DNA from: Litoreibacter albidus | GTDB lineage: Bacteria > Pseudomonadota > Alphaproteobacteria > Rhodobacterales > Rhodobacteraceae | NCBI RefSeq assembly: GCF_900107015.1 | Contig: NZ_FNOI01000005.1 | Location: forward strand, 1-64,000 | Reading direction: 5' to 3' | DNA: 64,000 bases | Shown here: in pieces, positions 1 through 64,000 of the stretch | How the letters are laid out: every line of letters begins with the position of its first letter | Numbering within the stretch: the first letter of the stretch is position 1 | Translations under genes and position numbers: made by a program | Notes under the pieces: generated by a model | The model's input: the letters and a program-made list of their open reading frames with translations, nothing else | The model's database searches: none | What the model was told of the DNA's origin: nothing

Positions 1-1545
1 CGCCGTCGCCGTGTCGCAGTTCGACGGGTTCAGCACCTCGCAGATTTCATACGTATAGACATAGCTGCCCGCCGTCGTCCCCGCCGCAACCGTAACGCTC
101 CCGTCAGCGTTCAGCGTGATGCTCCCCGCAGTCGGCGTCACATCAAGGCCCAGAGACGTCGTGCCGTCTTGCGCCGTGCCCGACCCGTTCAGCGTCACAT
201 CGCTCCCGATCGCAGGGTCCGCCACGCTGTTCAGCGTGTCATTCGCCACGACATTCCCGAGCACAGTCTCAACCGCGCCATTCACCGCAGCCGGCGTGTC
301 GTTATTCGCAACGATCGCCGAGGCGGCAATTACCTCGGTCGTTTCGTTATTTCCCGCCGCCCCAACAGAGCCACCGTTGCGATCATTCACCGCGCCGGTT
401 TGACCTTCAAACGTGACGGAACTCGAACCGTTTCCATCCGGAAGCAGATAGTCGAATGTACACTCGATTTCATTACTTCCCCCGACATGTGAGACATCAA
501 CTGTAGGCGAAGGCGTACAGACGAGAGACGAGATCGTTCCCGTCGACACAGTTGGCTGACAGGTCGCACCACGGGCGAAATTCGGCCCTTCGTTTGCGCA
601 GGTCAGTGTGAGGCCGGTGTAAGATTGCCCTTCGAAGATAGCCGTCGGCATGGACGAGAACGTAGGTACCATATCAGATGTTTCGCCGGAGACGCCCAAA
701 ATCCAGCCCTCACCGCCATTGGTGGGCCACAAACTTGCATCTGGACTTTCCATGTAGACCCTGAAGTACACTCTTGAAACGGCGTCCCCAGCTACGCGCA
801 CCGATCCGCAAGCCGCCTCTGCCGTGCATTGCGTTCCTGAACTACCGCCGTTCGACGGGGTGGCCGCATTGATGGAATTCCCGCTAACCGACAAATTTCC
901 GTTGCCGGAAAGCAAGCTAACCGAAGACGCACCGACAGACGAGCCTGGGACAAAATCCAATTCGACCGAAAAGTTTTTGCCCCCAGCAATACCACCCCAA
1001 CCGGCGAGATGCACAACCGCGTTAGAAACCGGTGTTCCGAAATCTATTTGTAAATCAGCAAAATACAAACGATCCGTTCTGGCTGCACCGGCAAGACGAG
1101 GGCCAAGTGTACGGGCTTCCAACAAAAACGCGTGGTTGACCCCTACATTTATCCCGCTCCCCGACGGCACTATTGGAAGTGACGTAAAGTGAGAGCTCAG
1201 GGGGCTAAAAAAAGAATTCATCGGCAAGACATGTGGATCGCCGAGGAAAGTCCCGCCAATCATCAGGCCCTGAGAGGCAAAAGTAGCAGAGTTGGCGAAT
1301 TGCTGGTTGAGTACGCGGATCGTCACATTCGGCGTCGGGGTAGATATAGCAGCAGAGGTGTTTCCCGAAGGATTGTTAGGATTATTGACCAGATTGACCG
1401 TGACGGGACCTTGCGTCGGTGTAGCAGAACCAGTCCCACCACCGCTCGCAAACATCTCGGAGGCAGACTGAGCGAATGAGGCGCCACACATCAAGAAAAA
1501 AAGAGCTACGACAAGTTTTAAGTTTGTGAAAAAACGCTTCTTCAT
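1..1545 (-). CDS. Large secreted repeat/adhesin-like surface protein, N-terminal 515 codons (3' end outside window)
   Basis: The frame is open from an ATG at 1545 down to base 1 with no stop, so at least 515 residues are coded and the C-terminus lies beyond the left edge. The N-terminus is a clear Sec signal peptide (MKKRFF, hydrophobic core, then SFAQ-SA). Residues about 50-290 look like a secreted beta-sandwich domain rich in G, S, N and T. Residues about 300-400 hold four to six Cys. From about residue 415 a cadherin/Ig-like surface-protein repeat begins (VLGNVVANDT, later GSYVYTYEICE and NPSNCDTAT), which in such proteins normally recurs many times. This suggests a long extracellular adhesin or matrix protein. 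A binding partner cannot be named. An AT-rich promoter region lies upstream. Confidence 0.8.
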   Translation of the reverse strand, partial: MKKRFFTNLKLVVALFFLMCGASFAQSASEMFASGGGTGSATPTQGPVTVNLVNNPNNPSGNTSAAISTPTPNVTIRVLNQQFANSATFASQGLMIGGTFLGDPHVLPMNSFFSPLSSHFTSLPIVPSGSGINVGVNHAFLLEARTLGPRLAGAARTDRLYFADLQIDFGTPVSNAVVHLAGWGGIAGGKNFSVELDFVPGSSVGASSVSLLSGNGNLSVSGNSINAATPSNGGSSGTQCTAEAACGSVRVAGDAVSRVYFRVYMESPDASLWPTNGGEGWILGVSGETSDMVPTFSSMPTAIFEGQSYTGLTLTCANEGPNFARGATCQPTVSTGTISSLVCTPSPTVDVSHVGGSNEIECTFDYLLPDGNGSSSVTFEGQTGAVNDRNGGSVGAAGNNETTEVIAASAIVANNDTPAAVNGAVETVLGNVVANDTLNSVADPAIGSDVTLNGSGTAQDGTTSLGLDVTPTAGSITLNADGSVTVAAGTTAGSYVYTYEICEVLNPSNCDTATA

Positions 1546-2257
1546 CGTTTGTTGCCCTGCAATATGGTCTCTTTTGACCGTTCTGAACACACTCACATAA
1601 AAGTGACAACTAGATTTCTTTTCTTAAAAGAAATTTATCATTTCTGTGAAAGGTGAAATTTTTTATGACGCGAAATCGCCAATTCAGATCAGCCGTATTT
1701 CGTTAGAATCGAAAATTCTGCCTCTAAATAACAGCTTACAGGTCGACGAACAAAACTGAGGCTCCATATCAGTGGTGTCATTATACCTATTAATAGACTT
1801 CGCGCCCTGAATTGGCCGTGAACTAGAAATTAAAATTCAGTTAATCTCGGGCAAAAAATTGTTGCAATGCTGCGACACAGAAAATCAATTTGGCTCTACA
1901 CTGACATAACCCAGCGCCTCAAACGCCACTTTCCCTGTGAGGTCGAGTTGCAATCAATTATGTCTGCGAGCAGCGCCTTGGCGGCTCTAAACGTTCGAGC
2001 AAAAGACGCGGGAGACACGCCACCATGTCATGCGAACGCTCTCTGTGGCGCCGGCGTGGCCTCTGGACTGCTCAAACACTAGAAAAGCGGCAAGTATGAC
2101 AGGTCCCGCCATAACCGACGGATCCGTATTGCGAGAACGTCAGGCAGGCTCATGGGGCGACGCCAGACCACAACCCGCTACAGCAAATCACCGCCCGCAT
2201 CCATCGCCGCAATCGACCTCTCCGCCATCATCATATTTTTGGTCGTGAGGCCCAAGC
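1546..2257. other. AT-rich intergenic region with no convincing gene
   Basis: About 710 bases separate the surface-protein start from the stop of the membrane-protein gene. The first 300 bases are clearly AT-rich compared with the rest of the window and should hold the promoter of the surface-protein gene. Short open frames exist on both strands, but none has a ribosome binding site or a recognisable protein. The region looks like regulatory and decayed DNA. Confidence 0.5.
1614..1634. promoter_or_regulatory. Inverted repeat upstream of the surface-protein gene
   Basis: Arms ATTTCTTTT and AAAAGAAAT (9 bp, perfect) flank a 3-base spacer, about 70 bases upstream of the ATG at 1545. The position fits an operator or a 5'-UTR hairpin of the surface-protein gene. 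No regulator is identified. Confidence 0.4.
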
Positions 2258-3253
2258 CTAGACAGCCGCTTCCTCTGCCTTGTTCGCAGAGTGAGTGCCG
2301 CGCCCACCGCTTGCCCAGTTCACCGCCTTCTCACCCAAAGTCTTGAACTTGTTAGACGCGGTTTCCAGCTTTGCCTCCCAGTCAGGGTTGGCGGTCTGAC
2401 CCTCGGTAACCTTGAAGAACGCCTGCAATAAACAAGCTATTGCAAAGGGTTCGATCACGGCTACTTTTACCGCCCACGCGAACAGCAAGGCGAAAACCAC
2501 TCCGCCGGCCGACCATGCGCCGGGCATCACGTAGACAACAGCCGCCGCCGGTGCCAACATCAACAAAAACACGAGCAGAGAGATGCCCCAAACGAACAGT
2601 GTCAGCCACGCTGCGTTTTTTTGCATAGGTTTGGCGTTCTGACCGTAGAGTACCAGCGCCTGTTTTGCAGATGCGTAAGGGTTTTCAGAACCTGTTCGCA
2701 GGCTGTGCGCAAGGATCACCTCGTCGACGAGACCCACCGCTAATTTAAGATAAGCTCGGACAAGCGACATGACTTTGTCGAGGCCCGGTATTGGCAGGAT
2801 CATCAGAAGTCCCTGAACCATTCCGGTGATCGCGTTAACGACACCCGTTATGAGTTGGTCGATACCAAACAGAACGGACGCCTCGCCGAAGCGTTCTGAC
2901 ACGATGCGACGGGCATAGGATATCTGACCTTGCCCGTCGGGCAATTCTCGCCCATCCAGCAACTCGACCATCACAGCAATATGTCCCGCCTTCACGATAT
3001 AAAGCAGGTACTCGCGCAGAAGATAGAGGATGCCAGCGGTAATGCCGAAACCCGCAATTCCGCCCCACATGGTGGTCGTGGTTTGAAAGTCGTCATCGCC
3101 GAAGCCACCGACACCATAGCCAATGCCAGCGCCGGTCCCTGTTGCCAGCACGTAGGCGACAGCGATCCCAAAGTAGACACTGATACGGAACAGCAAGAAT
3201 GGCATCGTCTTGCGCATAAGGGTAAGCGCCGTGCCCATGCTAAAATCCCACAT
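2258..3253 (-). CDS. Multi-pass inner-membrane protein of unknown function
   Basis: The 331-residue protein has hydrophobic segments near residues 18-40, 63-82, 130-160 and two strong ones at about 220-275. Between them lies an amphipathic region, and the C-terminal tail (about 295-331) is hydrophilic and charged. No enzymatic motif is visible. The start at 3253 is supported by GGGGA seven bases upstream. The gene stands alone between the surface-protein gene and an insertion sequence, and the IS end lies within 100 bases of its start, so its promoter may have been altered. Similar uncharacterised membrane proteins are widespread in proteobacteria, but I cannot name the family. Confidence 0.7.
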   Translation of the reverse strand: MWDFSMGTALTLMRKTMPFLLFRISVYFGIAVAYVLATGTGAGIGYGVGGFGDDDFQTTTTMWGGIAGFGITAGILYLLREYLLYIVKAGHIAVMVELLDGRELPDGQGQISYARRIVSERFGEASVLFGIDQLITGVVNAITGMVQGLLMILPIPGLDKVMSLVRAYLKLAVGLVDEVILAHSLRTGSENPYASAKQALVLYGQNAKPMQKNAAWLTLFVWGISLLVFLLMLAPAAAVVYVMPGAWSAGGVVFALLFAWAVKVAVIEPFAIACLLQAFFKVTEGQTANPDWEAKLETASNKFKTLGEKAVNWASGGRGTHSANKAEEAAV

Positions 3254-3346
3254 GAATAATCCCCTTTTTAAGTACTGAAATCGAGGTTTTCTTGTCAGCC
3301 GAACGAGGCCCTAAACCTGTCAACGGGTCAGCAATTCTTGTAGATA

Positions 3347-4330
3347 TGTACGGACTCTCGGGACACTTCCTGTAAATTACCCAATCTTGGGTGGAGGAAG
3401 TTTTTATGACTAACGAAGAACGTGACATTCGACGCAAGCTTAGAGTGCTCCAGCATGCTGAGAAGATCGGCAATGCACGCAAAGCATGCCGGTATTTTGG
3501 GATTGGGAGATCCAGCTTTTATAGATGGCGGGATGCCTATCAAAAGCATGGTGAGGCTGGCTTAAAGAATGCCAAATCAATTCCGAAGAACCCGGCCAAT
3601 CAAACACCTGCTGAGATCGTCGAGAAGGTTCTGTATCTGCGTCGCAAGTATCACCTGGGGCCCATAAGAATCGTTTGGTACCTAGCGCGCTATCACAGCA
3701 TCAAGATCTCGGATGCAGGGGTCTACCGCATTCTCAGACGCAATGGCCTAAATCGACTGCCCAGAGGCACACGCATGCGAAAGCTGCACACGAAACGATA
3801 TCAAAAGCAGGTTCCAGGTCACCACATCCAAGTAGACGTCAAGTTCTTGACCTTCAAAGGAAAACGTGGCGAGAAGGTGCGCAGGTTCCAATACACTGCA
3901 ATCGACGACGCAACACGTGTCCGGGCCCTCAAGGTCTATGAGAAGCATACGCAGGCAAACGCTATAGACTTCATCGATCACATTATCGAGAAGTTTCCAT
4001 TCCGCATTCGAGAAGTTCGGACTGACAACGGCCACGAGTTCCAGGCCAAGTTCCATTGGCACGTCGAAGACCTCGGGATCAGGCACGCGTACATCAAACG
4101 TGGAACGCCACAGCTCAACGGTAAAGTCGAGCGCTCACACCGATCGGATCAGCAGGAGTTCTACCAGCTTCTCAGTTACAAAGGTGACGTCGATTTGGAG
4201 GCCAAACTCGACGAATGGGAACGGTTCTACAACTTCGCCAGACCGCACGGTGCCCACAACGGGCAAACCCCTTACGAGGCGCTCAGAGACAAGCTACAGT
4301 AACCCCAAAAGTGTCCCATGGGTCTGTCGA
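3347..4330 (+). mobile_element. IS481-family insertion sequence (about 1 kb)
   Basis: A single transposase gene is bracketed by imperfect terminal inverted repeats at about 3347-3368 and 4309-4330. Both end inward in the same 9 bases (GGGACACTT on the left, its complement AAGTGTCCC on the right), and about 16 of 22 positions match overall. The exact outer ends and the target duplication are not certain. The left end sits in the upstream region of the membrane-protein gene, and the right end joins directly to the remains of a LuxR-type regulator. Confidence 0.75.
3406..4302 (+). CDS. IS481-family DDE transposase
   Basis: The 298-residue protein has an N-terminal helix-turn-helix (about residues 10-55, with KACRYFGIGRSSFYRW). 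An rve-type DDE core follows, with the three acidic residues visible in HIQVDVKF, VRTDNGHEF and NGKVERSHR, and a C-terminal YNFARPHGAHNGQTP segment typical of IS481 and related transposases. GGAGGAAG seven bases upstream selects the ATG at 3406 over an in-frame GTG at 3391. The gene is full length and undamaged, so the element may still be active. Confidence 0.9.
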   Translation: MTNEERDIRRKLRVLQHAEKIGNARKACRYFGIGRSSFYRWRDAYQKHGEAGLKNAKSIPKNPANQTPAEIVEKVLYLRRKYHLGPIRIVWYLARYHSIKISDAGVYRILRRNGLNRLPRGTRMRKLHTKRYQKQVPGHHIQVDVKFLTFKGKRGEKVRRFQYTAIDDATRVRALKVYEKHTQANAIDFIDHIIEKFPFRIREVRTDNGHEFQAKFHWHVEDLGIRHAYIKRGTPQLNGKVERSHRSDQQEFYQLLSYKGDVDLEAKLDEWERFYNFARPHGAHNGQTPYEALRDKLQ

Positions 4331-4743
4331 GCTTACAAATCGCCCTAGGCAGTGAAGCTCTCAACATCCAGACGGATATGTCCGTCACAATGAGCCCTGA
4401 TGCGAATGCGGCCGGCATCGGTTGGAACCTGATGAGCCGCCATACCGTCGCAGAGTTTGCAGAGCTACGCTCTGAACACGAGCCTGAATGGCGCGCGTGG
4501 TGTCAACTGGCCTTCGCAGGATTGTCGTCGCCCGGAGGTACGCAACCGATCGTAACCCTGACGACCCGCGAACAAGATTGCCTTGCATATGTCGCGGATG
4601 GATTGCGAACGGCGGATATTGCACATCGCCTCGGCGTGGCCGAAGTAACAGTAGAAATGCACCTGAGGAAAGCCAGAGCCCGTTTGCGCGCGCGCACAAG
4701 AGACCACGCAGTTGCGGTCGCGATTCGAAGAGGCCTCATTTAA
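4318..4743 (+). pseudogene. 5'-truncated LuxR-family (autoinducer-binding type) regulator
   Basis: The C-terminal 65 residues form a standard LuxR/GerE DNA-binding domain (LTTREQDCLAY, then ADIAHRLGVAEVTVEMHL, ending in the RRGLI seen in many rhodobacterial LuxR proteins). Upstream only about 70 residues remain of what should be a 160-residue sensory domain, and the frame runs into the right end of the IS481 element, whose terminal repeat supplies the only ATG (4318). No missing N-terminus is found on the other side of the element. The gene is therefore read as beheaded by the insertion or by a deletion following it. A short DNA-binding fragment could still be made from the IS-borne start. 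Confidence 0.75.
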
Positions 4744-5047
4744 GAGAAATTGAACTTGGTAGGTTGAGATTGTGTGAACGGGAACTCACTAAAATCAGAA
4801 TTCTGCTGACCCTCTGCCCCGCTGTCTGACGTCAACGCTTATGCGTCCAAATAGGGCAGTTTGCTAAGAGAGGGTTTGTTGCTCATCGTAGCTACCGAGG
4901 AGTGGACGATGAGAAAGATAACGAAGAGCCTCGGCGAGAAGATCCGGCTGCTCGTCAACTTCGAGGCGCATTGACCCAAGCTAATGTGACGACGGCGACT
5001 TGAAATCGCGCACGACAGTGAGGCGATTTCAAGAAGGATAAACCTAA

Positions 5048-5236
5048 TCTGATTACGACGACATTCTAGCACTCGAAGTCACGGAATATCTATCAGAAGA
5101 ACAACAAGAAAAAGGGTTCGTCAGGGACGACACACGTCCGCTTTTGCAGTGCCACTTCATTCGCCACGCACTTGCAGCGAATGCCGGCTTCCCGCCCCCA
5201 CTTAGACGCCTGACTATCGCTTGGAATGCTCTATAA
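5048..5236 (+). pseudogene. Orphan open-frame fragment of unknown origin
   Basis: Sixty-two codons are open after a TAA at 5045-5047, with no start codon and no ribosome binding site. The peptide includes YDDILALEVTEYLSEEQQ and, later, LQCHFIRHALAANAG. The second piece faintly resembles the histidine-rich segment of mutator-type transposases, but the match is too weak to assign. I treat it as a possible gene relic. Confidence 0.25.
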
Positions 5237-5351
5237 GGTGGTCAATAAATGCCCACGGGCGACTTTGGATCCCCGTGAGGTATTATCTGTGGTACGTTTT
5301 ACGTTAAATTAACTATTTTGCTGCTTCATCAGTGCATTGCAGCATTTAGTG

Positions 5352-5370
5352 GGCGGACTTCGTCTCCGCC
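5352..5370. other. GC-rich hairpin, possibly a tRNA/att remnant
   Basis: A perfect 6-bp stem (GGCGGA/TCCGCC) encloses a 7-base loop, followed by ACCCACC. The shape recalls a T-arm and the 3' end of a serine tRNA (CTCCGCCA), a common integration target. No acceptor, D or anticodon arm is present, so this is only a possibility. An old terminator is the alternative. Confidence 0.2.
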
Positions 5371-5723
5371 ACCCACCTTTGTTCGTTGAAAATCAATGAC
5401 TTACGAGTGAACATTGACCGGCGTCATTGCCAAGTTTTTTTGCCGAGCGCTTCGTGAGAAGCGAGTTCTAGCCTGCGAGATGATGCTTCCGAAACAGTGA
5501 TCCGGTTTTCAGGGGGCAGAGCACGAAGACTTGCCGCCTGATGTTATCTTTCTCGCAAAGCCGGTGTCGCACAGAACGCTCGCATCGGCCTTTTCACATT
5601 CAAAAAATTTGAAACACAAAAGCATGGACCACGACAAGTAGCCTAAGCCTGATACCAGTGGTGGTTCGTCAGAACAAAAAGGCGCGGCGTTCCACATTGC
5701 GGGGCCTATTCAGGTCAGGCCTT

Positions 5724-6047
5724 TCAGGCCGCCAATAGCCCCGTCGGGATGCCACGTCCGGAGATCATCCCCAGCTCCGCAATACGGTTCAGGATCGTCC
5801 AGTAGAGCTGCGCGGGGTCCGCTGTCCGCAGATGCAAAACCTCATCGGCCTCGGCCTTCGCGTCAGGGCTTCCGACCATCAGCGCGCCGCGCAGGTACAC
5901 CAATGACGGCAGCATTTGCAGCCGCTCCACCACGGGGGCCAGCGCCTCTAGGTCGCCCGTCACCAGCACCGCAGGGCCTGCCCGCGCACCTGTGAGCTGC
6001 CAAATCAGGTCATTTTCGTTCACATTGGAAATATCTGTATCCGGCAT
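5724..6047 (-). CDS. Small conserved protein of unknown function
   Basis: The 107-residue acidic protein starts at the ATG at 6047 (MPDTDISNVNEND), which has an AGGGGG ribosome binding site; an in-frame ATG further upstream has none. No signal peptide, membrane segment or catalytic motif is visible. Alternating hydrophobic positions in the middle suggest a small alpha/beta fold. It follows ychF on the same strand with a gap of about 95 bases and may be co-transcribed. I cannot name a family. Confidence 0.65.
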   Translation of the reverse strand: MPDTDISNVNENDLIWQLTGARAGPAVLVTGDLEALAPVVERLQMLPSLVYLRGALMVGSPDAKAEADEVLHLRTADPAQLYWTILNRIAELGMISGRGIPTGLLAA

Positions 6048-6141
6048 ATGGCCCCCTTTGTGCCGCCAAATTACGGCACCCGAGGGTCGCAACCTATGGG
6101 AAACCGCAGCCGATTTTCCCACCCTGACACAAAAAGCGAGG

Positions 6142-7239
6142 TTACTTGCTGAACAAGAAGTGCAGCACGTCTCCGTCTTTCACGGTATAGCCCTTGCCCT
6201 CGGCGCGCATCTTGCCCGCTTCCTTGGCGGGTTGCTCCCCCTTGAAGGTCACGAAGTCATCGTATGCGATCGTCTCCGCGCGGATGAAGCCCTTCTCGAA
6301 GTCCCCGTGGATGACGCCCGCCGCCTGTGGCGCCATGGTGCCCTCTTTGATCGTCCAGGCACGGGCCTCTTTCGGGCCGACGGTGAAGTAGGTTTCCAGA
6401 TGCAGCAGCTCGTAGCCCGCACGGATCAGGCGATCCAGCCCCGCCTCTTCCAGCCCCATCTCAGACAGGAACATCTCGGCCTCTTCGGCCTCCAATTGGG
6501 AAATCTCTTCCTCGATCTGGGCGGAGATCACCACATGCGCCGCCCCCTGCTCTGCCGCCATGACAGCGACCTTTTCAGAGAACTCATTGCCCGACGCGGA
6601 CGATCCTTCGTCGACGTTGCAGACGTATAGAATGGGCTTGGCGGTCAGCAATTGCAGCATTTTCCACTGCTTCATATCGTCGTCATCGACCTCAACCGTG
6701 CGCGCGGGCTTGCCGTTTTCCAGCGCGTCCATCGCCATCTTCATCAGACGTTCCTGCTGGACGGCTTCCTTGTCGCCACCGCGCACCTTACGCACGATAT
6801 TGACCAGACGTTTCTCGATGGATTCCATGTCCGACAGCATCAGTTCGGTCTCGATCACCTCAGCGTCCGCAACCGGATCAACACGGCCGTCCACGTGGGT
6901 CACATCGCCGTCTTCAAAGCAGCGCAGCACATGGGCAATTGCGTCGGTTTCGCGGATGTTGGCAAGGAACTGGTTGCCCAAACCTTCGCCCTTGGACGCG
7001 CCCTTCACCAGACCGGCGATGTCCACAAAGGTCATGCGGGTCGGGATGATCGACTTGGAGCCAGCGATTTCGGCCAAAGTATCAAGCCGCGCATCCGGCA
7101 CAGCGACCTCGCCCACGTTGGGCTCGATGGTGCAAAACGGAAAGTTCGCAGCCTGCGCCGCCGCCGTGCGGGTCAACGCGTTGAACAACGTGGACTTGCC
7201 TACGTTTGGCAGTCCGACAATACCCATCTTGAAACCCAT
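6142..7239 (-). CDS. ychF: Redox-regulated ribosome-associated ATPase YchF (Obg/OLA1 family)
   Basis: The length of 365 residues is the family norm. The P-loop is GLPNVGKST (residues 9-17) and the G3 motif is DIAGL. The specificity loop reads NVDE instead of NKxD, which is the known reason YchF prefers ATP over GTP. A coiled-coil insertion follows (about 130-205), and the C-terminal TGS domain (about 280-365) includes TYFTVGPKEARAW. The protein binds ribosomes and is implicated in translation quality and oxidative-stress control. Its promoter lies in the 186-base gap shared with the divergent trpA. Confidence 0.97.
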   Translation of the reverse strand: MGFKMGIVGLPNVGKSTLFNALTRTAAAQAANFPFCTIEPNVGEVAVPDARLDTLAEIAGSKSIIPTRMTFVDIAGLVKGASKGEGLGNQFLANIRETDAIAHVLRCFEDGDVTHVDGRVDPVADAEVIETELMLSDMESIEKRLVNIVRKVRGGDKEAVQQERLMKMAMDALENGKPARTVEVDDDDMKQWKMLQLLTAKPILYVCNVDEGSSASGNEFSEKVAVMAAEQGAAHVVISAQIEEEISQLEAEEAEMFLSEMGLEEAGLDRLIRAGYELLHLETYFTVGPKEARAWTIKEGTMAPQAAGVIHGDFEKGFIRAETIAYDDFVTFKGEQPAKEAGKMRAEGKGYTVKDGDVLHFLFSK

Positions 7240-7425
7240 GACACTCTCCTAAATCCGGTTGCGCGCATGTAGGGGCTGGGGGCGGGGCGGGTCAAGCATA
7301 TATGGGGTTTGACGCCGCGATCAGCGCCTACGCGGCCACCTTGCAGGAATAAATCCCCTCCCCCCGTTGATTTCCCCCCGCCGGATGGTGCAAACCGTTT
7401 CAAGCTATAAGTCAGGGGACGGCAC

Positions 7426-8217
7426 ATGACACGCATCGACGACACATTCGCGCGGCTGAAGGCCGAGGGCAAAAAGGCTTTCGTGACCTACGTTATGGCG
7501 GGCGACCCTGATGAGGCACGCGCGCTGGATGTGGTCAAAGGCCTACCTGCCGCTGGCGTTGACATCATTGAGCTGGGCCTGCCCTTCACCGACCCGATGG
7601 CCGATGGCGGCACTATCCAGCTGGCCGGCCAACGCGCGCTGGAAGCAGGCATGACGCTGGAGAAGTTTCTGCAATTCGTCCGCGACTTCCGCGCCGGTGA
7701 CAACACGACGCCCATCGTGATGATGGGCTACTACAACCCGATCTATTCGCGCGGCGTGGACAAGTTTCTGGTTGAGGCCAAAGAGGCCGGCATTGATGGC
7801 ATGATCATCGTGGACCTCCCCCCCGAGGAGGACGAGGAGCTGTGTATCCCCGCTCAAGCCGCTGGCCTGAACTTCATCCGTCTCGCCACCCCCACAACCG
7901 ACGCCAAACGCCTGCCGATGGTGCTGCAAAACACCTCCGGCTTTCTCTATTACGTCTCGATCACCGGCATTACCGGCACCGCTGAAGCTAGCGCCGCCGA
8001 CGTTGCGCCCGAAGTCGCACGGATCAAGGAAAGCACCGACCTGCCCGTCATCGTGGGCTTCGGCGTCAAAACGCCCGAAACAGCCGAGGCCATTGCAGGC
8101 GTGGCCGACGGCACGGTCGTGGGCTCCGCCATCGTGTCCAAGATCGCGAACGGCGAAAGCACCGAAGATGTGCTGGCCTTCGTCAAGTCCCTCGCCGACG
8201 GCGCGCATAGGGCTTAA
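7426..8217 (+). CDS. trpA: Tryptophan synthase alpha subunit
   Basis: The 263-residue TIM barrel cleaves indole-3-glycerol phosphate to indole and glyceraldehyde 3-phosphate in the last step of tryptophan synthesis. Both catalytic acids are visible: Glu49 in [11 protein letters not shown] and Asp60 in MADGG. The phosphate-binding loops GFGV and GSAIV are also present. GGGGAC precedes the ATG. The partner gene trpB lies about 15 kb away on the other strand beside trpF, so the alpha and beta subunits are not in one operon here. Confidence 0.98.
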
Positions 8218-8249
8218 GCGGGCAATCCAAATCGCTGCATTGACTCGAA

Positions 8250-8290
8250 ACCGTCCAGATTGGTAACAACACTTAACCAATTTGGACGGT
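8250..8290. promoter_or_regulatory. Long inverted repeat in front of lldD (candidate operator)
   Basis: Arms at 8250-8264 and 8276-8290 (15 bp, one mismatch) flank an 11-base spacer, ending 12 bases before the lldD ATG. The core 8258-8282 (ATTGGTAA ... ACCAATT) matches the repeat in front of glcD (63508-63532) at 20 of 25 positions with the same 11-base spacing. TTGGT/ACCAA half sites are typical of FadR-type GntR regulators of lactate, pyruvate and glycolate genes. The repeat could also fold in the mRNA just ahead of the ribosome binding site. Confidence 0.65.
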
Positions 8291-8302
8291 AAGGGCTGCG
8301 AA

Positions 8303-9466
8303 ATGGCTAAAATCACTGAAATTGAAGACCTGAAACGCATCTACAAGCGGCGCACGCCGAAGATGTTCTACGACTATTGCGAAAGCGGCAGCTGGACAGA
8401 GCAGACCTTCCGCGAGAACTCCTCCGACTTTGACCTAATCAAACTGCGCCAGCGCGTGGCGGTTGATATGACGGGGCGCAGCACCTCCAGCCAGATGATC
8501 GGGCAAGATGTTGCTATGCCTGTGGCATTGGCCCCCGTCGGCTCCACCGGCATGCAGCATGCGGACGGTGAAATCCTCGCCGCCAAAGCGGCAGAAAAGT
8601 TCGGAGTGCCATTCACCCTGTCCACCATGTCCGTGTGCTCCATTGAGGACGTGGCAGAAAACACCAGCGCGCCGTTCTGGTTCCAGCTTTACGTGATGAA
8701 AGACCGCGAGTTCACCAAACGCGCCATCCAGCGCGCCAAGGATGCCGGATGCTCCGCCTTGGTACTGACGCTGGACTTGCAGATCTTGGGCCAGCGCCAC
8801 AAGGACATCAAAAACGGCCTGTCCATTCCCATCAAGCTGGCCCCGCACACCGTCTTTGATCTGGCGACCAAATGGCGTTGGGGGCTGCAAATGCTGCAAA
8901 CCAAACGCCACAGCTTTGGCAATATCGTGGGTCACATCGACGGCATTACCGACATGAGCTCCCTGTCCGTCTGGGCCGCCGAAAGCTTCGATCCGAAGCT
9001 TGACTGGGACTACGTCAAAGAAATCAAAGACCTTTGGGGCGGGCCACTGATCCTCAAGGGCATCTTGGACGCCGACGACGCCAAAATGGCCTTGAACGTC
9101 GGGGCGGATGCGATTGTGGTCTCCAACCACGGCGGGCGGCAGTTGGACGGAGCGATGTCTTCCATCAAGGCGCTGCCGTCGATCATGGACGCGGTGGGCG
9201 ACAAAATCGAAGTACATCTGGACAGCGGCATTCGCTCCGGTCAGGACGTGCTGAAGGCGCTGGCGATGGGCGCCACGGGCACCTTCATCGGGCGCGCCTT
9301 TATCTACGGGCTGGGCGCGATGGGGCAACACGGCGTGGAGGAGGCGTTGCGCGTCATTCACACGGAGTTGGACACGACGATGGCCCTCTGCGGGGAGCGG
9401 AAAGTGCAGGACTTGGGCAAGCACAACCTGCTGGTCCCGCGCGACTTCTATGGTGATTGGGCCTAA
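8303..9466 (+). CDS. lldD: FMN-dependent alpha-hydroxy-acid dehydrogenase, probably L-lactate dehydrogenase
   Basis: The 387-residue protein is a member of the FMN alpha-hydroxy-acid oxidase family (glycolate oxidase, lactate dehydrogenase, mandelate dehydrogenase). The active-site His-Gly-Gly-Arg is in SNHGGRQLDGA, the FMN-stabilising Lys is in LILKGIL, and the phosphate-binding GRAF loop reads FIGRAFIYGL. No long hydrophobic anchor is present, although such enzymes usually associate with the membrane and pass electrons to quinone. The ATG at 8303 has an AAGGG site and fits family N-termini better than an ATG 21 bases upstream, which lies inside the operator. Specificity for L-lactate over other 2-hydroxy acids is inferred. 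Confidence 0.88.
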   Translation: MAKITEIEDLKRIYKRRTPKMFYDYCESGSWTEQTFRENSSDFDLIKLRQRVAVDMTGRSTSSQMIGQDVAMPVALAPVGSTGMQHADGEILAAKAAEKFGVPFTLSTMSVCSIEDVAENTSAPFWFQLYVMKDREFTKRAIQRAKDAGCSALVLTLDLQILGQRHKDIKNGLSIPIKLAPHTVFDLATKWRWGLQMLQTKRHSFGNIVGHIDGITDMSSLSVWAAESFDPKLDWDYVKEIKDLWGGPLILKGILDADDAKMALNVGADAIVVSNHGGRQLDGAMSSIKALPSIMDAVGDKIEVHLDSGIRSGQDVLKALAMGATGTFIGRAFIYGLGAMGQHGVEEALRVIHTELDTTMALCGERKVQDLGKHNLLVPRDFYGDWA

Positions 9467-9467
9467 G

Positions 9468-10601
9468 CTAAGCGCCCCGCGACCGCAGCACCGCAACCAG
9501 CGGCCACACCACCAACAGCAACAGCGCGACCGCCGCGAAGGCGGCGCGCAACCCGAACCCTTGCGAGATCAACCCCATCAAGGTGGGCGCAATGAAGAAG
9601 CCCAGAAATCCAAGCACAGCCGTCCGCGATATCGCCACCGTGCGCAGCGCAGGCGGCACTAACCGCCCAACCAGCGCCAGCCCAAGCGGGCCAATCACCG
9701 ATATGCCCAAGCCCATAATGCCGAACCCGACATAAGCCACCAGCGGCGCAGGGGCCAAAACAACGAGCACGGTGCCCGCCACAGCCACGGTCACGGCGCC
9801 CAGAACAACGCGGGTGTCGCTCAACCGCTCGCTTACTGCCTGCCCGCTAAAGCGGCCAACCGCCATGGTGAGGCCCAGCATTGCGGGGCCCAACGCGCCC
9901 TCTGCGGCACTGCCCCCCAAGGTGCGCTCCAGATGCAGCGCCGACCATGCCTCCACGGCAGCCTCCGACATGAAGGCGATCAGAACAACCGCGCCGCATA
10001 ACGCCACAATGCCCCACGGCAGCGTGCCGGCCACGCCCTCGCCCCTTGCATCGTGCGGGGTCATCTGCAACCTGCGGGCCAGCAGCAAAACCAGCAGCCC
10101 CAAGACTGCAAAGACAACAAAAGGCTGCACCGATGCCGCCCGCGCCGATCCGGTGGCAAGCGCGCCCACCGCATAGGCCAGCGAAAACATGCCGTGGTTC
10201 GCGTTCATCAAGGGTCGCTTTGAGTGCGCCTCCAGCTCCGACACGCGGGCGTTCATGATCACATCCGTCAGCCCCGACGCCATCCCGCAACACAGCATCG
10301 CCCCGAAGAACGCCGCAGGGCTTGTAGCCAAGCCTGGCAGCAAGAACGCCCCCGCCAAAAGCGCGGCGCAGACCCCCATGGACCACCGCCCCAACGCACG
10401 GTCGACAGTCGGCGCGATCCACATGGTGGTGGCCAACCCGCAGGCCGTGCCAAGCAGCAGCATGCCGAACAGCGCGTCCCCCGCGCCCGTTTGGGCTTTC
10501 AGCTGCGGAACGAAGGCGGCAAAACTGCCCCAATAGAGACCCAAAATGGCGAAGGCCAAGGCGGGGACATGCGACAGACGAAGGGCGTTTAATACGGACA
10601 T
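9468..10601 (-). CDS. MFS transporter
   Basis: The 377-residue protein has twelve hydrophobic segments and the small-residue-rich texture of the major facilitator superfamily. The cytoplasmic loop between segments 2 and 3 is degenerate (DRALGRW). It resembles the sugar/fucose-permease-like group of MFS proteins in alphaproteobacteria, but no substrate can be inferred. The ATG at 10601 is preferred over an in-frame ATG 90 bases upstream, because it begins directly before the first membrane segment. Its stop lies two bases from the lldD stop (9466), so the two genes converge. Confidence 0.8.
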   Translation of the reverse strand: MSVLNALRLSHVPALAFAILGLYWGSFAAFVPQLKAQTGAGDALFGMLLLGTACGLATTMWIAPTVDRALGRWSMGVCAALLAGAFLLPGLATSPAAFFGAMLCCGMASGLTDVIMNARVSELEAHSKRPLMNANHGMFSLAYAVGALATGSARAASVQPFVVFAVLGLLVLLLARRLQMTPHDARGEGVAGTLPWGIVALCGAVVLIAFMSEAAVEAWSALHLERTLGGSAAEGALGPAMLGLTMAVGRFSGQAVSERLSDTRVVLGAVTVAVAGTVLVVLAPAPLVAYVGFGIMGLGISVIGPLGLALVGRLVPPALRTVAISRTAVLGFLGFFIAPTLMGLISQGFGLRAAFAAVALLLLVVWPLVAVLRSRGA

Positions 10602-10751
10602 GCGCCAAGCGCTATTCCGAACGCTTTGGACTGACAATCCAAAAGCGTATGAAACCCCTTTCCAAACAGGCGATTCCCTCCTATACGGCACTCTTCACGC
10701 GGCCCGACACCCTTGGAGGCAGCCGCACCCATTTAACAAAGGAATATAGTC

Positions 10752-11402
10752 ATGGCTGGTAAGATCCCTGATCTTGAAGTTCAGACACGCGCGGGGACGG
10801 GCAAGGGGGCCGCTCGCGCAGCACGCCGTAACGGCATGGTGCCAGGTATCGTTTATGGTGGTGGCGAAGACCCACAACCTATTCAGATCCCGTTCAACGG
10901 ACTGTTGAAGCAGCTGCGCGCCGGACGCTTCATGTCCACGCTGCAGAACATGAAAATCGAAGGCCAAGACGACGTCCGCGTCATCTGCCGCAACGTGCAG
11001 CGCGATCTGGTTAAAGATCTGCCAACACACATCGACTTCATGCGCCTGCGCCGCACCACAAAAATCGCTCTGTTCATCCACGTGGATGTTGTGGGCGAAG
11101 ACGTATCCCCTGGCCTGAAAAAAGGCGGCGTTCTGACGCTGGTACGTCCTGAGGTAGAACTGGTTGTGACTGCTGGTGACATCCCTGAAAGCATCACCAT
11201 CGACGTCTCCGAGACTGAAGTTGGCGAAAACATCACGATCTCTTCCGTGAAACTGCCAGAAGGCGCGAAAGCCACAATCGACCGTGACTTCGTGATCGCA
11301 ACGCTCTCCGCTCCATCCAGCCTCAAATCCGCAGGCGACGATGAAGACGAAGCAGCAGAGGGCGAAGACGCTCCAGAAGCAGAAGCAGCCGCGGAGGAGT
11401 AA
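10752..11402 (+). CDS. rplY: 50S ribosomal protein L25 (CTC/TL5 form)
   Basis: At 216 residues this is the long CTC/TL5 type: an N-terminal 5S-rRNA-binding beta-barrel (about 1-95), a C-terminal beta domain (about 100-185, with [13 protein letters not shown]) and an acidic Glu/Ala-rich tail. AAAGGA seven bases upstream sets the start. The gene is transcribed alone from a 150-base leader and ends in a strong hairpin terminator. In most roseobacters pth follows rplY; here pth lies about 9 kb downstream on the same strand, which suggests that 11.5-20.5 kb was inserted between them. Confidence 0.97.
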
Positions 11403-11430
11403 TCCTCCCCCGCTTCATGCGACGACATTG

Positions 11431-11461
11431 AAACGCGCGGCCTTAACGGGCTGCGCGTTTT
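11431..11461 (+). terminator. Rho-independent terminator of rplY
   Basis: An 8-bp perfect stem (AAACGCGC/GCGCGTTT) extended by four more pairs encloses a loop TTAACG and runs into TTTT. It begins 28 bases after the rplY stop. Confidence 0.85.
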
Positions 11462-11502
11462 GCGTTTGTGCTTAGGTTTCGGGGCTTGAGTTTCGGGGGA
11501 CG

Positions 11503-12204
11503 TCAGTCTTCTTGGGTACCCACAAACATCCGGTCTTTGGCGGCCGTGATGTGGTGGCGCATCGTCGCTTGTGCAACCTCTGGTTGCTTCAAGCGGATCG
11601 CGTCAAGCACCGCGCGGTGCTCTGCCAGCACCAGTTCTTGGCGCACGGGGGTATCCAGCAACGTCAGGGACCGCGACAGCTTCACGCCATAGGCGATTTG
11701 CTCGCTCAGGGATTCCAGCACCGAGGAGAAGAACGGGTTCTTTGCCGCCCGCGCGACCGACAGATGCAACGCTTGGTCGGCGTCAACGCCAAGGGCGTTT
11801 TGCTGATAGCTCTGCTCCATCACCTGATAGGCCGCATCCATCGCCGCCAAGTCCTCATCATCACGTCGCCGCGCCGCCCAAGCGGCTGCAGCGCCCTCAA
11901 CGTCAATACGAAACTCGTAGCAGCGCTGAACATCGGACACCGATTCAAGTGGCACAAAGCTGATCAACTCACGGTCAGGGCGGCGTAGGACATAGCTCCC
12001 CGAACCACGGCGCGACTGCACGATCCCGTCGTCGCGAAGCCGCGACAACGCTCCGCGCACAACAGGCCGCGAAACACCGAAGCTTTCCGCCAGCATGTCC
12101 TCAGTGGGCAACCGGCTGTGCACCGGATATTCCTCTTCGAGGATCTTCGTCAAAAGCTGATCGTAGACCTGATCGGCCAATGAGGGTCGCCGTGTCTCTG
12201 ACAA
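11503..12204 (-). CDS. GntR-family regulator, FadR subfamily
   Basis: The winged helix-turn-helix is at residues about 8-75 (LPTEDMLAESFGVSRPVVRGAL, then GSGSYVL). The C-terminal FCD domain (about 90-220) has metal-binding histidines in LHLSVARAA and MRHHITAAKD. AAGGAG six bases upstream points to a TTG start at 12204, giving 233 residues; the ATG at 12282 has no such site. It is the last gene of the same-strand RraA-dehydrogenase-tctCBA array and very probably controls it in response to a carboxylic acid. It could be read with tctA or from its own promoter in the 136-base gap. Confidence 0.88.
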   Translation of the reverse strand: MSETRRPSLADQVYDQLLTKILEEEYPVHSRLPTEDMLAESFGVSRPVVRGALSRLRDDGIVQSRRGSGSYVLRRPDRELISFVPLESVSDVQRCYEFRIDVEGAAAAWAARRRDDEDLAAMDAAYQVMEQSYQQNALGVDADQALHLSVARAAKNPFFSSVLESLSEQIAYGVKLSRSLTLLDTPVRQELVLAEHRAVLDAIRLKQPEVAQATMRHHITAAKDRMFVGTQED

Positions 12205-12340
12205 CGTGATCTCCTTGCTTGTGGGCTGCGTGCACGTAGCGCCCTTTATAAACCGCGATGGATTAAAAGACAGGGGCACCACGCGCGAGGCTACAATAAG
12301 TGTGGCCGCCCCATCTAAGGAAACGGCCAGACAACGCCCC

Positions 12341-13867
12341 CTAATCGGCCTTGGCGGCGACAGGCGCCTGCGCGGGCTTTCGGATCACCAAGAAATAGAC
12401 AAACACCAGCGTCAGCGCGACAAAGAACAGGCTGTCAGGATTGGTAAAGAAAGTCGTCGGATCGCCGTTAGACAAGGCCAAGGAACGCCGTAAGAACTCC
12501 TCCAGATTTGGACCCAGAATGTAGCCCAACAGCATGGTGATCACCGGAAAGCCGTTGCGCCGCAGGTAGAAGGCCAAAACCCCCATCCCCAGCGCCATGA
12601 ACATCTGGAAGGTTGAGTAGGTCGCGACGTAGCTCCCCACGACCGCCAAAAGTGCGATCACGGCATAGAGCACATCCTTACGCACCGACACGATCTTGAT
12701 GAAATACGGCCCGATCATCCAAAGTGTCAACGGGATCAACACCACCGCGCTGAACAGCAACGCCGCCAGCATCGGGGCAATCAGGCCCGCTTGATCCGAC
12801 ATCAGTTGCGGCCCCGGCTGGATGCCGTTGATCACCAGAACGCCCAGCATAATCGCAGTAATCGGGTCACCTGGAATGCCAAAGGTCAGCATCGGCACCA
12901 TGGCCCCGCCACACACCGCGTTGTTGGCACTCTCCGATGCGGCGATACCCTGCGGGTTGCCCCTACCAAATGTCTCCGGCTCGGACGATGTGCGTACGGT
13001 TTCGGTATAGGCAAGGAACGACCCCATTGAGCCACCAGCGCCCGGCAATGTGCCAACGAAGTAACCGATCAGGCAGGACTTGAAGTAGCAGCCAAAACCG
13101 ATCTTGCGGATGTCGGCCAAGGGCGGCAGGAAATCGCGGCGGCGGATTTTCACCTTCTTGACCGCTTCGGTCGCGGCGCTGATGTCGATGCGCGCGCTTG
13201 CCTGCGTCATGACTTCGGCAATAGCAAAGGTGCCGATGATCACCGGCATCAGGTCGATCCCAGCGGTCAGGCTGGAATAACCATAGGTAAAGCGGGTAAT
13301 CGGCTCCATCGCGTCAAGCCCGACAGTCGCCAGCATCAAGCCGATACAGGCAGCCAAACCAGCCTGCGGAATACGGCCGCGCTGCGCGATCACCACGACA
13401 ATCAACGCGAAGGCCAGAAGCGAGAACTTGCCCGTGGTCTTCACCAAAAGCGACAGCTCCGCCACGAAAGGTGCAACAGCAATCAGCAGCAACGCCCCCA
13501 CTGCACCGCCAAACATAGAGCCAAGCGCCGCATGCCCAAGCGCCAATGCGCCCTTGCCTTGACGCTGCATCGGATACCCGTCAAGCGCGGTCATCATGGA
13601 GGACGGCGCGCCCGGAATGTTGATCGTTGTGGCCGTGATAGAGCCACCGCACATGCCCGCCATATAGATGCTGGCGCAGGCCATCAGTGCGGTCTCCACG
13701 CTAAGCGAATAGGTCAGCGGCAATAGCAGCGCCATCGCTAGCGTCGCCGTCAGCCCCGGAATGGCGGCAAAGATGGTGCCGATCACGAAGCCGAGGATCA
13801 CATAGGTAAAGTTGACCGGATCAGCGAGCAGGGAAAAGCTGCTGAAAACGAGGTAAATGAAGTCCAT
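12341..13867 (-). CDS. tctA: Tripartite tricarboxylate transporter, large permease subunit (TctA)
   Basis: The 508-residue protein has about twelve membrane segments. It shows the two TctA signature loops, IPGLTATLAMALLLPLTY with GGSITATTINIPGAPSS, and LPGAGGSMGSFLAYTE with ESANNAVCGGAMVP. This is the main channel of a cation-driven importer that uses a periplasmic binding protein. Its start lies three bases after the tctB stop. The substrate is unknown; the neighbouring RraA and semialdehyde-dehydrogenase genes suggest a sugar acid or hydroxylated carboxylate. Confidence 0.95.
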   Translation of the reverse strand: MDFIYLVFSSFSLLADPVNFTYVILGFVIGTIFAAIPGLTATLAMALLLPLTYSLSVETALMACASIYMAGMCGGSITATTINIPGAPSSMMTALDGYPMQRQGKGALALGHAALGSMFGGAVGALLLIAVAPFVAELSLLVKTTGKFSLLAFALIVVVIAQRGRIPQAGLAACIGLMLATVGLDAMEPITRFTYGYSSLTAGIDLMPVIIGTFAIAEVMTQASARIDISAATEAVKKVKIRRRDFLPPLADIRKIGFGCYFKSCLIGYFVGTLPGAGGSMGSFLAYTETVRTSSEPETFGRGNPQGIAASESANNAVCGGAMVPMLTFGIPGDPITAIMLGVLVINGIQPGPQLMSDQAGLIAPMLAALLFSAVVLIPLTLWMIGPYFIKIVSVRKDVLYAVIALLAVVGSYVATYSTFQMFMALGMGVLAFYLRRNGFPVITMLLGYILGPNLEEFLRRSLALSNGDPTTFFTNPDSLFFVALTLVFVYFLVIRKPAQAPVAAKAD

Positions 13868-13870
13868 GAT

Positions 13871-14329
13871 CTAACCCCACAGCGTCGGGAGGCGGACCCC
13901 GAACAATTGCTGAAACATGACATAGGCAACCGCGACGATTGCGACAGCGATGGCGGCCTTGATCACCAATTTCTCAAGCGTCGAGAACAGCAAGATCAAC
14001 GCAAAGACGAACAGGCTGGAGGACAGGAAATACCCCAACGGCTTGAACGCCACGATGTAGAGGAAGATCGCCGCCACCACCCAAAGGTGGGTGTAACTCC
14101 CCCCCTCGTCAGATGATGGTGCGGTGTCCTGCTCCGGCTTGGCCCGCAGCGCCTGCACGATAAGGATGCTACAAAAGACAATCGCCATAGCGCCCACAAG
14201 GGTTGGGAAGAATGCGGGCGTCAGCCCGCTGTCGGCAATCGGGGCGCCCAAACTCAGGGCCGTAATCAAATAGCCAACAGACACTGCAAGAGTGACGTAT
14301 AGAAATACCATTTGCCTGTTTAAGAGCAT
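13871..14329 (-). CDS. tctB: Tripartite tricarboxylate transporter, small membrane subunit (TctB)
   Basis: The 152-residue protein has four predicted membrane segments (about 7-25, 40-58, 80-100 and 110-135), the standard size and layout of TctB. The linker between segments 2 and 3 is hydrophilic. GGGAGAAG precedes the ATG at 14329. It pairs with TctA in the membrane complex. It is separated from tctC by 82 bases that hold a strong hairpin, and joined to tctA almost without a gap. Confidence 0.9.
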   Translation of the reverse strand: MLLNRQMVFLYVTLAVSVGYLITALSLGAPIADSGLTPAFFPTLVGAMAIVFCSILIVQALRAKPEQDTAPSSDEGGSYTHLWVVAAIFLYIVAFKPLGYFLSSSLFVFALILLFSTLEKLVIKAAIAVAIVAVAYVMFQQLFGVRLPTLWG

Positions 14330-14364
14330 CGTCTTCTCCCAAGGTGGTGTGATGCGGCGCCAAA

Positions 14365-14399
14365 GCCATGCCTCCGACCTATAAGGGCGAAGGCATGGC
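14365..14399 (-). terminator. Intercistronic hairpin between tctC and tctB (partial terminator)
   Basis: Perfect 8-bp arms GCCATGCC/GGCATGGC enclose a 19-base loop between the two genes, with a run of A/T just outside the stem. Such hairpins often lower expression of the membrane subunits relative to the abundant binding protein. Confidence 0.55.
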
Positions 14400-14411
14400 C
14401 ATTTTGAAAGC

Positions 14412-15377
14412 TTAGAGTTCCAGCTCGTCCATCAGCGCGAACGTCTTGGCTTGAAGCTCGTCAACCCAAGTGTCGACATCGCCGGACCCCAGCCAATCGG
14501 CGGTCACACCAACTTGCGCCAACCAGTCTTGGAACTCTGCGGTGTCGTAAGCCGCCTTAAAGGTCGTCTCCAAGGTTTCCACCGCGTCGTCCGGCGTGTT
14601 CGCCGGAGCCGCCAGCACGATGAAACTGCCGGTTTGCAGGTCGTGGCCTTTGGATTTCAGCGTCGGCACGTCCGTGTAGGTTGCGTTTTGCACCCCCGTC
14701 AGCTCTACCACGCCTTTGGCATCGCCGGACGCAAGAAGACCGCTGAAATCACCAAGGCTGGAGATCGCGGCGTCCAACTCACCCGACAGCAACGCTTCGG
14801 CTTCAGCACTAGAGGAGCCAGCATAAGTGATGACGTTGAAATCCACGTCGAGCAGCTTTTCCAACTGCATCGCCGACAGATACGGGCCAGAGCCCTTAGG
14901 CGCCACGCCGATACGCACTTGGCCAGGGTTTTCCTTGGCACGCGCAATCAGGTCCTCGTAGCTTTCAATACCCGATAGCTTGGAGACGACAATCGCATCG
15001 GCCTCCGACGTGATACGCGCGATCAGCTTCATGTTGTCGAGCGAATAACCCGGCACCATCTCGCCGCGCGGCAGCGTGATAACGCTGTCGTATGTCAGCA
15101 CGCCAACGGTGTGCCCGTCTGGGCGCGCGTTCGACATCTGAACCAACCCTGTCGCGGTGACCGCACCCGCGATATTTTCCACGTAGATGGATTTGGGCAG
15201 GTCTTGCTCGGCGATGTTGCTGATCTTGCGAGAGATCGCATCCGCGCCGCCACCAGCGGGCCATGGGACGATCAGGCGAACGTCACGGGTTGGGAAATCC
15301 GCAGCGGCTACAGCCGTGCCGATAACAGTCGCGCCAAGTGCAATGCCGAATGTGGCTTTCAAGCTTTTGTAAAACAT
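14412..15377 (-). CDS. tctC: Tripartite tricarboxylate transporter substrate-binding protein (TctC)
   Basis: The 321-residue periplasmic protein has a Sec signal peptide (MFYKSLKATFGIALG, cut near AVAA-ADFP). The mature start RDVRLIVPWPAGGGAD is the classic TctC/Bug-receptor motif that forms the beta1-alpha1 carboxylate-pinching loop. The second motif, about residues 130-150, is RIGVAPKGSGPY. AGGAGG lies ahead of the ATG at 15377; the 180-base in-frame extension upstream reads as non-coding. It delivers substrate to TctAB. Confidence 0.95.
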   Translation of the reverse strand: MFYKSLKATFGIALGATVIGTAVAAADFPTRDVRLIVPWPAGGGADAISRKISNIAEQDLPKSIYVENIAGAVTATGLVQMSNARPDGHTVGVLTYDSVITLPRGEMVPGYSLDNMKLIARITSEADAIVVSKLSGIESYEDLIARAKENPGQVRIGVAPKGSGPYLSAMQLEKLLDVDFNVITYAGSSSAEAEALLSGELDAAISSLGDFSGLLASGDAKGVVELTGVQNATYTDVPTLKSKGHDLQTGSFIVLAAPANTPDDAVETLETTFKAAYDTAEFQDWLAQVGVTADWLGSGDVDTWVDELQAKTFALMDELEL

Positions 15378-15941
15378 AGATCTGTTCCTCCTATACAGAT
15401 GTCGTGTGCCAGACAGGGCTGGCGTCCTCCGGCGTCGATTGGTCCCGCAAAGCTGTGCTTTGCCGGTTCGACACCATGAATGATGATCGTGTTGTCGTCG
15501 TAGGATTGCGCCGTGAGCCAGTTCGGCCCGCTGATACGTGATCGTGGCAAGGACCAACGGCTTTGGGTGCTACATGCACCCCGCTTCGGCCCTGCTCTGC
15601 GCGTGGAAACACGGTCACATGTGCCTCCGATACAGCTGTTACAATCCTCCGTTTCGTCTCGATATTCGCTTCACCGAACGCCCCCAGACAGGGACAGGAT
15701 CGTTGAAACTTAGGTCACGTTAGGTAGTTAATATTTACAAATCAACACAAATTTTACTGTAATATCGGTTTTTTCGTACGAATTTCTCTAATATTTGTTC
15801 ACTAATAGCACAAATATCGGCAAAACCAGCCAAATTCGCGCACTCAAACGATCTGCCGCGCAAAAGTTGTAAACTCACTGGCCCCGAAAGCCCTCTCATC
15901 AGCCCGCCACCATTGGGACGGGCTGACGCACTACGCGACTG
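15378..15941. other. Intergenic region between the dehydrogenase gene and tctC
   Basis: About 560 bases contain a GC-rich half next to tctC (15384-15720) and a strongly AT-rich half (15721-15850) that should hold the tctCBA promoter. A 27-bp inverted repeat lies in the AT-rich part. No gene is supported. Confidence 0.5.
15791..15817. promoter_or_regulatory. Inverted repeat in the AT-rich upstream region of tctCBA
   Basis: Arms ATATTTGT (15791-15798) and ACAAATAT (15810-15817) flank an 11-base spacer. A single copy of AATATTTGT also occurs at 18298-18306, upstream of the RraA-like gene. It is a candidate binding site for the GntR protein coded at 11503-12204. Confidence 0.35.
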
Positions 15942-17462
15942 TTAGCCCGCCTGAAGGTCGGTGGGCAGCAAAGCCTCGGGCAGGTTCTGATAGCAGACAG
16001 GCCGCAAGAACCGCCGGATCGACAGGGTACCGACAGACGTCGCACCGAAGTTGGTCGACGCCGGATATGGCCCGCCGTGAACCATCGCATCCGACACCTC
16101 AACGCCAGTAGGGAAGCCGTTGGCCAGCACCCGTCCGGCCATCTGCTCAAGCACCGGCAACAGCGCGCGCGCAAGATCAATGTCGCCGTCGTCCATTTGC
16201 AACGTCGCCGTCAGCTGCCCCTTGAAGCTCGCGGCAACGGCCTGCATCTGCGCAGTATTCTTGACGCGGATCACCAGACCCAACGGGCCGAACACTTCTT
16301 CCGACAACGCGTCGTTGCCCATCCAGTCTTCGGCCGAGACGTCAAACAGATACGGCGCGGCAGACCGTCCTTCGCAGGTGGTGCTCAGCAGGGACTTCAC
16401 CCCCGCCCCCTCGGACACGCGGCGCGCGCCGTCGCGGTAGGCATCGGCCATTCCATCAGTCAGCATGGTCTGCGCGGCAACCGCCTCAAGGGCCTCGCGG
16501 GCGGCGTTGACAAATGCATCCGCCTCCGGCCCGTCCACCACGATCGCAATGCCTGGGTTGGTGCAGAACTGGCCGGCGCCCATCGTCAGGCTTCCGGCCC
16601 AGCCAGCCCCCAGATTGGCCCCACGCGCCGCGGCTGCGTCAGGTAGCACAAACATCGGATTAACGCTGCCCAACTCCCCAAAGAACGGGATCGGCTCAGG
16701 GCGTTTGGCGCAAAGATCAAACAACGCGCGCCCGCCACCAAGGCTCCCCGTGAAGCCGACAGCTTTGATACGCGGATCGGTGACCAGCGCTTCGCCAACC
16801 GCACGGCTGCCGCCTTGCACAAGGCTAAAAATGCCCCCGTCCATGCCAAGCTTGTCTAACGCGGCAGCAATAGCGTCGCCGACGATCTCGCCCGTGCCGG
16901 GGTGTGCGCCGTGGCCTTTGACCACGACCGGACAGCCAGCCGCCAGCGCCGCTGCGGTGTCACCACCTGCGGTAGAAAACGCCAGCGGGAAATTCGAAGC
17001 ACCGAACACGGCAACCGGACCAATCGGGCGTTGCATCATCCGCAGATCAGGGCGCGGCGCGGGCAGACGATCCGGCAGCGCCGCATCGTGGCGGCGGTCA
17101 AGGTAGGCACCGTCGCGGATGTGGCTCGCAAACAGGCGCAACTGGCCAGTGGTTCGGCCCCGCTCGCCCTCAAGGCGCGCCGCAGGCAGGCCCGTTTCAG
17201 ACGTGCCGATTTCGGTGATCTGATCACCACGGGCGTCGATCTCATCCGCGATGGTGTCCAACAGCACCGCGCGCACCTCACGCGAGGTGGCCGCGAAACC
17301 TGTGAACGCCGCCTGCGCTGCGGCGCAGGCTTCTGCCACCAGTTCGGGTGAGCCCGCCGAGTACGCGAAACCGTCGCCAGTGGCCGGATCAGAAGAGAAT
17401 TTAGCGTCGGCACTGACGCGCTTGCCTGCAATCAGGTGGTCGCCATGTGGGGTAAAAGTCAT
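15942..17462 (-). CDS. Aldehyde dehydrogenase, alpha-ketoglutaric-semialdehyde dehydrogenase type
   Basis: The 506-residue protein has the ALDH fold. The catalytic Cys is in GAGQFCTNPG and the general-base Glu in FFGELGSVNP, with the NAD-binding segment GPVAVFGASNFPLAF. The ELGSVNP/QFCTNPG pair is characteristic of the ketoglutaric semialdehyde dehydrogenases that oxidise 2,5-dioxopentanoate to 2-oxoglutarate at the end of sugar-acid and hydroxyproline breakdown. The start ATG at 17462 lies two bases after the stop of the RraA-like gene, so the two are translationally coupled. Substrate is inferred from the family and the neighbours. Confidence 0.85.
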   Translation of the reverse strand: MTFTPHGDHLIAGKRVSADAKFSSDPATGDGFAYSAGSPELVAEACAAAQAAFTGFAATSREVRAVLLDTIADEIDARGDQITEIGTSETGLPAARLEGERGRTTGQLRLFASHIRDGAYLDRRHDAALPDRLPAPRPDLRMMQRPIGPVAVFGASNFPLAFSTAGGDTAAALAAGCPVVVKGHGAHPGTGEIVGDAIAAALDKLGMDGGIFSLVQGGSRAVGEALVTDPRIKAVGFTGSLGGGRALFDLCAKRPEPIPFFGELGSVNPMFVLPDAAAARGANLGAGWAGSLTMGAGQFCTNPGIAIVVDGPEADAFVNAAREALEAVAAQTMLTDGMADAYRDGARRVSEGAGVKSLLSTTCEGRSAAPYLFDVSAEDWMGNDALSEEVFGPLGLVIRVKNTAQMQAVAASFKGQLTATLQMDDGDIDLARALLPVLEQMAGRVLANGFPTGVEVSDAMVHGGPYPASTNFGATSVGTLSIRRFLRPVCYQNLPEALLPTDLQAG

Positions 17463-17464
17463 GT

Positions 17465-18193
17465 TTATCGTCCTGTCTCTTCGCGCCATGCGTTGAATTT
17501 CAAAATGCTCTCGTCATCGGTCCCCGGATAAAGCCCGATGATCCCCGCGCCGCCGTTAACCTGCTCAAGAACGAAGTCCTCATAGGCCTCCATTTCCGTG
17601 CATTCCGCCGCGATCTCATCCGCCAGATGCGCCGGAATAACCATGACGCCGTCGCCGTCGCCCAGCATCACATCACCGGGGAAGACCGCCGCATCACCGC
17701 AGGAAATCGGCACGTTAAGGTCGATTGCTTCGTGCAAGGTCAGGTTCGTCGGCGCGGACGGGCGGGCGAAATACGCGGGCATATCCAGCGCACCGATACC
17801 CGCCGCATCACGCACGCCACCGTCGGACACCACACCCGCCACACCGCGCTGCTGCAGTCGCGTGACTAAGATCGAACCGGCCGTAGCGGCGCGACAATCC
17901 TTGCGTGCGTCCATCACCAGCACGTGCCCCTTGGGACAGGATTCGACCGCGACGCGTTGCTTGTGGTCACGGTTGCGAAACACGGTAATCGGGTTGCGGT
18001 CTTCACGCGCCGGAATGTAGCGCAGGGTATACGCCTGACCGACCATCGTGACCGCTTTGCGCTCCACCGGCGTGACGCCCTGCACGAACTGGTTGCGCAG
18101 CCCCCGCTTGTAAAGCGCGGTGGCGACGGAGGCCGTGGACACCTTGCGCAACTTGTCGCGCGTCTCGTCGGACAGGATATATTCGTTCATCAT
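17465..18193 (-). CDS. RraA-fold protein (aldolase/decarboxylase-like; 'dimethylmenaquinone methyltransferase' family)
   Basis: The 242-residue protein has the RraA/HMG-aldolase fold. The divalent-metal and substrate motif GVVSDGGVRDAAGI is at about residue 125, and PGDVMLGDGDGVMVIP is at about 180. Members of this family act as 4-hydroxy-4-methyl-2-oxoglutarate aldolases or oxaloacetate decarboxylases, or as RNase E inhibitors. The complete GGxRD motif and the catabolic neighbourhood favour an enzyme. It heads the operon, with AGGAAG before the ATG pair at 18193/18190, and probably acts in the pathway feeding the downstream semialdehyde dehydrogenase. Confidence 0.85.
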   Translation of the reverse strand: MMNEYILSDETRDKLRKVSTASVATALYKRGLRNQFVQGVTPVERKAVTMVGQAYTLRYIPAREDRNPITVFRNRDHKQRVAVESCPKGHVLVMDARKDCRAATAGSILVTRLQQRGVAGVVSDGGVRDAAGIGALDMPAYFARPSAPTNLTLHEAIDLNVPISCGDAAVFPGDVMLGDGDGVMVIPAHLADEIAAECTEMEAYEDFVLEQVNGGAGIIGLYPGTDDESILKFNAWREETGR

Positions 18194-18419
18194 TTCTTCC
18201 TATGGTCTAGCGTTTTTGCAGTCTGGATAAGGCAGGCCGTGCAAATCCCCCCTCCAAAGCATTAAACCATCAGGTAGCTGACTTCCGTAAATGTGTCAAT
18301 ATTTGTAATATATATCTACCAAGTACGCCGTAAATTGCGCGAAACCCCCAAAATACAGTTACTAATAATTACATAATATAAGTACACACTGTCTAGAGCA
18401 GCCCTCGCGAAGGCTTGCC

Positions 18420-18626
18420 TCAAGCGGCCTCGACCTCGGGCAGACGGACATCCGCGTCCTTCAATCGCATGGCGATAAGCTCGTTAAAAGACAGCGTCGG
18501 ATGCGCTTCTGCCATCATTCCCATCTTCATCCAGAATTCAGCCTGCGCATTGATCGACCGACACATGGCACCGCTCGCGCGGCGTATATCTTCGTGCAGC
18601 TCATCCGAAATTTTCACGATACCCAT
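18420..18626 (-). CDS. ParD-like antitoxin-type small protein (ParD_like/DUF3423 family)
   Basis: The 68-residue protein begins MGIVKISDELHEDIRRAS and continues with RSINAQAEFWMKMG, the pattern of the ParD-like family of putative type II antitoxins: an N-terminal ribbon-helix-helix strand and helix, then a short tail. No ParE/RelE-type toxin gene lies beside it. Instead a methionine aminopeptidase gene starts divergently 108 bases away. GAGGGA precedes the ATG at 18626. Two or three half sites of a palindromic operator overlap its promoter, as expected for autoregulation. Confidence 0.8.
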   Translation of the reverse strand: MGIVKISDELHEDIRRASGAMCRSINAQAEFWMKMGMMAEAHPTLSFNELIAMRLKDADVRLPEVEAA

Positions 18627-18649
18627 AGACGCATTCCCTCGCTGACTGT

Positions 18650-18675
18650 TATACGAAACATATACGATTCGTATA
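18650..18675. promoter_or_regulatory. Operator between the ParD-like gene and map
   Basis: TATACGA occurs at 18650-18656 and again exactly 11 bases on at 18661-18667. The second copy forms a perfect 15-base palindrome with TCGTATA at 18669-18675. Three half sites one helical turn apart fit cooperative binding of a ribbon-helix-helix protein. The site lies 24-50 bases upstream of the ParD-like start and 60-85 upstream of map. Confidence 0.7.
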
Positions 18676-18734
18676 GCGCAAAACCCCTGATGCGCGCAAT
18701 GCTCTCAGCGTGAAGCAAAGGATGAAGACGCCAA

Positions 18735-19568
18735 ATGGACGCCTACATTTCTGTCCCTGTCGCCCCACCCCCGAAGGCCGCGCAACGAACAGAGCGCATA
18801 AAGCTCTACGGCCCAGATGCATTTGCAGGGATGCGGCTGGCGGGCGGACTGACCGCTGAGTGCCTTGACGAGATCGCGGCTCTCATCAAACCAGGTCTAG
18901 CGCTGGCAGAGATCGACGCCTTCGTCAGAGACTTCGCCAACACCCACAACGCCACGCCAGCGACGCTCGGCTACAAGGGGTATCAATACGCGTGCTGCAC
19001 ATCCGTTAACCACGTCGTCTGCCATGGCTTCCCGACGGAGAAGCGGTTGCATGACGGCGATATCGTGAACGTCGATGTGACGTTAATTCACAGCGGCTGG
19101 CACGGGGACTCCAGCCGTATGTATGCCGTGGGGCGCCCCAAACGGGCGGCGGAACGGCTCGTCCAGATTGCGCACGACGCGATGATGTGCGGGATCAACG
19201 CCGTGCGCCCCGGCGCGAAGCTGGGCGACATCGGCCATGCCATCCAATCATACGCCGAAAGTCAGCGGTGCTCGATCGTGCGTGACTTTTGCGGGCATGG
19301 CATCGGGCAGGTCTTTCACGACTCCCCCGACATATTGAACTTCGGCCGCCCCGACACGGGTGTGGAGCTGCGTGAGGGCATGATCTTCACCGTGGAGCCA
19401 ATGGTAAACCTCGGGCGCGGCAAGGTGAAAATCTTGGCTGACGGCTGGACCGTGGTCACACGCGACAAAAAGCTGTCGGCCCAGTTTGAACACTCCATCG
19501 GCGTCACGGCACAGGGCTGCGAGATATTCACCCAGTCCCCCGCAGGTCTCGATATGCCGGGCTTCTAG
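18735..19568 (+). CDS. map: Type I methionine aminopeptidase (probably a second, accessory copy)
   Basis: The 277-residue pita-bread-fold metallopeptidase removes N-terminal Met. All metal ligands are visible: Asp in NVDVT, Asp in HGDSSRM, His in CGHGIG, Glu in VEPMVN and Glu in AQFEHS; the substrate-side His is in VVCHGFP. The 20-residue N-terminal extension lacks the zinc-finger Cys of longer forms. AAAGGA is somewhat far upstream (12 bases). Being paired with a ParD-like gene rather than with rpsB or secY genes suggests an accessory copy, though that cannot be tested within this window. Confidence 0.93.
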   Translation: MDAYISVPVAPPPKAAQRTERIKLYGPDAFAGMRLAGGLTAECLDEIAALIKPGLALAEIDAFVRDFANTHNATPATLGYKGYQYACCTSVNHVVCHGFPTEKRLHDGDIVNVDVTLIHSGWHGDSSRMYAVGRPKRAAERLVQIAHDAMMCGINAVRPGAKLGDIGHAIQSYAESQRCSIVRDFCGHGIGQVFHDSPDILNFGRPDTGVELREGMIFTVEPMVNLGRGKVKILADGWTVVTRDKKLSAQFEHSIGVTAQGCEIFTQSPAGLDMPGF

Positions 19569-19578
19569 ACCAGCGCAC

Positions 19579-19639
19579 CGCGACCCGATCCTTGCGCTTT
19601 CCACGTAACGACACCCCCAAGCGCAAGGATCGGGTCGCG
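19579..19639. terminator. Perfect 21-bp stem-loop downstream of map
   Basis: The arms at 19579-19599 and 19619-19639 are exact reverse complements (CGCGACCCGATCCTTGCGCTT type) around a 19-base loop. The element starts 10 bases after the map stop and has no T-run, so it may be a Rho-supported terminator, an mRNA-stabilising hairpin or a mobile palindrome. Confidence 0.6.
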
Positions 19640-19688
19640 ACGCGCAGGCCATCCTCGCTACCTCCGTGGCATGCAACGAAAGGAACGC

Positions 19689-20450
19689 ATGACCATGGAA
19701 CTCAAAGGCAAAACAATTCTGATCACGGGCGCAAGCAGCGGCATCGGGGCCGCAGCCGCCCTGCTCTGCGCGGCGGAGGGGGCAAACCTTGTGCTGGGCG
19801 CACGCCGTGAAGCCAAACTCCAGCAGATCGTCGGGCAGATTAAGCAAAGCAACGGCAAGGCCGTCTGCCTCGCGGGTGACGTCACGGACGAAGCCTATGC
19901 GGAAGAACTGGTCGCCTTGGCCAAATTCGAATTTGGCGGTCTCAACGGCGCCTTCAATAACGCAGGGATGATGGGCGACATGGGGCCCATCCCCGACATG
20001 AAACCCGAAAACTGGCACTCCGTTATCGACTGCAACCTGACCAGCGCCTTCTATAGCGCCAAGGCCCAACTCCCCGCACTACAAGAGACTGGCGGCGGGT
20101 CGATGGTGTTCACCAGCTCCTTCGTCGGCTTTAGCAACGGCGGCATGCCAGGCATGGGGGCCTATGCGGCGTCGAAGGCGGGGCTGATCGGGTTGGTCCA
20201 GTCATTGGCCAGCGACCATGCGGCGCAGGGCATCCGCGTCAATGCGCTGCTCCCCGGCGGTACGCTGACAGACATGGCGGGGGATGACCCAGACACCCAC
20301 GCGTTCATCGCGGGGCTACATCCGGTAAAGCGGCTGGCCGCCCCGAAAGAGATCGCGCAAGCCGCACTGTTCCTTCTGTCCGACAGGTCAAGCTTCGTCA
20401 CCGGCACGCCGCTCGCCGCTGACGGCGGCATGGCCACACGCTTGCTTTAG
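19689..20450 (+). CDS. Short-chain dehydrogenase/reductase (SDR family)
   Basis: The 253-residue classical SDR has the cofactor motif TGASSGIG (about residues 13-20), the NNAG motif, the catalytic Ser in TSSFVGF and the YxxxK catalytic pair in YAASKAG. The C-terminus (TGTPLAADGGMATRLL) is typical of the family. An Arg in GARREAKL after beta2 favours NADP. AAAGGA five bases upstream selects the ATG at 19689. Substrate is unknown. The gene stands alone after the map hairpin. Confidence 0.9.
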   Translation: MTMELKGKTILITGASSGIGAAAALLCAAEGANLVLGARREAKLQQIVGQIKQSNGKAVCLAGDVTDEAYAEELVALAKFEFGGLNGAFNNAGMMGDMGPIPDMKPENWHSVIDCNLTSAFYSAKAQLPALQETGGGSMVFTSSFVGFSNGGMPGMGAYAASKAGLIGLVQSLASDHAAQGIRVNALLPGGTLTDMAGDDPDTHAFIAGLHPVKRLAAPKEIAQAALFLLSDRSSFVTGTPLAADGGMATRLL

Positions 20451-20534
20451 CGGTTTGCCGTTGGTCACTGGCTGGCCAACAGCAAATGCTCACGCCCTCT
20501 AGCCCCCCGCCCGTGGACACGGTAAAACACCCGC

Positions 20535-21209
20535 ATGAAACTCTTCGTAGGCCTCGGCAACCCAGGCGCAAAATATAGCCAAAACCGGCACAACATCGGC
20601 TTTATGGCCGTGGACCGCATCGCGGAAGACCACGGGTTTTCGCCGTGGAAATCCAAATTTCAAGGACAGCTGTGCGAGGGCCGCCTTGGCCACGAAAAGG
20701 TGCTGCTGCTCAAGCCCAGCACCTTCATGAACCTGTCCGGCCAGTCCGTGGGTGAGGCCATGCGGTTCTACAAGCTCGACAGCACCGATGTGACCGTCTT
20801 CCACGACGAAATCGACCTCGCCCCCGCCAAGACCAAATGGAAGGCGGGTGGCGGGCATGCGGGCCACAACGGGCTGCGCTCCATCCATCAGCACATCAGC
20901 CCGCAGTATGACCGCGTGCGCCTTGGCGTCGGCCACCCCGGCCATAAGGACAAGGTGCCCTCCTACGTGCTCAACGACTTCGCCAAGGCGGAGCAGGACT
21001 GGCTCGACGATGTACTGCGCGGCGTCTCCGATGGGGCGCCCTACCTTGCCGACGGGGATAGCGCCAAGTTTTTGAACGCGGTGGCGCTGCGCGCGGCCCC
21101 TGCCCGCTCCTCCACCACCAAGCCGAAGCCGAAACCACAAGCCCAGCCAACGCCGGAGCCCGAAGACACGCGCAACCCGATGCAAAAACTGTTGGACCGC
21201 TTTAGCTAA
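20535..21209 (+). CDS. pth: Peptidyl-tRNA hydrolase
   Basis: The 224-residue enzyme releases tRNA from prematurely dropped peptidyl-tRNA. Signature residues are Asn in GLGNPG, catalytic His in NRHNIGF, Asn in STFMNLSG and Asp in VFHDEIDL, and the basic GGGHAGHNGLRS segment follows. A 35-residue Pro/Lys/Thr-rich tail extends beyond the usual 190 residues, as often in alphaproteobacteria. Confidence 0.97.
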   Translation: MKLFVGLGNPGAKYSQNRHNIGFMAVDRIAEDHGFSPWKSKFQGQLCEGRLGHEKVLLLKPSTFMNLSGQSVGEAMRFYKLDSTDVTVFHDEIDLAPAKTKWKAGGGHAGHNGLRSIHQHISPQYDRVRLGVGHPGHKDKVPSYVLNDFAKAEQDWLDDVLRGVSDGAPYLADGDSAKFLNAVALRAAPARSSTTKPKPKPQAQPTPEPEDTRNPMQKLLDRFS

Positions 21210-21228
21210 CCCATCCGGAGCCCCCGCC

Positions 21229-22392
21229 ATGCGATCAACCTTGAAGTGGGCGCTGCGCCTGATCGTGCTGCTTGTCATCGTGGCGGCCCTTGTGGGTATC
21301 TGGAAGCGCGAAGAAATCACCCGGCTTATGGCGGTCAATACGCTCTTCGCGCCAGAAAAGATCGTGCATAATTTCTCCAACATGGACGCGGCATTTCTGT
21401 CCGCCGAACTGGCCCTGCCAGACGCGCCCGCAAGCCCCCTGCCCAAAGGGGCCGACGCCAGCCTACCCCTAGAAACCGAAGATTGGATCGCGGCCCGCGA
21501 CGTGACCGCATTGGTGGTCCTCAAGGACGGGCAGATCGTTCATGAGAGCTACCACAAAGGCACCGCCGCCACAGACCGCCGCATCTCTTGGTCCGTCGCG
21601 AAAAGCTATCTGTCTGCCTTGATGGGCGTTGTCCTTGAGGACGGCGACATCGCCTCCATCGACGATCCCGTGACCAAATACGCCCCCTCCCTCAAGGGCA
21701 CCGCCTACGACGGCGCCACGATCCGAAACGTGTTGAACATGTCGTCCGGCGTGACCTTCAACGAGGACTACTTGGACAGATCCTCCGACATCAACCGCAT
21801 GGGCCGCGTGCTGGCCCTTGGCGGCACGATGGACGGATTTGCGGAAGGCCTGTCGCAAACCTTCGCAGAACCGGGGGAGGTTTGGCGCTATGTCTCCATC
21901 GACACCCACGTTTTGTCGATGGTGATACGCGGCGCGACAGGCCGTAGCATCCCCGACCTGATGGCCCAGAAAATTGCAGGCCCCATGGGGCTAGAGGTCG
22001 CGCCGTACTACCTGACCGATGGCGTGGGCGTCGCATTCGTGCTGGGCGGCCTCAACATGATCACCCGCGACTATGCCCGCATGGGGCAGATGTTTTTGCA
22101 GCGTGGAAAGCTGAACGGACGCCAGATCGTGCCAGCCGACTGGGTGGACGCGTCAACCACCGCGACAGCCCCCACCGCGCAGGGTGCGATTGGCTACGGC
22201 TTTCAGTGGTGGATCCCTCAAGATGCGGCAGAGGGCGAATTCATGGCACGCGGCATTTATGGCCAATACATCTACGTCAACCGCCCCTTGGGCGTGGTCA
22301 TCGCGACCAACGCCGCCGACCGCAATTTTCGCAAGGCAGGCGTAGCCGCTGAAAACGTCGCCATGTTCCGCGCCATCGCTGGGGCGCTCTAG
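21229..22392 (+). CDS. Membrane-anchored serine hydrolase of the beta-lactamase (class C-like) fold
   Basis: The 387-residue protein begins with a hydrophobic anchor or uncleaved signal (about residues 8-25). The catalytic Ser-x-x-Lys is SVAK in RISWSVAKSYLSAL and the Tyr motif is probably YVSID. The family includes 6-aminohexanoate-dimer hydrolases, esterases and D-aminopeptidases, so function cannot be fixed. It begins 19 bases after pth, with GGAGCC upstream, and may be read with pth. Confidence 0.82.
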   Translation: MRSTLKWALRLIVLLVIVAALVGIWKREEITRLMAVNTLFAPEKIVHNFSNMDAAFLSAELALPDAPASPLPKGADASLPLETEDWIAARDVTALVVLKDGQIVHESYHKGTAATDRRISWSVAKSYLSALMGVVLEDGDIASIDDPVTKYAPSLKGTAYDGATIRNVLNMSSGVTFNEDYLDRSSDINRMGRVLALGGTMDGFAEGLSQTFAEPGEVWRYVSIDTHVLSMVIRGATGRSIPDLMAQKIAGPMGLEVAPYYLTDGVGVAFVLGGLNMITRDYARMGQMFLQRGKLNGRQIVPADWVDASTTATAPTAQGAIGYGFQWWIPQDAAEGEFMARGIYGQYIYVNRPLGVVIATNAADRNFRKAGVAAENVAMFRAIAGAL

Positions 22393-22463
22393 CCAGACCG
22401 CTTGCGGTTCCCCATGGGTGTACTAGTCTCGCGGCAGCCGCAACGAACACTGGAATATCCTTC

Positions 22464-22841
22464 ATGGACCGCGAACCCTCTCTCAACGTGCTTGGCGATG
22501 CGCTGCAAAGCTGCTCGCATGATCCCGTCACCGGCTTCTTTCGCAATGGATGCTGCGACACGGGGCCAATGGATCAAGGCAGCCACACGGTGTGCGCGAT
22601 CATGACGGCGGAGTTCCTCGCCTTCTCCAAATACCTTGGAAACGACCTTTCCACACCGCGCCCCGAATACGGCTTCAAAGGTCTGAACCCCGGTGATCAG
22701 TGGTGCCTATGCGCCGCGCGGTTCCTGCAAGCCCATGAGGAAGGCGCAGCGCCAAAGCTTCGCCTTGCCTCCACACACCAACGGGCGCTCGACATCGTGC
22801 CGATGGCAGCACTGGTTCAAAACGCATTGGATGCGAATTGA
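22464..22841 (+). CDS. DUF2237 family protein
   Basis: The 125-residue protein has the family pattern LNVLGDALQSCSHDPVTGFFRNGCCDTG near the N-terminus (in pieces: SCSHDPVTGFFR, CCDTG), HTVCAIMT in the middle and NPGDQWCLCAARF towards the end. Several conserved Cys suggest metal or redox chemistry, but no activity is known to me. It stands 71 bases after the serine hydrolase. Confidence 0.85.
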   Translation: MDREPSLNVLGDALQSCSHDPVTGFFRNGCCDTGPMDQGSHTVCAIMTAEFLAFSKYLGNDLSTPRPEYGFKGLNPGDQWCLCAARFLQAHEEGAAPKLRLASTHQRALDIVPMAALVQNALDAN

Positions 22842-22915
22842 AATCTAAAAACTGATTTCAAATAGACCCAAATAAAAGAGCTATCGTCGCATTACATTTC
22901 GGACGATTTTTCAGT

Positions 22916-23212
22916 TTGAACAATTCAGTGAACAACAGCGTGGACTTCGCGCTTTACTCTGGGCCCGCGCGGCAAACCTTAGATATTGATGTAAGCGTCC
23001 CGCACCGACCGGTTCTCGGGTATCCAAACGGCGGGTATGCTCAGGTGTCGCTGTTCCTCCCCAAGCAACGCGCCATCTGCAATTGGGGAGGGGAGGAACT
23101 GATCCTGCTTACAGCACCCGACCACCCGAGGGCGATCAATATCCCGTTGCTTTCGGGCAGCTATAAAGATGACGAAAGCACGATAGGGCGAACAGTTATC
23201 AGTCCGCTCTAG
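22916..23212 (+). CDS. Small hypothetical protein
   Basis: An open frame of 98 codons starts at TTG (22916); GTG codons at 22928 and 22940 are alternatives. The peptide ([22 protein letters not shown], then [15 protein letters not shown] in short motifs) resembles no family I know, and the codon use is less biased than in its neighbours. Its TAG shares two bases with the stop of trpB on the other strand. Upstream sequence is AT-rich. It may be a real but poorly conserved gene. Confidence 0.4.
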
Positions 23213-24441
23213 GCGAACTCACCCATCTCGAAATCCAGCGCCCGCGCAACGGTAAAGATATCCTTGTCACCACGCCCGCACATGTTCATGCAGATGATGT
23301 GATCTTTGGGCAGCGTCGGTGCGATCTTCATCACATGGGCCAAGGCGTGTGATGGCTCCAGCGCGGGGATGATCCCCTCCAGCGCGCAACACAGCTGGAA
23401 CGCATCCAGCGCCTCTTGGTCGGTGATGGCCACATATTGCGCACGGCCAATGTCGTGCAGCCAGCTATGCTCCGGCCCGATGCCCGGATAATCCAAGCCC
23501 GCCGAGATCGAGAACCCTTCAAGAATTTGCCCGTCGTCATCTTGCAACAGATACGTGCGGTTGCCGTGTAGCACCCCCGGACGCCCGCCCGTCAAAGACG
23601 CGCAATGCTCCATCTTGGCGTTGACGCCCTTGCCGCCCGCTTCCACGCCGATGATATTCACGTCCTTGTCGTCAAGGAACGGAAAAAACAGCCCCATCGC
23701 ATTCGACCCGCCACCGATCGCCGCGACCAATGTGTCTGGCAGACGGCCTTCGGCCTCCATCATTTGTTCCTTGGCTTCCTTGCCGATGATGGCTTGAAAG
23801 TCGCGCACCATCGCGGGGTACGGGTGCGGTCCAGCCACGGTGCCAATGCAGTAGAACGTGTCGCGCACGTTGGTCACCCAGTCGCGCATCGCATCATTCA
23901 TTGCGTCTTTTAAAGTGCCACGGCCAGAGGTCACTGCGACGACTTCCGCGCCAAGAAGGCGCATGCGGAAAACGTTCGGCGCTTGGCGCTCCACGTCATG
24001 GGCGCCCATGTAGACCACGCATTTGAGGCCAAATTTGGCGCAAACAGTCGCCGTGGCAACCCCATGCTGGCCCGCGCCGGTTTCCGCGATGATGCGGGTT
24101 TTGCCCATGCGGCGCGCCAGAATAATTTGGCCCAACACGTTGTTGATCTTATGCGCACCAGTGTGGTTCAACTCGTCGCGCTTCAGGTAAACCTTAGCGC
24201 CGCCCAAATGCTCTGTCAGGCGTTCCGCGTGGTACATAGGTGACGGGCGACCGACATAGTGCTTCCACAGGAAATCCATCTCGTCCCAAAACGTCTTGTC
24301 GGTTTTGGCGTGCTCGTATTGCTCTTCCAGCTCCAGAATAAGCGGCATCAATGTCTCGGAGACAAAGCGCCCGCCAAAATCGCCAAAGCGACCTTTCTCA
24401 TCGGGGCCGGTTTTGTAGCTGTTCAGCAGATCATCAGGCAT
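23209..24441 (-). CDS. trpB: Tryptophan synthase beta subunit
   Basis: The 410-residue PLP enzyme condenses indole with serine. The PLP lysine (about residue 98) is in [11 protein letters not shown], the phosphate-binding glycines are in GGGSNAMG, and the catalytic Glu is in AETGAGQHG. The ATG at 24441 is chosen because it begins the family N-terminus; the upstream in-frame extension is not conserved-looking. trpF lies upstream on the same strand with one small gene between. Confidence 0.98.
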
Positions 24442-24509
24442 TTTGGAACACTCCCGTTGCAACCCTGCTGATGTAGCCCGTGAACAGGTCGGGGTAAAGC
24501 GCAAGGGAA

Positions 24510-24818
24510 TTAGAGTTTCGAGGAAACTCTGCCCCTAAATCCTCTAAGAGGATTTTCTACCAAACTCTCCACGAGAGTTTGCCCCAGTCGTGCCGTCATT
24601 TGAATGTCTTCTGCGTTGCAGAAGACCACCACCTGCCCCGCGTTCTCAACGGCGGAATAACCGCGCCGCGCCAGTTCACGGTAGAAGGTTTGCCGCCCGA
24701 CCATCCGCTCCATATCGCGGACATTGCGGCGCACGACACCACCGCCAAGCGCGGCCTTGGATTTGAACAAATGCCGGAACCAAGCCTCCGGCGTCATAGG
24801 GATCTTCGTATATTCCAT
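24510..24818 (-). CDS. Small conserved protein between trpF and trpB, with a palindrome-built C-terminus
   Basis: The 102-residue basic protein ([18 protein letters not shown] ... [17 protein letters not shown]) has a core of about 75 residues with no motif I recognise. Database entries sometimes label this position after trpF, but nothing here looks like an isomerase. The last 24 codons are made of three adjacent DNA palindromes (24512-24581), giving a repetitive peptide ([17 protein letters not shown]), so the natural C-terminus has probably been replaced. It is likely co-transcribed with trpF and trpB. Confidence 0.65.
24512..24581. repeat. Three tandem short palindromes inside a coding 3' end
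   Basis: The palindromes are 24512-24530 (AGAGTTTC, 3-base centre, GAAACTCT), 24537-24555 (AAATCCTCT, A, AGAGGATTT) and 24561-24581 (CAAACTCTC, CAC, GAGAGTTTG). All are perfect and lie 6 and 5 bases apart. The first and third share the GAGAGTTT/AAACTCTC core. They replace the last codons of the gene before trpB. Confidence 0.7.
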
Positions 24819-24854
24819 GACGGTACACTGCGCACGGGTTGGTAAACATGAGGT

Positions 24855-25496
24855 TTAAGCCCCGTGAGATGCCGCCACAAAACGCCGGATCAGCTCCGCA
24901 TCTTTCACCCCGCGCGCGCTTTCCACGCCCGATGAGACATCAACCTGCCGCGCGCCCGTCAACCGGATGGCCTCAGCCACGTTCTCCGCAGTCAGCCCCC
25001 CAGCAAGCATCCAAGGCGCCGCCCAGCGGCGCCCTGCGATCAGCCTCCAGTCGAAGGCGAGACCGTTGCCGCCGGGTAAATCCGCATCTTTGGGCGGCTT
25101 GGCATCCACCAGCACCTGATCCGCCGCGCGGCAGTGCTCGTCCAACGCCGGCAAGTCACTCTCATCCGCAACGCCCACGGCCTTCATCACCGGCAGGCCG
25201 AACCGCTCGCGCACTTGGGCCACGCGCTCCGGTGTCTCGCTGCCGTGCAGCTGCAACATATCAAGCGGCACCTGATCCAGCAGCGCGTCAAGCGCCGCGT
25301 CATCCGCGTTCACCGTCAGCGCGACTTTAGCGATGCCCAACGGCACCTCCAGCGCCAGCGCACGGGCGGCGGCAAGGCTCAGGTGGCGCGGGGATTTCTC
25401 GAAGAAAACGAAGCCCACATACGCGGCCCCAGCAGCGGCACAGGCCGCTACGTCCTCGCTGCGGCCCAAGCCGCATATTTTGACACGTGGGGTCAT
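24855..25496 (-). CDS. trpF: Phosphoribosylanthranilate isomerase
   Basis: The 213-residue TIM barrel carries out the Amadori rearrangement of phosphoribosylanthranilate. The general-base Cys is in VKICGLGR (residue about 8), the general-acid Asp in VLVDAKPP, and the phosphate loops are [10 protein letters not shown] and VDVSSGVES. The gene precedes the small gene and trpB in the same direction. Confidence 0.97.
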
Positions 25497-25506
25497 TGCA
25501 CGCGGC

Positions 25507-25866
25507 TTAGCGACGTGCGGGGCTGTCGTCGAGCAGCGCCAGAACTTCGTCCTTGCCCTCGTTCGACTTGCGCTTCAGGCCCTTGACCTCGCGCTCCAGC
25601 TTCTCTTTCTCGCGCTTTTGCAAGCGGGCGTCGGCGCGGTGCTTATGCTCGCGCAGCCATTCCCAGACAAAGCCGATAAGCAGGCCCAAGATGATGCCGC
25701 CGAAAATCACCACGAAGAGTGGCAATTCATAGGACAGCGGTTGCCCCAGATAGGCCGCCATTTCCTCGGGCAGCAGCTTGATCGTCACCATGCCACGGTT
25801 GGCAAGGGCGACCAGAATCAGGGACAGGCCGACGACGGCCATAAACACATAGCGAACGTAGCGCAT
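25507..25866 (-). CDS. lapA: LapA-domain inner-membrane protein
   Basis: The 119-residue protein has two membrane segments (about 7-24 and 48-68) and a basic cytoplasmic coiled-coil tail (about 75-110), the layout of LapA/DUF1049 proteins linked to lipopolysaccharide assembly control. It lies between ihfB and trpF, as in many alphaproteobacteria, with only five bases to the ihfB stop. Confidence 0.85.
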
Positions 25867-25871
25867 TTAGA

Positions 25872-26159
25872 TCAGCTTTCGTTTCCGTTTAGCCGATCTC
25901 GTAGCAGCTTGCCGGTCTTGAAGAAAGGCACATGCTTCTCTTCCACGTGAACGCTCTCTCCGGTGCGCGGGTTGCGGCCGGTGCGGGCGTCGCGTTTCTT
26001 GACCGAGAACGCGCCAAAGCCGCGCAGTTCCACACGGTTGCCCGAGGCGACGGCGTCGACGACTTCTTCAAAGATGGTGTTCACAATGCGCTCCACGTCC
26101 CTTTGGTACAGGTGCGGGTTTTCGTCTGCGATCTTCTGGATCAGCTCGGAGCGTATCAT
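25872..26159 (-). CDS. ihfB: Integration host factor beta subunit
   Basis: The 95-residue HU/IHF-fold DNA-bending protein shows the conserved [18 protein letters not shown] beta-arm, whose Pro intercalates into DNA. The ATG at 26159 ([10 protein letters not shown]) has a strong GGGGAGGAT site; the 55-codon frame upstream is not coding. It pairs with IhfA coded elsewhere. Confidence 0.96.
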
Positions 26160-26512
26160 CAAATATCCTCCCCAGGACTTTGTTTCATGTCGCGGGTGGC
26201 GACCGCGGTTTGGCAAACTATAGGACGAATAATCCAAGCGAGGGAAGTGTTTAGACGCGCAGCCGCCCCAGAAGTCGGTGAAATCTAGCGTGAAATCGAC
26301 CGAACGCCGCCCATGTGCAGCCACTGGAACAGCCCCGCATGCAGGCTGCCGGTTTTTTGGGCGGTGAGGTCTCCGCGTCGATTCGCCCCCTCCCGACGCT
26401 ATCCACGGAACGCGGTCACAAAAATTACGCCAGCCTGAAACTTCCCAGCCTGCCTGCCCGTGTCTTGATCATCGCACGGCAAAACGCCTGCGACGTTTTA
26501 AAGGAATGACCT
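26160..26512. other. Divergent intergenic region between ihfB and the fasciclin gene
   Basis: About 350 bases should hold the two divergent promoters. A short inverted repeat, AAAACG (26481-26486) and CGTTTT (26494-26499), lies just upstream of the ribosome binding site of the fasciclin gene. No additional gene is supported. Confidence 0.4.
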
Positions 26513-27079
26513 ATGACATTTGCGAAATCCCTCCTCACCGCCACCGCCTTGCTTGCCACCTCCGCTGCGGCTTTTGCCGATGGCCATTCCGCCAAGAACC
26601 CCATGGTTGGCGGGGCAGAGATGTTTGCGGAAAAGAACATTGTGGAAAACGCCGTCAACTCCGCCGACCACACCACGCTGGTGGCCGCCGTTAAGGCCGC
26701 GGGCCTTGTGGACACGCTGGCAGGGGACGGCCCCTTCACCGTCTTCGCCCCCACCAACGCCGCCTTCGACGCGTTGCCGGACGGCACAGTGGAAACCCTG
26801 CTCAAGCCGGAAAACAAAGATCTGCTGACAACGATCCTGACCTGCCACGTCGTGGGCAAGGCCGTGATGGCCGACGCGATGCAGGGCATGATCAAGGACG
26901 ACGGCGGCAAGCACCCCGTGCCAACGCTGGGCGGCTGCACGTTGCAGGCGACTTATGTGGACGGCGTGATGATGCTGGAAGATGAGAACGGCACGATGGC
27001 CAAGGTGACGATTGCGGATGTGAAGCAATCCAACGGCGTGATCCACGTCATCGACGCGGTGTTGACGCCTAAGTCGTAA
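26513..27079 (+). CDS. Secreted fasciclin-domain protein
   Basis: The 188-residue protein has a Sec signal peptide (cut near AAFADGHS). One fasciclin (FAS1/beta-Ig-h3) domain covers about residues 45-185, with the two conserved boxes FTVFAPTNAAFDALP and NGVIHVIDAVLTP. FAS1 proteins mediate adhesion or stress tolerance at the cell surface. AAAGGA is found ten bases upstream. It sits between ihfB and rpsA, breaking an otherwise conserved gene order, and shares a bidirectional terminator with rpsA. Confidence 0.93.
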   Translation: MTFAKSLLTATALLATSAAAFADGHSAKNPMVGGAEMFAEKNIVENAVNSADHTTLVAAVKAAGLVDTLAGDGPFTVFAPTNAAFDALPDGTVETLLKPENKDLLTTILTCHVVGKAVMADAMQGMIKDDGGKHPVPTLGGCTLQATYVDGVMMLEDENGTMAKVTIADVKQSNGVIHVIDAVLTPKS

Positions 27080-27098
27080 ACCTCTCGCCGCAAACGAA

Positions 27099-27131
27099 AA
27101 AGGCCCCGCCAATCTGGCGGGGCCTTTCTTG
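27099..27131. terminator. Bidirectional terminator between the fasciclin gene and rpsA
   Basis: A 12-bp perfect stem (AAAGGCCCCGCC/GGCGGGGCCTTT) with loop AATCT lies between the two convergent stops. It has T-runs on both strands. Confidence 0.92.
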
Positions 27132-27148
27132 TTTCAAAGGTCGAAAGC

Positions 27149-28828
27149 TTAGGAGTCGTCGGACTTCAGAGCTGCACCAAGGATATCGCCCAAGGATGCG
27201 CCGGAGTCGGAGGAGCCATACTGCTCGACTGCTTCTTTCTCTTCAGCAATCTCGCGTGCTTTGATGGACAGACCCAAACGGCGGGTTTTCGCGTCCACGT
27301 TGGTCACACGTACGTCCAGCTTGTCGCCAACGCCGAAGCGCTCTGGGCGTTGCTCTGCACGGTCACGCGACAGGTCGGAGCGACGGATGAAGGATTTCGC
27401 GCCTTCATATTCGACTTCGATGCCGCCATCTTCGATGGATGTGACTTCAACTGTGATGATGGAGCCGCGCTTAACGCCGTCCACTGCTGTGTCGAAGGAG
27501 CCGTCCATAGCTTTGATCGAGAGCGAGATGCGCTCTTTCTCAACGTCCACTTCGGTGACAACGGCTTTAACCATGTCGCCTTTGCGGAAGTCGCCAAGGG
27601 CGTCTTCGCCACGGCCATCCCAAGTGATGTCGGACAGGTGAACCATGCCGTCGATGTCGTTCTCGAGGCCAACGAACAGACCGAATTCGGTGATGTTCTT
27701 GACTTCGCCTTCGATCTCTTTGCCGACAGGGTTGTTCTCTGCGAACACTTCCCATGGGTTGCGCTGTGTCTGCTTGAGACCCAGGGAAACGCGGCGCTTG
27801 GCGCTGTCGATTTCCAGAACCATGACTTCGACTTCTTGCGACGTAGACACGATTTTGCCCGGGTGTACGTTCTTCTTGGTCCAGGACATCTCGGAGACGT
27901 GGACAAGACCTTCAACACCTGGCTCCAGCTCAACAAATGCGCCGTAATCGGTGATGTTGGTAACGCGGCCCTGATGCGTGGAATCCAGAGCGTATTTCGC
28001 GGCAACTTCGCCCCATGGATCGTCCTGCAGCTGCTTCATGCCGAGGGAGATACGGTGGGTCTCTTTGTTGATCTTGATGACCTGAACCTTGACGGTTTCG
28101 CCGATTGTCAGGATCTCGCGTGGGTCGTTGACGCGGCGCCATGCCATGTCGGTGACGTGCAGCAGGCCGTCTACGCCGCCAAGGTCGACGAATGCGCCGT
28201 ACTCGGTGATGTTTTTGACCACACCGTCAACAGCTTGACCTTCGGTAAGGTTGCCGATGACTTCTGCACGCTGTTCAGCACGCGATTCTTCCAAGATGGC
28301 GCGGCGGGACACAACGATGTTGCCACGGCGACGGTCCATTTTCAGGATTTGGAACGGCTGTTTCAGACCCATCAGCGGGCCAGCGTCGCGCACTGGGCGT
28401 ACGTCGACTTGGGAGCCGGGAAGGAACGCAACTGCGCCGCCCAGATCCACGGTGAAGCCACCTTTGACGCGACCAAAGATTGCGCCTTCGACGCGCTCTT
28501 CGTCTGCGTATGCTTTTTCCAGACGGTCCCAAGCTTCCTCGCGGCGCGCTTTGTCGCGGCTGATGGAGGCTTCGCCGCGGGCGTTCTCAACGCGGTCGAG
28601 GAATACCTCAACTTCGTCGCCCACTGCGATTTTGGCAGCTTCGCCTGGTTCAGCGAATTCTTTAATGTCGATGCGGCCTTCCATTTTGTAGCCGATATCG
28701 ATGATGGCTTGGCCGGCTTCGATCGCCAGTACTTTGCCTTTGACAACCGAACCTTCGTCCGGTGTGTCCATCTCGAAGCTCTCGTTCAAGAGGGCTTCGA
28801 ATTCTTCCATAGATGTGTTTGTAGCCAT
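27149..28828 (-). CDS. rpsA: 30S ribosomal protein S1
   Basis: The 559-residue protein is made of six S1 (OB-fold) repeats. The first two bind the ribosome; the later four carry the GAFV/GLVHVSEMSW-type RNA-binding pattern (DYGAFVELEPGVEGLVHVS, EFGLFVGLENDIDG). It is essential for translation of most mRNAs. The 200-base leader contains complementary CTTCTT/AAGAAG segments that could form a control hairpin, since S1 is known to regulate its own synthesis. cmk normally lies directly upstream; here a regulator pair and an RNA gene intervene. Confidence 0.98.
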   Translation of the reverse strand: MATNTSMEEFEALLNESFEMDTPDEGSVVKGKVLAIEAGQAIIDIGYKMEGRIDIKEFAEPGEAAKIAVGDEVEVFLDRVENARGEASISRDKARREEAWDRLEKAYADEERVEGAIFGRVKGGFTVDLGGAVAFLPGSQVDVRPVRDAGPLMGLKQPFQILKMDRRRGNIVVSRRAILEESRAEQRAEVIGNLTEGQAVDGVVKNITEYGAFVDLGGVDGLLHVTDMAWRRVNDPREILTIGETVKVQVIKINKETHRISLGMKQLQDDPWGEVAAKYALDSTHQGRVTNITDYGAFVELEPGVEGLVHVSEMSWTKKNVHPGKIVSTSQEVEVMVLEIDSAKRRVSLGLKQTQRNPWEVFAENNPVGKEIEGEVKNITEFGLFVGLENDIDGMVHLSDITWDGRGEDALGDFRKGDMVKAVVTEVDVEKERISLSIKAMDGSFDTAVDGVKRGSIITVEVTSIEDGGIEVEYEGAKSFIRRSDLSRDRAEQRPERFGVGDKLDVRVTNVDAKTRRLGLSIKAREIAEEKEAVEQYGSSDSGASLGDILGAALKSDDS

Positions 28829-29027
28829 GAGGCGTGTGTGTCCTAATCTAATGTTTATGCGGGCCGAGCGGTTGTCTCCGCCGGTCTTTGGGTTTCATGT
28901 TGGTCGTCGGGGCTTTCTTCAAAACAAGAAGGGCCGGAAAACCGACCCTGCTCGCCCTGAGACTGTTCTCGCCCCTTAGACAGCCGCGCGTATAGCCTGT
29001 GTTGGCGGGAAGAGCAAGTATATAAGG

Positions 29028-29666
29028 CTATGCCAGCACATGCCAAAAATCGAGATCGACAGTTTGCGGATCAAACATTTCAAGCAACGGAAGGCAGTCG
29101 GCGTCATTTAGGTACCCGTTGCAAATCTCGCGGGCCGCACCGGACGTCTCAACAAAGGCTATTTCCGAATAGGTCGTCTCATCCACGCGCCCCATGAAAT
29201 GCGATTTAGCCTCGCCAAACCGTGGCAGATAGGCGTTTTCGATACGGTCGGATGCGTCCATCATTTTATCCTCGGAAAACGTAGCCATATCCTTGGGATT
29301 GAAGGTTCCGAACTCAACGCATGAAAACTCGTCAGGCAGCTGCTTTGGCCCGCCCAGCAGCAGGTTTTGCGTCAACCGAATGCTGTCTGGGTCCAGCATC
29401 TCCATCAGAGCAGCCGATGACGGCGCGCGCGCGTGGGCTTGCGCCATCGCGCCGAAGGCCTCCGGATCAATCGCAAGAATAGCATCCGCGAACTCCCCCT
29501 TCAGGTTACCCAACAGGCAATGCATCGCGATACCGGGTTGGGCCGCCAAAAACTCTTGCTGCCAAACCCGTGCGGCGGCCACAAATTCCGCCGCGTCGAC
29601 CCCGCCTTTGATCCGGTATCGCGCAAATCCCATCACTGTCACGGGGCCGATGTCTTTCTTCAGCAT
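29028..29666 (-). CDS. Uncharacterised two-repeat protein, possibly a dimeric alpha/beta-barrel type
   Basis: The 212-residue protein seems to hold two similar halves (about 1-105 and 106-212). Each starts with a beta strand and contains an FVAAARVWQQEFL-like or MDASDRIENAYLP-like helix, then a CLLGNLKGEFAD-like or FMGRVDETTYSEI-like strand pair, reminiscent of dimeric alpha/beta-barrel (antibiotic-monooxygenase-like) domains. No catalytic residue can be named. The ATG at 29666 (MLKKDIG) is preferred for its AAAGGA site. A WYL-domain regulator starts divergently 73 bases away and is the probable controller. Confidence 0.65.
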   Translation of the reverse strand: MLKKDIGPVTVMGFARYRIKGGVDAAEFVAAARVWQQEFLAAQPGIAMHCLLGNLKGEFADAILAIDPEAFGAMAQAHARAPSSAALMEMLDPDSIRLTQNLLLGGPKQLPDEFSCVEFGTFNPKDMATFSEDKMMDASDRIENAYLPRFGEAKSHFMGRVDETTYSEIAFVETSGAAREICNGYLNDADCLPLLEMFDPQTVDLDFWHVLA

Positions 29667-29714
29667 TCTTTGTCCTTTCAATTCGATTGCTGAAGATGCA
29701 CTACAAGACAGGAT

Positions 29715-29729
29715 TGACAGTTTTTGTCA
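29715..29729. promoter_or_regulatory. Operator candidate for the WYL regulator
   Basis: The perfect inverted repeat TGACA, 5 bases, TGTCA lies between the divergent starts at 29666 and 29739, ten bases ahead of the regulator's ATG. The shape suits a dimeric HTH protein. Confidence 0.55.
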
Positions 29730-29738
29730 GGGGGCCGC

Positions 29739-30404
29739 ATGCGCACTATCAGGTTATTCTCGATCCTCGATAAGTTGCGCGGGCGACGCACCCCCATATC
29801 CGCTGAAACACTTGCCGAACTTTTGGATGTGTCCGTGCGGACCATCTACCGAGACATCGCGACGCTGCAATCCATGGGCGCCCCCATTCGCGGCGAGGGT
29901 GGCCTTGGCTACCAAATAGAAGCCGGCTTCTTTCTTCCGCCGCTTCACTTCGACCCCGACGAGCTGGATGCCCTAATCCTTGGCATCCGAATGGTTACCG
30001 TTCGCGGGGACGAGAAACTGGGATCAGCCGCCACCCGATTGCTTGGTAAAATTGAGGCGGTTCTGTCGGAGGGTGCGCACGCACTGAACCAGCCGCTGCT
30101 GGCCGTTGGCGCGGGCAAGAAATCTGAAACTGCATTCGGCCTGACCGCCCTCAAAGCCGCGGTGAGACGTCGCAAGAAGGTCGAGTTGAAATATCAAGAC
30201 GACCAAGGACAAGAAAGCACGCGCATCGTGCGGCCACTTGGAATTACGGCCTTTGAACTGGTTTGGGTGCTCACGGCGTGGTGTGAGCATCGCGAGGATT
30301 TCCGGAATTTCCGCTTGGACCGCATCCAATCGTTCAACGAGTTAGACGGCGGCTTTAAGCGCGAAAAAGGCAAAGAGTTCTCGGACTATCTGCGTACGCT
30401 TTAA
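29739..30404 (+). CDS. Transcriptional regulator with HTH-11 and WYL domains (YafY type)
   Basis: The 221-residue protein has an N-terminal winged helix (residues about 5-60, LAELLDVSVRTIYRDIATLQ) and a ligand-binding WYL domain (about 135-215) in which the signature reads LVWVLTAWCE and FRLDRI. WYL regulators often sense nucleic-acid fragments or small ligands and repress a neighbouring gene. The divergent two-repeat gene is the obvious target. A ribosome binding site is GGGGG before the ATG at 29739. Confidence 0.85.
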   Translation: MRTIRLFSILDKLRGRRTPISAETLAELLDVSVRTIYRDIATLQSMGAPIRGEGGLGYQIEAGFFLPPLHFDPDELDALILGIRMVTVRGDEKLGSAATRLLGKIEAVLSEGAHALNQPLLAVGAGKKSETAFGLTALKAAVRRRKKVELKYQDDQGQESTRIVRPLGITAFELVWVLTAWCEHREDFRNFRLDRIQSFNELDGGFKREKGKEFSDYLRTL

Positions 30405-30499
30405 GGGAACCCAGCTATTAAGCACCGCCAGCAAGAAGCCGGAAACCTGCGCGCCCACCGAACGCCCCCGCTACCAAAGCTTAACACCCCCGCCCTATA

Positions 30500-30660
30500 C
30501 CCTGTCCTCGGTTAACCAAACGTGGGGTGCTCTCAACGCCTCATTTTCGATCTGTGGTCCATGGCCCCAATTGGGGCTTCCCGTGACCGCCGGCACTCAA
30601 AGGGGGATAAAATCCCCGAAGGGATGCAGGGTAACGCCTGCAAGCAAGAGGACCGCAGCC
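30500..30660 (+). ncRNA. Probable structured RNA, 6S (SsrS)-like
   Basis: No coding frame is credible, yet the segment is rich in complementary blocks. A closing stem pairs GTCCTC (30504-30509) with GAGGAC (30648-30653). An internal long hairpin contains CCCCAATTGGGG closed by GGTC/GACC. GGGGATAAAATCCCC forms a hairpin, and GCAGGGTAACGCCTGC another near the 3' side. A long rod closed at the ends, CCTCGGTT on the 5' side and GGGTAACGCCTGC on the 3' side resemble 6S RNA, which sequesters RNA polymerase in stationary phase. It converges with cmk. The class and both ends are inferred by eye. Confidence 0.45.
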
Positions 30661-30687
30661 CGAATTGGGCGGCCGCCTATCTAGTAT

Positions 30688-31308
30688 TCAGACAGAGACA
30701 TGCTTCAGCCGCGCCCGAATCTCATCGGTCGCGGCCGCAACTGCGGCCTCTATCGACATGTCGGACGTATCAATCACCACGGCATCCGCCGCCGCCGCCA
30801 AAGGGGCCGCCTCGCGTTCGCTGTCGCGGGCGTCGCGCACTTGCAGGTCGTGCAGCACGCCCTCGCGGGTGACGTCATGCCCGTTGCCGGACAACTCCAG
30901 ATAGCGCCGCTCCGCACGGACCCTGTCGGAGGCGGTGACGAAGAGCTTCACATCCGCATCCACACAGATCACCGTGCCAATGTCGCGCCCGTCCAGCACC
31001 GCGCCGCCCTCGCGCCGCGCAAAGTCGCGTTGGAACTGAACCAGTGCCGCGCGCACCTCTGGCAGCGCCGCCACCTTGCTGGCCGCTTGCGCCACCGCCG
31101 TGGTGCGCAGGTCATCACGGGCCATGTCATCCGGCGTCAGGCTTTTGGCCGCCTCCACCGGATCGGCCCCCGCCAGCACCCGCGCCCCCGTGGCGCGGTA
31201 GAGCAGCCCTGTGTCCAAATGCGCAAAGCCGAATTCAGCCGCCACGCGCTTGGACACCGTGCCTTTCCCCGCCGCAGCGGGGCCGTCGATTGCGACTGTG
31301 AAGTTCAT
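30688..31308 (-). CDS. cmk: Cytidylate kinase
   Basis: The 206-residue kinase phosphorylates CMP and dCMP. The P-loop is GPAAAGKGT (residues 8-16). The CMP-binding segment includes LDTGLLYRA and LDGRDIGTV, and the lid Arg residues are in RAERRYLEL and [12 protein letters not shown]. It lies 26 bases downstream of the uncharacterised gene at 31335-31916 and is probably in one operon with aroA. Confidence 0.97.
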
Positions 31309-31334
31309 TCGGGGGCAGCCTCCTTCAGGCGTGG

Positions 31335-31916
31335 TTAAGCGCCGAAGGCAATCGGCTCACTCATCGCGACATCATCGCCGCCCGCGACTCGCTGAGCCAG
31401 CGCACTTGGCTTGGCATCAAAGTCATAGGCGTCGTCGGCGTGCAGGGCCGCGTCCATCAACCCCTCCACGGAGGTAATCGTCGCCCCGCCCTGCTCCGCA
31501 TCGCTGAGCATGATGCGCAGGCCTTGAATGGCGTTGTCGGCTTTGACACCAACCAGCGCCACTTGGCCACCGCCGGTTTTCACCGCCAGCTCCACCATCG
31601 CCATTTTGCAGCCGCTTTCCGGCAGTGCCGCAGGCAGCGCGCCCGGATACGGATCACCCGCGATCAAACGGCCGGGCTGGATATCCATCGCCTTCACTGG
31701 GCCAAGGTTGATCGGGGCGTCAAAATCACCTTCCTCGAAGTCATCCAGAAGGGCGGCGCGGCGCAGCAAAAGCAGCTCGGTGCCTTCTTGGTCAAACGCC
31801 ATCATCAGCGTCGCCAAAAACTGCGCGATATTGTCGGAGTGACCTACAAAAATGCGCGAGTTGGCGTCCAAATCGCCCTCGCCTGCCGTCACAACACTCG
31901 CAAAATACTTCTGCAT
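31335..31916 (-). CDS. Uncharacterised protein between aroA and cmk
   Basis: The 193-residue acidic protein begins [17 protein letters not shown] and contains [19 protein letters not shown] and [14 protein letters not shown], but I recognise no family, signal peptide or membrane segment. It starts five bases after the aroA stop, so it is translated with aroA. Its position in a core operon and normal codon use argue that it is a real gene. Confidence 0.7.
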
Positions 31917-31921
31917 AATTT

Positions 31922-33268
31922 CTAGTCCCTTGTAATGTTTGCGCCCAAATCGCGCATCAAATCCTCAAAAATCGGGAAGGACGTCGCAATCGGCCCCCCA
32001 TCGTCAATATGAACCGGTTTTTCAGTGCCCAGCCCCAGCACCATGAACGACATCGCAATGCGATGATCCAGATGCGTGGCACAGGTGCCGCCCCCCGGAA
32101 CGCCGCCCGCGCCCATGCCGTGAACGATAAAGGTATCTTCGTCTTCTTCAATAGTCACGCCGCAGGCTTCCAGCCCGCGCGCCATCGCATCAATGCGGTC
32201 GCTTTCCTTCACCCGCAATTCCTTGACGCCGCGCATGACGGTTTTGCCCGTCGCGAAGGCCGCCACGACCGAGAGCACCGGATATTCGTCGATCATCGAC
32301 GCCGCGCGCTCCGGCGGCACTTCGATGCCCTTCATATTGTCGGAGAACTTGGCGCGCAGGTCCGCCACAGGCTCCCCGCCTTCTTCGCGCATGTTCTCGA
32401 ATGTCAGGTCCGCGCCCATCTCTTGCAAGGTGGTGAACAGGCCCGCGCGGGTCGGGTTCAGCCCGATGCCCGGCACCAGCACCTCAGAGCCTTGCGCGAC
32501 GATCCCCGCGCAGACTGGGAACGCGGCGGAGGATGGGTCGCGCGGCACCGTGATGGTTTGCGGCTTGAGTTCCGGCTGGCCTTGCAGCGTAATCACGCGG
32601 CCCTCGCTGGTGTCCTCGACGCTCAGGTTTGCGCCGAAGCCTGTCAGCATCCGCTCCGAATGGTCGCGGGTGGCTTCTTTCTCGATCACCACGGTTTCGC
32701 CCGCGGCATTCAGCCCCGCCAGCAGCACGGCAGATTTCACCTGCGCCGAGGGCATGGGCACGGTGTAGCGCACAGGCGCCGCGTCTTGTGCGCCCACAAT
32801 CGTCATCGGCAACCGCCCGTTTTTGCGGCCATAGCTTTGCGTGCCGAACAGCGCCAACGGGTCGGTGATCCGCCCCATGGGGCGGCCATTCAAGGATGCG
32901 TCGCCAGTAAATGTCGCGGTGATCGGGGAGGTCGCCATGGCGCCCATGATCAGCCGCACGCCGGTCCCTGAGTTGCCGCAGTCGATCACTTGGTCCGGCT
33001 CCGCAAAGCCGCCGACGCCGACGCCGTGCACCGACCAGTTGCCGCCGCCGTGGTTGATCACCCCGGCCCCGAACGCCTGCATCGCGCGGCCCGTGTCCAG
33101 TACGTCTTGGCCCTCCAGCAGGCCGGACACCTTGGTCTCCCCCACCGCCATAGCGCCCAGAATAAGCGAGCGATGCGAGATGGATTTATCCCCGGGCACA
33201 TGCGCCTCACCAGATAAAGCGCCACAAGCGCGGGAGGTCATTGGGATAGGGTCACCGTGGCCGGACAT
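31922..33268 (-). CDS. aroA: 3-phosphoshikimate 1-carboxyvinyltransferase (EPSP synthase), class II type
   Basis: The 448-residue enzyme adds enolpyruvate from PEP to shikimate 3-phosphate. All four sequence marks used for class II EPSP synthases are visible: GDKSIS, SAQVK, RDHSE and NPTR, together with KESDRI and the catalytic Asp in IDEYPVLS. At the glyphosate-contact loop it reads NSGTGVRL, keeping Gly where the insensitive Agrobacterium CP4 enzyme has Ala, so tolerance is not implied. It heads the array aroA-unknown-cmk. Confidence 0.97.
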
Positions 33269-33624
33269 AGGGCAGATCTTTCTGGTCAGTCAAAAGCCCT
33301 GACGTGATAGCCCAGAGGCGGCGGGGGGTCCATGGTGGTTTGTGGTTGGGCGGTGATGGCTGATTTGGAGCACCTTCGCTGTAGCCATCTGGGGCGAAGG
33401 GAAGCTATGCGGACAAAGTTGGCTTTCGCTGAGGCGGCGCTAAGGTCTGCTCTCGTCGATAGACAATCAGAAGCCCACGTGTCACTAAAGGTGCATGAAA
33501 ATCTTCGTTCAAAACTTTGGTCGACAAGACCAAAATCGAATTACCTACCCGGTCTGAAAACCGGGCCGGGCTAACTCGTATTTGAACGTCAACTGCGCAC
33601 GCCGCGCTGAACAAGGTTATTCAT
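33269..33624. other. Intergenic region upstream of aroA and of the P-loop protein gene
   Basis: About 350 bases lie between the divergent starts. Base composition falls towards the P-loop gene. I see no gene, repeat or clear hairpin; promoters for both directions are expected here. Confidence 0.4.
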
Positions 33625-34128
33625 ATGTCCTCGACAACACCAACTCTGCACTTTCTGTGCGGAAAAATCGCTTCTGGAAAATCCACTCTGACTGCCCAGC
33701 TTAGCCGCACGGCTGGAACCATTGTGATTGCTGAGGACGAGTGGCTGAATGGTCTTTTTTCTGAAGAAATGGCATCGATTTCGGACTACATGCGGTACAT
33801 GTCGAAGTTTCGCGAGGTCATGGGACCACACGTCGTCTCATTGCTAAATGAGGGAATTTCAGTCGTTTTGGACTTCCAAGCCAATACGATTGCTTCGCGT
33901 GATTGGATGCGGAGCATCTTGGAACAGACAAAGGCTGCACACAAACTTCACGTGTTAGATGTACCCGACGAAGTCTGTATCGCACGACTTCATGCTCGCA
34001 ATGCGCAGGGTGATCATCCGTTTACGGCAACAGAAGAGCAATTCCGACAGATTTCGAAACACTTCGTTGCTCCTTCACCCGAGGAAGGATTCAATATGGT
34101 GATGCATAATGTTGACACGAAACCCTGA
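33625..34128 (+). CDS. Small P-loop kinase-like protein (AAA_33 / zeta-toxin-like fold)
   Basis: The 167-residue protein has a Walker A at about residues 13-20 (GKIASGKST), an Asp-rich segment EDEWLNGLF that matches the catalytic-acid position of nucleotide and small-molecule kinases, and a late LHVLDVPDEVCIARLHARN lid region. Proteins of this type phosphorylate antibiotics, sugars or nucleotides; zeta toxins phosphorylate UDP-GlcNAc. No antitoxin gene is adjacent. Codon use and AT content differ from the flanking core genes, pointing to acquisition. Function is not assigned. Confidence 0.75.
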   Translation: MSSTTPTLHFLCGKIASGKSTLTAQLSRTAGTIVIAEDEWLNGLFSEEMASISDYMRYMSKFREVMGPHVVSLLNEGISVVLDFQANTIASRDWMRSILEQTKAAHKLHVLDVPDEVCIARLHARNAQGDHPFTATEEQFRQISKHFVAPSPEEGFNMVMHNVDTKP

Positions 34129-34261
34129 GCTAACTGGACCTTCGTTGATGGTGCAGCATTCGGCACTTTGGGCTCCAAGCAGCCCTTCCCCCCTTTCCCC
34201 TCTCCTGCACGGAATCGAGCCGAAGGAGCCGACCGTCCGGCTTGCGCTCCAACAGGTATCG

Positions 34262-34711
34262 CTAGTCTTCAATCGCGGTGATCATATCCACCCGCGTCGC
34301 GTGGCGGCCGCCTTCGAATTCGGTGCTGAGGAAGGCGTCAACGATGTCCAGCGCCAGCCCCTCGCCGATGACGCGTGCGCCCATGGACAGCATGTTGGCG
34401 TTGTTATGGGCGCGGATCATGCGGGCCGAGAACGTGTCGGAGCAGACGCCGCAGCGGATACCTTTGACCTTATTGGCCGCCATCATGATGCCCTGCCCCG
34501 TGCCGCACAGCAGAATGCCAAGCGCGCAATCGCCCGACGCCACACGCTGCGCCGCCGCTTCGCCGTGCTTGGGGTAGTGGGTGCTTTCGCTGGTCATGGG
34601 GCCGATGTCCTCGACCTCAAAGCCAAGGGTCGCCACATGCGCGGCAATGGTCTGGCGCAGCGCGATGTCGGCGTGGTCACTGGAGATAACAATGCGGGTC
34701 TTGGCAGTCAT
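34262..34711 (-). CDS. rpiB: Ribose-5-phosphate isomerase B
   Basis: The 149-residue RpiB/LacAB-family enzyme interconverts ribose 5-phosphate and ribulose 5-phosphate. Key residues are Asp-His in SSDHADIALR, the catalytic Cys in LLCGTGQGIMM, and the phosphate-binding ARMIRAHNNANML segment. It is followed upstream (same strand) by trmB with a 21-base gap. Confidence 0.94.
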   Translation of the reverse strand: MTAKTRIVISSDHADIALRQTIAAHVATLGFEVEDIGPMTSESTHYPKHGEAAAQRVASGDCALGILLCGTGQGIMMAANKVKGIRCGVCSDTFSARMIRAHNNANMLSMGARVIGEGLALDIVDAFLSTEFEGGRHATRVDMITAIED

Positions 34712-34732
34712 GGCGAGGGTATCCCTATGGGG

Positions 34733-35443
34733 TTAGGTCCGGATGAACGTCATATAATGCGGGGCGCGGCCTTCGCGCAGCGCCTTTTGCTCGTAACGGG
34801 TGGAGAACCAGTCGTCCCAAGCGGTGCTCAGGTCATCAGGGTTTTCGGTCAGGGTGAAGCCCGCAGGCGGCACCTCCTCCAAGGTTTGGCGCACGTAGTC
34901 TTCGATGTCGGTGGCCACGCGGAACTCATGGCCTGACTTCAGCTTTTCGGCCAGCGGGTCCAGATGCTCCGGCGTCACGAAGCGGCGGCGGTGGTGGCGG
35001 GCTTTGGGCCACGGGTCGGGGTAGAGCAGGAACATCTTGTCGAGACTGTTTTCCGGCAGCACATCCAGCAAATCCCGCGCATCACCGGGGTGGATGACGA
35101 TGTTGGTCACCCCCTCGCGGCGGATTTTGCCCAGCAGGGACGCCACGCCGTTCACGTAGATTTCGCAACCGATGATCAGCACGTCAGGGTTGGCCTTGGC
35201 TTGATGCAGGATGTGCTCGCCAGAGCCGAAACCCACCTCCAGCCACAACGGGCGCCCGTCGCGGATCCGGTCCACGTCCAGCAGTGTGCGGTCGGGGTTA
35301 TCTTCGCGGCTGACGTGGTCCAACAGGTACTTGGGCAGTACCTCGTTGAAGTCCTGCTGCTGGCGGGCGTTCAGGGTCTTGCCCTTCAGGCGGCCATAAA
35401 AGTTACGCCGTGGCGTCGCGGAATCTGTGTCTGATGTGCTCAT
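34733..35443 (-). CDS. trmB: tRNA (guanine-N7-)-methyltransferase
   Basis: The 236-residue SAM-dependent enzyme makes m7G46 in tRNA. The SAM-binding motif is EVGFGSGEH, and the catalytic and tRNA motifs are LLYPDPWPKARHHRRR and the late STRYEQKA. The ATG at 35443 (MSTSDTDSA) is favoured; an upstream in-frame ATG adds only 12 residues. It is probably co-transcribed with rpiB. Confidence 0.95.
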   Translation of the reverse strand: MSTSDTDSATPRRNFYGRLKGKTLNARQQQDFNEVLPKYLLDHVSREDNPDRTLLDVDRIRDGRPLWLEVGFGSGEHILHQAKANPDVLIIGCEIYVNGVASLLGKIRREGVTNIVIHPGDARDLLDVLPENSLDKMFLLYPDPWPKARHHRRRFVTPEHLDPLAEKLKSGHEFRVATDIEDYVRQTLEEVPPAGFTLTENPDDLSTAWDDWFSTRYEQKALREGRAPHYMTFIRT

Positions 35444-35485
35444 GCGCGGCGGTGTAGCCCCGACTTGGCGCGGGCGCAACGTTGC

Positions 35486-36358
35486 TTACGCCACAAACAA
35501 CGCGCGGTTGGCCTTACAATGGGCGACCAGCACCTCGCGAAAGGCCCGCGCCTTGGCAGATGGCCAGACATCCGGATGCCCCACCACCCAGATATCAGAG
35601 TAGGATCGCGGTGGCAGCACGGGCACTTGCTCCAACCCCGAGATTGTGCGCCCAAGGAACATGGGCATCCTAAGAACCCCCAACCCCGCCTGCGCCGCCC
35701 CGATCAGCGCCACCATATCGTCAAAACGGAACCTGACCTGCGTACTGGGGTAATCGGGGCTAATCCCTTTGGGCACATCGGGCGTGGCATCATAAACCAC
35801 CCAATCGATCATCGCATGCGGGTCTTGCGCAATGCGCGCGGCCCAATCTGGGCTGGCGAAACTGGCGGTGTCTTGGCTGAGCAACCGCAAGCCGGTCAAT
35901 TCATCGCCGGGCGTGCGACTGATGCGCACCGCAAGATCGGCCTCGCGGCGCGAGAGGTCCAACAGATCATTGGTGGCCAAGATGCGCAGCTCCACTGCCG
36001 GATATCTGGTGGTGAATTGATCCAGAACCGGCGTCAGGAAATTGGCAATCAGCAATTGCGAGGCGGTGATCACCAGCGGGCCGGACAACTGTGTCTCTGC
36101 CCCCTTCATACGGCGCATGAGGGCGTCCTCAGCCTGCTCCATCTGCGCGGCATGTTCTGCGATCATATGCGCCATTTCTGTCGGGGTGTAGCCGTCTGCC
36201 AGACGCTCAAACAAGGCCAGACCAAGCACGTCTTCCGCGCGGCGAATTCGGCGGGCCACGGTGGTGTAATTCACCCCAAGTGCGCCGCCCGCCCCCGCCA
36301 GCGAGCCATGGCGCACCAATGCAAGCACCGTGCGCAGATCATCCCAAGCCATATCCAT
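35486..36358 (-). CDS. LysR-family transcriptional regulator
   Basis: The 290-residue protein has an N-terminal winged HTH (residues about 3-62, GALGVNYTTVARRIRRAED) and a periplasmic-binding-protein-like effector domain (about 90-285). It is divergent from a small DUF1330 gene with a 95-base gap that contains two related palindromes, the normal LysR arrangement, so it should control that gene and itself. Confidence 0.9.
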   Translation of the reverse strand: MDMAWDDLRTVLALVRHGSLAGAGGALGVNYTTVARRIRRAEDVLGLALFERLADGYTPTEMAHMIAEHAAQMEQAEDALMRRMKGAETQLSGPLVITASQLLIANFLTPVLDQFTTRYPAVELRILATNDLLDLSRREADLAVRISRTPGDELTGLRLLSQDTASFASPDWAARIAQDPHAMIDWVVYDATPDVPKGISPDYPSTQVRFRFDDMVALIGAAQAGLGVLRMPMFLGRTISGLEQVPVLPPRSYSDIWVVGHPDVWPSAKARAFREVLVAHCKANRALFVA

Positions 36359-36361
36359 ACA

Positions 36362-36404
36362 TGCGTTTTCGCACGAGACAGATGCAATGGCACGCGTTTT
36401 CGCG
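36362..36404. promoter_or_regulatory. Twin palindromes in the LysR/DUF1330 intergenic region
   Basis: TGCGTTTTCGCA (36362-36373) and CGCGTTTTCGCG (36393-36404) share GCGTTTTCGC and are 31 bases apart, three helical turns. This fits recognition and activation sites of the adjacent LysR protein. Confidence 0.55.
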
Positions 36405-36453
36405 CGCGAGCCTTGCCGCTAGGTTTCAACACACCCCAAACCAGGAGACCCCA

Positions 36454-36735
36454 ATGATCTATGCAATCGCAAAACTCGCCGTCACCAACCCCGACGCTAT
36501 CGCCAAATACCGTGAAGTTTCGGGCGCTGCCTTGGCCAAACACGGCGGCAAGGTCGAGGCCGGTACAGGTGAATTCACCGTCCTAGATGGCTCGCCAAAT
36601 GTACCCAGCATCGCGGCCTTGCTGAGTTTCCCCGACAAAGATGCCGCCGTGGCTTGGGCCAATGATCCAGAGCTGGCCGATGTACACGCCCTGCGCCGCG
36701 ACGCCGGTGAATCGGATATTTTGTTGCTAGGGTAA
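36454..36735 (+). CDS. DUF1330 small protein (dimeric alpha/beta-barrel type)
   Basis: The 93-residue protein (MIYAIAKLAVTNPDAIAKYRE, later LLSFPDKDAAVAWANDPE in short motifs) has the size and the beta-alpha-beta pattern of DUF1330 members. CAGGAGACC precedes the ATG at 36454. The role of the family is not established. The divergent LysR gene is its probable regulator. A bidirectional terminator separates it from metK. Confidence 0.82.
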   Translation: MIYAIAKLAVTNPDAIAKYREVSGAALAKHGGKVEAGTGEFTVLDGSPNVPSIAALLSFPDKDAAVAWANDPELADVHALRRDAGESDILLLG

Positions 36736-36756
36736 CAGCCCCGCAGCTGAAAACGA

Positions 36757-36785
36757 CAAAGGGCGCGCCAGTGGCACGCCCTTTG
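36757..36785. terminator. Bidirectional terminator between the DUF1330 gene and metK
   Basis: Arms CAAAGGGCG and CGCCCTTTG (9 bp) enclose an 11-base loop between two convergent stops. Confidence 0.85.
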
Positions 36786-36806
36786 GTTTGAATATGCAAG
36801 CTCGGC

Positions 36807-37988
36807 TTAGACCGCCCTTTTCAGCGCCTCTACCAGATCTGTGCGCTCCCAAGAGAAGCCGCCGTCGGCTTCTGGCGCGCGGCCAAAGTGGCCGTAGGCT
36901 GCGGTGCGCGCATAGATCGGGCGGTTCATGCCCAGATGCTCGCGGATGCCGCGCGGGGTCAGGTCCATCAGGCCCGCCACTGCAGCCTCGATCGCCGCGT
37001 CGGGGGCTTCGCCGGTGCCGTGGGTATCGCAATAAATCGACAGCGGCTTGGCCACGCCAATCGCATAGCTCAGCTGGATGGTGCAGCGTTTCGCCAAGCC
37101 GGAGGCCACGACGTTCTTCGCCAGATAGCGCGACGCATAGGCTGCGGAGCGGTCCACCTTGGTCGGGTCTTTGCCCGAGAACGCGCCGCCGCCATGCGGG
37201 GCCGCACCGCCGTAGGTGTCGACGATGATCTTGCGGCCCGTCAGGCCCGCGTCGCCGTCCGGCCCGCCGATGACGAATTTGCCCGTCGGGTTGACCCACC
37301 ATTCGGTGTCCGCAGACAGCCAGCCTTGCGGCAACACTTCCACGATATAAGGCTCGACCACGGCGCGCACATCTTGCGACGTCATGGTCTCATCAAGGTG
37401 CTGCGTGGACAAAACCACCGAGGAGATGCCGACAGGCTTGCCGTCCACATATTTCACCGTCAGCTGCGACTTGGCGTCAGGGCCAAGCGTTGGCTCCGTG
37501 CCGTTTTTGCGCACTTCGGCCAAACGACGCAGAACCGCGTGGGCGTAGTGGATCGGGGCGGGCATAAGCTCCGGCGTCTCGTCGCAGGCGAAGCCGAACA
37601 TGATGCCTTGGTCGCCCGCGCCCTCTTCCTTGTCGGTCGCGGCGTCAACGCCTTGCGCTATATGCGCGGATTGTTCGTGCAGCAGGTTGGTGACCTCGAC
37701 GGTCTTCCAGTGGAACTTGTCCTGCTCATAGCCGATGTCGCGGATGCAGTCGCGGGTGATGCTGTCGATGCGCTCCATGTAGTCGTGCAACTTGTCTTTG
37801 TCAGACAGGCCAACTTCGCCGCCGATCACCACGCGGTTGGTGGTGGCGAAGGTTTCAGCGGCGACGCGCGCCTCGGGCTCTTCCGCCAGGAATGCATCCA
37901 ATACCGCGTCCGAGATACGGTCGCACACTTTGTCGGGATGCCCCTCGGATACGGATTCCGAGGTGAATAGGTAGTTCTGTCGTGCCAT
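36807..37988 (-). CDS. metK: S-adenosylmethionine synthetase
   Basis: The 393-residue enzyme makes SAM from methionine and ATP. Motifs are [15 protein letters not shown] (His and Asp of the ATP/metal site), the [10 protein letters not shown] loop, the P-loop-like [19 protein letters not shown] and DTHGTG. The ATG at 37988 lies seven bases after the core of a SAM/SAH-type riboswitch whose last conserved bases (GGAGCA) act as the ribosome binding site. Confidence 0.98.
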
Positions 37989-37994
37989 GGGGAA

Positions 37995-38039
37995 GTGCTC
38001 CAAATATGTTGCTCCGCCACGTCAGGAAGCCGTTGTGAC
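37995..38039 (-). promoter_or_regulatory. SAM/SAH riboswitch of metK
   Basis: Read on the minus strand, the leader runs ACAACGGCTTCCTGACGTGG, a short variable loop, then TGGAGCAC, ending seven bases before the metK ATG. This order of conserved blocks is that of the SAM/SAH riboswitch class found upstream of metK in Rhodobacterales. GGAGCA is both the 3' pairing element and the Shine-Dalgarno sequence, so ligand binding should block translation start when SAM is plentiful. Confidence 0.88.
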
Positions 38040-38058
38040 GGTAATTTAAGCCTCTGCC

Positions 38059-39570
38059 CTACTCCTGTGGGGGGACGCGGTCAATCGAAAGACGGCGACG
38101 CGCGGCAATCCGCCAAACCAGCAACAACCCCAAAAGCACGCGCATGGGCCAGTCGTAAAACTGCGCATAAAGCGTGGGGGCGGCGGGCTTTGGCAGGGCG
38201 GCATCCAGATAGGCCGCCACGTTCAGCTGAGTCTCGGCCGTGACGCGACCCCACGGATCAATCACGGCGGAAATGCCGGTGTTTGCCGCGCGGACCAGCG
38301 GCAGGCCTTGCTCCACCGCGCGCAGGCGCGCTTGCGCCAAATGCTGGTAGGGGCCGGAGATATTGCCGAACCACGCGTCATTGGTGATCTGCAAGATCAC
38401 GTTCGATCTGGGCAAACCGCGCAGACGGCGCGGGAATATCAGCTCGTAGCAAATAAGCGGCAACGCAGGCCCGATCCCCGGCAGGTCAATCAGCTTGGGG
38501 CCCGGTCCCTTGGAGAACCCGCCCCCGTCACGCGATGCCAAGCCGCGAATGCCCAACTGCGACAGCGCCTCCCCGAAGGGGATGTATTCGCCGAAGGGCA
38601 CGAGGTGGTATTTATGGTAAACCTGTTCGCGCTGCCCCTCTGGGCCAAGCAAGGCCAGCGTGTTGCGCCAGCCGTCTTCCACGCGGTCGTTGCCGCCCAC
38701 AATCACCGGCTGGCCGCCTGCTGCACGGGTGATGGCCTCCAGCACCTGCGGCGCGTCATTCAGCGGATAGGGCACGGAGGTTTCCGGCCACACGATCAAG
38801 TCCGGCGCGGTGTCAGTTGGGGCCGCCGTAAGGTTCACTGCGCGTTGCAGGAACTCGCCAATATGCTCTGACTGCCACTTCAAATGCTGCGCAGCATTGG
38901 GCTGGATCAGGCGCACGGTTTTGCCGGTGTTTTGGGTCTCGTGACTGGCAAGGCGCTGTGCGCCAAAGCCCCATGCCGCGGCAAGCACCACCAGGGATAT
39001 AGCCAACCCCACATAGGGTTTGCGCGCCGACGGGCCTGCCGCGATGACCAGCGTTACAAACGTAAGTAAGGGCGTGCCCGCGACCGCTGCCAGTTGCAAA
39101 ACCGCGTGGTCGGACCAGATGTGGCCGATGGTGGCCCACGGGAAACCGGTAAACAAAACGCTGCGCAGCATTTCCATCACCGTCCATAGCGCCACCAGCG
39201 CGATAATCCCGCCCAAACGGCGTGCCACGCCGAAGGCCACGGCCCACAAAAGCGCCAAGCCCCCCGCCATGAAGAACAGCGCGAAGGGGGCCATCCAGCC
39301 GTGCCGTGCGATGTCGACCAAGAACGGCTCTACCAGCCAGAACAGCGCCAGCGCGAAGTAGCCCGCACCGCCTGCCCAGCCGATCCAAGCGGCCTTAGGG
39401 GCGGACAATGTGTGACGGTAGAGCCAGATCAGCGCCGCGAAGCCACAAAGTGCGAGCGGCCATAGCGACCACGGCGCCTGCCCCAACGCGCCCAGCGCCC
39501 CCGCGCCGAACGCAAGGGCAAGGCGCGACCAACTGGGCCGCGCCGCAGGCCGAAAGGCGCGTTTTATCAT
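38059..39570 (-). CDS. lnt: Apolipoprotein N-acyltransferase
   Basis: The 503-residue inner-membrane enzyme adds the third acyl chain to lipoproteins. About six hydrophobic segments fill residues 10-200, and a periplasmic nitrilase-fold domain follows (about 215-470). The catalytic triad is visible as Glu in VWPETSVPY, Lys in YHKYHLVPFGEY and Cys in LICYELIFP. A last membrane segment lies at about 475-495. It follows corC by 18 bases in the usual ybeY-corC-lnt order. Confidence 0.96.
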   Translation of the reverse strand: MIKRAFRPAARPSWSRLALAFGAGALGALGQAPWSLWPLALCGFAALIWLYRHTLSAPKAAWIGWAGGAGYFALALFWLVEPFLVDIARHGWMAPFALFFMAGGLALLWAVAFGVARRLGGIIALVALWTVMEMLRSVLFTGFPWATIGHIWSDHAVLQLAAVAGTPLLTFVTLVIAAGPSARKPYVGLAISLVVLAAAWGFGAQRLASHETQNTGKTVRLIQPNAAQHLKWQSEHIGEFLQRAVNLTAAPTDTAPDLIVWPETSVPYPLNDAPQVLEAITRAAGGQPVIVGGNDRVEDGWRNTLALLGPEGQREQVYHKYHLVPFGEYIPFGEALSQLGIRGLASRDGGGFSKGPGPKLIDLPGIGPALPLICYELIFPRRLRGLPRSNVILQITNDAWFGNISGPYQHLAQARLRAVEQGLPLVRAANTGISAVIDPWGRVTAETQLNVAAYLDAALPKPAAPTLYAQFYDWPMRVLLGLLLVWRIAARRRLSIDRVPPQE

Positions 39571-39588
39571 ACAGGCATCACAACGGGC

Positions 39589-40488
39589 TTAGCTGGCGTG
39601 CGCATGTGGCACCAAGACGCGCAGGCGCTTGATACGGCGCGGGTCGGCGTCGATGATCTGAAATTCGGCCCCCGACGGGTGCTCCACCACTTCGCCGCGC
39701 GTCGGCACGCGCCCCGACAGCATGAAGACCAAACCCCCGAGGGTGTCGATCTCTTCGTCCATCTCGTCGTCGGACAGGCGCTGGCCGATCTCGGCCTCGA
39801 ACTCCTCCAAGGGGGCGCGGGCCTGTGCCAGATAGGATCCCGGCTTTTCCAGCTTCCACATGTCGGCTTCGTCGATGTCGTGTTCGTCCTCGATCTCGCC
39901 CAAGACCTGCTCGATCAAATCCTCAATCGTCACAAGCCCGTCAACGCCGCCGTATTCGTCAATGACCAGCGCCATGTGTTTGCGCTCTGTCTGCATTTTC
40001 GCCAACAGCACGCCAATCGGCATGGAGGGCGGCACGAACAGCACGGGGCGCACCATTTCACCCAGATCAAACGATTTGCTTTTGCCGTTGAAGCCGTGGC
40101 GCAGGGCCAAGTCCTTCAGGTGGATCATCCCGATGGGGGAATCCAACGTATCCTCAAACACCGGCAGGCGGGTCATGCCGCTTTCGCGGAACACCTCCAC
40201 CAAGTCGGTGAGGCCGATGTTCTTGGCAACAGACACGATTTCGGCGCGCGGAATAACCACGTCCTCCACGCGCTTGACGCGTAGGTTGCCCAAGCCGAGC
40301 ATACCCGACCTGCCCGTTCCATTTCTGTCGGAGGTTTCGTCGCTGTAATCGGGCGCACGGAAGGCGGCGATCACACGTGATATAAGTCCAGGTTCCGTCT
40401 CGTCGTCCACTGCGACTTCGGTCTGGCTAGAGTCTATGTCCTGCGCGCTTTGCGCTGCAGTAGACGAGCCGTCATTTTCTGCGCCCAT
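39589..40488 (-). CDS. corC: CBS-domain protein CorC (TlyC family)
   Basis: The 299-residue cytoplasmic protein has an acidic N-terminal region (about 1-60) and a CBS-domain pair (about 75-200, with the VIPRAEIV and VIDEYGGVDGLVTIEDLIEQVLGEI signatures in parts). A C-terminal CorC_HlyC transporter-associated domain follows (about 215-299, DTLGGLVFMLSGRVP). The family is linked to magnesium and cobalt homeostasis. It sits between ybeY and lnt. Confidence 0.92.
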   Translation of the reverse strand: MGAENDGSSTAAQSAQDIDSSQTEVAVDDETEPGLISRVIAAFRAPDYSDETSDRNGTGRSGMLGLGNLRVKRVEDVVIPRAEIVSVAKNIGLTDLVEVFRESGMTRLPVFEDTLDSPIGMIHLKDLALRHGFNGKSKSFDLGEMVRPVLFVPPSMPIGVLLAKMQTERKHMALVIDEYGGVDGLVTIEDLIEQVLGEIEDEHDIDEADMWKLEKPGSYLAQARAPLEEFEAEIGQRLSDDEMDEEIDTLGGLVFMLSGRVPTRGEVVEHPSGAEFQIIDADPRRIKRLRVLVPHAHAS

Positions 40489-40525
40489 CGGTCCTTTTCC
40501 AATAAAATGGCTCTAAGTATGAGCC

Positions 40526-41023
40526 TCAAACCCTATATGGGTCCTCAATACCTAATTTTGCAAGAATTCTGGTCTCCAAACCCTCCATCAAGGCGGCATC
40601 TGGATCATTTGTGTGATCAAACCCCAACAGATGAAGCGTTCCGTGGACCAAAAGATGCGTCACATGGTCCGAAAACGGCTTCTCCGCCGCCTCCGCCTCG
40701 CGCACGCAGGTCTCGAACGCGATTGCGATATCACCCAACTCCATCTCGTGCGGGATGTCGGCGGGCAGGCGCGGGATCATGCCCGGAACCTGCGCGCTAC
40801 GCTCCTCCGACGGCCATGACAGCACGTTAGTGGGGGTGGGCTTGCCGCGAAACTCGGTGTTCAGCTCGGCCACGCGCGCATCATCGCAGGCCAGCAGGCT
40901 GATCTCGAAGTCGGCGTCCAAAGACAGCTCCGCAAGGGCAGCGACGCAGGCGCGTTCCGCCAATGCGTGTAGCCCCGCATCCGTCCAGCGGGTATCTTCG
41001 ATGAGAACTTCAATTTGTGCCAT
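40526..41023 (-). CDS. ybeY: Endoribonuclease YbeY (rRNA maturation factor)
   Basis: The 165-residue metalloprotein has the zinc signature [15 protein letters not shown] (three His) near residue 125 and the conserved [17 protein letters not shown] segment at about 55-70. It acts in 16S rRNA 3'-end maturation and ribosome quality control. In related genomes phoH lies directly upstream; here the next 12 kb is unrelated and phoH comes only at 53277. Confidence 0.95.
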
Positions 41024-41181
41024 GGCCTTCCCATACAGCAGGCACAGGCCGCGTCAACTGCCGCGCGGCGGACATGGGGGGCAGTTTATCAAATACGGCG
41101 CAAAACCGCCTTGCGGCCTTTCGGGTTTACTTTCATGCCGTGCAGTTGAAACACTGGCGAAAACCCAAGAAGGAGCATTCC

Positions 41182-41535
41182 ATGTCCGGATACCTGACCA
41201 CCCATGTTCTAGACACCAGCCGTGGCAGCCCCGCAAGCGGGCTGACGATTGACCTCTACCGCATCGAGGGCGACACCCGCACACATCTGAAGACGGTGAT
41301 CACCAACGACGACGGGCGCACCGACAGCCAAATCCTGCCCGCGGACGAGTTTGAAACCGGCACCTATGAGTTGGTCTTTCATGCGGGCGTCTATCTGGAC
41401 CGCATCGGCACCCCGCCGGAGGAGCCGCGCTTTCTGGACGTGATCCCGCTCCGCTTTGGCATGTCCGAGGCCCAGCACTACCACGTGCCCCTGCTGCTTA
41501 GCCCGTTTGGCTACTCGACATATCGCGGCAGCTAG
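41182..41535 (+). CDS. hiuH: 5-hydroxyisourate hydrolase (transthyretin-like)
   Basis: The 117-residue protein begins with the active-site His of [10 protein letters not shown], has Arg in LYRIEG, and ends with the diagnostic C-terminal tetrapeptide YRGS. It hydrolyses the 5-hydroxyisourate produced by urate oxidation. AAGGAG lies six bases before the ATG. The next gene encodes the membrane urate oxidising enzyme, so the two form a purine-degradation pair. Confidence 0.95.
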
Positions 41536-41581
41536 GTCTTGATAGGTAAAAACCACCGCCACACCCTGAAGGAGACAGGTG

Positions 41582-42817
41582 ATGTATGATTTTGCCGTTA
41601 TGTGGGACTGGATCGGCTTTGCCGTGCGCTGGACCCATGTGATCACCGCAATGGCGTGGATCGGCGCGTCGTTCTACTTCATCGCGCTCGACCTTGGGTT
41701 GCGCAAGGCCCCGAACATGCCTGCGGGCGCATCCGGCGAGGAATGGCAGGTCCACGGCGGCGGCTTTTACCACATCCAGAAATACATGGTGGCGCCGGAA
41801 AACATGCCGGACCACCTGATCTGGCACAAATGGCAAAGCTACACGACGTGGCTGTCGGGGGCCGCCTTGCTGATGATCGTCTACTGGGTCGGCGGGGAGC
41901 TGTACTTGCTGGACCCGACCAAAGCGGATCTGTCGCTGTGGCAAGGTGTTGCGATCTCTGCGGGGTCATTAACCATCGGCTGGATTTGCTACGACTTCAT
42001 GTGCAAATCCAAGTTAGGGGAAACCCCGACCGCCCTGATGCTGCTGTTGTTCGTCATCCTCGTGGTGATGTCTTGGGGGTATGACCAAATCTTCACGGGC
42101 CGCGCCGCCTTGCTGCATTTGGGCGCGTTCACCGCGACGATCATGACGGCCAATGTGTTCTTCATCATCATGCCCAACCAGCGCATCGTGGTGAAAGACC
42201 TGCAAGAGGGGCGCACGCCGGATCCGAAGTACGGCAAAATCGCCAAGCTGCGTTCCACCCACAACAACTATCTGACATTGCCGGTGATCTTCCTGATGCT
42301 GAGCAACCACTACCCGCTGGCCTTCGCCACGGAGTACAACTGGATCATCGCCAGCCTGATCTTCCTGACCGGCGTGACCATCCGGCATTACTTCAACACT
42401 ATGCATTCCACCGGCAAGGGGCCGAACTGGACATGGGGCCTGACGGTGATCTTGATGATCCTTATCGCGTGGCTGTCCACCAACCCCGCAATGGACAGCC
42501 TTGAGGCGGCGGAGGCGCGCGCCCTGACGCCGGTCGAGCAGAAATTCGCATCCGCCGACGGGTTTGACGACGCGTATGACGTGGTGCTTGGCAACTGCTC
42601 CATGTGCCACGCCCGCGAACCCGCATGGGACGGCATGCACTGGCCACCAAAAGGCGTGGTGTTGGAAACACCCGCCGATGTGGCGCGGCACGCCAAATCT
42701 ATTTTCCTGCATGCCGGCGTCAGCACCGCCATGCCGCCGCCCAACGCCATTGAGACCATGACGCCGCAGAACCGCGACACCCTGATGGCATGGTACCGCG
42801 CGGGCGCGGCGAACTAG
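41582..42817 (+). CDS. puuD: Membrane cytochrome c-type urate hydroxylase PuuD
   Basis: The 411-residue protein has an N-terminal membrane domain of eight or so segments (RWTHVITAMAWIGASFYF, then GVTIRHYFN). A C-terminal cytochrome c domain with haem motif CSMCH lies at about residue 338, and a Met ligand is likely in STAMPPP. This is the PuuD layout, which oxidises urate to 5-hydroxyisourate with electrons passed to haem c instead of to oxygen as in soluble uricase. AGGAG seven bases before the ATG favours 41582; a GTG directly before it is an alternative. Confidence 0.92.
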   Translation: MYDFAVMWDWIGFAVRWTHVITAMAWIGASFYFIALDLGLRKAPNMPAGASGEEWQVHGGGFYHIQKYMVAPENMPDHLIWHKWQSYTTWLSGAALLMIVYWVGGELYLLDPTKADLSLWQGVAISAGSLTIGWICYDFMCKSKLGETPTALMLLLFVILVVMSWGYDQIFTGRAALLHLGAFTATIMTANVFFIIMPNQRIVVKDLQEGRTPDPKYGKIAKLRSTHNNYLTLPVIFLMLSNHYPLAFATEYNWIIASLIFLTGVTIRHYFNTMHSTGKGPNWTWGLTVILMILIAWLSTNPAMDSLEAAEARALTPVEQKFASADGFDDAYDVVLGNCSMCHAREPAWDGMHWPPKGVVLETPADVARHAKSIFLHAGVSTAMPPPNAIETMTPQNRDTLMAWYRAGAAN

Positions 42818-42823
42818 ACCCGC

Positions 42824-43645
42824 GTGATACGGCTCGGCCTGATCGGCGACAACATCGCCGCCTCCAAAGCGCCGCTGCTGCACGAAACGGCGGGGCGGCT
42901 TGCGGGGGTGGATGTGCGCTATGACCGCTTGGTGCCCAAGGACATGGGGCTTGGCTTTGACGGGGTGTTTGACCACGCCCGCGACAGCGAGTTTCGCGGC
43001 CTTAACGTCACCTACCCCTACAAGGAACGCGCCGCCGCCCGCGTCCATGTAAGCGACCCGCTGGTGCAGGCCATCGGCGCGGTGAACACCGTCCGCTTTG
43101 ATGCGGACGGCCCACAAGGCTTCAACACGGATTACAGCGGCTTCATGCGCGCCTACCGCGCGGCACGCGCGGAGCAGGATGTCGGGCGCGTCTGCCTGAT
43201 CGGGGCGGGTGGCGTTGGCAAAGCGGTCGGGTTCGCGTTGATCGGCTCGGGCGCGACGGACATTCGTTGCGTTGACACGGATACGGACAAGGCGACCACG
43301 CTGGCCCGTAGTCTTGCGGCGCAGGAGACGGGCGCGCGCATCCGTGTGGCCCCGAGCGCCGAGGGTGCCGCCAAAGGTGCAGACGGCATCATCAACTGCA
43401 CCCCGCTGGGCATGGAGGGTATCGGCGGCACGCCCCTACCCGAGGCCGCGATGCACGGCGCGTCCTGGGCCTTTGATGCGGTGTATACCCCCGTTCACAC
43501 GCCGTTTTTGCAAAGCGCGAAACGCGCTGGGTTGGATATCATTTCGGGGTACGAGCTGTTCTTTGGCCAAGGCATAGACGCGTGGGAGGTCTTCACCGGA
43601 CTGCCCCTCGACACCGCCGCGCTGCGCGCCGCCATAAGCGGTTAA
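42824..43645 (+). CDS. Shikimate/quinate dehydrogenase family protein (AroE-like)
   Basis: The 273-residue protein keeps the catalytic Lys and Asp of shikimate dehydrogenases (NVTYPYKE and GFNTDYSGF) and the nucleotide motif GAGGVGKAVGF. In the substrate loop the canonical Ser-x-Ser-Pro is SKAP, so the second carboxylate-binding Ser is replaced by Ala. The cofactor strand ends in an acidic residue (VDTDTD), which favours NAD. Together these suggest a catabolic paralogue, perhaps for quinate, and not the biosynthetic AroE. It starts with GTG six bases after puuD and is probably co-transcribed. Confidence 0.82.
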   Translation: MIRLGLIGDNIAASKAPLLHETAGRLAGVDVRYDRLVPKDMGLGFDGVFDHARDSEFRGLNVTYPYKERAAARVHVSDPLVQAIGAVNTVRFDADGPQGFNTDYSGFMRAYRAARAEQDVGRVCLIGAGGVGKAVGFALIGSGATDIRCVDTDTDKATTLARSLAAQETGARIRVAPSAEGAAKGADGIINCTPLGMEGIGGTPLPEAAMHGASWAFDAVYTPVHTPFLQSAKRAGLDIISGYELFFGQGIDAWEVFTGLPLDTAALRAAISG

Positions 43646-43652
43646 TCCAAGG

Positions 43653-44951
43653 TTAATCCACGGGCAATCCGCTTGGCACTTGCGTTGGCACGCCGAAGGG
43701 CGGCGTGTCCAAGGTGGTGCCCGTCAGCGCCTGTAAGAACGTCACCAGATCACCGACCTGCGCCGCGCTTAGCAAAGGGCTGCTGGGTGACAGCACGCGC
43801 TTCTGGCGGTCGATCTCGCTGCGGTCCTGCCAAATCAAAAAGTCCGCCTGTTGGAGCCAGTCCGCCTTCGGCAGCCTTGCCGACGCGGGCGTCCATGTGT
43901 CGAAAGCCGCGTGCGGGTCCATGTGCTGGCGGATCATCTCCGCCAGCGTTTGATGCGCGCCGTTGTGGCCGTAAGGGGCGGTCAGGGCGACGTTGCGCAG
44001 CATGGGCGTGCGAAACTTGTATGCGTCCTCCAGCCGGTCGCTTTCGCCCAGCCGTCCGACATCGCGGGCGATCAAATCAAAGCGCCGCGTGCGCCCCGGC
44101 CCGAAGGGTGGCACCCCGATGGCGTGAAACTTCTGGTCCGACAAAAGCGGGCCGCTGTGGCAGCTGGCACAGTTGGCCGCGCCGTAAAACAGATCAAGCC
44201 CGCGTTTTTGCGGCGCGTCCAGCGCGGTGGCGTCCCCCGCCAGATACTGGTCAAACGGGCTGTCGATGCTGCGAAACTCCACCGCCTGAAACGCCGCGAG
44301 GGCATTTGCGATCTCCACGATTGTGACCTCATGCGGCGCGGTGATATGCGGGAAGGCCGCGACGAACTTCCGGCCATATTCAGGGATCGTGCGCACGCGT
44401 TTTGCGACGATCGGCCATCCGTTGTCGATCCGGTCCGTGACAGCGCCCGCAACCTCGTTCTCTCCGGTGCCGCCCGCCATTTCGGTCTCTGAGGTCAGGG
44501 GGAAGAACGCCTGCGCGGCCAGCACGGTGTCGATCCCGTCGGGCAGCCATTCCTCAGCGGGGGTGTTGAAGGCGTTGCCGTAAGTGTTGGCCGCGCTGAT
44601 CCGCCCGTCATGCATCAACGTGTGGACCTGCCGCGCGCCAAGGTTCCAAAGTGCAGGGGCGTTGCGCGGCACGCGCCGCTCTATCCGGCTGTGGCCGGTT
44701 CCGGCGTGGCGGTCCGTACCAAGGCCAACGCCGCCCTCCCCGATCCCCAAGGACAGACCGTCGGAGGTGCCGAACTTCGGATGGTGACAGGTGCCGCAGC
44801 TGATATTCTTGTTCCCTGACAATATTTTGTCATAGAATAGCAGCTGACCGAGGGCCGCCTGTTTATGGTCCACAGGATGAAAATCAGCGGCAGAGAGCGC
44901 CGCCGGAAGCGGCTCCGCCGCAGCAACAGCGGGCATCAGCGCCGCGACCAC
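43653..44951 (-). CDS. Di-haem cytochrome c peroxidase (CCP/MauG family)
   Basis: The periplasmic protein has two haem-binding motifs, CGTCHHPKFG near the N-terminus and CASCHSGPL in the middle, plus the family segments FNTPAEEW, RTPMLRNVALTAPYGHNG and VGDLVTFLQAL. It reduces hydrogen peroxide or catalyses a MauG-like oxidation. The start is unclear: a signal-like stretch (AWAFLVVAALMPAVAAA) is in frame but has no ATG, and the GTG at 44951 used here falls inside it. The real start may be a rare codon slightly upstream, overlapping the divergent Sel1 gene. The GTG-based length is 432 residues. Confidence 0.85.
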   Translation of the reverse strand: MVAALMPAVAAAEPLPAALSAADFHPVDHKQAALGQLLFYDKILSGNKNISCGTCHHPKFGTSDGLSLGIGEGGVGLGTDRHAGTGHSRIERRVPRNAPALWNLGARQVHTLMHDGRISAANTYGNAFNTPAEEWLPDGIDTVLAAQAFFPLTSETEMAGGTGENEVAGAVTDRIDNGWPIVAKRVRTIPEYGRKFVAAFPHITAPHEVTIVEIANALAAFQAVEFRSIDSPFDQYLAGDATALDAPQKRGLDLFYGAANCASCHSGPLLSDQKFHAIGVPPFGPGRTRRFDLIARDVGRLGESDRLEDAYKFRTPMLRNVALTAPYGHNGAHQTLAEMIRQHMDPHAAFDTWTPASARLPKADWLQQADFLIWQDRSEIDRQKRVLSPSSPLLSAAQVGDLVTFLQALTGTTLDTPPFGVPTQVPSGLPVD

Positions 44952-44969
44952 CAGAAAGGCCCACGCCCT

Positions 44970-45437
44970 ATGCGCCCCCTGATTGCCCTGCTGCTGTGCA
45001 CGACGCCCGCCCTTGCCGATATCGAGGCGGCCCGCGACCTGATGGAAGCCAACAAGTTCGAGCAGGCCTACACCGCGCTTGCCCCCGCCGCGCGCGCCGG
45101 AAACGCCGACGCGGAGGAGCTGATCGGCATCATGTATGCGATGGGCTTGGGGGTAGAGCGCGACGATGTTCGGGCGTTCGAGTGGTACTTGCGCAGCTCC
45201 CTCAAGGGGCATCCGGGGTCGCAGTCCGCGCTTGGCTGGTATTACGAGATCGGGCGCGGCATGCCCGCGCCGGACCTGACGCGCGCCTATATGTGGTACA
45301 CGCTGTCGGCCATCGGCGGCGACCCCGACGCGGCGATCAGCCTTGAAGAGGTGGTCAAAAAGATGACGCCGGAGATGATCAAGAAAGCGCATATACTTGT
45401 CGCCGATTACAAAGGTTGGATGTACCCGTTCCGGTAG
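44970..45437 (+). CDS. Secreted Sel1-like repeat protein
   Basis: The 155-residue protein has a short signal peptide (MRPLIALLLCTTPALA) and two Sel1/TPR-like repeats at about 45-125, with the LIGIMYAMGLGVERDD and ALGWYYEIGRG patterns. It is probably periplasmic and may help assemble or partner the divergent peroxidase. The start codons of the two genes are within 20 bases of each other. A GC-rich hairpin follows the stop. Confidence 0.82.
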   Translation: MRPLIALLLCTTPALADIEAARDLMEANKFEQAYTALAPAARAGNADAEELIGIMYAMGLGVERDDVRAFEWYLRSSLKGHPGSQSALGWYYEIGRGMPAPDLTRAYMWYTLSAIGGDPDAAISLEEVVKKMTPEMIKKAHILVADYKGWMYPFR

Positions 45438-45449
45438 CATCCAGTCGGT

Positions 45450-45478
45450 AGGGCAGCGCGAACAAGCCGCGCCGCCCT
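45450..45478. terminator. Hairpin between the Sel1 gene and dctP
   Basis: AGGGC and GCGCG pair with CGCGC and GCCCT around a 7-base loop, with one mismatch between the two stem halves. It lies between two convergent stops. No strong T-run. Confidence 0.6.
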
Positions 45479-45489
45479 GACTTGTGTGT

Positions 45490-46545
45490 TTAGTTCAGGT
45501 CGCTTTCATAGGCTGTCGCCAGTTCGGCCTCGGCCTCATCCACGGCTGCAACCAGCGCATCCAGAATTTCAGGGCCGCCGTCTACGTTGCTGCGGAACCA
45601 ATCCTGCACGGGGGCCGCAGCCTCTGCGAAGGCGGCTTTTTGGTCTGGCGTTGGCACATAGAGGTCGCCGCCACCTGCCACGAAGGCCTCGTAGGCCTCG
45701 ATCGACTTGCGCTTGGGCGAGGCGAATGTGGCTTGCTGCAACTGGCTGAAGCCGTCGACCACAACGCGGCGCAGATCTTCCGGCATCGCCATGAAGTTGG
45801 CGTTCGACATCCACCACAGCGCACCCATGTAGGCGTGACCGTCGAGGGTGACATATTGCAGGCCCGCGTCAGGGAACTTCATACCCATGATGTCGGTGAT
45901 CCCGTTTTTGGAGCCTTCCACAACGCCGGTCTGGAACGAGGTAAACAGCTCTGGCCATGGGATCGGGGTTGGGGACGCGCCAAGCGCTTTCACCAGCTCT
46001 TGCGGCAGGTCGGCCACGACGGTGCGGATTTTCAGGCCTTCCATGTCGGATGGCTCCGCCACGCGGCGCTTGGTGTTGGCGAAGTTGCGCCAGCCGCCGG
46101 TGTTGCCGATGGTCATCAGACGGATCGCGCCGTCCGACGTTTCCAGCGCCATGTCGCGCATCTTGCGGGTGAAGTCGCCGGTTAGCACCGCCTCTGCCAC
46201 ACGGTCGTTGGCCATCAGATACGGCAGGTCCAGAACCTGCACATAGGGGAAGATGCCCGCCGCCCCGCCAGAGGTGGAGATATAGACGTCGATGGAACCT
46301 TCGGCGACGCCCTCAAGGCATTCCGCCCCCGTTGCGCAGAGCTGTGTGCCGATAAACAGCTCCACCGCGATGCGCCCGTTGGAGGCCGCTTCGACGTAGT
46401 TTTTGAACACGACGAGGCCGTCGTAGTCTTCGTCGTTCTCGTTGGAGTTGGCCGTGGCGCGGATGGTGAAATCCTGCGCCCAAGACGCCAGCGGCGTGGC
46501 CAGAAGTGCGGCCGTTAGCGCCGCTTTGGTTAGGTTTTTCAGCAT
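45490..46545 (-). CDS. dctP: TRAP transporter substrate-binding protein (DctP family)
   Basis: The 351-residue periplasmic protein has a Sec signal (cut near LASWAQ-DF). It carries the DctP pattern: the Arg that binds the substrate carboxylate or acidic group is expected in EGLKIRTV, and GIPWP-like contacts appear as PTPIPWPELF and FQTGVVEGSKN. Two Cys in IGTQLCATGAECLEG are unusual and may form a disulfide. It is the last gene of the monooxygenase/TRAP array; here binding to sulfoquinovose or a glycoside is proposed from context only. Confidence 0.93.
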   Translation of the reverse strand: MLKNLTKAALTAALLATPLASWAQDFTIRATANSNENDEDYDGLVVFKNYVEAASNGRIAVELFIGTQLCATGAECLEGVAEGSIDVYISTSGGAAGIFPYVQVLDLPYLMANDRVAEAVLTGDFTRKMRDMALETSDGAIRLMTIGNTGGWRNFANTKRRVAEPSDMEGLKIRTVVADLPQELVKALGASPTPIPWPELFTSFQTGVVEGSKNGITDIMGMKFPDAGLQYVTLDGHAYMGALWWMSNANFMAMPEDLRRVVVDGFSQLQQATFASPKRKSIEAYEAFVAGGGDLYVPTPDQKAAFAEAAAPVQDWFRSNVDGGPEILDALVAAVDEAEAELATAYESDLN

Positions 46546-46609
46546 TGTGTCCTCCCTATGGATGCTGGTGGCGCATCGTCCGATGCGCGGTTTTCGTGAC
46601 GTGCCGTGT

Positions 46610-48139
46610 TCACGGCGTTGGGCTTATACAAGCCGAGAAACCGACGTCGGGGCCGCACCCCAAGAAGCCGGCAAGATATGGCACCGTCATGGAAATGGCG
46701 GGCACATAGGTGATGAGGAAGATCACGACGACCTCCACCGCAAGGAACGGCAGGATCGCGCGCGAGATGGTTTCGACCTTCTCGCCGGACACCGATGACG
46801 CGACGAAGAGCACCAGCCCCATGGGCGGCGTGGCAAGGCCGACGGTCAGGTTCACCGACATGATGATCGCGAAGTGAACGGGATGCACGCCAAGGTCGAC
46901 GAAGATGGGGCCAAGGATTGGCCCGAGGATAATGATAGCCGGACCCGCATCAAGGAACATGCCGACGATGAACAACAGCAGGTTGATCAGGAACAGCAGC
47001 ACCAGCGGGTTTTCCGACAGCGACAGGATGTAATCGGACAGGATTTGCGGCGCATAGGACAGCGACACCACGGTCTTGAACGACACCGCCGCCCCCACCA
47101 GCAGCAACACCGCCGAGGTCGACAAAGCCGACCGCGTCAGCACCGCGATCAGATCCTGCCCGTTCATGGAGCGCAGCACGAAGAAGCTGATGATCAGCGC
47201 ATAGGCAACGGCCACCGCGGAGGCCTCCGTCGGGGTAAAGACCCCGATCAGGATGCCGCCCAGAATGATGATCGGGGTTTGCAGCGGCGCAATGGCCTTT
47301 TTGCACACCAGCCGGAAATCCGTGGACACCCGCGCCTTGGTCGCCTGCGCGACCGCATGTGCGATGGGCAGCGCCAGCGCGAAGATCAGCCAGCCGCTGA
47401 CCTGCACGGGCAACACCCACGTCACCACGCCCGACACCGCATATAATAGCCCCGCAATGTTGAGCCGGACCAGCGCGAAGCTAACGGCGGATTCCAGCGG
47501 CGTGATTGTTTGATCCTTGCGCACGATGCGCTCCGCCTTGGGCAGGTCGTAGCGGTCCGCCATCAGGCGCACCGTCGCCATAAGCCCGACGCCCACCAAG
47601 ATACCCGGCACGATGCCCGCAAGGAACAACGCCGCCACGCTTTCGCCCATGACATAGGCGTAGATGATCATGATGCCCGACGGCGGAATGATTGGCCCGA
47701 TGACAGAGCTGGCCGCCGTGATCGCCGCCGCAAATTTGCGGGTGTAGCCGTTCTTCTCCATCGCGGGGATCAGGGTGGAGCCAAGCGCCGATGTGTCCGC
47801 CACCGCAGAGCCGGACAGCCCCGCAAACAGTATCGACGCCAGAATGTTCACATGCGCCAGCCCGCCGCGCAGATGCCCCATGAAAGCCTGCGAGAACTCG
47901 ACCAAGCGCAGCGTGATGCCGCCACGGTTCATGATCTCACCCGCCAGCATGAAGAACGGCAGCGCCATCAGCGGGAAGCTGTCCATCCCGTTATAAAGGT
48001 TGCGGTACAGCCCCGCGACGACGTTGCGCTGGTCGCCCTCCAGCATGATCAGCGCGATGGGCGAGGCCAGCAGCGCGAAAACCACGGGCAAGCCGATCAT
48101 GATCAGCAGCAAGAAGATGGGCAAGAACCACAACAGCAT
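46610..48139 (-). CDS. dctM: TRAP transporter large permease (DctM family)
   Basis: The 509-residue protein has about twelve membrane segments and family motifs NRGGITLRLVEF, GLSGSAVADTSALGS and IPPSGIMIIYA. It couples sodium import to substrate entry. Its ATG overlaps the dctQ stop by one base (TGATG), so the two are translationally coupled. The C-terminus runs about 15 residues beyond the last membrane segment and ends in a Cys-containing tail. Confidence 0.95.
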   Translation of the reverse strand: MLLWFLPIFLLLIMIGLPVVFALLASPIALIMLEGDQRNVVAGLYRNLYNGMDSFPLMALPFFMLAGEIMNRGGITLRLVEFSQAFMGHLRGGLAHVNILASILFAGLSGSAVADTSALGSTLIPAMEKNGYTRKFAAAITAASSVIGPIIPPSGIMIIYAYVMGESVAALFLAGIVPGILVGVGLMATVRLMADRYDLPKAERIVRKDQTITPLESAVSFALVRLNIAGLLYAVSGVVTWVLPVQVSGWLIFALALPIAHAVAQATKARVSTDFRLVCKKAIAPLQTPIIILGGILIGVFTPTEASAVAVAYALIISFFVLRSMNGQDLIAVLTRSALSTSAVLLLVGAAVSFKTVVSLSYAPQILSDYILSLSENPLVLLFLINLLLFIVGMFLDAGPAIIILGPILGPIFVDLGVHPVHFAIIMSVNLTVGLATPPMGLVLFVASSVSGEKVETISRAILPFLAVEVVVIFLITYVPAISMTVPYLAGFLGCGPDVGFSACISPTP

Positions 48140-48735
48140 CAGTCAGCCCCCGCCAAAGCGTCGTTGCGAATAAGAGGCAACCGGTGCCCCTGCCCCAAGA
48201 GCGTGATGATCTGCCGGATGATAAGCTCGACGTTCACGAGGATCAGCAGGTTCACCCCGACCCAAAGCGACGCGTATTGGTAGTTGTTTTGAAACTTGGG
48301 GCCGCATTTGCCGATCTCGATCCCGAAGGGCCAGCGCAAAGAGGACGAACACCCCCGCCCCGACAGCGTGTCCACGTGGTTGTTCAAGCCACGGTCCCAC
48401 GCGATCCACAACACCCAAAGCGATATGCCCAACAAAAGCAGCCCGAGCAGCCCCGCAAGCAGCTTTGGCAGGGCGCTTTCCAGCATGTCGATGGCCACGA
48501 AGCCGCCCATGCGGTAGGCCAGCGGCGCCATGAGGCCCGTCATCCACAGCATGCCAAAGCGTGCGCCTTCTTCGGTCCAGTTCGGTGCATCGTTCAGGGC
48601 ATAACGAAAAAAGACCTGCCCCAAGATGAGACAGACCATAACCGCCAACGCAGTGATCCCGATCCAGCGGCCGACGGCCAGCAGGCGACTGTTAACCCAA
48701 TCCAGCAGGCCAGCGGCCGCCAAGAGTATCTGCAT
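48139..48735 (-). CDS. dctQ: TRAP transporter small permease (DctQ family)
   Basis: The 198-residue protein has four membrane segments, the family pattern CLILGQVFFRYALNDAPNWTEE, and FVAIDMLES in the middle. A GGGGGAGGAAG ribosome binding site selects the ATG at 48735. It overlaps dctM by one base and begins 51 bases after the flavin reductase gene. A Cys-rich insert (GCSSSLRWPFGIEIGKCG) between segments 3 and 4 is longer than in most DctQ proteins. Confidence 0.92.
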   Translation of the reverse strand: MQILLAAAGLLDWVNSRLLAVGRWIGITALAVMVCLILGQVFFRYALNDAPNWTEEGARFGMLWMTGLMAPLAYRMGGFVAIDMLESALPKLLAGLLGLLLLGISLWVLWIAWDRGLNNHVDTLSGRGCSSSLRWPFGIEIGKCGPKFQNNYQYASLWVGVNLLILVNVELIIRQIITLLGQGHRLPLIRNDALAGAD

Positions 48736-48786
48736 CACTTCCTCCCCCTGAGCTTGCGCGTTGCGGCCTCCTCGCCGCGCCACGCG

Positions 48787-49305
48787 TCAGTCTGCTGTAA
48801 ATCGTCCAACCTGTCCTTTGTAGAAGGCGAGCGGATCACCCTCTTCGCGCATCTGGGCGCGGTTCACCTGCCCCAGCATGATAACGTGATCGCCGCCCTC
48901 ATAGACGGCGGTTTTTGTGCATTCGAACCGCGCAAGGCAGTTCTCCAGAACCGGCACGCCTTCGGCGTTCAGGCTTAGATTGTGATCGTTCAGCGCAAAG
49001 GCATCGCGGGCCACGGCCCAGCACAGGTCATCCTGTTCAGCCGACAGCACATGCACCGCGTAGCTTGTCGCCTGCTCAAAATAGGAGAACCGCCGCGACG
49101 CCTTGTCAGGCGACCAAAGCACCAAAGGCGGCGACAGCGACACCGACGAGAAACTGTTGGCGGTGATTGCCGCGACCCCATCTTCAGTCGCGGCGGTCAC
49201 GATTGTCACGCCAGTTGCGAACCGCCCGAACGCATCGCGCAGCAAACGGGTATTGCTCTCGTCTGGCACAAAGGCATTCGGGGACGCGCTGGCATGGATC
49301 GACAT
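48787..49305 (-). CDS. Flavin reductase of a two-component monooxygenase (SmoA-like)
   Basis: The 172-residue protein has the split-barrel flavin reductase fold (residues about 20-165), with the signature RFATGVTIVTA, ITANSFSSVSLSPPLVLWS and a late GxHxI-like GDHVIMLGQV. It supplies reduced FMN to the monooxygenase two genes upstream. Its ATG overlaps the stop of the aldo/keto reductase gene (TGATG), so the genes are translated together. Confidence 0.92.
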   Translation of the reverse strand: MSIHASASPNAFVPDESNTRLLRDAFGRFATGVTIVTAATEDGVAAITANSFSSVSLSPPLVLWSPDKASRRFSYFEQATSYAVHVLSAEQDDLCWAVARDAFALNDHNLSLNAEGVPVLENCLARFECTKTAVYEGGDHVIMLGQVNRAQMREEGDPLAFYKGQVGRFTAD

Positions 49306-50195
49306 CAGGCGACCTCACGACCCAAAGCGGCGGTGTAGAGGGCGAACCACGCCTCGCGGTCCAGCTTGACCTTCAACGCGTCAGAGATTTTCGCGATACG
49401 CTCCAGATTATTGGTGCCCAGAACCGGCAGGATGTTGGCCGGATGGCGCAGCAAGAAGGCCACGGCGACCGCAGCGCGGTCCACGCCCTGCTCCGCCGCG
49501 ATGGCGTCCAACTGGTCCGCAACCGCGCCGCTGCCCGTCATGAGATCGCCGCCACCAAGGGGGGACCATGCCATGATCGGCTGGCCGTGACGCTGGTGGA
49601 ACACCATGTCGCCGTTGGTGAAGGGATCGACCTGCGCCAAGGACATCTCGATCTGGTTCGTCGACAGGCGGGTTTTCATGCCCGATTGCAGCAGCTCCCA
49701 ATCGTAGGGGCGGAAGTTTGACACGCCCACCGCACGGACCTTGCCGCTACGGATCAGATCGTCCAGCGCCGCGCCCGTCTCGTGATGATCCATCAGGGGA
49801 TCGGGGCGATGAATAAGCAGCATGTCGATATAGTCGGTGCCCAGATCGCGCAGGGTGCATTCCACGGCCTGCTCGATGTGCTTGCGCGATGTGTCGTAGT
49901 GTTTCACCCGCGCGTCCGCATAGCGGCCTGTTGGCGCGACGATGTCACATTTGCTGACAATCTCCATCTTGGCGCGCAGCGAGGGGTTCGCCTTCAGCGC
50001 ATCGCCAAGCACGGCCTCGGCGGTGTAGCCGCCGTAAATATCGGCCTGATCAAAGGTGGTGATGCCCTGATCCAGACAGGTTTGAATTTTGGCTTCTACA
50101 TGGGCGGGCGATGTGTCGGTGTCATCCGCGACGCGCCACATCCCGTAGACAAGGCGGCTGAAGGTAACATCGGGGGACAGCGTAATTCGATCCAT
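49305..50195 (-). CDS. Aldo/keto reductase (SmoB-like, YdhF subgroup)
   Basis: The 296-residue TIM barrel has the AKR catalytic Asp and Tyr in FDQADIYGGY, Lys in IVSKCDIV and His in LLIHRPDP, plus the cofactor region LPVLGTNNLERI. In the sulfoquinovose monooxygenase pathway of Agrobacterium an AKR (SmoB) reduces 6-oxo-glucose to glucose. The gene's ATG overlaps the stop of the monooxygenase gene (TAATG) and its stop overlaps the start of the flavin reductase gene, so the three form one translational unit, which supports that reading. Confidence 0.9.
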   Translation of the reverse strand: MDRITLSPDVTFSRLVYGMWRVADDTDTSPAHVEAKIQTCLDQGITTFDQADIYGGYTAEAVLGDALKANPSLRAKMEIVSKCDIVAPTGRYADARVKHYDTSRKHIEQAVECTLRDLGTDYIDMLLIHRPDPLMDHHETGAALDDLIRSGKVRAVGVSNFRPYDWELLQSGMKTRLSTNQIEMSLAQVDPFTNGDMVFHQRHGQPIMAWSPLGGGDLMTGSGAVADQLDAIAAEQGVDRAAVAVAFLLRHPANILPVLGTNNLERIAKISDALKVKLDREAWFALYTAALGREVA

Positions 50196-51349
50196 TAGCG
50201 GCGGACTCCTACGGCAAGCGGGGTTTGGGGAGGCTGCGCCGGAACGCGGCCATATGCGAGAGGAAGCGAGCAGGTTTTCATCTGCGGCAGCACACGTGTG
50301 CCAAAATGCTTCGCCTCGTCTATATGCGGATACCCCGACAGAATAAACGCGCGAATGCCCATTTTCTGGTAGGCCTCCAGCTTGGACAGCACCTGATCCG
50401 TGGAGCCGACAATCGCCGCCCCGCAGCCCGAACGGGCGCGTCCCACCCCCGTCCACATATGTGGCTCAATGTAGCCGTGATCATCCGCCAGATCACGGTT
50501 CTTGGCTTGGTGGCTGACCCCCAAGGATTTGGCATCAAGGGCACGGTCACGAATGGCGCTGCCTTGGTCGTCATCCAGCTTTGATACGATATATTCCGCG
50601 TATTCCTTGGCCTCGGCCTCGGTGTCGCGCACGATCACATGGGTGCGCAGGCCATAGTCCAGCGTCCGGTTGTGGCGGGCGGCGGCCTCGTTCGCGGCCT
50701 TCATACGGCCTTCGAGATCTTCGACCTTTTCCGGCCACATCAGGTAGACGTCGCAATACTCCCCGCACAGCTCCAACGCGTCGGGGGAATAGCCGCCGAA
50801 GTAGAGCATCGGGCCGCCTGATTGATAGGGGCGCACGGGGTCCGTGGTCAGACCCTTGAAGTCGTAGATTTCGCCGGTGTGGTTAATCTCGTCTTGGGTC
50901 CACGCCTGCTTGAGGATTTGCACCACCTCACGGGACCGCTGGTAGCGGTAGGGGCTTGGCTCTTTCTGGCCCGGAAAATCGGAGGAGATGATGTTAACCG
51001 TCAGCCGCCCCTCCAGCATGTGGTCGAGCGTCGCCAACGTCCGTGCCAGCATGATCGGCTGCATCTCCCCGCAGCGCACGGCGGCCAGCAGGTTGATCTT
51101 GGAGGTGATGGGCGCGCAGCCCGCGACGAAGCTGAGCGTGTCTTGACCCACTTGGTAGGACGACGGGCACAGGATATTGCGAAAGCCTTGGTCTTCAGCG
51201 GTTTTCACGATGTCGGAGCAATGCGCCCAAGAGGAGCGCAGGTCGCCGTCCGGCACCCCGAGGAACTGGTAGTCGTCAGAGCAAAGCGCCGAGAACCAAG
51301 ACACCTCTGCGGCATCCAGATCGGGTGATGTCACCGGAACAACTGTCAT
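50195..51349 (-). CDS. FMNH2-dependent monooxygenase of the SsuD/bacterial-luciferase family (SmoC-like)
   Basis: The 384-residue TIM-barrel monooxygenase is close in pattern to alkanesulfonate monooxygenase SsuD: WFSALCSDDYQFLG, the Cys-containing LCPSSYQVG, GRLTVNIISSDFPGQ, and the late GTRVLPQM. Such enzymes split C-S bonds of sulfonates, releasing sulfite and an aldehyde. With the adjoining AKR and flavin reductase it matches the SmoC-SmoB-SmoA set that turns sulfoquinovose into glucose and sulfite. The start at 51349 has GGAGGAA six bases upstream. It heads the operon facing a GntR gene. Confidence 0.9.
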   Translation of the reverse strand: MTVVPVTSPDLDAAEVSWFSALCSDDYQFLGVPDGDLRSSWAHCSDIVKTAEDQGFRNILCPSSYQVGQDTLSFVAGCAPITSKINLLAAVRCGEMQPIMLARTLATLDHMLEGRLTVNIISSDFPGQKEPSPYRYQRSREVVQILKQAWTQDEINHTGEIYDFKGLTTDPVRPYQSGGPMLYFGGYSPDALELCGEYCDVYLMWPEKVEDLEGRMKAANEAAARHNRTLDYGLRTHVIVRDTEAEAKEYAEYIVSKLDDDQGSAIRDRALDAKSLGVSHQAKNRDLADDHGYIEPHMWTGVGRARSGCGAAIVGSTDQVLSKLEAYQKMGIRAFILSGYPHIDEAKHFGTRVLPQMKTCSLPLAYGRVPAQPPQTPLAVGVRR

Positions 51350-51399
51350 CTGATTCCTCCCAAAACCGTGCGGCAATTTATCCTTGCGTAGCCTTGTCG

Positions 51400-51424
51400 T
51401 TGATGTAGATCAATGGGGTATCAA
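51400..51424. promoter_or_regulatory. Operator candidate between the monooxygenase operon and the GntR gene
   Basis: The palindrome TTGAT GTAG ATCAA (51400-51413) is followed by a further ATCAA at 51420-51424, eleven bases after the previous one. It lies between the divergent starts and is the likely binding site of the adjacent GntR protein. Confidence 0.55.
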
Positions 51425-51449
51425 TTTTTCCTGCGAGGTCACCCCCACC

Positions 51450-52160
51450 ATGTACGAGCGTCAAGACAGCCCCGCTGCCTTACCGATCTACGCGCAGGTG
51501 AGCGAGGTTCTGATCCGCGAGATTGCCGCCGGACGGCTGGCCGACGGCCAGCGCCTGCCGCCCGAACGCCAGATGGCGGCGACGCATCAGGTAACCGTGC
51601 GCACGTTGCGCAAATCGCTAAAAATACTAGAAGAAAAAGGGCTGTTGGAGCGCATCCAAGGCTCTGGCAACTACGTGCGGTCCAACCCCGCTGCGCAAAG
51701 TATCTACTCTATGTTTCGCATTGAACTTTTGGCGGGCGGCGGGCTGCCCACGGCCAAGTTTCTGGACATCACGACCTGCGAAAAACCGAGCGACCTGCCC
51801 GAATTCGGCACCTCCACACGCGGCACCCGCATGCGGCGGCTTCGCTTTTTAAACAAAGTCCCCGCCGCCGTGGAAGAGATCTGGCTGGATGCGGACAGCG
51901 GCACGGTGCTGGCGGAACAGGCGTCGGACTCGCTCTACCGCTACTACCAAGTGAAGCTGGGTTTCTGGATTTCGCGGGCGGAGGACTACGTGAGCATCGG
52001 GCAGACGCCGGACTGGGCCCCACCGGAATTTGGCAAAACCGCAGGTCAGGCCACCGGTTTTATTGAGCGCCTAAGCTGGGAGCAAAAACCGCATCCCGTT
52101 GAGTATTCACGAACATGGTTCGACACAGACACCGCACGCTACGTGCAACGGCTTAAATAG
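51450..52160 (+). CDS. GntR-family regulator, HutC subfamily
   Basis: The 236-residue protein has the winged HTH at about 14-80 (LPPERQMAATHQVTVRTLRKSL, GSGNYV) and a UTRA effector domain at about 95-235 (EEIWLDADSG, RLSWEQ). HutC-type proteins usually sense a sugar or amino-acid metabolite. It faces the monooxygenase operon and is followed after ten bases by the Gfo/Idh/MocA gene, so it probably represses both directions. Confidence 0.9.
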   Translation: MYERQDSPAALPIYAQVSEVLIREIAAGRLADGQRLPPERQMAATHQVTVRTLRKSLKILEEKGLLERIQGSGNYVRSNPAAQSIYSMFRIELLAGGGLPTAKFLDITTCEKPSDLPEFGTSTRGTRMRRLRFLNKVPAAVEEIWLDADSGTVLAEQASDSLYRYYQVKLGFWISRAEDYVSIGQTPDWAPPEFGKTAGQATGFIERLSWEQKPHPVEYSRTWFDTDTARYVQRLK

Positions 52161-52170
52161 GAAAAACGAC

Positions 52171-53280
52171 ATGGCGAAACTGGTCAATTACGGCGTCATC
52201 GGATGCGGCATGATGGGGCAGGAGCATCTGCGCAACATCGCGCTTTTGCCCGACACCCGCGTCAGCGCGATCTTCGAGCCGGATGCGGGCATGGCAGCGG
52301 AGGCGCTGAACTTCGCGCCCGACGCAGAGCTGGTGCCCAGCATCGACGCGCTGCTGGAAGTGGCCGATCTGGATTGCCTGCTGATCGTCAGCCCCAACTT
52401 TCGCCATGTGGAGCAACTGGAGGCCATCGCCGCCAAACGCCCCCTGCCCGTGCTGGTGGAAAAGCCGCTGTTCACCGATCCAGATCACGTCACGCGGATG
52501 GAAGCGTTCCAGCAAAGCTACCCCGCGCCCGTGTGGGTCGCGATGGAATACCGCTACATGCCGCCGATTGCCGCCTTCCTAAAGGACGCGGCGGCGAGCA
52601 CGGGCGGCGTCAAAATGCTGACCATCCGCGAACACCGCTTCCCGTTCCTCCCCAAGGTCGGCGACTGGAACCGCTTCAACCGCAACACCGGCGGCACCTT
52701 CGTGGAGAAATGCTGCCACTTCTTTGACCTGATGCGTCTGGTGATCGGCGCGGAGCCGGTCCGCGTCATGGCGTCCGGCGGGCAGGATGTGAACCATCTC
52801 GACGAAACATATGACGGGGAGACGCCCGACATCTTCGACAATGGCTATGTGATCGTCGACTTCGCCTCTGGCGCACGCGCCATTTTGGAACTGTGCATGT
52901 TCGCGGAGGGCGCGCGCTACCAAGAAGAGGTGTCTGCGGTGGGGCCATTGGGCAAGATCGAAGCCTTGGTGCCCGGACCGGGGCGGTTCTGGCCGGACCA
53001 TCTGGGCGCGCCGCCCGTGCCACAGGTCATCGTCAGCCCACGCAGCCCGAAAGGCCCCTACGTGCGGGAGGTGCCGGTGGACCCGACCATTCTGGACGCG
53101 GGCGATCACAACGGATCGACCTTCTACCAACATCAGGGTTTTGTGGACTTGGTGCGCGGCAACCGCGACGCGGCGGACGTAGGGCTGCACGACGGGCTGA
53201 TTTCGGTGATCATGGGCATGGCGGCGCAGCGCTCCATGACGGAGCACCGCGCCGTGCGCATTGACGAGTTTACCGGCTAG
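52171..53280 (+). CDS. Gfo/Idh/MocA-family NAD-dependent enzyme (candidate NAD-dependent sulfoquinovosidase)
   Basis: The 369-residue protein has an N-terminal Rossmann domain (VIGCGMMGQEH, then the EKP motif in LVEKPLF) and a C-terminal alpha/beta sheet domain. The segment EHRFPFLPKVGDW, RFNRNTGGTFVEKCCHFFDL resembles the group of this superfamily that uses transient NAD oxidation to cleave glycosides, and in sulfoquinovose clusters such enzymes act as sulfoquinovosidases. An ordinary sugar dehydrogenase remains possible. It follows the GntR gene; its TAG shares two bases with the phoH stop on the other strand. Confidence 0.85.
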   Translation: MAKLVNYGVIGCGMMGQEHLRNIALLPDTRVSAIFEPDAGMAAEALNFAPDAELVPSIDALLEVADLDCLLIVSPNFRHVEQLEAIAAKRPLPVLVEKPLFTDPDHVTRMEAFQQSYPAPVWVAMEYRYMPPIAAFLKDAAASTGGVKMLTIREHRFPFLPKVGDWNRFNRNTGGTFVEKCCHFFDLMRLVIGAEPVRVMASGGQDVNHLDETYDGETPDIFDNGYVIVDFASGARAILELCMFAEGARYQEEVSAVGPLGKIEALVPGPGRFWPDHLGAPPVPQVIVSPRSPKGPYVREVPVDPTILDAGDHNGSTFYQHQGFVDLVRGNRDAADVGLHDGLISVIMGMAAQRSMTEHRAVRIDEFTG

Positions 53281-54287
53281 CCCTTGGCTTCGGCGGCCTC
53301 ATAGGCCTCAATGATGCGGGCCACGAGCGGGTGGCGCACGACGTCTTTGGCGGTGAAGTAGCTGAACGACACGCCTTTGACGCCCTTGATCAGCGTCTCC
53401 GCCTCGCGCAGACCCGATTGCACGCCGCGCGGCAAATCGACTTGAGAGCGGTCCCCCGTGATCACCATGCGGGAGCCTTGGCCCAGACGGGTCAGGAACA
53501 TCTTCATCTGCATGGTGGTGGCGTTCTGGGCCTCGTCCAGCACCACGAAGGCGTTGGACAATGTGCGCCCGCGCATGAAGGCCAGCGGCGCAATCTCGAT
53601 ACGCTTTTCTTCGATCAGCTTGGCGGATTGCTTGCCAGGCAAGAAGTCGTTGAGCGCGTCATAAAGCGGCTGCATATAGGGATCGACCTTGTCCTTCATA
53701 TCGCCGGGCAAGAAGCCGAGACGCTCCCCCGCTTCAACAGCGGGGCGCGACAGGATGATTTTATCGACCTTGCCAGTGATGAACAGCGACACGCCGACGG
53801 CCACCGCGAGGTAGGTCTTGCCGGTCCCCGCAGGGCCGATGCCAAACGCCAGCTCATTGTTGAACAGCGCGTTGACGTAATCCTTTTGCGCCTGCGTGCG
53901 CGGCTCCACGGATTTCTTGCGGGTCTTGATCTCAACGGCACCGCCTTTGAACATCTCGATCTGGTCGCCGTCCACGGGATGCGCGCTATTGGCGGCGCGG
54001 CCCATGCGGATTTCCGCCTCCACATCGACCATCTCCACGGAGCGCCCGCCTTCGAGCCGCACATAGAGAGCTTCCAGCACGGCGACGGCCTTCTCCATCG
54101 CCTCCCCCATGACGGCCAGCTGGTTGCCGCGGCGCACGATTTGCACGCCTAACACCTGTTCAATTTGGGCGAGGTTGCGGTCAAATTCACCGCATAAGTC
54201 TATCAGCAACCGATTGTCGGGAAACTCAAGCAGGGTTTCAGACGGGGTGGTGTCCGTGGGGCCCACGGTCAAATCACTGGTGCTCAA
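53277..54287 (-). CDS. phoH: PhoH-family ATPase
   Basis: The 336-residue P-loop protein has an N-terminal KH-like region (about 20-90) and an ATPase core with Walker A GPAGTGKTYL (about 148) and Walker B VVLDEAQNA. It is linked to RNA metabolism and is usually followed by ybeY, corC and lnt; in this genome those genes start 12 kb further on. Upstream are two envelope-protein genes and miaB, as expected of the original locus. Confidence 0.96.
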   Translation of the reverse strand: MSTSDLTVGPTDTTPSETLLEFPDNRLLIDLCGEFDRNLAQIEQVLGVQIVRRGNQLAVMGEAMEKAVAVLEALYVRLEGGRSVEMVDVEAEIRMGRAANSAHPVDGDQIEMFKGGAVEIKTRKKSVEPRTQAQKDYVNALFNNELAFGIGPAGTGKTYLAVAVGVSLFITGKVDKIILSRPAVEAGERLGFLPGDMKDKVDPYMQPLYDALNDFLPGKQSAKLIEEKRIEIAPLAFMRGRTLSNAFVVLDEAQNATTMQMKMFLTRLGQGSRMVITGDRSQVDLPRGVQSGLREAETLIKGVKGVSFSYFTAKDVVRHPLVARIIEAYEAAEAKG

Positions 54288-54378
54288 CGGGCTCTCCTAG
54301 GTTGGTCGTTATGGGAAGGGTGCATGAGCCCGCTTGGGCGTGCAAGGGGCGGCGCGCATGTTTCACGCGATTGACATG

Positions 54379-54408
54379 AAAAAGGCCACCCCGAGGGGCA
54401 GCCTTTTT
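54379..54408 (-). terminator. Terminator downstream of the lipoprotein gene
   Basis: Arms AAAAAGGC and GCCTTTTT with an inner CCCC/GGGG stem lie 25 bases past the lipoprotein stop, with a T-run on the minus strand. Confidence 0.85.
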
Positions 54409-54432
54409 GGAATTCGTATAAATGCGGGGCAC

Positions 54433-54756
54433 CTAGATCGGGTCGCCGACATCTTTGGAGCCACGGTAGTTGCCCGTCGCGTAGCCTGGAGGGGCTGCAC
54501 CGGAACACACTGGCTTGCCGTATTTGTCCAGACGCGCAGAGAGGTAGCCCTCGATGCCGTCGTCGATGATCCAGTGGTCGCACCCGCGTGGGTCAACCCA
54601 GATACCGGCTTCCAGCTGGCTAAGGTCTTTCTTGCCACGGCCAAAGAAGGTGCCGTAGTCGCGGGTTTTGTCGTTGCTGTTCGCGCCAACGCCCGCTTCG
54701 CAGGCGACAAGCGCGCTGAGTGCAGCGAAGGCGGTGAATGCTTTTACCATTTTCAT
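54433..54756 (-). CDS. Small lipoprotein with a WVDPxGCxHW module
   Basis: The 107-residue protein has a lipoprotein signal with lipobox ALVAC (Cys at about 19). After a short linker comes a module of about 35 residues (GIWVDPRGCDHWIIDDGIEG ... GKPVC) that recurs in the OmpA-like protein coded 12 bases upstream. The two Cys of the module could form a disulfide. It is co-transcribed with the OmpA-like gene and followed by a terminator. The function of the module is unknown to me. Confidence 0.8.
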   Translation of the reverse strand: MKMVKAFTAFAALSALVACEAGVGANSNDKTRDYGTFFGRGKKDLSQLEAGIWVDPRGCDHWIIDDGIEGYLSARLDKYGKPVCSGAAPPGYATGNYRGSKDVGDPI

Positions 54757-54768
54757 GTCATCGTCCCC

Positions 54769-55407
54769 TTAGCGGATGCACTGAATTTCAACACGGCGGT
54801 TGGCTGCCATGCCGCTCGACGTCCGGTTGGACGCTTTTGGCACCCGCTCCCCGTAGCCGCGTGTTGCAGAAACCCGTGCGCCAACGGAACGTGCCACTTG
54901 GGCAACCGCATTCGCGCGGCGCTTGGACAAGCTCATGTTGTAGGCGTCGCTGGCGCGGCTGTCGGTATGACCGTCAATGATGTAGGCGGCGGCACCTGCG
55001 GACTGGAAGAACTGCTGCAAGCGGCGCTTGTTCGCCGCGTTGATGGTCGCCTGATTGGTCGCGAACAGCTGGTCGGAGTTCATCACGGCACATGTGTTGC
55101 CACGACGGCATACCGGAATCCCCTCGCGGGTCACGTGCGGCGTCATGAAGCCTTCAAAGCCGTCATCCATCACCCAGTGCTCACAGCCATCCGGATCAAC
55201 CCAAACTGTGGGGATGTAGCGTTCGGCGCGCACTGTTGTGCGGCGCACGATCTTGCCGTTGGCGACTGTGCCTTGGCTGAAACCGTCTTCGGTGTAGACA
55301 TATTGCTGCTGCGCCGAAGCGGCGGTGGTCGACAACGTCAAGGCAGAGACCAGAACGGCACACCCCTTGATCGCGGTCCGTAGGGTACTTGTTAGAGTGT
55401 TGTGCAC
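54769..55407 (-). CDS. OmpA-family outer-membrane/periplasmic protein
   Basis: The 212-residue protein has a signal peptide (to about TTAASAQQQ). A WVDPDGCEHW/DDGFEGFM module, shared with the downstream lipoprotein, comes next, and a C-terminal OmpA peptidoglycan-binding domain follows (about 120-212: IDGHTDSRASDAYN, SLSKRRANAV, GYGERVP, NRRVEI). The start is taken as GTG at 55407, because AAGGACGAGGG lies just upstream; an ATG at 55443 is the alternative. It probably tethers the outer membrane to the wall. Confidence 0.85.
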   Translation of the reverse strand: MHNTLTSTLRTAIKGCAVLVSALTLSTTAASAQQQYVYTEDGFSQGTVANGKIVRRTTVRAERYIPTVWVDPDGCEHWVMDDGFEGFMTPHVTREGIPVCRRGNTCAVMNSDQLFATNQATINAANKRRLQQFFQSAGAAAYIIDGHTDSRASDAYNMSLSKRRANAVAQVARSVGARVSATRGYGERVPKASNRTSSGMAANRRVEIQCIR

Positions 55408-55611
55408 TGCCCTCGTCCTTTTTTCACTATGATCGTTAAGCATCTTCAAACGGTGGGTTGTTGGGATCAGACCGCACCCACCCACATTTGCCGTAGAGTA
55501 ACAAATTTCGGTGTGGATTAAAGAAGTTTTTACCACATATAGTTGCCGAATCGGCAACAGTGCCACAGGTGGCCGCGCGATTAGCTTACTTTTAGCGGTA
55601 TATTCGCGGAC

Positions 55612-56928
55612 TTAGGCCAACACACCCTTTAGGGAGTTGGTCACGCTGGCCTCGATCAATACCCGCTGCACAGTGCCGATCATATGCTCCGGTGCATCGC
55701 AGTGGACCGCATGCAGGTAGTCGGACTTGCCAACAAGCTGGCCTTCAAGGCGGCCCTTCTTCTCGAACAGAACCTTTACTTCGCGGCCAACCATGCTGCG
55801 CTGCGCCTCGTATTGCTGCTCGCTCAACAAAGCCTGCAAACGTTGCAACCGCTCGGACGCCACATCATCCGCCACCGGCTCTTTCTCCGCGGCGGGCGTG
55901 CCCGGACGGGCGGAGTATTTGAACGAATAGGCCTGCCCGTATTTGACCGTACGGACCAGATCCATCGTTGCCTCGAAATCTTCCTCGGTCTCGCCGGGGA
56001 AGCCCACGATAAAGTCACCGGACAGCAGCAAATCAGGCCGCGCCGCGCGGATGCGGTCGATCAGTTCGATATAACTGGCGGCGGTGTGCTTGCGGTTCAT
56101 CGCCTTCAGGATTTTGTCGGAGCCGGACTGCACCGGAAGGTGCAGATAGGGCATCAGCTTGTCACAGGTGCCATGCGCCTCGATCAGCGCGTCTTCCATG
56201 TCGTTGGGGTGGGAGGTGGTAAAGCGGATGCGCTTCAGCCCCTCGATGTCGTTCAAGGCCCAGATCAGGCGGGCCAAGCCCCATGTGCCGTCCTCGCCCT
56301 CGCCGTGGTAGGCGTTGACGTTCTGGCCCAGCAGAGTGATTTCGCGCACGCCGCGCGCGACCAGATTTTCGGCCTCCGCGATCAGGCGTTCCGGCGGGCG
56401 GGACACTTCCGCGCCGCGTGTGTAGGGCACCACGCAAAAGGCGCAGAACTTGTCGCAGCCTTCTTGCACGGTCAGGAACGCCGACGGGCGGGCCTTGCTT
56501 TCGCGCTTTGGCAGATGCTCGAACTTATCCTCTTCGGGGAAGTCGGTATCTAGGGCCGCTTCGCCGTCGTTCACCTTCTTCATCAGGTCCGGCAGGCGGT
56601 GGTAGGTTTGCGGGCCGACAACCAGATCAACCATAGGCTGGCGGCGCATGATTTCGCCGCCTTCGGCCTGTGCGACGCATCCGGCCACACCGATTTTCAG
56701 GTCCGGCTTTTCCGCCTTCAACGGCTTCATGCGGCCCAGATCGGAATACAGCTTCTCCGCCGCCTTTTCGCGAATGTGGCAGGTGTTGAGCAGGATCATA
56801 TCCGCCGCCGCCATATCGTCGGTCGGCTCGTAGCCTTCGGAGCCCAAGGCTTCCGCCATGCGCTCGCTGTCATAGACGTTCATCTGACAGCCGTAGGTCT
56901 TGATAAAGAGCTTCTTCGCGTTGGACAT
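55612..56928 (-). CDS. miaB: tRNA-2-methylthio-N6-dimethylallyladenosine synthase
   Basis: The 438-residue radical-SAM methylthiotransferase has an N-terminal UPF0004 domain with three cluster Cys ([20 protein letters not shown]). The radical-SAM motif is CDKFCAFC at about 150, and a C-terminal TRAM domain follows (about 375-435). It acts on A37 of tRNAs reading UNN codons. The ATG at 56928 fits the family N-terminus. It heads the miaB-ompA-lipoprotein-phoH series. Confidence 0.96.
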
Positions 56929-57041
56929 GATGCACCGGTGTAACAAGGGTTGAGGCGGGGCATACCCCAGCCCGTGCGATCTTGCAATTCCACGCCGGAT
57001 GACAGAGTTTAGCTGCGGGCAGAATAGAAAGAACAGCAGGC

Positions 57042-57902
57042 ATGCGGCACAGCTCTCTTAGCGACTTTTTGGGCGTGGCCCAAACCCAGCTTTCGCCTAA
57101 GGGCCCGTTTGCACTGGTGTTTATCGAAGACGACACCGAGGTGGAAAGCACCATCAGCCACGTCCAGAAACTGGGCTTTCGCGAAGTGCTGGCCTTTGCC
57201 TCCGGCCACTTGTTGCCGAAACCCCGCGACGGGCTGCATCTGATCGAAACCGACATCCACGAGCAGGACGCCTTCGCGCGCATCACCACCGAGGTGATCA
57301 AACTGTTTCCCGGCGTCTGGATGCACTACTGCTTCAACGCCGAATTCCTGTACTTCCCGTTCTGCGAAAGCCGCAATGTGCGGGAGTTGATCGCGTTCAA
57401 CCTAGAGGAACGACGCCACACGGTAATGACCTATGTGGTCGATTTGTATTCCAAGGATCTGGGCAAACACCCCAATGCCGTGTGCATGGAGGACGCCTAT
57501 CTGGACAAATCGGGCTACTACGCCTTGGCGCGGTTTAGTGAGGACGGCCATGCGCTGGAGCGACAATTGGACTTCTTCGGCGGGCTGCGCTGGCGCTTTG
57601 AGGAGCATATCCCGTGGACCCGCCGCCGGATCGACCGCGTGGGGCTGTTTCAGGCGGCGAAGGGCTTGGAGCTGCTGGGCGACCACACGTTCAACGAGCC
57701 GGAATACAACACCTATTCCTGCCCGTGGCATCACAACATTTCCGGCACGATCTGCTCGTTCCGAACGGCCAAGGCGTTGGTGTCCAACCCGGGGTCCATG
57801 TATGAAATCCCGCACTTCTGGTGGAAGAACTCGGCCAAGTTCGAGTGGAATTCCAACCAGCTTCTGGAGCTGGGCCTGATGGAACCGGGGCAGTGGTTCT
57901 AG
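57042..57902 (+). CDS. Conserved protein of unknown function, possibly glycosyltransferase-like
   Basis: The 286-residue protein starts [18 protein letters not shown], a beta-strand followed by an acidic DD pair reminiscent of glycosyltransferase nucleotide-sugar sites. Later come [17 protein letters not shown], a [11 protein letters not shown] stretch with Cys and His residues, and [13 protein letters not shown]. No signal peptide or membrane anchor is seen. It is divergent from miaB and converges with hsp20. I cannot assign an activity. Confidence 0.65.
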
Positions 57903-57916
57903 TCTAACGGCAAAAC

Positions 57917-57944
57917 GGCCCCCGTCGCACATGGGACGGAGGCC
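57917..57944. terminator. Hairpin between the 57042 gene and hsp20
   Basis: GGCC and CCGTC pair with GACGG and GGCC with one internal mismatch and an 8-base loop, between two convergent stops. No T-run follows. Confidence 0.6.
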
Positions 57945-57970
57945 GCAAATCGTTCATCCGTTGATTGAGC

Positions 57971-58420
57971 TTACGCCTCAATCGCCTTTGGCTCGGACGC
58001 CTTGCTGATCGCAATCTGGCGCGGCTTCAGGGCCTCTGGCACCTCGCGCGTCAGCTCGATATGCAGCATTCCGTCCGCGTGGGTGGCCGAGGTCACGCGC
58101 ACGTGGTCGGCCAGATGGAACCGCTTCTCGAAGGCGCGGGTGGCGATGCCACGGTGCAGGTAGGTGGTCTTCTCGCCCTCATCGGCCTTCTTGGCAGACA
58201 CGATCAGCGCGTTTTCACGCTGCTCCACGGACAGATCGCCCTCAGAGAAGCCAGCGACCGCCACGGAGATGCGGTATTCGTCGTCGCTGGTGCGTTCAAT
58301 GTTGTAGGGCGGATAGGTGGAGTTTGTGACCTCTGCGGACAAGACACGGTCCATCAGGTCTGCGACCCGATCAAAGCCGACTGTTGCGCGGTGAAGTGGG
58401 GTGAAATCATATGCTCGCAT
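57971..58420 (-). CDS. Small heat-shock protein (Hsp20/IbpA family)
   Basis: The 149-residue protein has an alpha-crystallin domain (about 35-125, with YRISVAVAGFSEGDLSV, YLHRGIATRAFEKRF and the IEL tail region). The N-terminus RAYDFTPLHRATVGFDR is that of rhizobial and rhodobacterial IbpA-type proteins. It holds unfolding proteins during heat stress. The start at 58420 has AAGGA inside a hairpin with the features of a ROSE thermometer. Confidence 0.92.
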   Translation of the reverse strand: MRAYDFTPLHRATVGFDRVADLMDRVLSAEVTNSTYPPYNIERTSDDEYRISVAVAGFSEGDLSVEQRENALIVSAKKADEGEKTTYLHRGIATRAFEKRFHLADHVRVTSATHADGMLHIELTREVPEALKPRQIAISKASEPKAIEA

Positions 58421-58425
58421 GGTGT

Positions 58426-58482
58426 GCATCCTTATCAATAAGCAATGTTAGCGTTGGCGGGCCTTCCATATGGACAGGCCCG
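58426..58482 (-). promoter_or_regulatory. ROSE-like RNA thermometer of the hsp20 gene
   Basis: On the minus strand the leader first forms a hairpin CGGGCCT / AGGCCCG (58482-58458), then TTGCTTAT TG ATAAGGAT (58445-58426), in which the Shine-Dalgarno AAGGA pairs with TTGCTT leaving a G opposite G. The UUGCU block and the G-G pair opposite the ribosome site are hallmarks of ROSE elements, which melt on heating and free the start of small heat-shock genes in alphaproteobacteria. Confidence 0.72.
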
Positions 58483-58562
58483 ATTTGCATGTACCGAACC
58501 CCATTCGGGCATCCGGTGATATTGATTTGGGAAGGGCTGCGCGGGGTTTCAAGACCCTTTGT

Positions 58563-59369
58563 TTAGGGTTTTAAAAACAACGCGCCGGAGGGCTGGATAC
58601 CCGTTTGCAGCGCCACGCGGGACGCGCCGGTATCGGTGCGGCGGAACACGCCATCGTTGTATTCAATCTCGCTCAGAAGCGCGGACAGGCGTTGGTCCAA
58701 CCCGACGCCAAGCGCCACCTTTTGCTGGCGCCATTCCGCCTTGGCAGACACCACGGACAAGATCACGGGCGCGCCGTTCTGCATCGCAAAGATCGGCGCA
58801 CCGGAGGAGCCGAAGTCGACATCGCAGGACGTCACATAGACCCCAGGATCACGGGCCAGAACGTTGCATGTTTCCTGAATGGAGGGTGCATCGGCGCGGT
58901 GTTTGGCATAGGAAATGACCTGAACCTCCTGCCCGCGCTCCACCGTCAAGGCAGTGTCAAACGGACGGATGGAGGGGTTCTTGATCGGCTGGTCCAATTG
59001 GATAACAGCCAGATCGGAGGACACTTTGTCGACGTTGTCGCGCCCCTTGTAGACGTAATCGGGGTGGATGACGGACCGCCGCGCACCGCGGTAGGCAGAG
59101 GCGCGACCGTGCTGCCAGCCCGCCAGAAACTCGATATCGCTGTCATCGGTGCGCACGCCGTCGGCATCAAAGAAGCAATGCGCAGCGGTTAACACCAGAT
59201 CGGGCGCAATCAACGTGCCCGTGCAAAATCCGCTGGTGCCCAGATTGATCCGCCCCACGCCCTGCCACGCCTTGGTGGCGTCCAGTGACGTCAGCGGCCG
59301 CAAGTCGCCCTCCGCCTGTGCTGAGGTCGCCAAGATGACTGCCGCTATGAGTGTTGCCAGAATTCGCAT
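58563..59369 (-). CDS. Secreted trypsin-like serine protease
   Basis: The 268-residue protein has a signal peptide (cut near TSAQAEGD). The chymotrypsin-fold catalytic triad is His in LTAAHCFFD, Asp in SSDLAVIQLD and Ser in DVDFGSSGAPIF. Cys pairs (SGFCTGT/AHC and ETCNVL/TSCDV) are likely disulfides. The SSGAP context is that of the V8/glutamyl-endopeptidase-like branch. It stands alone between hsp20 and glcF. Confidence 0.87.
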   Translation of the reverse strand: MRILATLIAAVILATSAQAEGDLRPLTSLDATKAWQGVGRINLGTSGFCTGTLIAPDLVLTAAHCFFDADGVRTDDSDIEFLAGWQHGRASAYRGARRSVIHPDYVYKGRDNVDKVSSDLAVIQLDQPIKNPSIRPFDTALTVERGQEVQVISYAKHRADAPSIQETCNVLARDPGVYVTSCDVDFGSSGAPIFAMQNGAPVILSVVSAKAEWRQQKVALGVGLDQRLSALLSEIEYNDGVFRRTDTGASRVALQTGIQPSGALFLKP

Positions 59370-59554
59370 CAATTGCCCCGATATGCCCGCTTTGACCCTA
59401 ATTAGAAAACAGTTAAGGCGGAAATGCGGCCATGACTGGCCCCTTTTGGGCCCGACGGCCAGACCATCCAAAGACACCAGCACAGGCGGCGCTGTCTACC
59501 CCGTCCGTTCAGCAATCCGGCGACTGCGGATAAAATGCAGCAGTTGGCGGCGCG

Positions 59555-60886
59555 CTACCGCAGCACGGGGATGTCCATCGGGCGCACGCCCCCGTTTGCC
59601 GCCGCCAGCATCGCGGGCGGTTTGGGGCCGCCGGTGGCCCAGTCCAAAAGCTCCACCGTGTGAACGATGGGCACCTGCGTGCCGGAGCCTATCTGCATCA
59701 TACATCCGATGTTGCCCGCCGCAATGATATCAGGATTTTTGGCCTCAAGCGTTTGAACCTTACGGTCCTTGAGTTGCTTGGATATCTCTGGCTGCATCAG
59801 GTTGTAGGTGCCTGCGGATCCGCAACACAGATGCGGGTCGGCGGGTTCAAGCACCGTGAAACCGGCCCGCTTGAGCAAGTCCTTCGGGTAGGTTTTGATC
59901 TGCTGGCCGTGTTGCAAAGAACATGCTGCGTGATAGGCCACCTTCATCTGCTGGTCCGCGCCTTGCGGCAGGTCGAGCTTCATCAGCACCTCAGAGACGT
60001 CCATCGCGATATCCGAGACCGCCTGCGCCTGCGCCGCCATATCGCTGTCGCGGAACATGTGGCCGTAGTCCTTCACCGTCGTGCCGCAGCCCGACGTGTT
60101 GATAACAATGGCGTCCAACCCCTTGCCGTTCATCTCCGCGTTCCATGCGCGGATGTTTTTGGCGGCGGTTGCGTGGCTCTCGCTGGTTTTGCCCATGTGG
60201 TGAGTCAGCGCGCCGCAGCACCCTGCGCCCTCCGCCACGACAACCTCGCAGCCCAAACGGGTCAGCAGGCGGATGGTGGCATCGTTGATGTCGGTGTTCA
60301 GCGCCTTTTGCGCGCACCCCGTCATCAAGGCGACGCGCATCTTTTTAGGGGCCTTGGGGGCAAAGGTTTGCGGGTCGTCATTGCGCGAGACGGGGGGGAT
60401 GATTTTAGGGGCCATTTCCAGCATCGCGCGCAGCCGCGCGTCCGGCATGAAGCGCGCCAAGGGGCGGCCAATCTTGGCCCCCAGCAACGCAAGGCGAAAC
60501 CGGCTCGGATAGGGCAATATCCGCGCCAACACCCAGCGCAACGCGCGGTCGGTGAAGGGGCGGTCGTAGTGCTCTTCGATATATTCGCGGGCGTGGTCGA
60601 CCAGATGCATGTAATGCACCCCCGACGGGCAGGTCGACATGCAGGCCAGACACGACAGGCAACGGTCGACGTGCTTCACGGTTTTGGCGTCCGGCTTGCG
60701 GTCGTTCTCCAGCATGTCCTTGATCAGGTAGATACGGCCACGCGGGCTGTCCAGCTCATCCCCCAGCACCTGATAGGTCGGGCACGTGGCCGTGCAAAAA
60801 CCGCAATGCACACAGGCCCGCAGGATTTTCTCGGAATGCGCGGTGGCGGGGGTCTCAAGCTGCGCGGGTGTGAAATTCGTTTGCAT
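59555..60886 (-). CDS. glcF: Glycolate oxidase iron-sulfur subunit
   Basis: The 443-residue protein has two N-terminal 4Fe-4S motifs (CVHCGFCTATCP and CLSCLACMSTCP). Two CCG domains follow, with GAGCCGALTHHMG and HLCCGSAGTYN. It passes electrons from the GlcD/GlcE flavoprotein to the membrane. It starts three bases after glcE, completing the glcDEF operon. Confidence 0.96.
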   Translation of the reverse strand: MQTNFTPAQLETPATAHSEKILRACVHCGFCTATCPTYQVLGDELDSPRGRIYLIKDMLENDRKPDAKTVKHVDRCLSCLACMSTCPSGVHYMHLVDHAREYIEEHYDRPFTDRALRWVLARILPYPSRFRLALLGAKIGRPLARFMPDARLRAMLEMAPKIIPPVSRNDDPQTFAPKAPKKMRVALMTGCAQKALNTDINDATIRLLTRLGCEVVVAEGAGCCGALTHHMGKTSESHATAAKNIRAWNAEMNGKGLDAIVINTSGCGTTVKDYGHMFRDSDMAAQAQAVSDIAMDVSEVLMKLDLPQGADQQMKVAYHAACSLQHGQQIKTYPKDLLKRAGFTVLEPADPHLCCGSAGTYNLMQPEISKQLKDRKVQTLEAKNPDIIAAGNIGCMMQIGSGTQVPIVHTVELLDWATGGPKPPAMLAAANGGVRPMDIPVLR

Positions 60887-60889
60887 GCT

Positions 60890-61987
60890 TTACCCCATTA
60901 ATCCGGTGTTAAAAATTCGGCGCGGATCGAACTGTGCGCGCAGGCCTTGGGAGATCGCCGCAAGGGCGGCGGGTTCAGGATGAAAGGTGCGCGCCGCGCC
61001 GCGCAGACAGGTCGCATGGCCGGAAAACTTGCCCAAGCCGCCACGCAGGTCAGCGCCCTCAGACACAACGGCCCAGATCAGCCCGCCCCCCCAGTCCAGC
61101 GAATAGCGCATGTCTGACGGAAGGAATTTCAACACCTCCGGCGCGTCACTCGGTTTGACGGAAATGCGCCACAGGTCGCCCGCGACCCCTGCGAAATGCG
61201 TTACGTCGCGGGTGGCGGCCCACAGGTCGCGGGAGGCTTCGCCGTGCAATTCCTCCATATCGCCAAAGCCGTCCAACAGCGCGCGCAATGCCTTGAGGCG
61301 ATAGGTGACGGAGGCCTCGAACCCCTCCAGCCGCAACACGGTTTTCGTGGCTTCGGGAAGATAAGCCGCGCCGGATATCTCGTAAGGAGAGCCCAGAGCC
61401 TTGGACATCGCCGCAACTGCGCGGGCGGCGTCCAAGCCGTGCACCACTAGCGTCGCGGTGGCCTCTATCCCCGGCAACACCTTGAAGCCAACCTCAGAGA
61501 GCACCCCCAGCGTGCCGTGCGATCCCGCCATCAGCTTCACCAGATCGTAGCCGGTCACATTCTTCATCACGCGGCCGCCGTTCTTGATAACCGTGCCCTG
61601 CCCATCCACGTAGCGCACGCCGATCAGGCTGTCGCGGCACGCGCCCGCCTGAATGCGCCGCGGGCCGGAGGCATTGGTGGCAACGCCCCCGCCAATCGTC
61701 GGCTCACCTGTGGTGCCAAGCAACGCGCGGTGGTCCATTGGCTCGAACGGCAGGCGTTGGTTTTCCTGCGCCAGTGCCGCCTCAATCTCGGCCACGGGCG
61801 TGCCCGCTTTGGCCACCAGCGTCAAAGCACCCGGCTCGTATAGCTCGATGCCGGTCAGCCCAGCGGTGGAGAGCACCTCCCCCTTCGCCTGCCCGATCGG
61901 CCGCGTGCCGCCACCTTGAATGCGCAAGGGGCCTGTTGCGCCTGCGACCGCTTCGGCCAGCGCTGCTTCGCTATCGGGTGTCATCAT
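60890..61987 (-). CDS. glcE: Glycolate oxidase FAD-binding subunit
   Basis: The 365-residue protein has a PCMH-type FAD domain in its N-terminal half (LRIQGGGTRP, LLGTTGEPTIGGGVATNASGPRR in parts, GRVMKNVTGYDLVKL) and a shorter C-terminal half than GlcD. It forms the glycolate-oxidising complex with GlcD and GlcF. It begins 63 bases after the glcD stop. Confidence 0.95.
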   Translation of the reverse strand: MMTPDSEAALAEAVAGATGPLRIQGGGTRPIGQAKGEVLSTAGLTGIELYEPGALTLVAKAGTPVAEIEAALAQENQRLPFEPMDHRALLGTTGEPTIGGGVATNASGPRRIQAGACRDSLIGVRYVDGQGTVIKNGGRVMKNVTGYDLVKLMAGSHGTLGVLSEVGFKVLPGIEATATLVVHGLDAARAVAAMSKALGSPYEISGAAYLPEATKTVLRLEGFEASVTYRLKALRALLDGFGDMEELHGEASRDLWAATRDVTHFAGVAGDLWRISVKPSDAPEVLKFLPSDMRYSLDWGGGLIWAVVSEGADLRGGLGKFSGHATCLRGAARTFHPEPAALAAISQGLRAQFDPRRIFNTGLMG

Positions 61988-62050
61988 GTCGTCTCAACTT
62001 CTTCAAAAGCGTTTCATCTTGGCAAAAATATTCCCCCCGGATGGGCGGTT

Positions 62051-63484
62051 TCAGCCCGCGCGGCGGGTCTCGGTCGCACTCAGCGGAAAAACCTTGGCGG
62101 GGTTGAGCAGCCATTTCGGGTCGAACACGTCTTTGACCTTCATCTGCGCCTCCAGATCCTCGGGCGCGAATTGGTCGAACATCAGGTCGCGTTTCTCGAT
62201 GCCAACGCCGTGCTCCCCCGTCAGGCAGCCGCCGACCTCTACACACAGGCGCAAGATGTCCGCGCCCATGGCTTCGCATAGCTCCAGATCGCCTTCCTTG
62301 TTGGCGTTGAACAGGATCAGCGGGTGCATGTTGCCGTCGCCTGCGTGAAAGACGTTGCCCACATCCAGCCCGTATTGCTTGGACAGCTCGCCAATGCGTT
62401 TCAAAACATAAGGCAGCTCCGACACGGGGATCGTCCCGTCAAGGCACATATAATCGTTGATCTGGCCCATGGCGCCGAAGGCGGATTTGCGGCCCAACCA
62501 GATTTTGGCGCTTTCCTCGGCGGAGGTGCTTTCGCGCAGCTCCACGGGGTTATGCTTGCGGGCGATGTCCATGATCTTGGCAAGCTGGTCGTCGATCTCC
62601 TGCGGGGAGCCTTCGACCTCCACGATCAGCAGCGCCTCGCAGTCGGGGTAGCCCGCGCCCGCGAAAGCCTCGGTGGCGCGGATGACGGGGCGGTCCATGA
62701 ATTCGATGGCCACGGGCAGCACGCCCGCCTTGATAATGTCAGCCACGCAGGCGCCTGCGACTTCGTTGTCGTCAAAGCCCATTAACACGGGCCGCGCGCC
62801 TTCGGGCTTGCGCAGAATGCGCAAGGTGGCTTCGGTAACAACCCCCATTTGCCCCTCAGAGCCGCAGATGATGCCCAGCAGATCGTAGCCCGCCGCATCC
62901 AGATACGCGCCGCCGATTTCAACGATGGTCCCGTCCATCTGCACCATGGTCACGCCCAGCAGGTTGTTTGTCGTCACGCCGTATTTCAGGCAATGCGCCC
63001 CGCCGGAGTTCATGGCGATATTGCCGGCAATCGCGCAGGCCAGCTGCGACGAGGGGTCTGGGGCGTAGAAGAAATCATTCTCCTCCACCGCGCCGGTCAC
63101 GCTAAGGTTGGTCCGGCCTGTTTGCACACGGATGTAGCGGTCGTCGTAATTGGTTTCCAGCACAGCGCTGAGCTTGGCAACGCCTAGGATCACGCAATCC
63201 GCCGTGGGCAGCGCGCCCCCTGCCAGCGACGTGCCGGAGCCGCGTGGCACGACAGGCACGCCCTCTTCGTGGCAGATTTTCAAAACCGCCGCGACCTCCT
63301 CGGTGGAGGACGGCAGCACCGCGCAAAGCGGCGGGCATTTATAGGCCGTCAGCGCATCGCACTCATAGGCGCGGGTTTCGAATTCATCGTGGATCACCGC
63401 GTCCTTAGGCAGCACCTGCTGCAAGCGCGATACCAGCTTGGCCTTCTTGGCCATGATACGGGCGTCCGGGGCGGGCATTTCCAT
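62051..63484 (-). CDS. glcD: Glycolate oxidase subunit GlcD (FAD-linked)
   Basis: The 477-residue FAD-linked oxidase has the PCMH signature (VVPRGSGTSLAGGALP, DPSSQLACAIAGNIAMNSGG in parts, KYGVTTNN) and the C-terminal oxidase domain with the metal-binding HAGDGNMHP and the GEHGVGIEKR motif. It oxidises glycolate (and often D-lactate) to the oxoacid. GAGAGGAC precedes the ATG at 63484. A 25-bp inverted repeat 24 bases upstream matches the one before lldD. Confidence 0.96.
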   Translation of the reverse strand: MEMPAPDARIMAKKAKLVSRLQQVLPKDAVIHDEFETRAYECDALTAYKCPPLCAVLPSSTEEVAAVLKICHEEGVPVVPRGSGTSLAGGALPTADCVILGVAKLSAVLETNYDDRYIRVQTGRTNLSVTGAVEENDFFYAPDPSSQLACAIAGNIAMNSGGAHCLKYGVTTNNLLGVTMVQMDGTIVEIGGAYLDAAGYDLLGIICGSEGQMGVVTEATLRILRKPEGARPVLMGFDDNEVAGACVADIIKAGVLPVAIEFMDRPVIRATEAFAGAGYPDCEALLIVEVEGSPQEIDDQLAKIMDIARKHNPVELRESTSAEESAKIWLGRKSAFGAMGQINDYMCLDGTIPVSELPYVLKRIGELSKQYGLDVGNVFHAGDGNMHPLILFNANKEGDLELCEAMGADILRLCVEVGGCLTGEHGVGIEKRDLMFDQFAPEDLEAQMKVKDVFDPKWLLNPAKVFPLSATETRRAG

Positions 63485-63507
63485 GAGTTGTCCTCTCGCT
63501 GCACAGC

Positions 63508-63532
63508 AATTGGTAAAAACATATTACCAATT
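63508..63532. promoter_or_regulatory. Operator candidate in front of glcDEF
   Basis: Perfect 9-bp arms AATTGGTAA and TTACCAATT flank a 7-base spacer, 24 bases upstream of the glcD ATG and 43 bases from the divergent DUF599 start. It matches the lldD upstream repeat (8258-8282) at 20 of 25 positions with identical spacing of the TTGGT/ACCAA half sites. Confidence 0.7.
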
Positions 63533-63575
63533 TACCCGTATGGCAAGTCCCCCAAATCGCGAGTAGCATCACGAT

Positions 63576-64000
63576 ATGACAATATTAGACCACCTGTCCC
63601 TTCTGACGCCTCTCGACGCCGCCGCCCTTGCTTTGCTGGCTTTCTGCTGGTTTTTCATGAGCTGGTGGATCGAGCGCCCCAACACCGCGCGCCCGTCGGT
63701 CACCGCCATCATGGTTGAATACCGCCGCGAATGGATGCGGCAGATGGTGACCCGCGACCCGCGCATTTTTGACGCGGCGATTCTATCGGACCTGCGCCAA
63801 GCGACGTCTTTCTTCGGCTCCGGCTGCATGATCGCGATTGGCGGCGTGCTGGCGATGATTGGCAACACCGAGCAAATCCAGATGGTCGCCTCCGACCTGA
63901 CCTCCGAGGAAATTCCCAGCATCGTCTGGCAGGTGAAGCTGATGGTGGTCGTGCTGTTTCTGACGCATGCGTTCTTGAAGTTCGTGTGGTCCAACCGGCT
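63576..64000 (+). CDS. DUF599 membrane protein (5' part; 3' end outside window)
   Basis: An ATG at 63576 opens a frame that stays open to the window edge (141 complete codons). The protein has hydrophobic segments at about 12-32, 75-95 and 118-135 and the DUF599 pattern ALAFLCWFFMSWWIERP-like start with REWMRQMVTRDPRIFDAAIL. It is divergent from glcDEF and shares the operator region. Function is unknown. Confidence 0.8.
   Translation, partial: MTILDHLSLLTPLDAAALALLAFCWFFMSWWIERPNTARPSVTAIMVEYRREWMRQMVTRDPRIFDAAILSDLRQATSFFGSGCMIAIGGVLAMIGNTEQIQMVASDLTSEEIPSIVWQVKLMVVVLFLTHAFLKFVWSNR

Follow-up and report, generated by a model that had tools for sequence, protein, structure and literature searches.

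Sulfoquinovose (SQ), the sulfur sugar of plants and algae, is consumed in the sea by roseobacters, among others. The sulfoquinovosidase of Agrobacterium tumefaciens is a GH31 enzyme; the locus described here has a predicted GH188 enzyme instead. According to excerpts of PMC9594981 and PMC8873060, the sulfoquinovose monooxygenase (sulfo-SMO) pathway of A. tumefaciens relies on the same SmoC, SmoB and SmoA chemistry that we propose below, but is supplied by an ABC importer with a binding protein for sulfoquinovosyl glycerol (SQGro), whereas the present locus has a TRAP importer. More generally, the SQ importers described in the accessible portions of PMC8873060 and PMC12421959 are ABC systems. 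Passages of PMC10755693 put SQ production at ~10 billion tons a year, and report that sulfo-SMO combined with GH188 is near-universal in Roseobacter, which means that intracellular cleavage of the glycoside has also been published for this clade.

We analysed a 64,000-nucleotide stretch of DNA from Litoreibacter albidus (hereafter the window). On sequence evidence, it very probably carries a sulfolytic SQ utilisation locus combining TRAP import, GH188 cleavage and breakdown by SmoC, SmoA and SmoB. The breakdown enzymes are of known kind, while the importer type and a neighbouring gene pair appear little studied.

Layout of the locus and its recurrence

The features of the locus are as follows.

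43653..~44951, minus strand: MauG-like di-haem c-type protein, probably periplasmic (PF03150; start uncertain)
44970..45437, plus strand: Sel1-repeat protein, N-terminus signal-like, gene divergent to that of the MauG-like protein (PF08238)
45490..46545, minus strand: dctP, TRAP substrate-binding protein, proposed ligand SQ or its glyceryl glycoside (PF03480)
46610..48139, minus strand: dctM, TRAP large permease (PF06808; TIGR00786 over cut-off)
48139..48735, minus strand: dctQ, TRAP small permease (PF04290; ATG at 48735 after a purine-rich stretch; alternative GTG start at 48783)
48787..49305, minus strand: smoA, flavin reductase (PF01613, position, overlap with smoB)
49305..50195, minus strand: smoB, aldo-keto reductase predicted to convert 6-oxo-glucose to glucose (7BBY match)
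50195..51349, minus strand: smoC, predicted FMNH2-dependent SQ monooxygenase of the LLM family (start at M10 of P0006; 7OLF and 7OH2 matches)
51400..51425, no strand: predicted operator within the promoter that gntR and smoC share (TTGATN4ATCAA inverted repeat at 51400-51413 plus a third half-site)
51450..52160, plus strand: gntR, HutC type (GntR + UTRA), likely regulator (PF00392, PF07702)
52171..53280, plus strand: sqgA, predicted cytoplasmic GH188 NAD-dependent sulfoquinovosidase (8ZN9 and 8QC3 matches, active-site residues)

Every gene named in the first-pass annotation of the window was found at the coordinates given there and belongs to the family named, and the start-to-stop overlaps it had reported between smoC, smoB and smoA (TAATG and TGATG) are present in the sequence. 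It missed an extension of the locus beyond dctP, consisting of the Sel1-repeat gene and the MauG-like di-haem gene, which recur with dctP.

The full layout (smoC, smoB, smoA, dctQMP and the divergent gntR-sqgA) occurred at 32/51 loci in a sample of the family and at 48/66 loci in a sample of nearest relatives; these samples share some organisms, and 9/60 and 14/80 loci, respectively, were left out for short flanks. Recurrence at this level indicates that the gene arrangement is not due to chance. TRAP genes were present at 34/51 family SmoC loci with sufficient flank and missing at 17/51, so that the layout proposed earlier as a variant is in fact the commonest in the family sample. At two loci (L015, L030), smoC stood beside gntR without smoB and smoA.

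The divergent orientation of gntR and smoC was conserved in 50/51 family loci. The inverted repeat TTGATN4ATCAA was found exactly in 80/137 gntR-smoC intergenic regions, and the full operator pattern occurred a single time in the genome with ≤2 mismatches allowed. GntR is likely to be the switch, acting through this repeat.

Predicted enzymes of sulfoquinovose cleavage and breakdown

SmoC of the window matched 7OLF at 686 bits (76% identity) and 7OH2 at 664 bits (73%), and all other solved enzymes at ≤179 bits, including SsuD-type enzymes at 179 and 174 bits. Clustering with non-SQ enzymes was therefore absent by similarity, and the assignment as a SQ-type monooxygenase held. SmoB, whose gene overlaps smoC, matched 7BBY at 426 bits (65.5% identity across 296 residues), with the next relatives at 218 bits. 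We take 7OLF and 7OH2 to be SmoC and 7BBY to be SmoB; the PDB entry names are generic, and a literature search for the three codes found no paper. With these identities, the earlier reading of the window as a putative sulfo-SMO locus gains support. SmoA had a PF01613 family match only, its best solved relative reaching just 138 bits, and flavin reductases of this type are non-diagnostic for the pathway.

SqgA was 67% identical to 8ZN9 and 48.5% identical to 8QC3. Using residue roles from excerpts of PMC10755693, we checked eight GH188 active-site positions (Glu163, also named there, is outside this set), and 8/8 were present in the window protein. The sulfonate-binding Arg166, Leu170 and Lys172 of ArSqgA correspond to R156, L160 and K162, and Lys107, Tyr136, Glu189, His193 and His321 to K98, Y127, E179, H183 and H313; all were conserved in 154/154 aligned rows (window included; ArSqgA numbering transferred by hand via the alignment). 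The NAD-binding domain starts at residue 5, leaving no space for a signal peptide. No GH31 match was found anywhere in the window's own genome. Together, the 8ZN9 similarity, the conserved residues and the missing GH31 support the suggestion that the Gfo/Idh/MocA protein is the probable glycoside-splitting enzyme.

A candidate TRAP importer for sulfoquinovose

DctP, DctQ and DctM are all present in the window, with Pfam matches exceeding the cut-offs. DctP orthologues were 67-94% identical to the window copy (26 aligned loci, picked from 55), and paralogues within the same genome ≤30%. Among 394 family genomes, a DctP orthologue was found in 142 and SmoC in 165; 110/142 DctP genomes also carried SmoC (Fisher p 1e-27, kinship ignored). 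This left 32/394 genomes having DctP without a SmoC match (absence defined as no match at E 1e-100). At 22/32 of these loci DctP accompanied an isomerase-kinase-aldolase (EMP-type) cluster, called on at least two of the SQ-isomerase-like, PfkB kinase and LacD-like aldolase genes, and GH188 was present in 22/22. A further 7/32 had SMO-type genes, including L200, whose 9.5 kb contig carries a fragment of SmoC, and 3/32 had neither type. SQ genes were consequently found at 29/32 loci (22 EMP-type plus 7 SMO-type). Judged by gene content, DctP is linked to SQ catabolism independently of any one pathway, and this co-occurrence with two kinds of SQ pathway supports the proposal that import may be by TRAP. 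An AlphaFold model of DctP (27 orthologues) had a mean pLDDT of 67, falling below 50 at residues 170-227, and was too poor for a reading of the pocket.

The transporter varied among SmoC loci. An ABC label was first given to 7/51 and 11/66 loci on Walker and signature motifs alone; counting only genes that share the strand of smoC and lie at the typical distance from it leaves 5/51 and 9/66 loci. Among the loci that lost the label, L167 has a cassette of the MacB/FtsX type. On a quick SmoC tree (108 rows, many weak forks), the TRAP, ABC and other labels required 22 changes, which suggests that the transporter was probably swapped or lost repeatedly, with no direction of change inferred.

Proposed pathway and alternatives

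In the proposed pathway, DctPQM would import SQ and its glyceryl glycoside SQGro, and cytoplasmic SqgA would split SQGro into SQ and glycerol with transient NAD+ oxidation at C3. SmoC, given FMNH2 by SmoA, would then cut the C-S bond of SQ to yield sulfite and 6-oxo-glucose, which SmoB would reduce to glucose.

Alternatively, the TRAP system could be a neighbour that imports another sulfonate or an organic acid, with SQ entering otherwise. TRAP systems usually carry organic acids. Some have been put forward for taurine and sulfolactate (sections of PMC10507020), the isethionate-binding DctP 8T9T is third among the solved relatives of the window DctP (105 bits), and a third of the family SmoC loci, the 17 noted above, lack TRAP genes. 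However, the 8T9T match is far too remote to give a substrate, and DctP forms a distinct, strongly conserved orthologous group that accompanies two different SQ pathways; we consider other cargo unlikely.

Far less probable are two readings that concern the enzymes. If the locus served free SQ only, the Gfo/Idh/MocA protein might be an ordinary inositol-type dehydrogenase, and its best NCBIfam match is indeed TIGR04380 (inositol 2-dehydrogenase), but at 94.9 bits against a cut-off of 355; its identity to 8ZN9 and 8QC3 and the conservation of every checked sulfonate-binding and substrate-contact residue make this very improbable. Marginally less credible still is SmoC as a broad alkanesulfonate monooxygenase for sulfur scavenging rather than SQ growth. 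It does match TIGR03565 (alkanesulfonate monooxygenase, NCBIfam) at 224.8 bits, yet below the cut-off of 518.2, lies far nearer 7OLF and 7OH2 than SsuD-type enzymes, and is accompanied by SmoB and GH188. SQ utilisation by TRAP import, GH188 and sulfo-SMO remains our preferred reading.

A MauG-like di-haem gene and its Sel1-repeat neighbour

The MauG-like protein had two CxxCH motifs in 109/109 aligned rows and scored below the cut-off of the curated MauG model TIGR03791 (115.3 vs 443.85 bits). The Sel1 gene adjoined it in 104/110 loci, and the long MauG-like ORF to 45440 reads antisense through the Sel1 gene. Our query carried ~150 residues translated antisense to that gene, which inflates scores at loci with a neighbouring Sel1 gene; with the MauG portion only, tblastn scores in L211-L226 were 444-525 bits, compared with ~408 bits for the cut-off applied. 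The window's genome has another copy, 44% identical, whose neighbours (solute-binding-protein, sensor kinase and FG-GAP genes) were not seen in SQ loci.

We considered whether the MauG-like gene is a mere syntenic bystander. SmoC or a window-type DctP was present in 111/113 family genomes having the gene, a count that ignores kinship; it was absent from 31/110 genomes having SmoC and DctP, and in most of L211-L226 it stood without any searched SQ gene (several contigs are short). Against a bystander, it neighboured both pathway types, being present in 19/22 EMP-type loci, and lay directly behind smoA even in TRAP-less loci (L120, L167, L230 and L229, the last with no smoC seen within the stretch examined). 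It is possible, and we propose it tentatively with the balance somewhat against it, that the MauG-like protein and its divergent Sel1 partner form an unrecognised periplasmic part of SQ use common to SMO and EMP-type clusters, with TRAP as a pathway-independent roseobacter SQ importer. The MauG-like protein may have the TRAP binding protein as its target, e.g. by oxidising an aromatic residue, it may act on the sulfolipid-derived substrate outside the cytoplasm, or it may be a redox enzyme of the periplasm linked to uptake.

Implications and comparison with known systems

If TRAP is the importer, ~36% of the sampled family genomes (142/394) carry a different uptake route, and the TRAP genes would be usable as a genomic marker across SQ pathways. 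A di-haem protein tied to SQ loci would add a step missing from the pathway schemes found in the available parts of the literature. The novelty is smaller than the first-pass annotation claimed: sulfo-SMO with GH188 and intracellular cleavage is already described in passages of PMC10755693, and the TRAP layout is common. TRAP import of SQ had no mention in the literature searched, which covered key papers incompletely. A term search of the main text of PMC10755693 returned no transporter and no cytochrome; its figures and supplements, outside the search, may draw TRAP genes. In the searched parts of PMC11659671, PMC12421959, PMC11968277, PMC12133307 and PMC6278857, 'trap' is a verb or an instrument part, not a transporter. 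One of the searches for TRAP or MauG with sulfoquinovose gave three matches that, judging by their titles, concern other subjects.

The locus resembles the Roseobacter clade clusters, as excerpted from PMC10755693, in being SMO-type and sulfolytic with a GH188 sulfoquinovosidase and without GH31. Its DctP is a TRAP binding protein like 8T9T, which serves a sulfonate, but belongs to a different orthologous group (only 105 bits). The MauG-like protein shares PF03150 and two c-type haem motifs with MauG, bacterial di-haem cytochrome c peroxidases and 6E1C, is distant from them (at best 111 bits to 6E1C and 60 to MauG) and, unlike them, is tied to sulfoquinovose loci.

Identity and layout of the probable sulfoquinovose locus

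The genes from which the first-pass annotation had proposed a sulfoquinovose (SQ) locus with a TRAP importer were confirmed in both position and family. SmoC scored 686 bits against 7OLF (76% identity) and 664 bits against 7OH2 (73% identity), compared with at most 179 bits against all other solved enzymes, whilst SmoB shared 65.5% identity with 7BBY and scored half as high against its next solved relatives. The PDB names themselves are generic, and we take 7OLF and 7OH2 to be the SmoC, and 7BBY the SmoB, of the sulfo-SMO pathway. The smoC stop and smoB start overlap in TAATG, and the smoB stop and smoA start in TGATG. The closest SmoC relatives among named genomes (93-97% identity) occurred in Litoreibacter and one Sulfitobacter MAG, on which basis we assign the window to the Roseobacter group. 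The genome carrying the window (3.58 Mb, 12 contigs) has three matches to the sulfite-oxidase-type model PF00174, none on the window's contig. Elsewhere in the window, a 286-residue ORF (57042-57902, + strand) matched nothing in Pfam or NCBIfam at E 0.001.

The start of gntR lies most likely at 51450 and that of smoC at 51349, and their shared promoter of ~100 bases contains one inverted repeat:

51400-51413, inverted repeat TTGATN4ATCAA

This repeat was by far the commonest of its kind, occurring exactly in 80 of 137 promoter regions, a frequency that reflects conservation and is no independent evidence of binding, because these regions are related by descent. Excluding its own extensions, every other repeat occurred in at most 6 of the 137. 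Together with a third half-site it was found once in the whole genome with up to two mismatches allowed, against zero matches for the reversed control pattern; the short repeat alone was unremarkable in the window (2 matches versus 1.2 expected, allowing up to one mismatch). We infer that GntR binds this repeat.

SqgA and the possible entry of SQ glycosides

The Gfo/Idh/MocA protein SqgA (52171-53280, + strand) was 67% identical to 8ZN9 and 48.5% identical to 8QC3, and also matched 8QC2; in the available text of the paper on GH188, the NAD-dependent sulfoquinovosidase family, 8QC2 and 8QC3 are given as structures of SqgA (PMC10755693). The same text names sulfonate-binding residues (Arg166, Leu170 and Lys172) and substrate contacts (Lys107, Tyr136, Glu189, His193 and His321), and counterparts of all eight were present in the window's SqgA and in 154/154 aligned rows. 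The NAD-binding domain match of SqgA starts at residue 5, which leaves the protein without a signal peptide and makes a location in the cytoplasm likely. The GH31 model PF01055 had no match anywhere in the genome. If used through SqgA, SQ glycosides must enter the cell whole.

Occurrence of the TRAP layout

SmoC (E ≤ 1e-100) was present in 165/394 sampled family genomes. We took the first 60 of these by handle with a listed location, 51 of which had sufficient flank, and, as a second sample, the 80 nearest SmoC loci from named genomes (66 with sufficient flank). The TRAP form is the commonest layout and no oddity, since TRAP genes occurred in 34/51 and 49/66 loci, respectively. An ABC ATPase motif was found in 7/51 and 11/66 (5 and 9 when limited to the smoC strand and usual distance), and neither in 10 and 6. 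A divergent gntR occurred in 50/51 family loci and sqgA in 46/51; the complete window layout was seen in 32/51 and 48/66. Two loci, L015 (labelled a Geminicoccus MAG) and L030, had smoC with a divergent gntR, and smoB, smoA, sqgA and an orthologous TRAP were not found nearby.

One importer with two probable degradation routes

Window-type DctP (E ≤ 1e-130) occurred in 142/394 family genomes, 110 of which also carried SmoC (Fisher p 1e-27, counting genomes as independent despite their kinship). Orthologues were 67-94% identical to the window's DctP (45490-46545, - strand; 26 loci aligned of 55 available), and the closest paralogue in its own genome 30%. C70 and C76 were invariant in 27/27 aligned orthologues, making a disulfide between them possible.

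We then examined the 32 genomes that carried window-type DctP but yielded no SmoC hit at E ≤ 1e-100. In 22 (among loci L174-L205), one from the window's own genus (G171), the transporter lay beside two or all three of the genes for an SQ-isomerase-like protein, a PfkB-type kinase and an aldolase resembling LacD (EMP-type). The isomerase-like protein's sole NCBIfam match was NF048012 (277 bits, under the cut-off of 700), and a DeoR-type regulator gene occurred in 19/22. Seven loci were SMO-type but lacked smoC, except that L200 retained a fragment of it on a contig of 9.5 kb; three had neither gene type, one being a 3.6 kb contig. L179, L188 and L204 were SMO-type with TRAP and sqgA, the SmoC match being absent from the stretch; gntR was present in L179 and L188.

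As 22/32 of these loci were EMP-type, the importer accompanies EMP-type as well as SMO-type clusters, two routes that differ in their chemistry but both begin from SQ or its glycoside. Its co-occurrence with both, genetic in nature, is the strongest evidence on the TRAP substrate; the DctP structure model was too poor for reading the pocket. A different sulfosugar, for example sulfofucose, is conceivable as the substrate of the EMP-type clusters. However, a GH188 relative with 42-54% identity to the window's SqgA was present in all 22, and the conserved GH188 site speaks for SQ. Assignment of the TRAP importer to SQ uptake is well supported by context.

MauG-like and Sel1-repeat genes beside the importer

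Two divergent genes lie beyond dctP, outside the span first annotated:

44970-45437, + strand, Sel1-repeat gene
43653 to about 44951, - strand, MauG-like di-haem gene

A longer ORF reaching 45440 was rejected as the extent of the MauG-like gene, being an antisense artefact through the Sel1 gene. Across the family, this pair (43653-45437) was associated with SQ loci of both pathway types. The MauG-like gene lay downstream of dctP and co-oriented with it in 37/49, 20/36 and 21/30 loci (three sets, sufficient flank), and Sel1 adjoined it divergently in 104/110. It was detected in 113/394 family genomes (E 1e-120), with DctP in 106 and DctP or SmoC in 111 of these, compared with 2/197 genomes that had neither DctP nor SmoC. 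In the TRAP-less loci L120, L167 and L230 it followed smoA directly, with no Sel1 there, and in several genomes it stood apart from every SQ gene searched for. The gene is dispensable, as it was missing from 31/110 genomes having SmoC and DctP. Its product fell far under the MauG model cut-off (115 bits against 444) and was only remotely similar to solved di-haem peroxidases. A second MauG-like gene, 44% identical, is located on contig 6 of the same genome (L231:7106-8506), directly behind a sensor kinase gene and the gene for a periplasmic solute-binding protein that belongs to a different family.

Comparison with known systems

Within incomplete literature coverage, TRAP import of SQ is not mentioned in PMC10755693 (main text) or in the available parts of PMC11465081, PMC13372026, PMC12890257, PMC12421959, PMC9594981, PMC11131964, PMC11659671, PMC8873060, PMC11968277, PMC12133307, PMC6278857 and PMC10507020, the last of which, in its available part, proposes TRAP systems for smaller sulfonates. 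That GH188 is near-universal and GH31 absent in Roseobacter sulfo-SMO clusters is already published (PMC10755693, available text). The window's enzymes and its GH188 are of this established kind, and the locus adds another example of the Roseobacter form.
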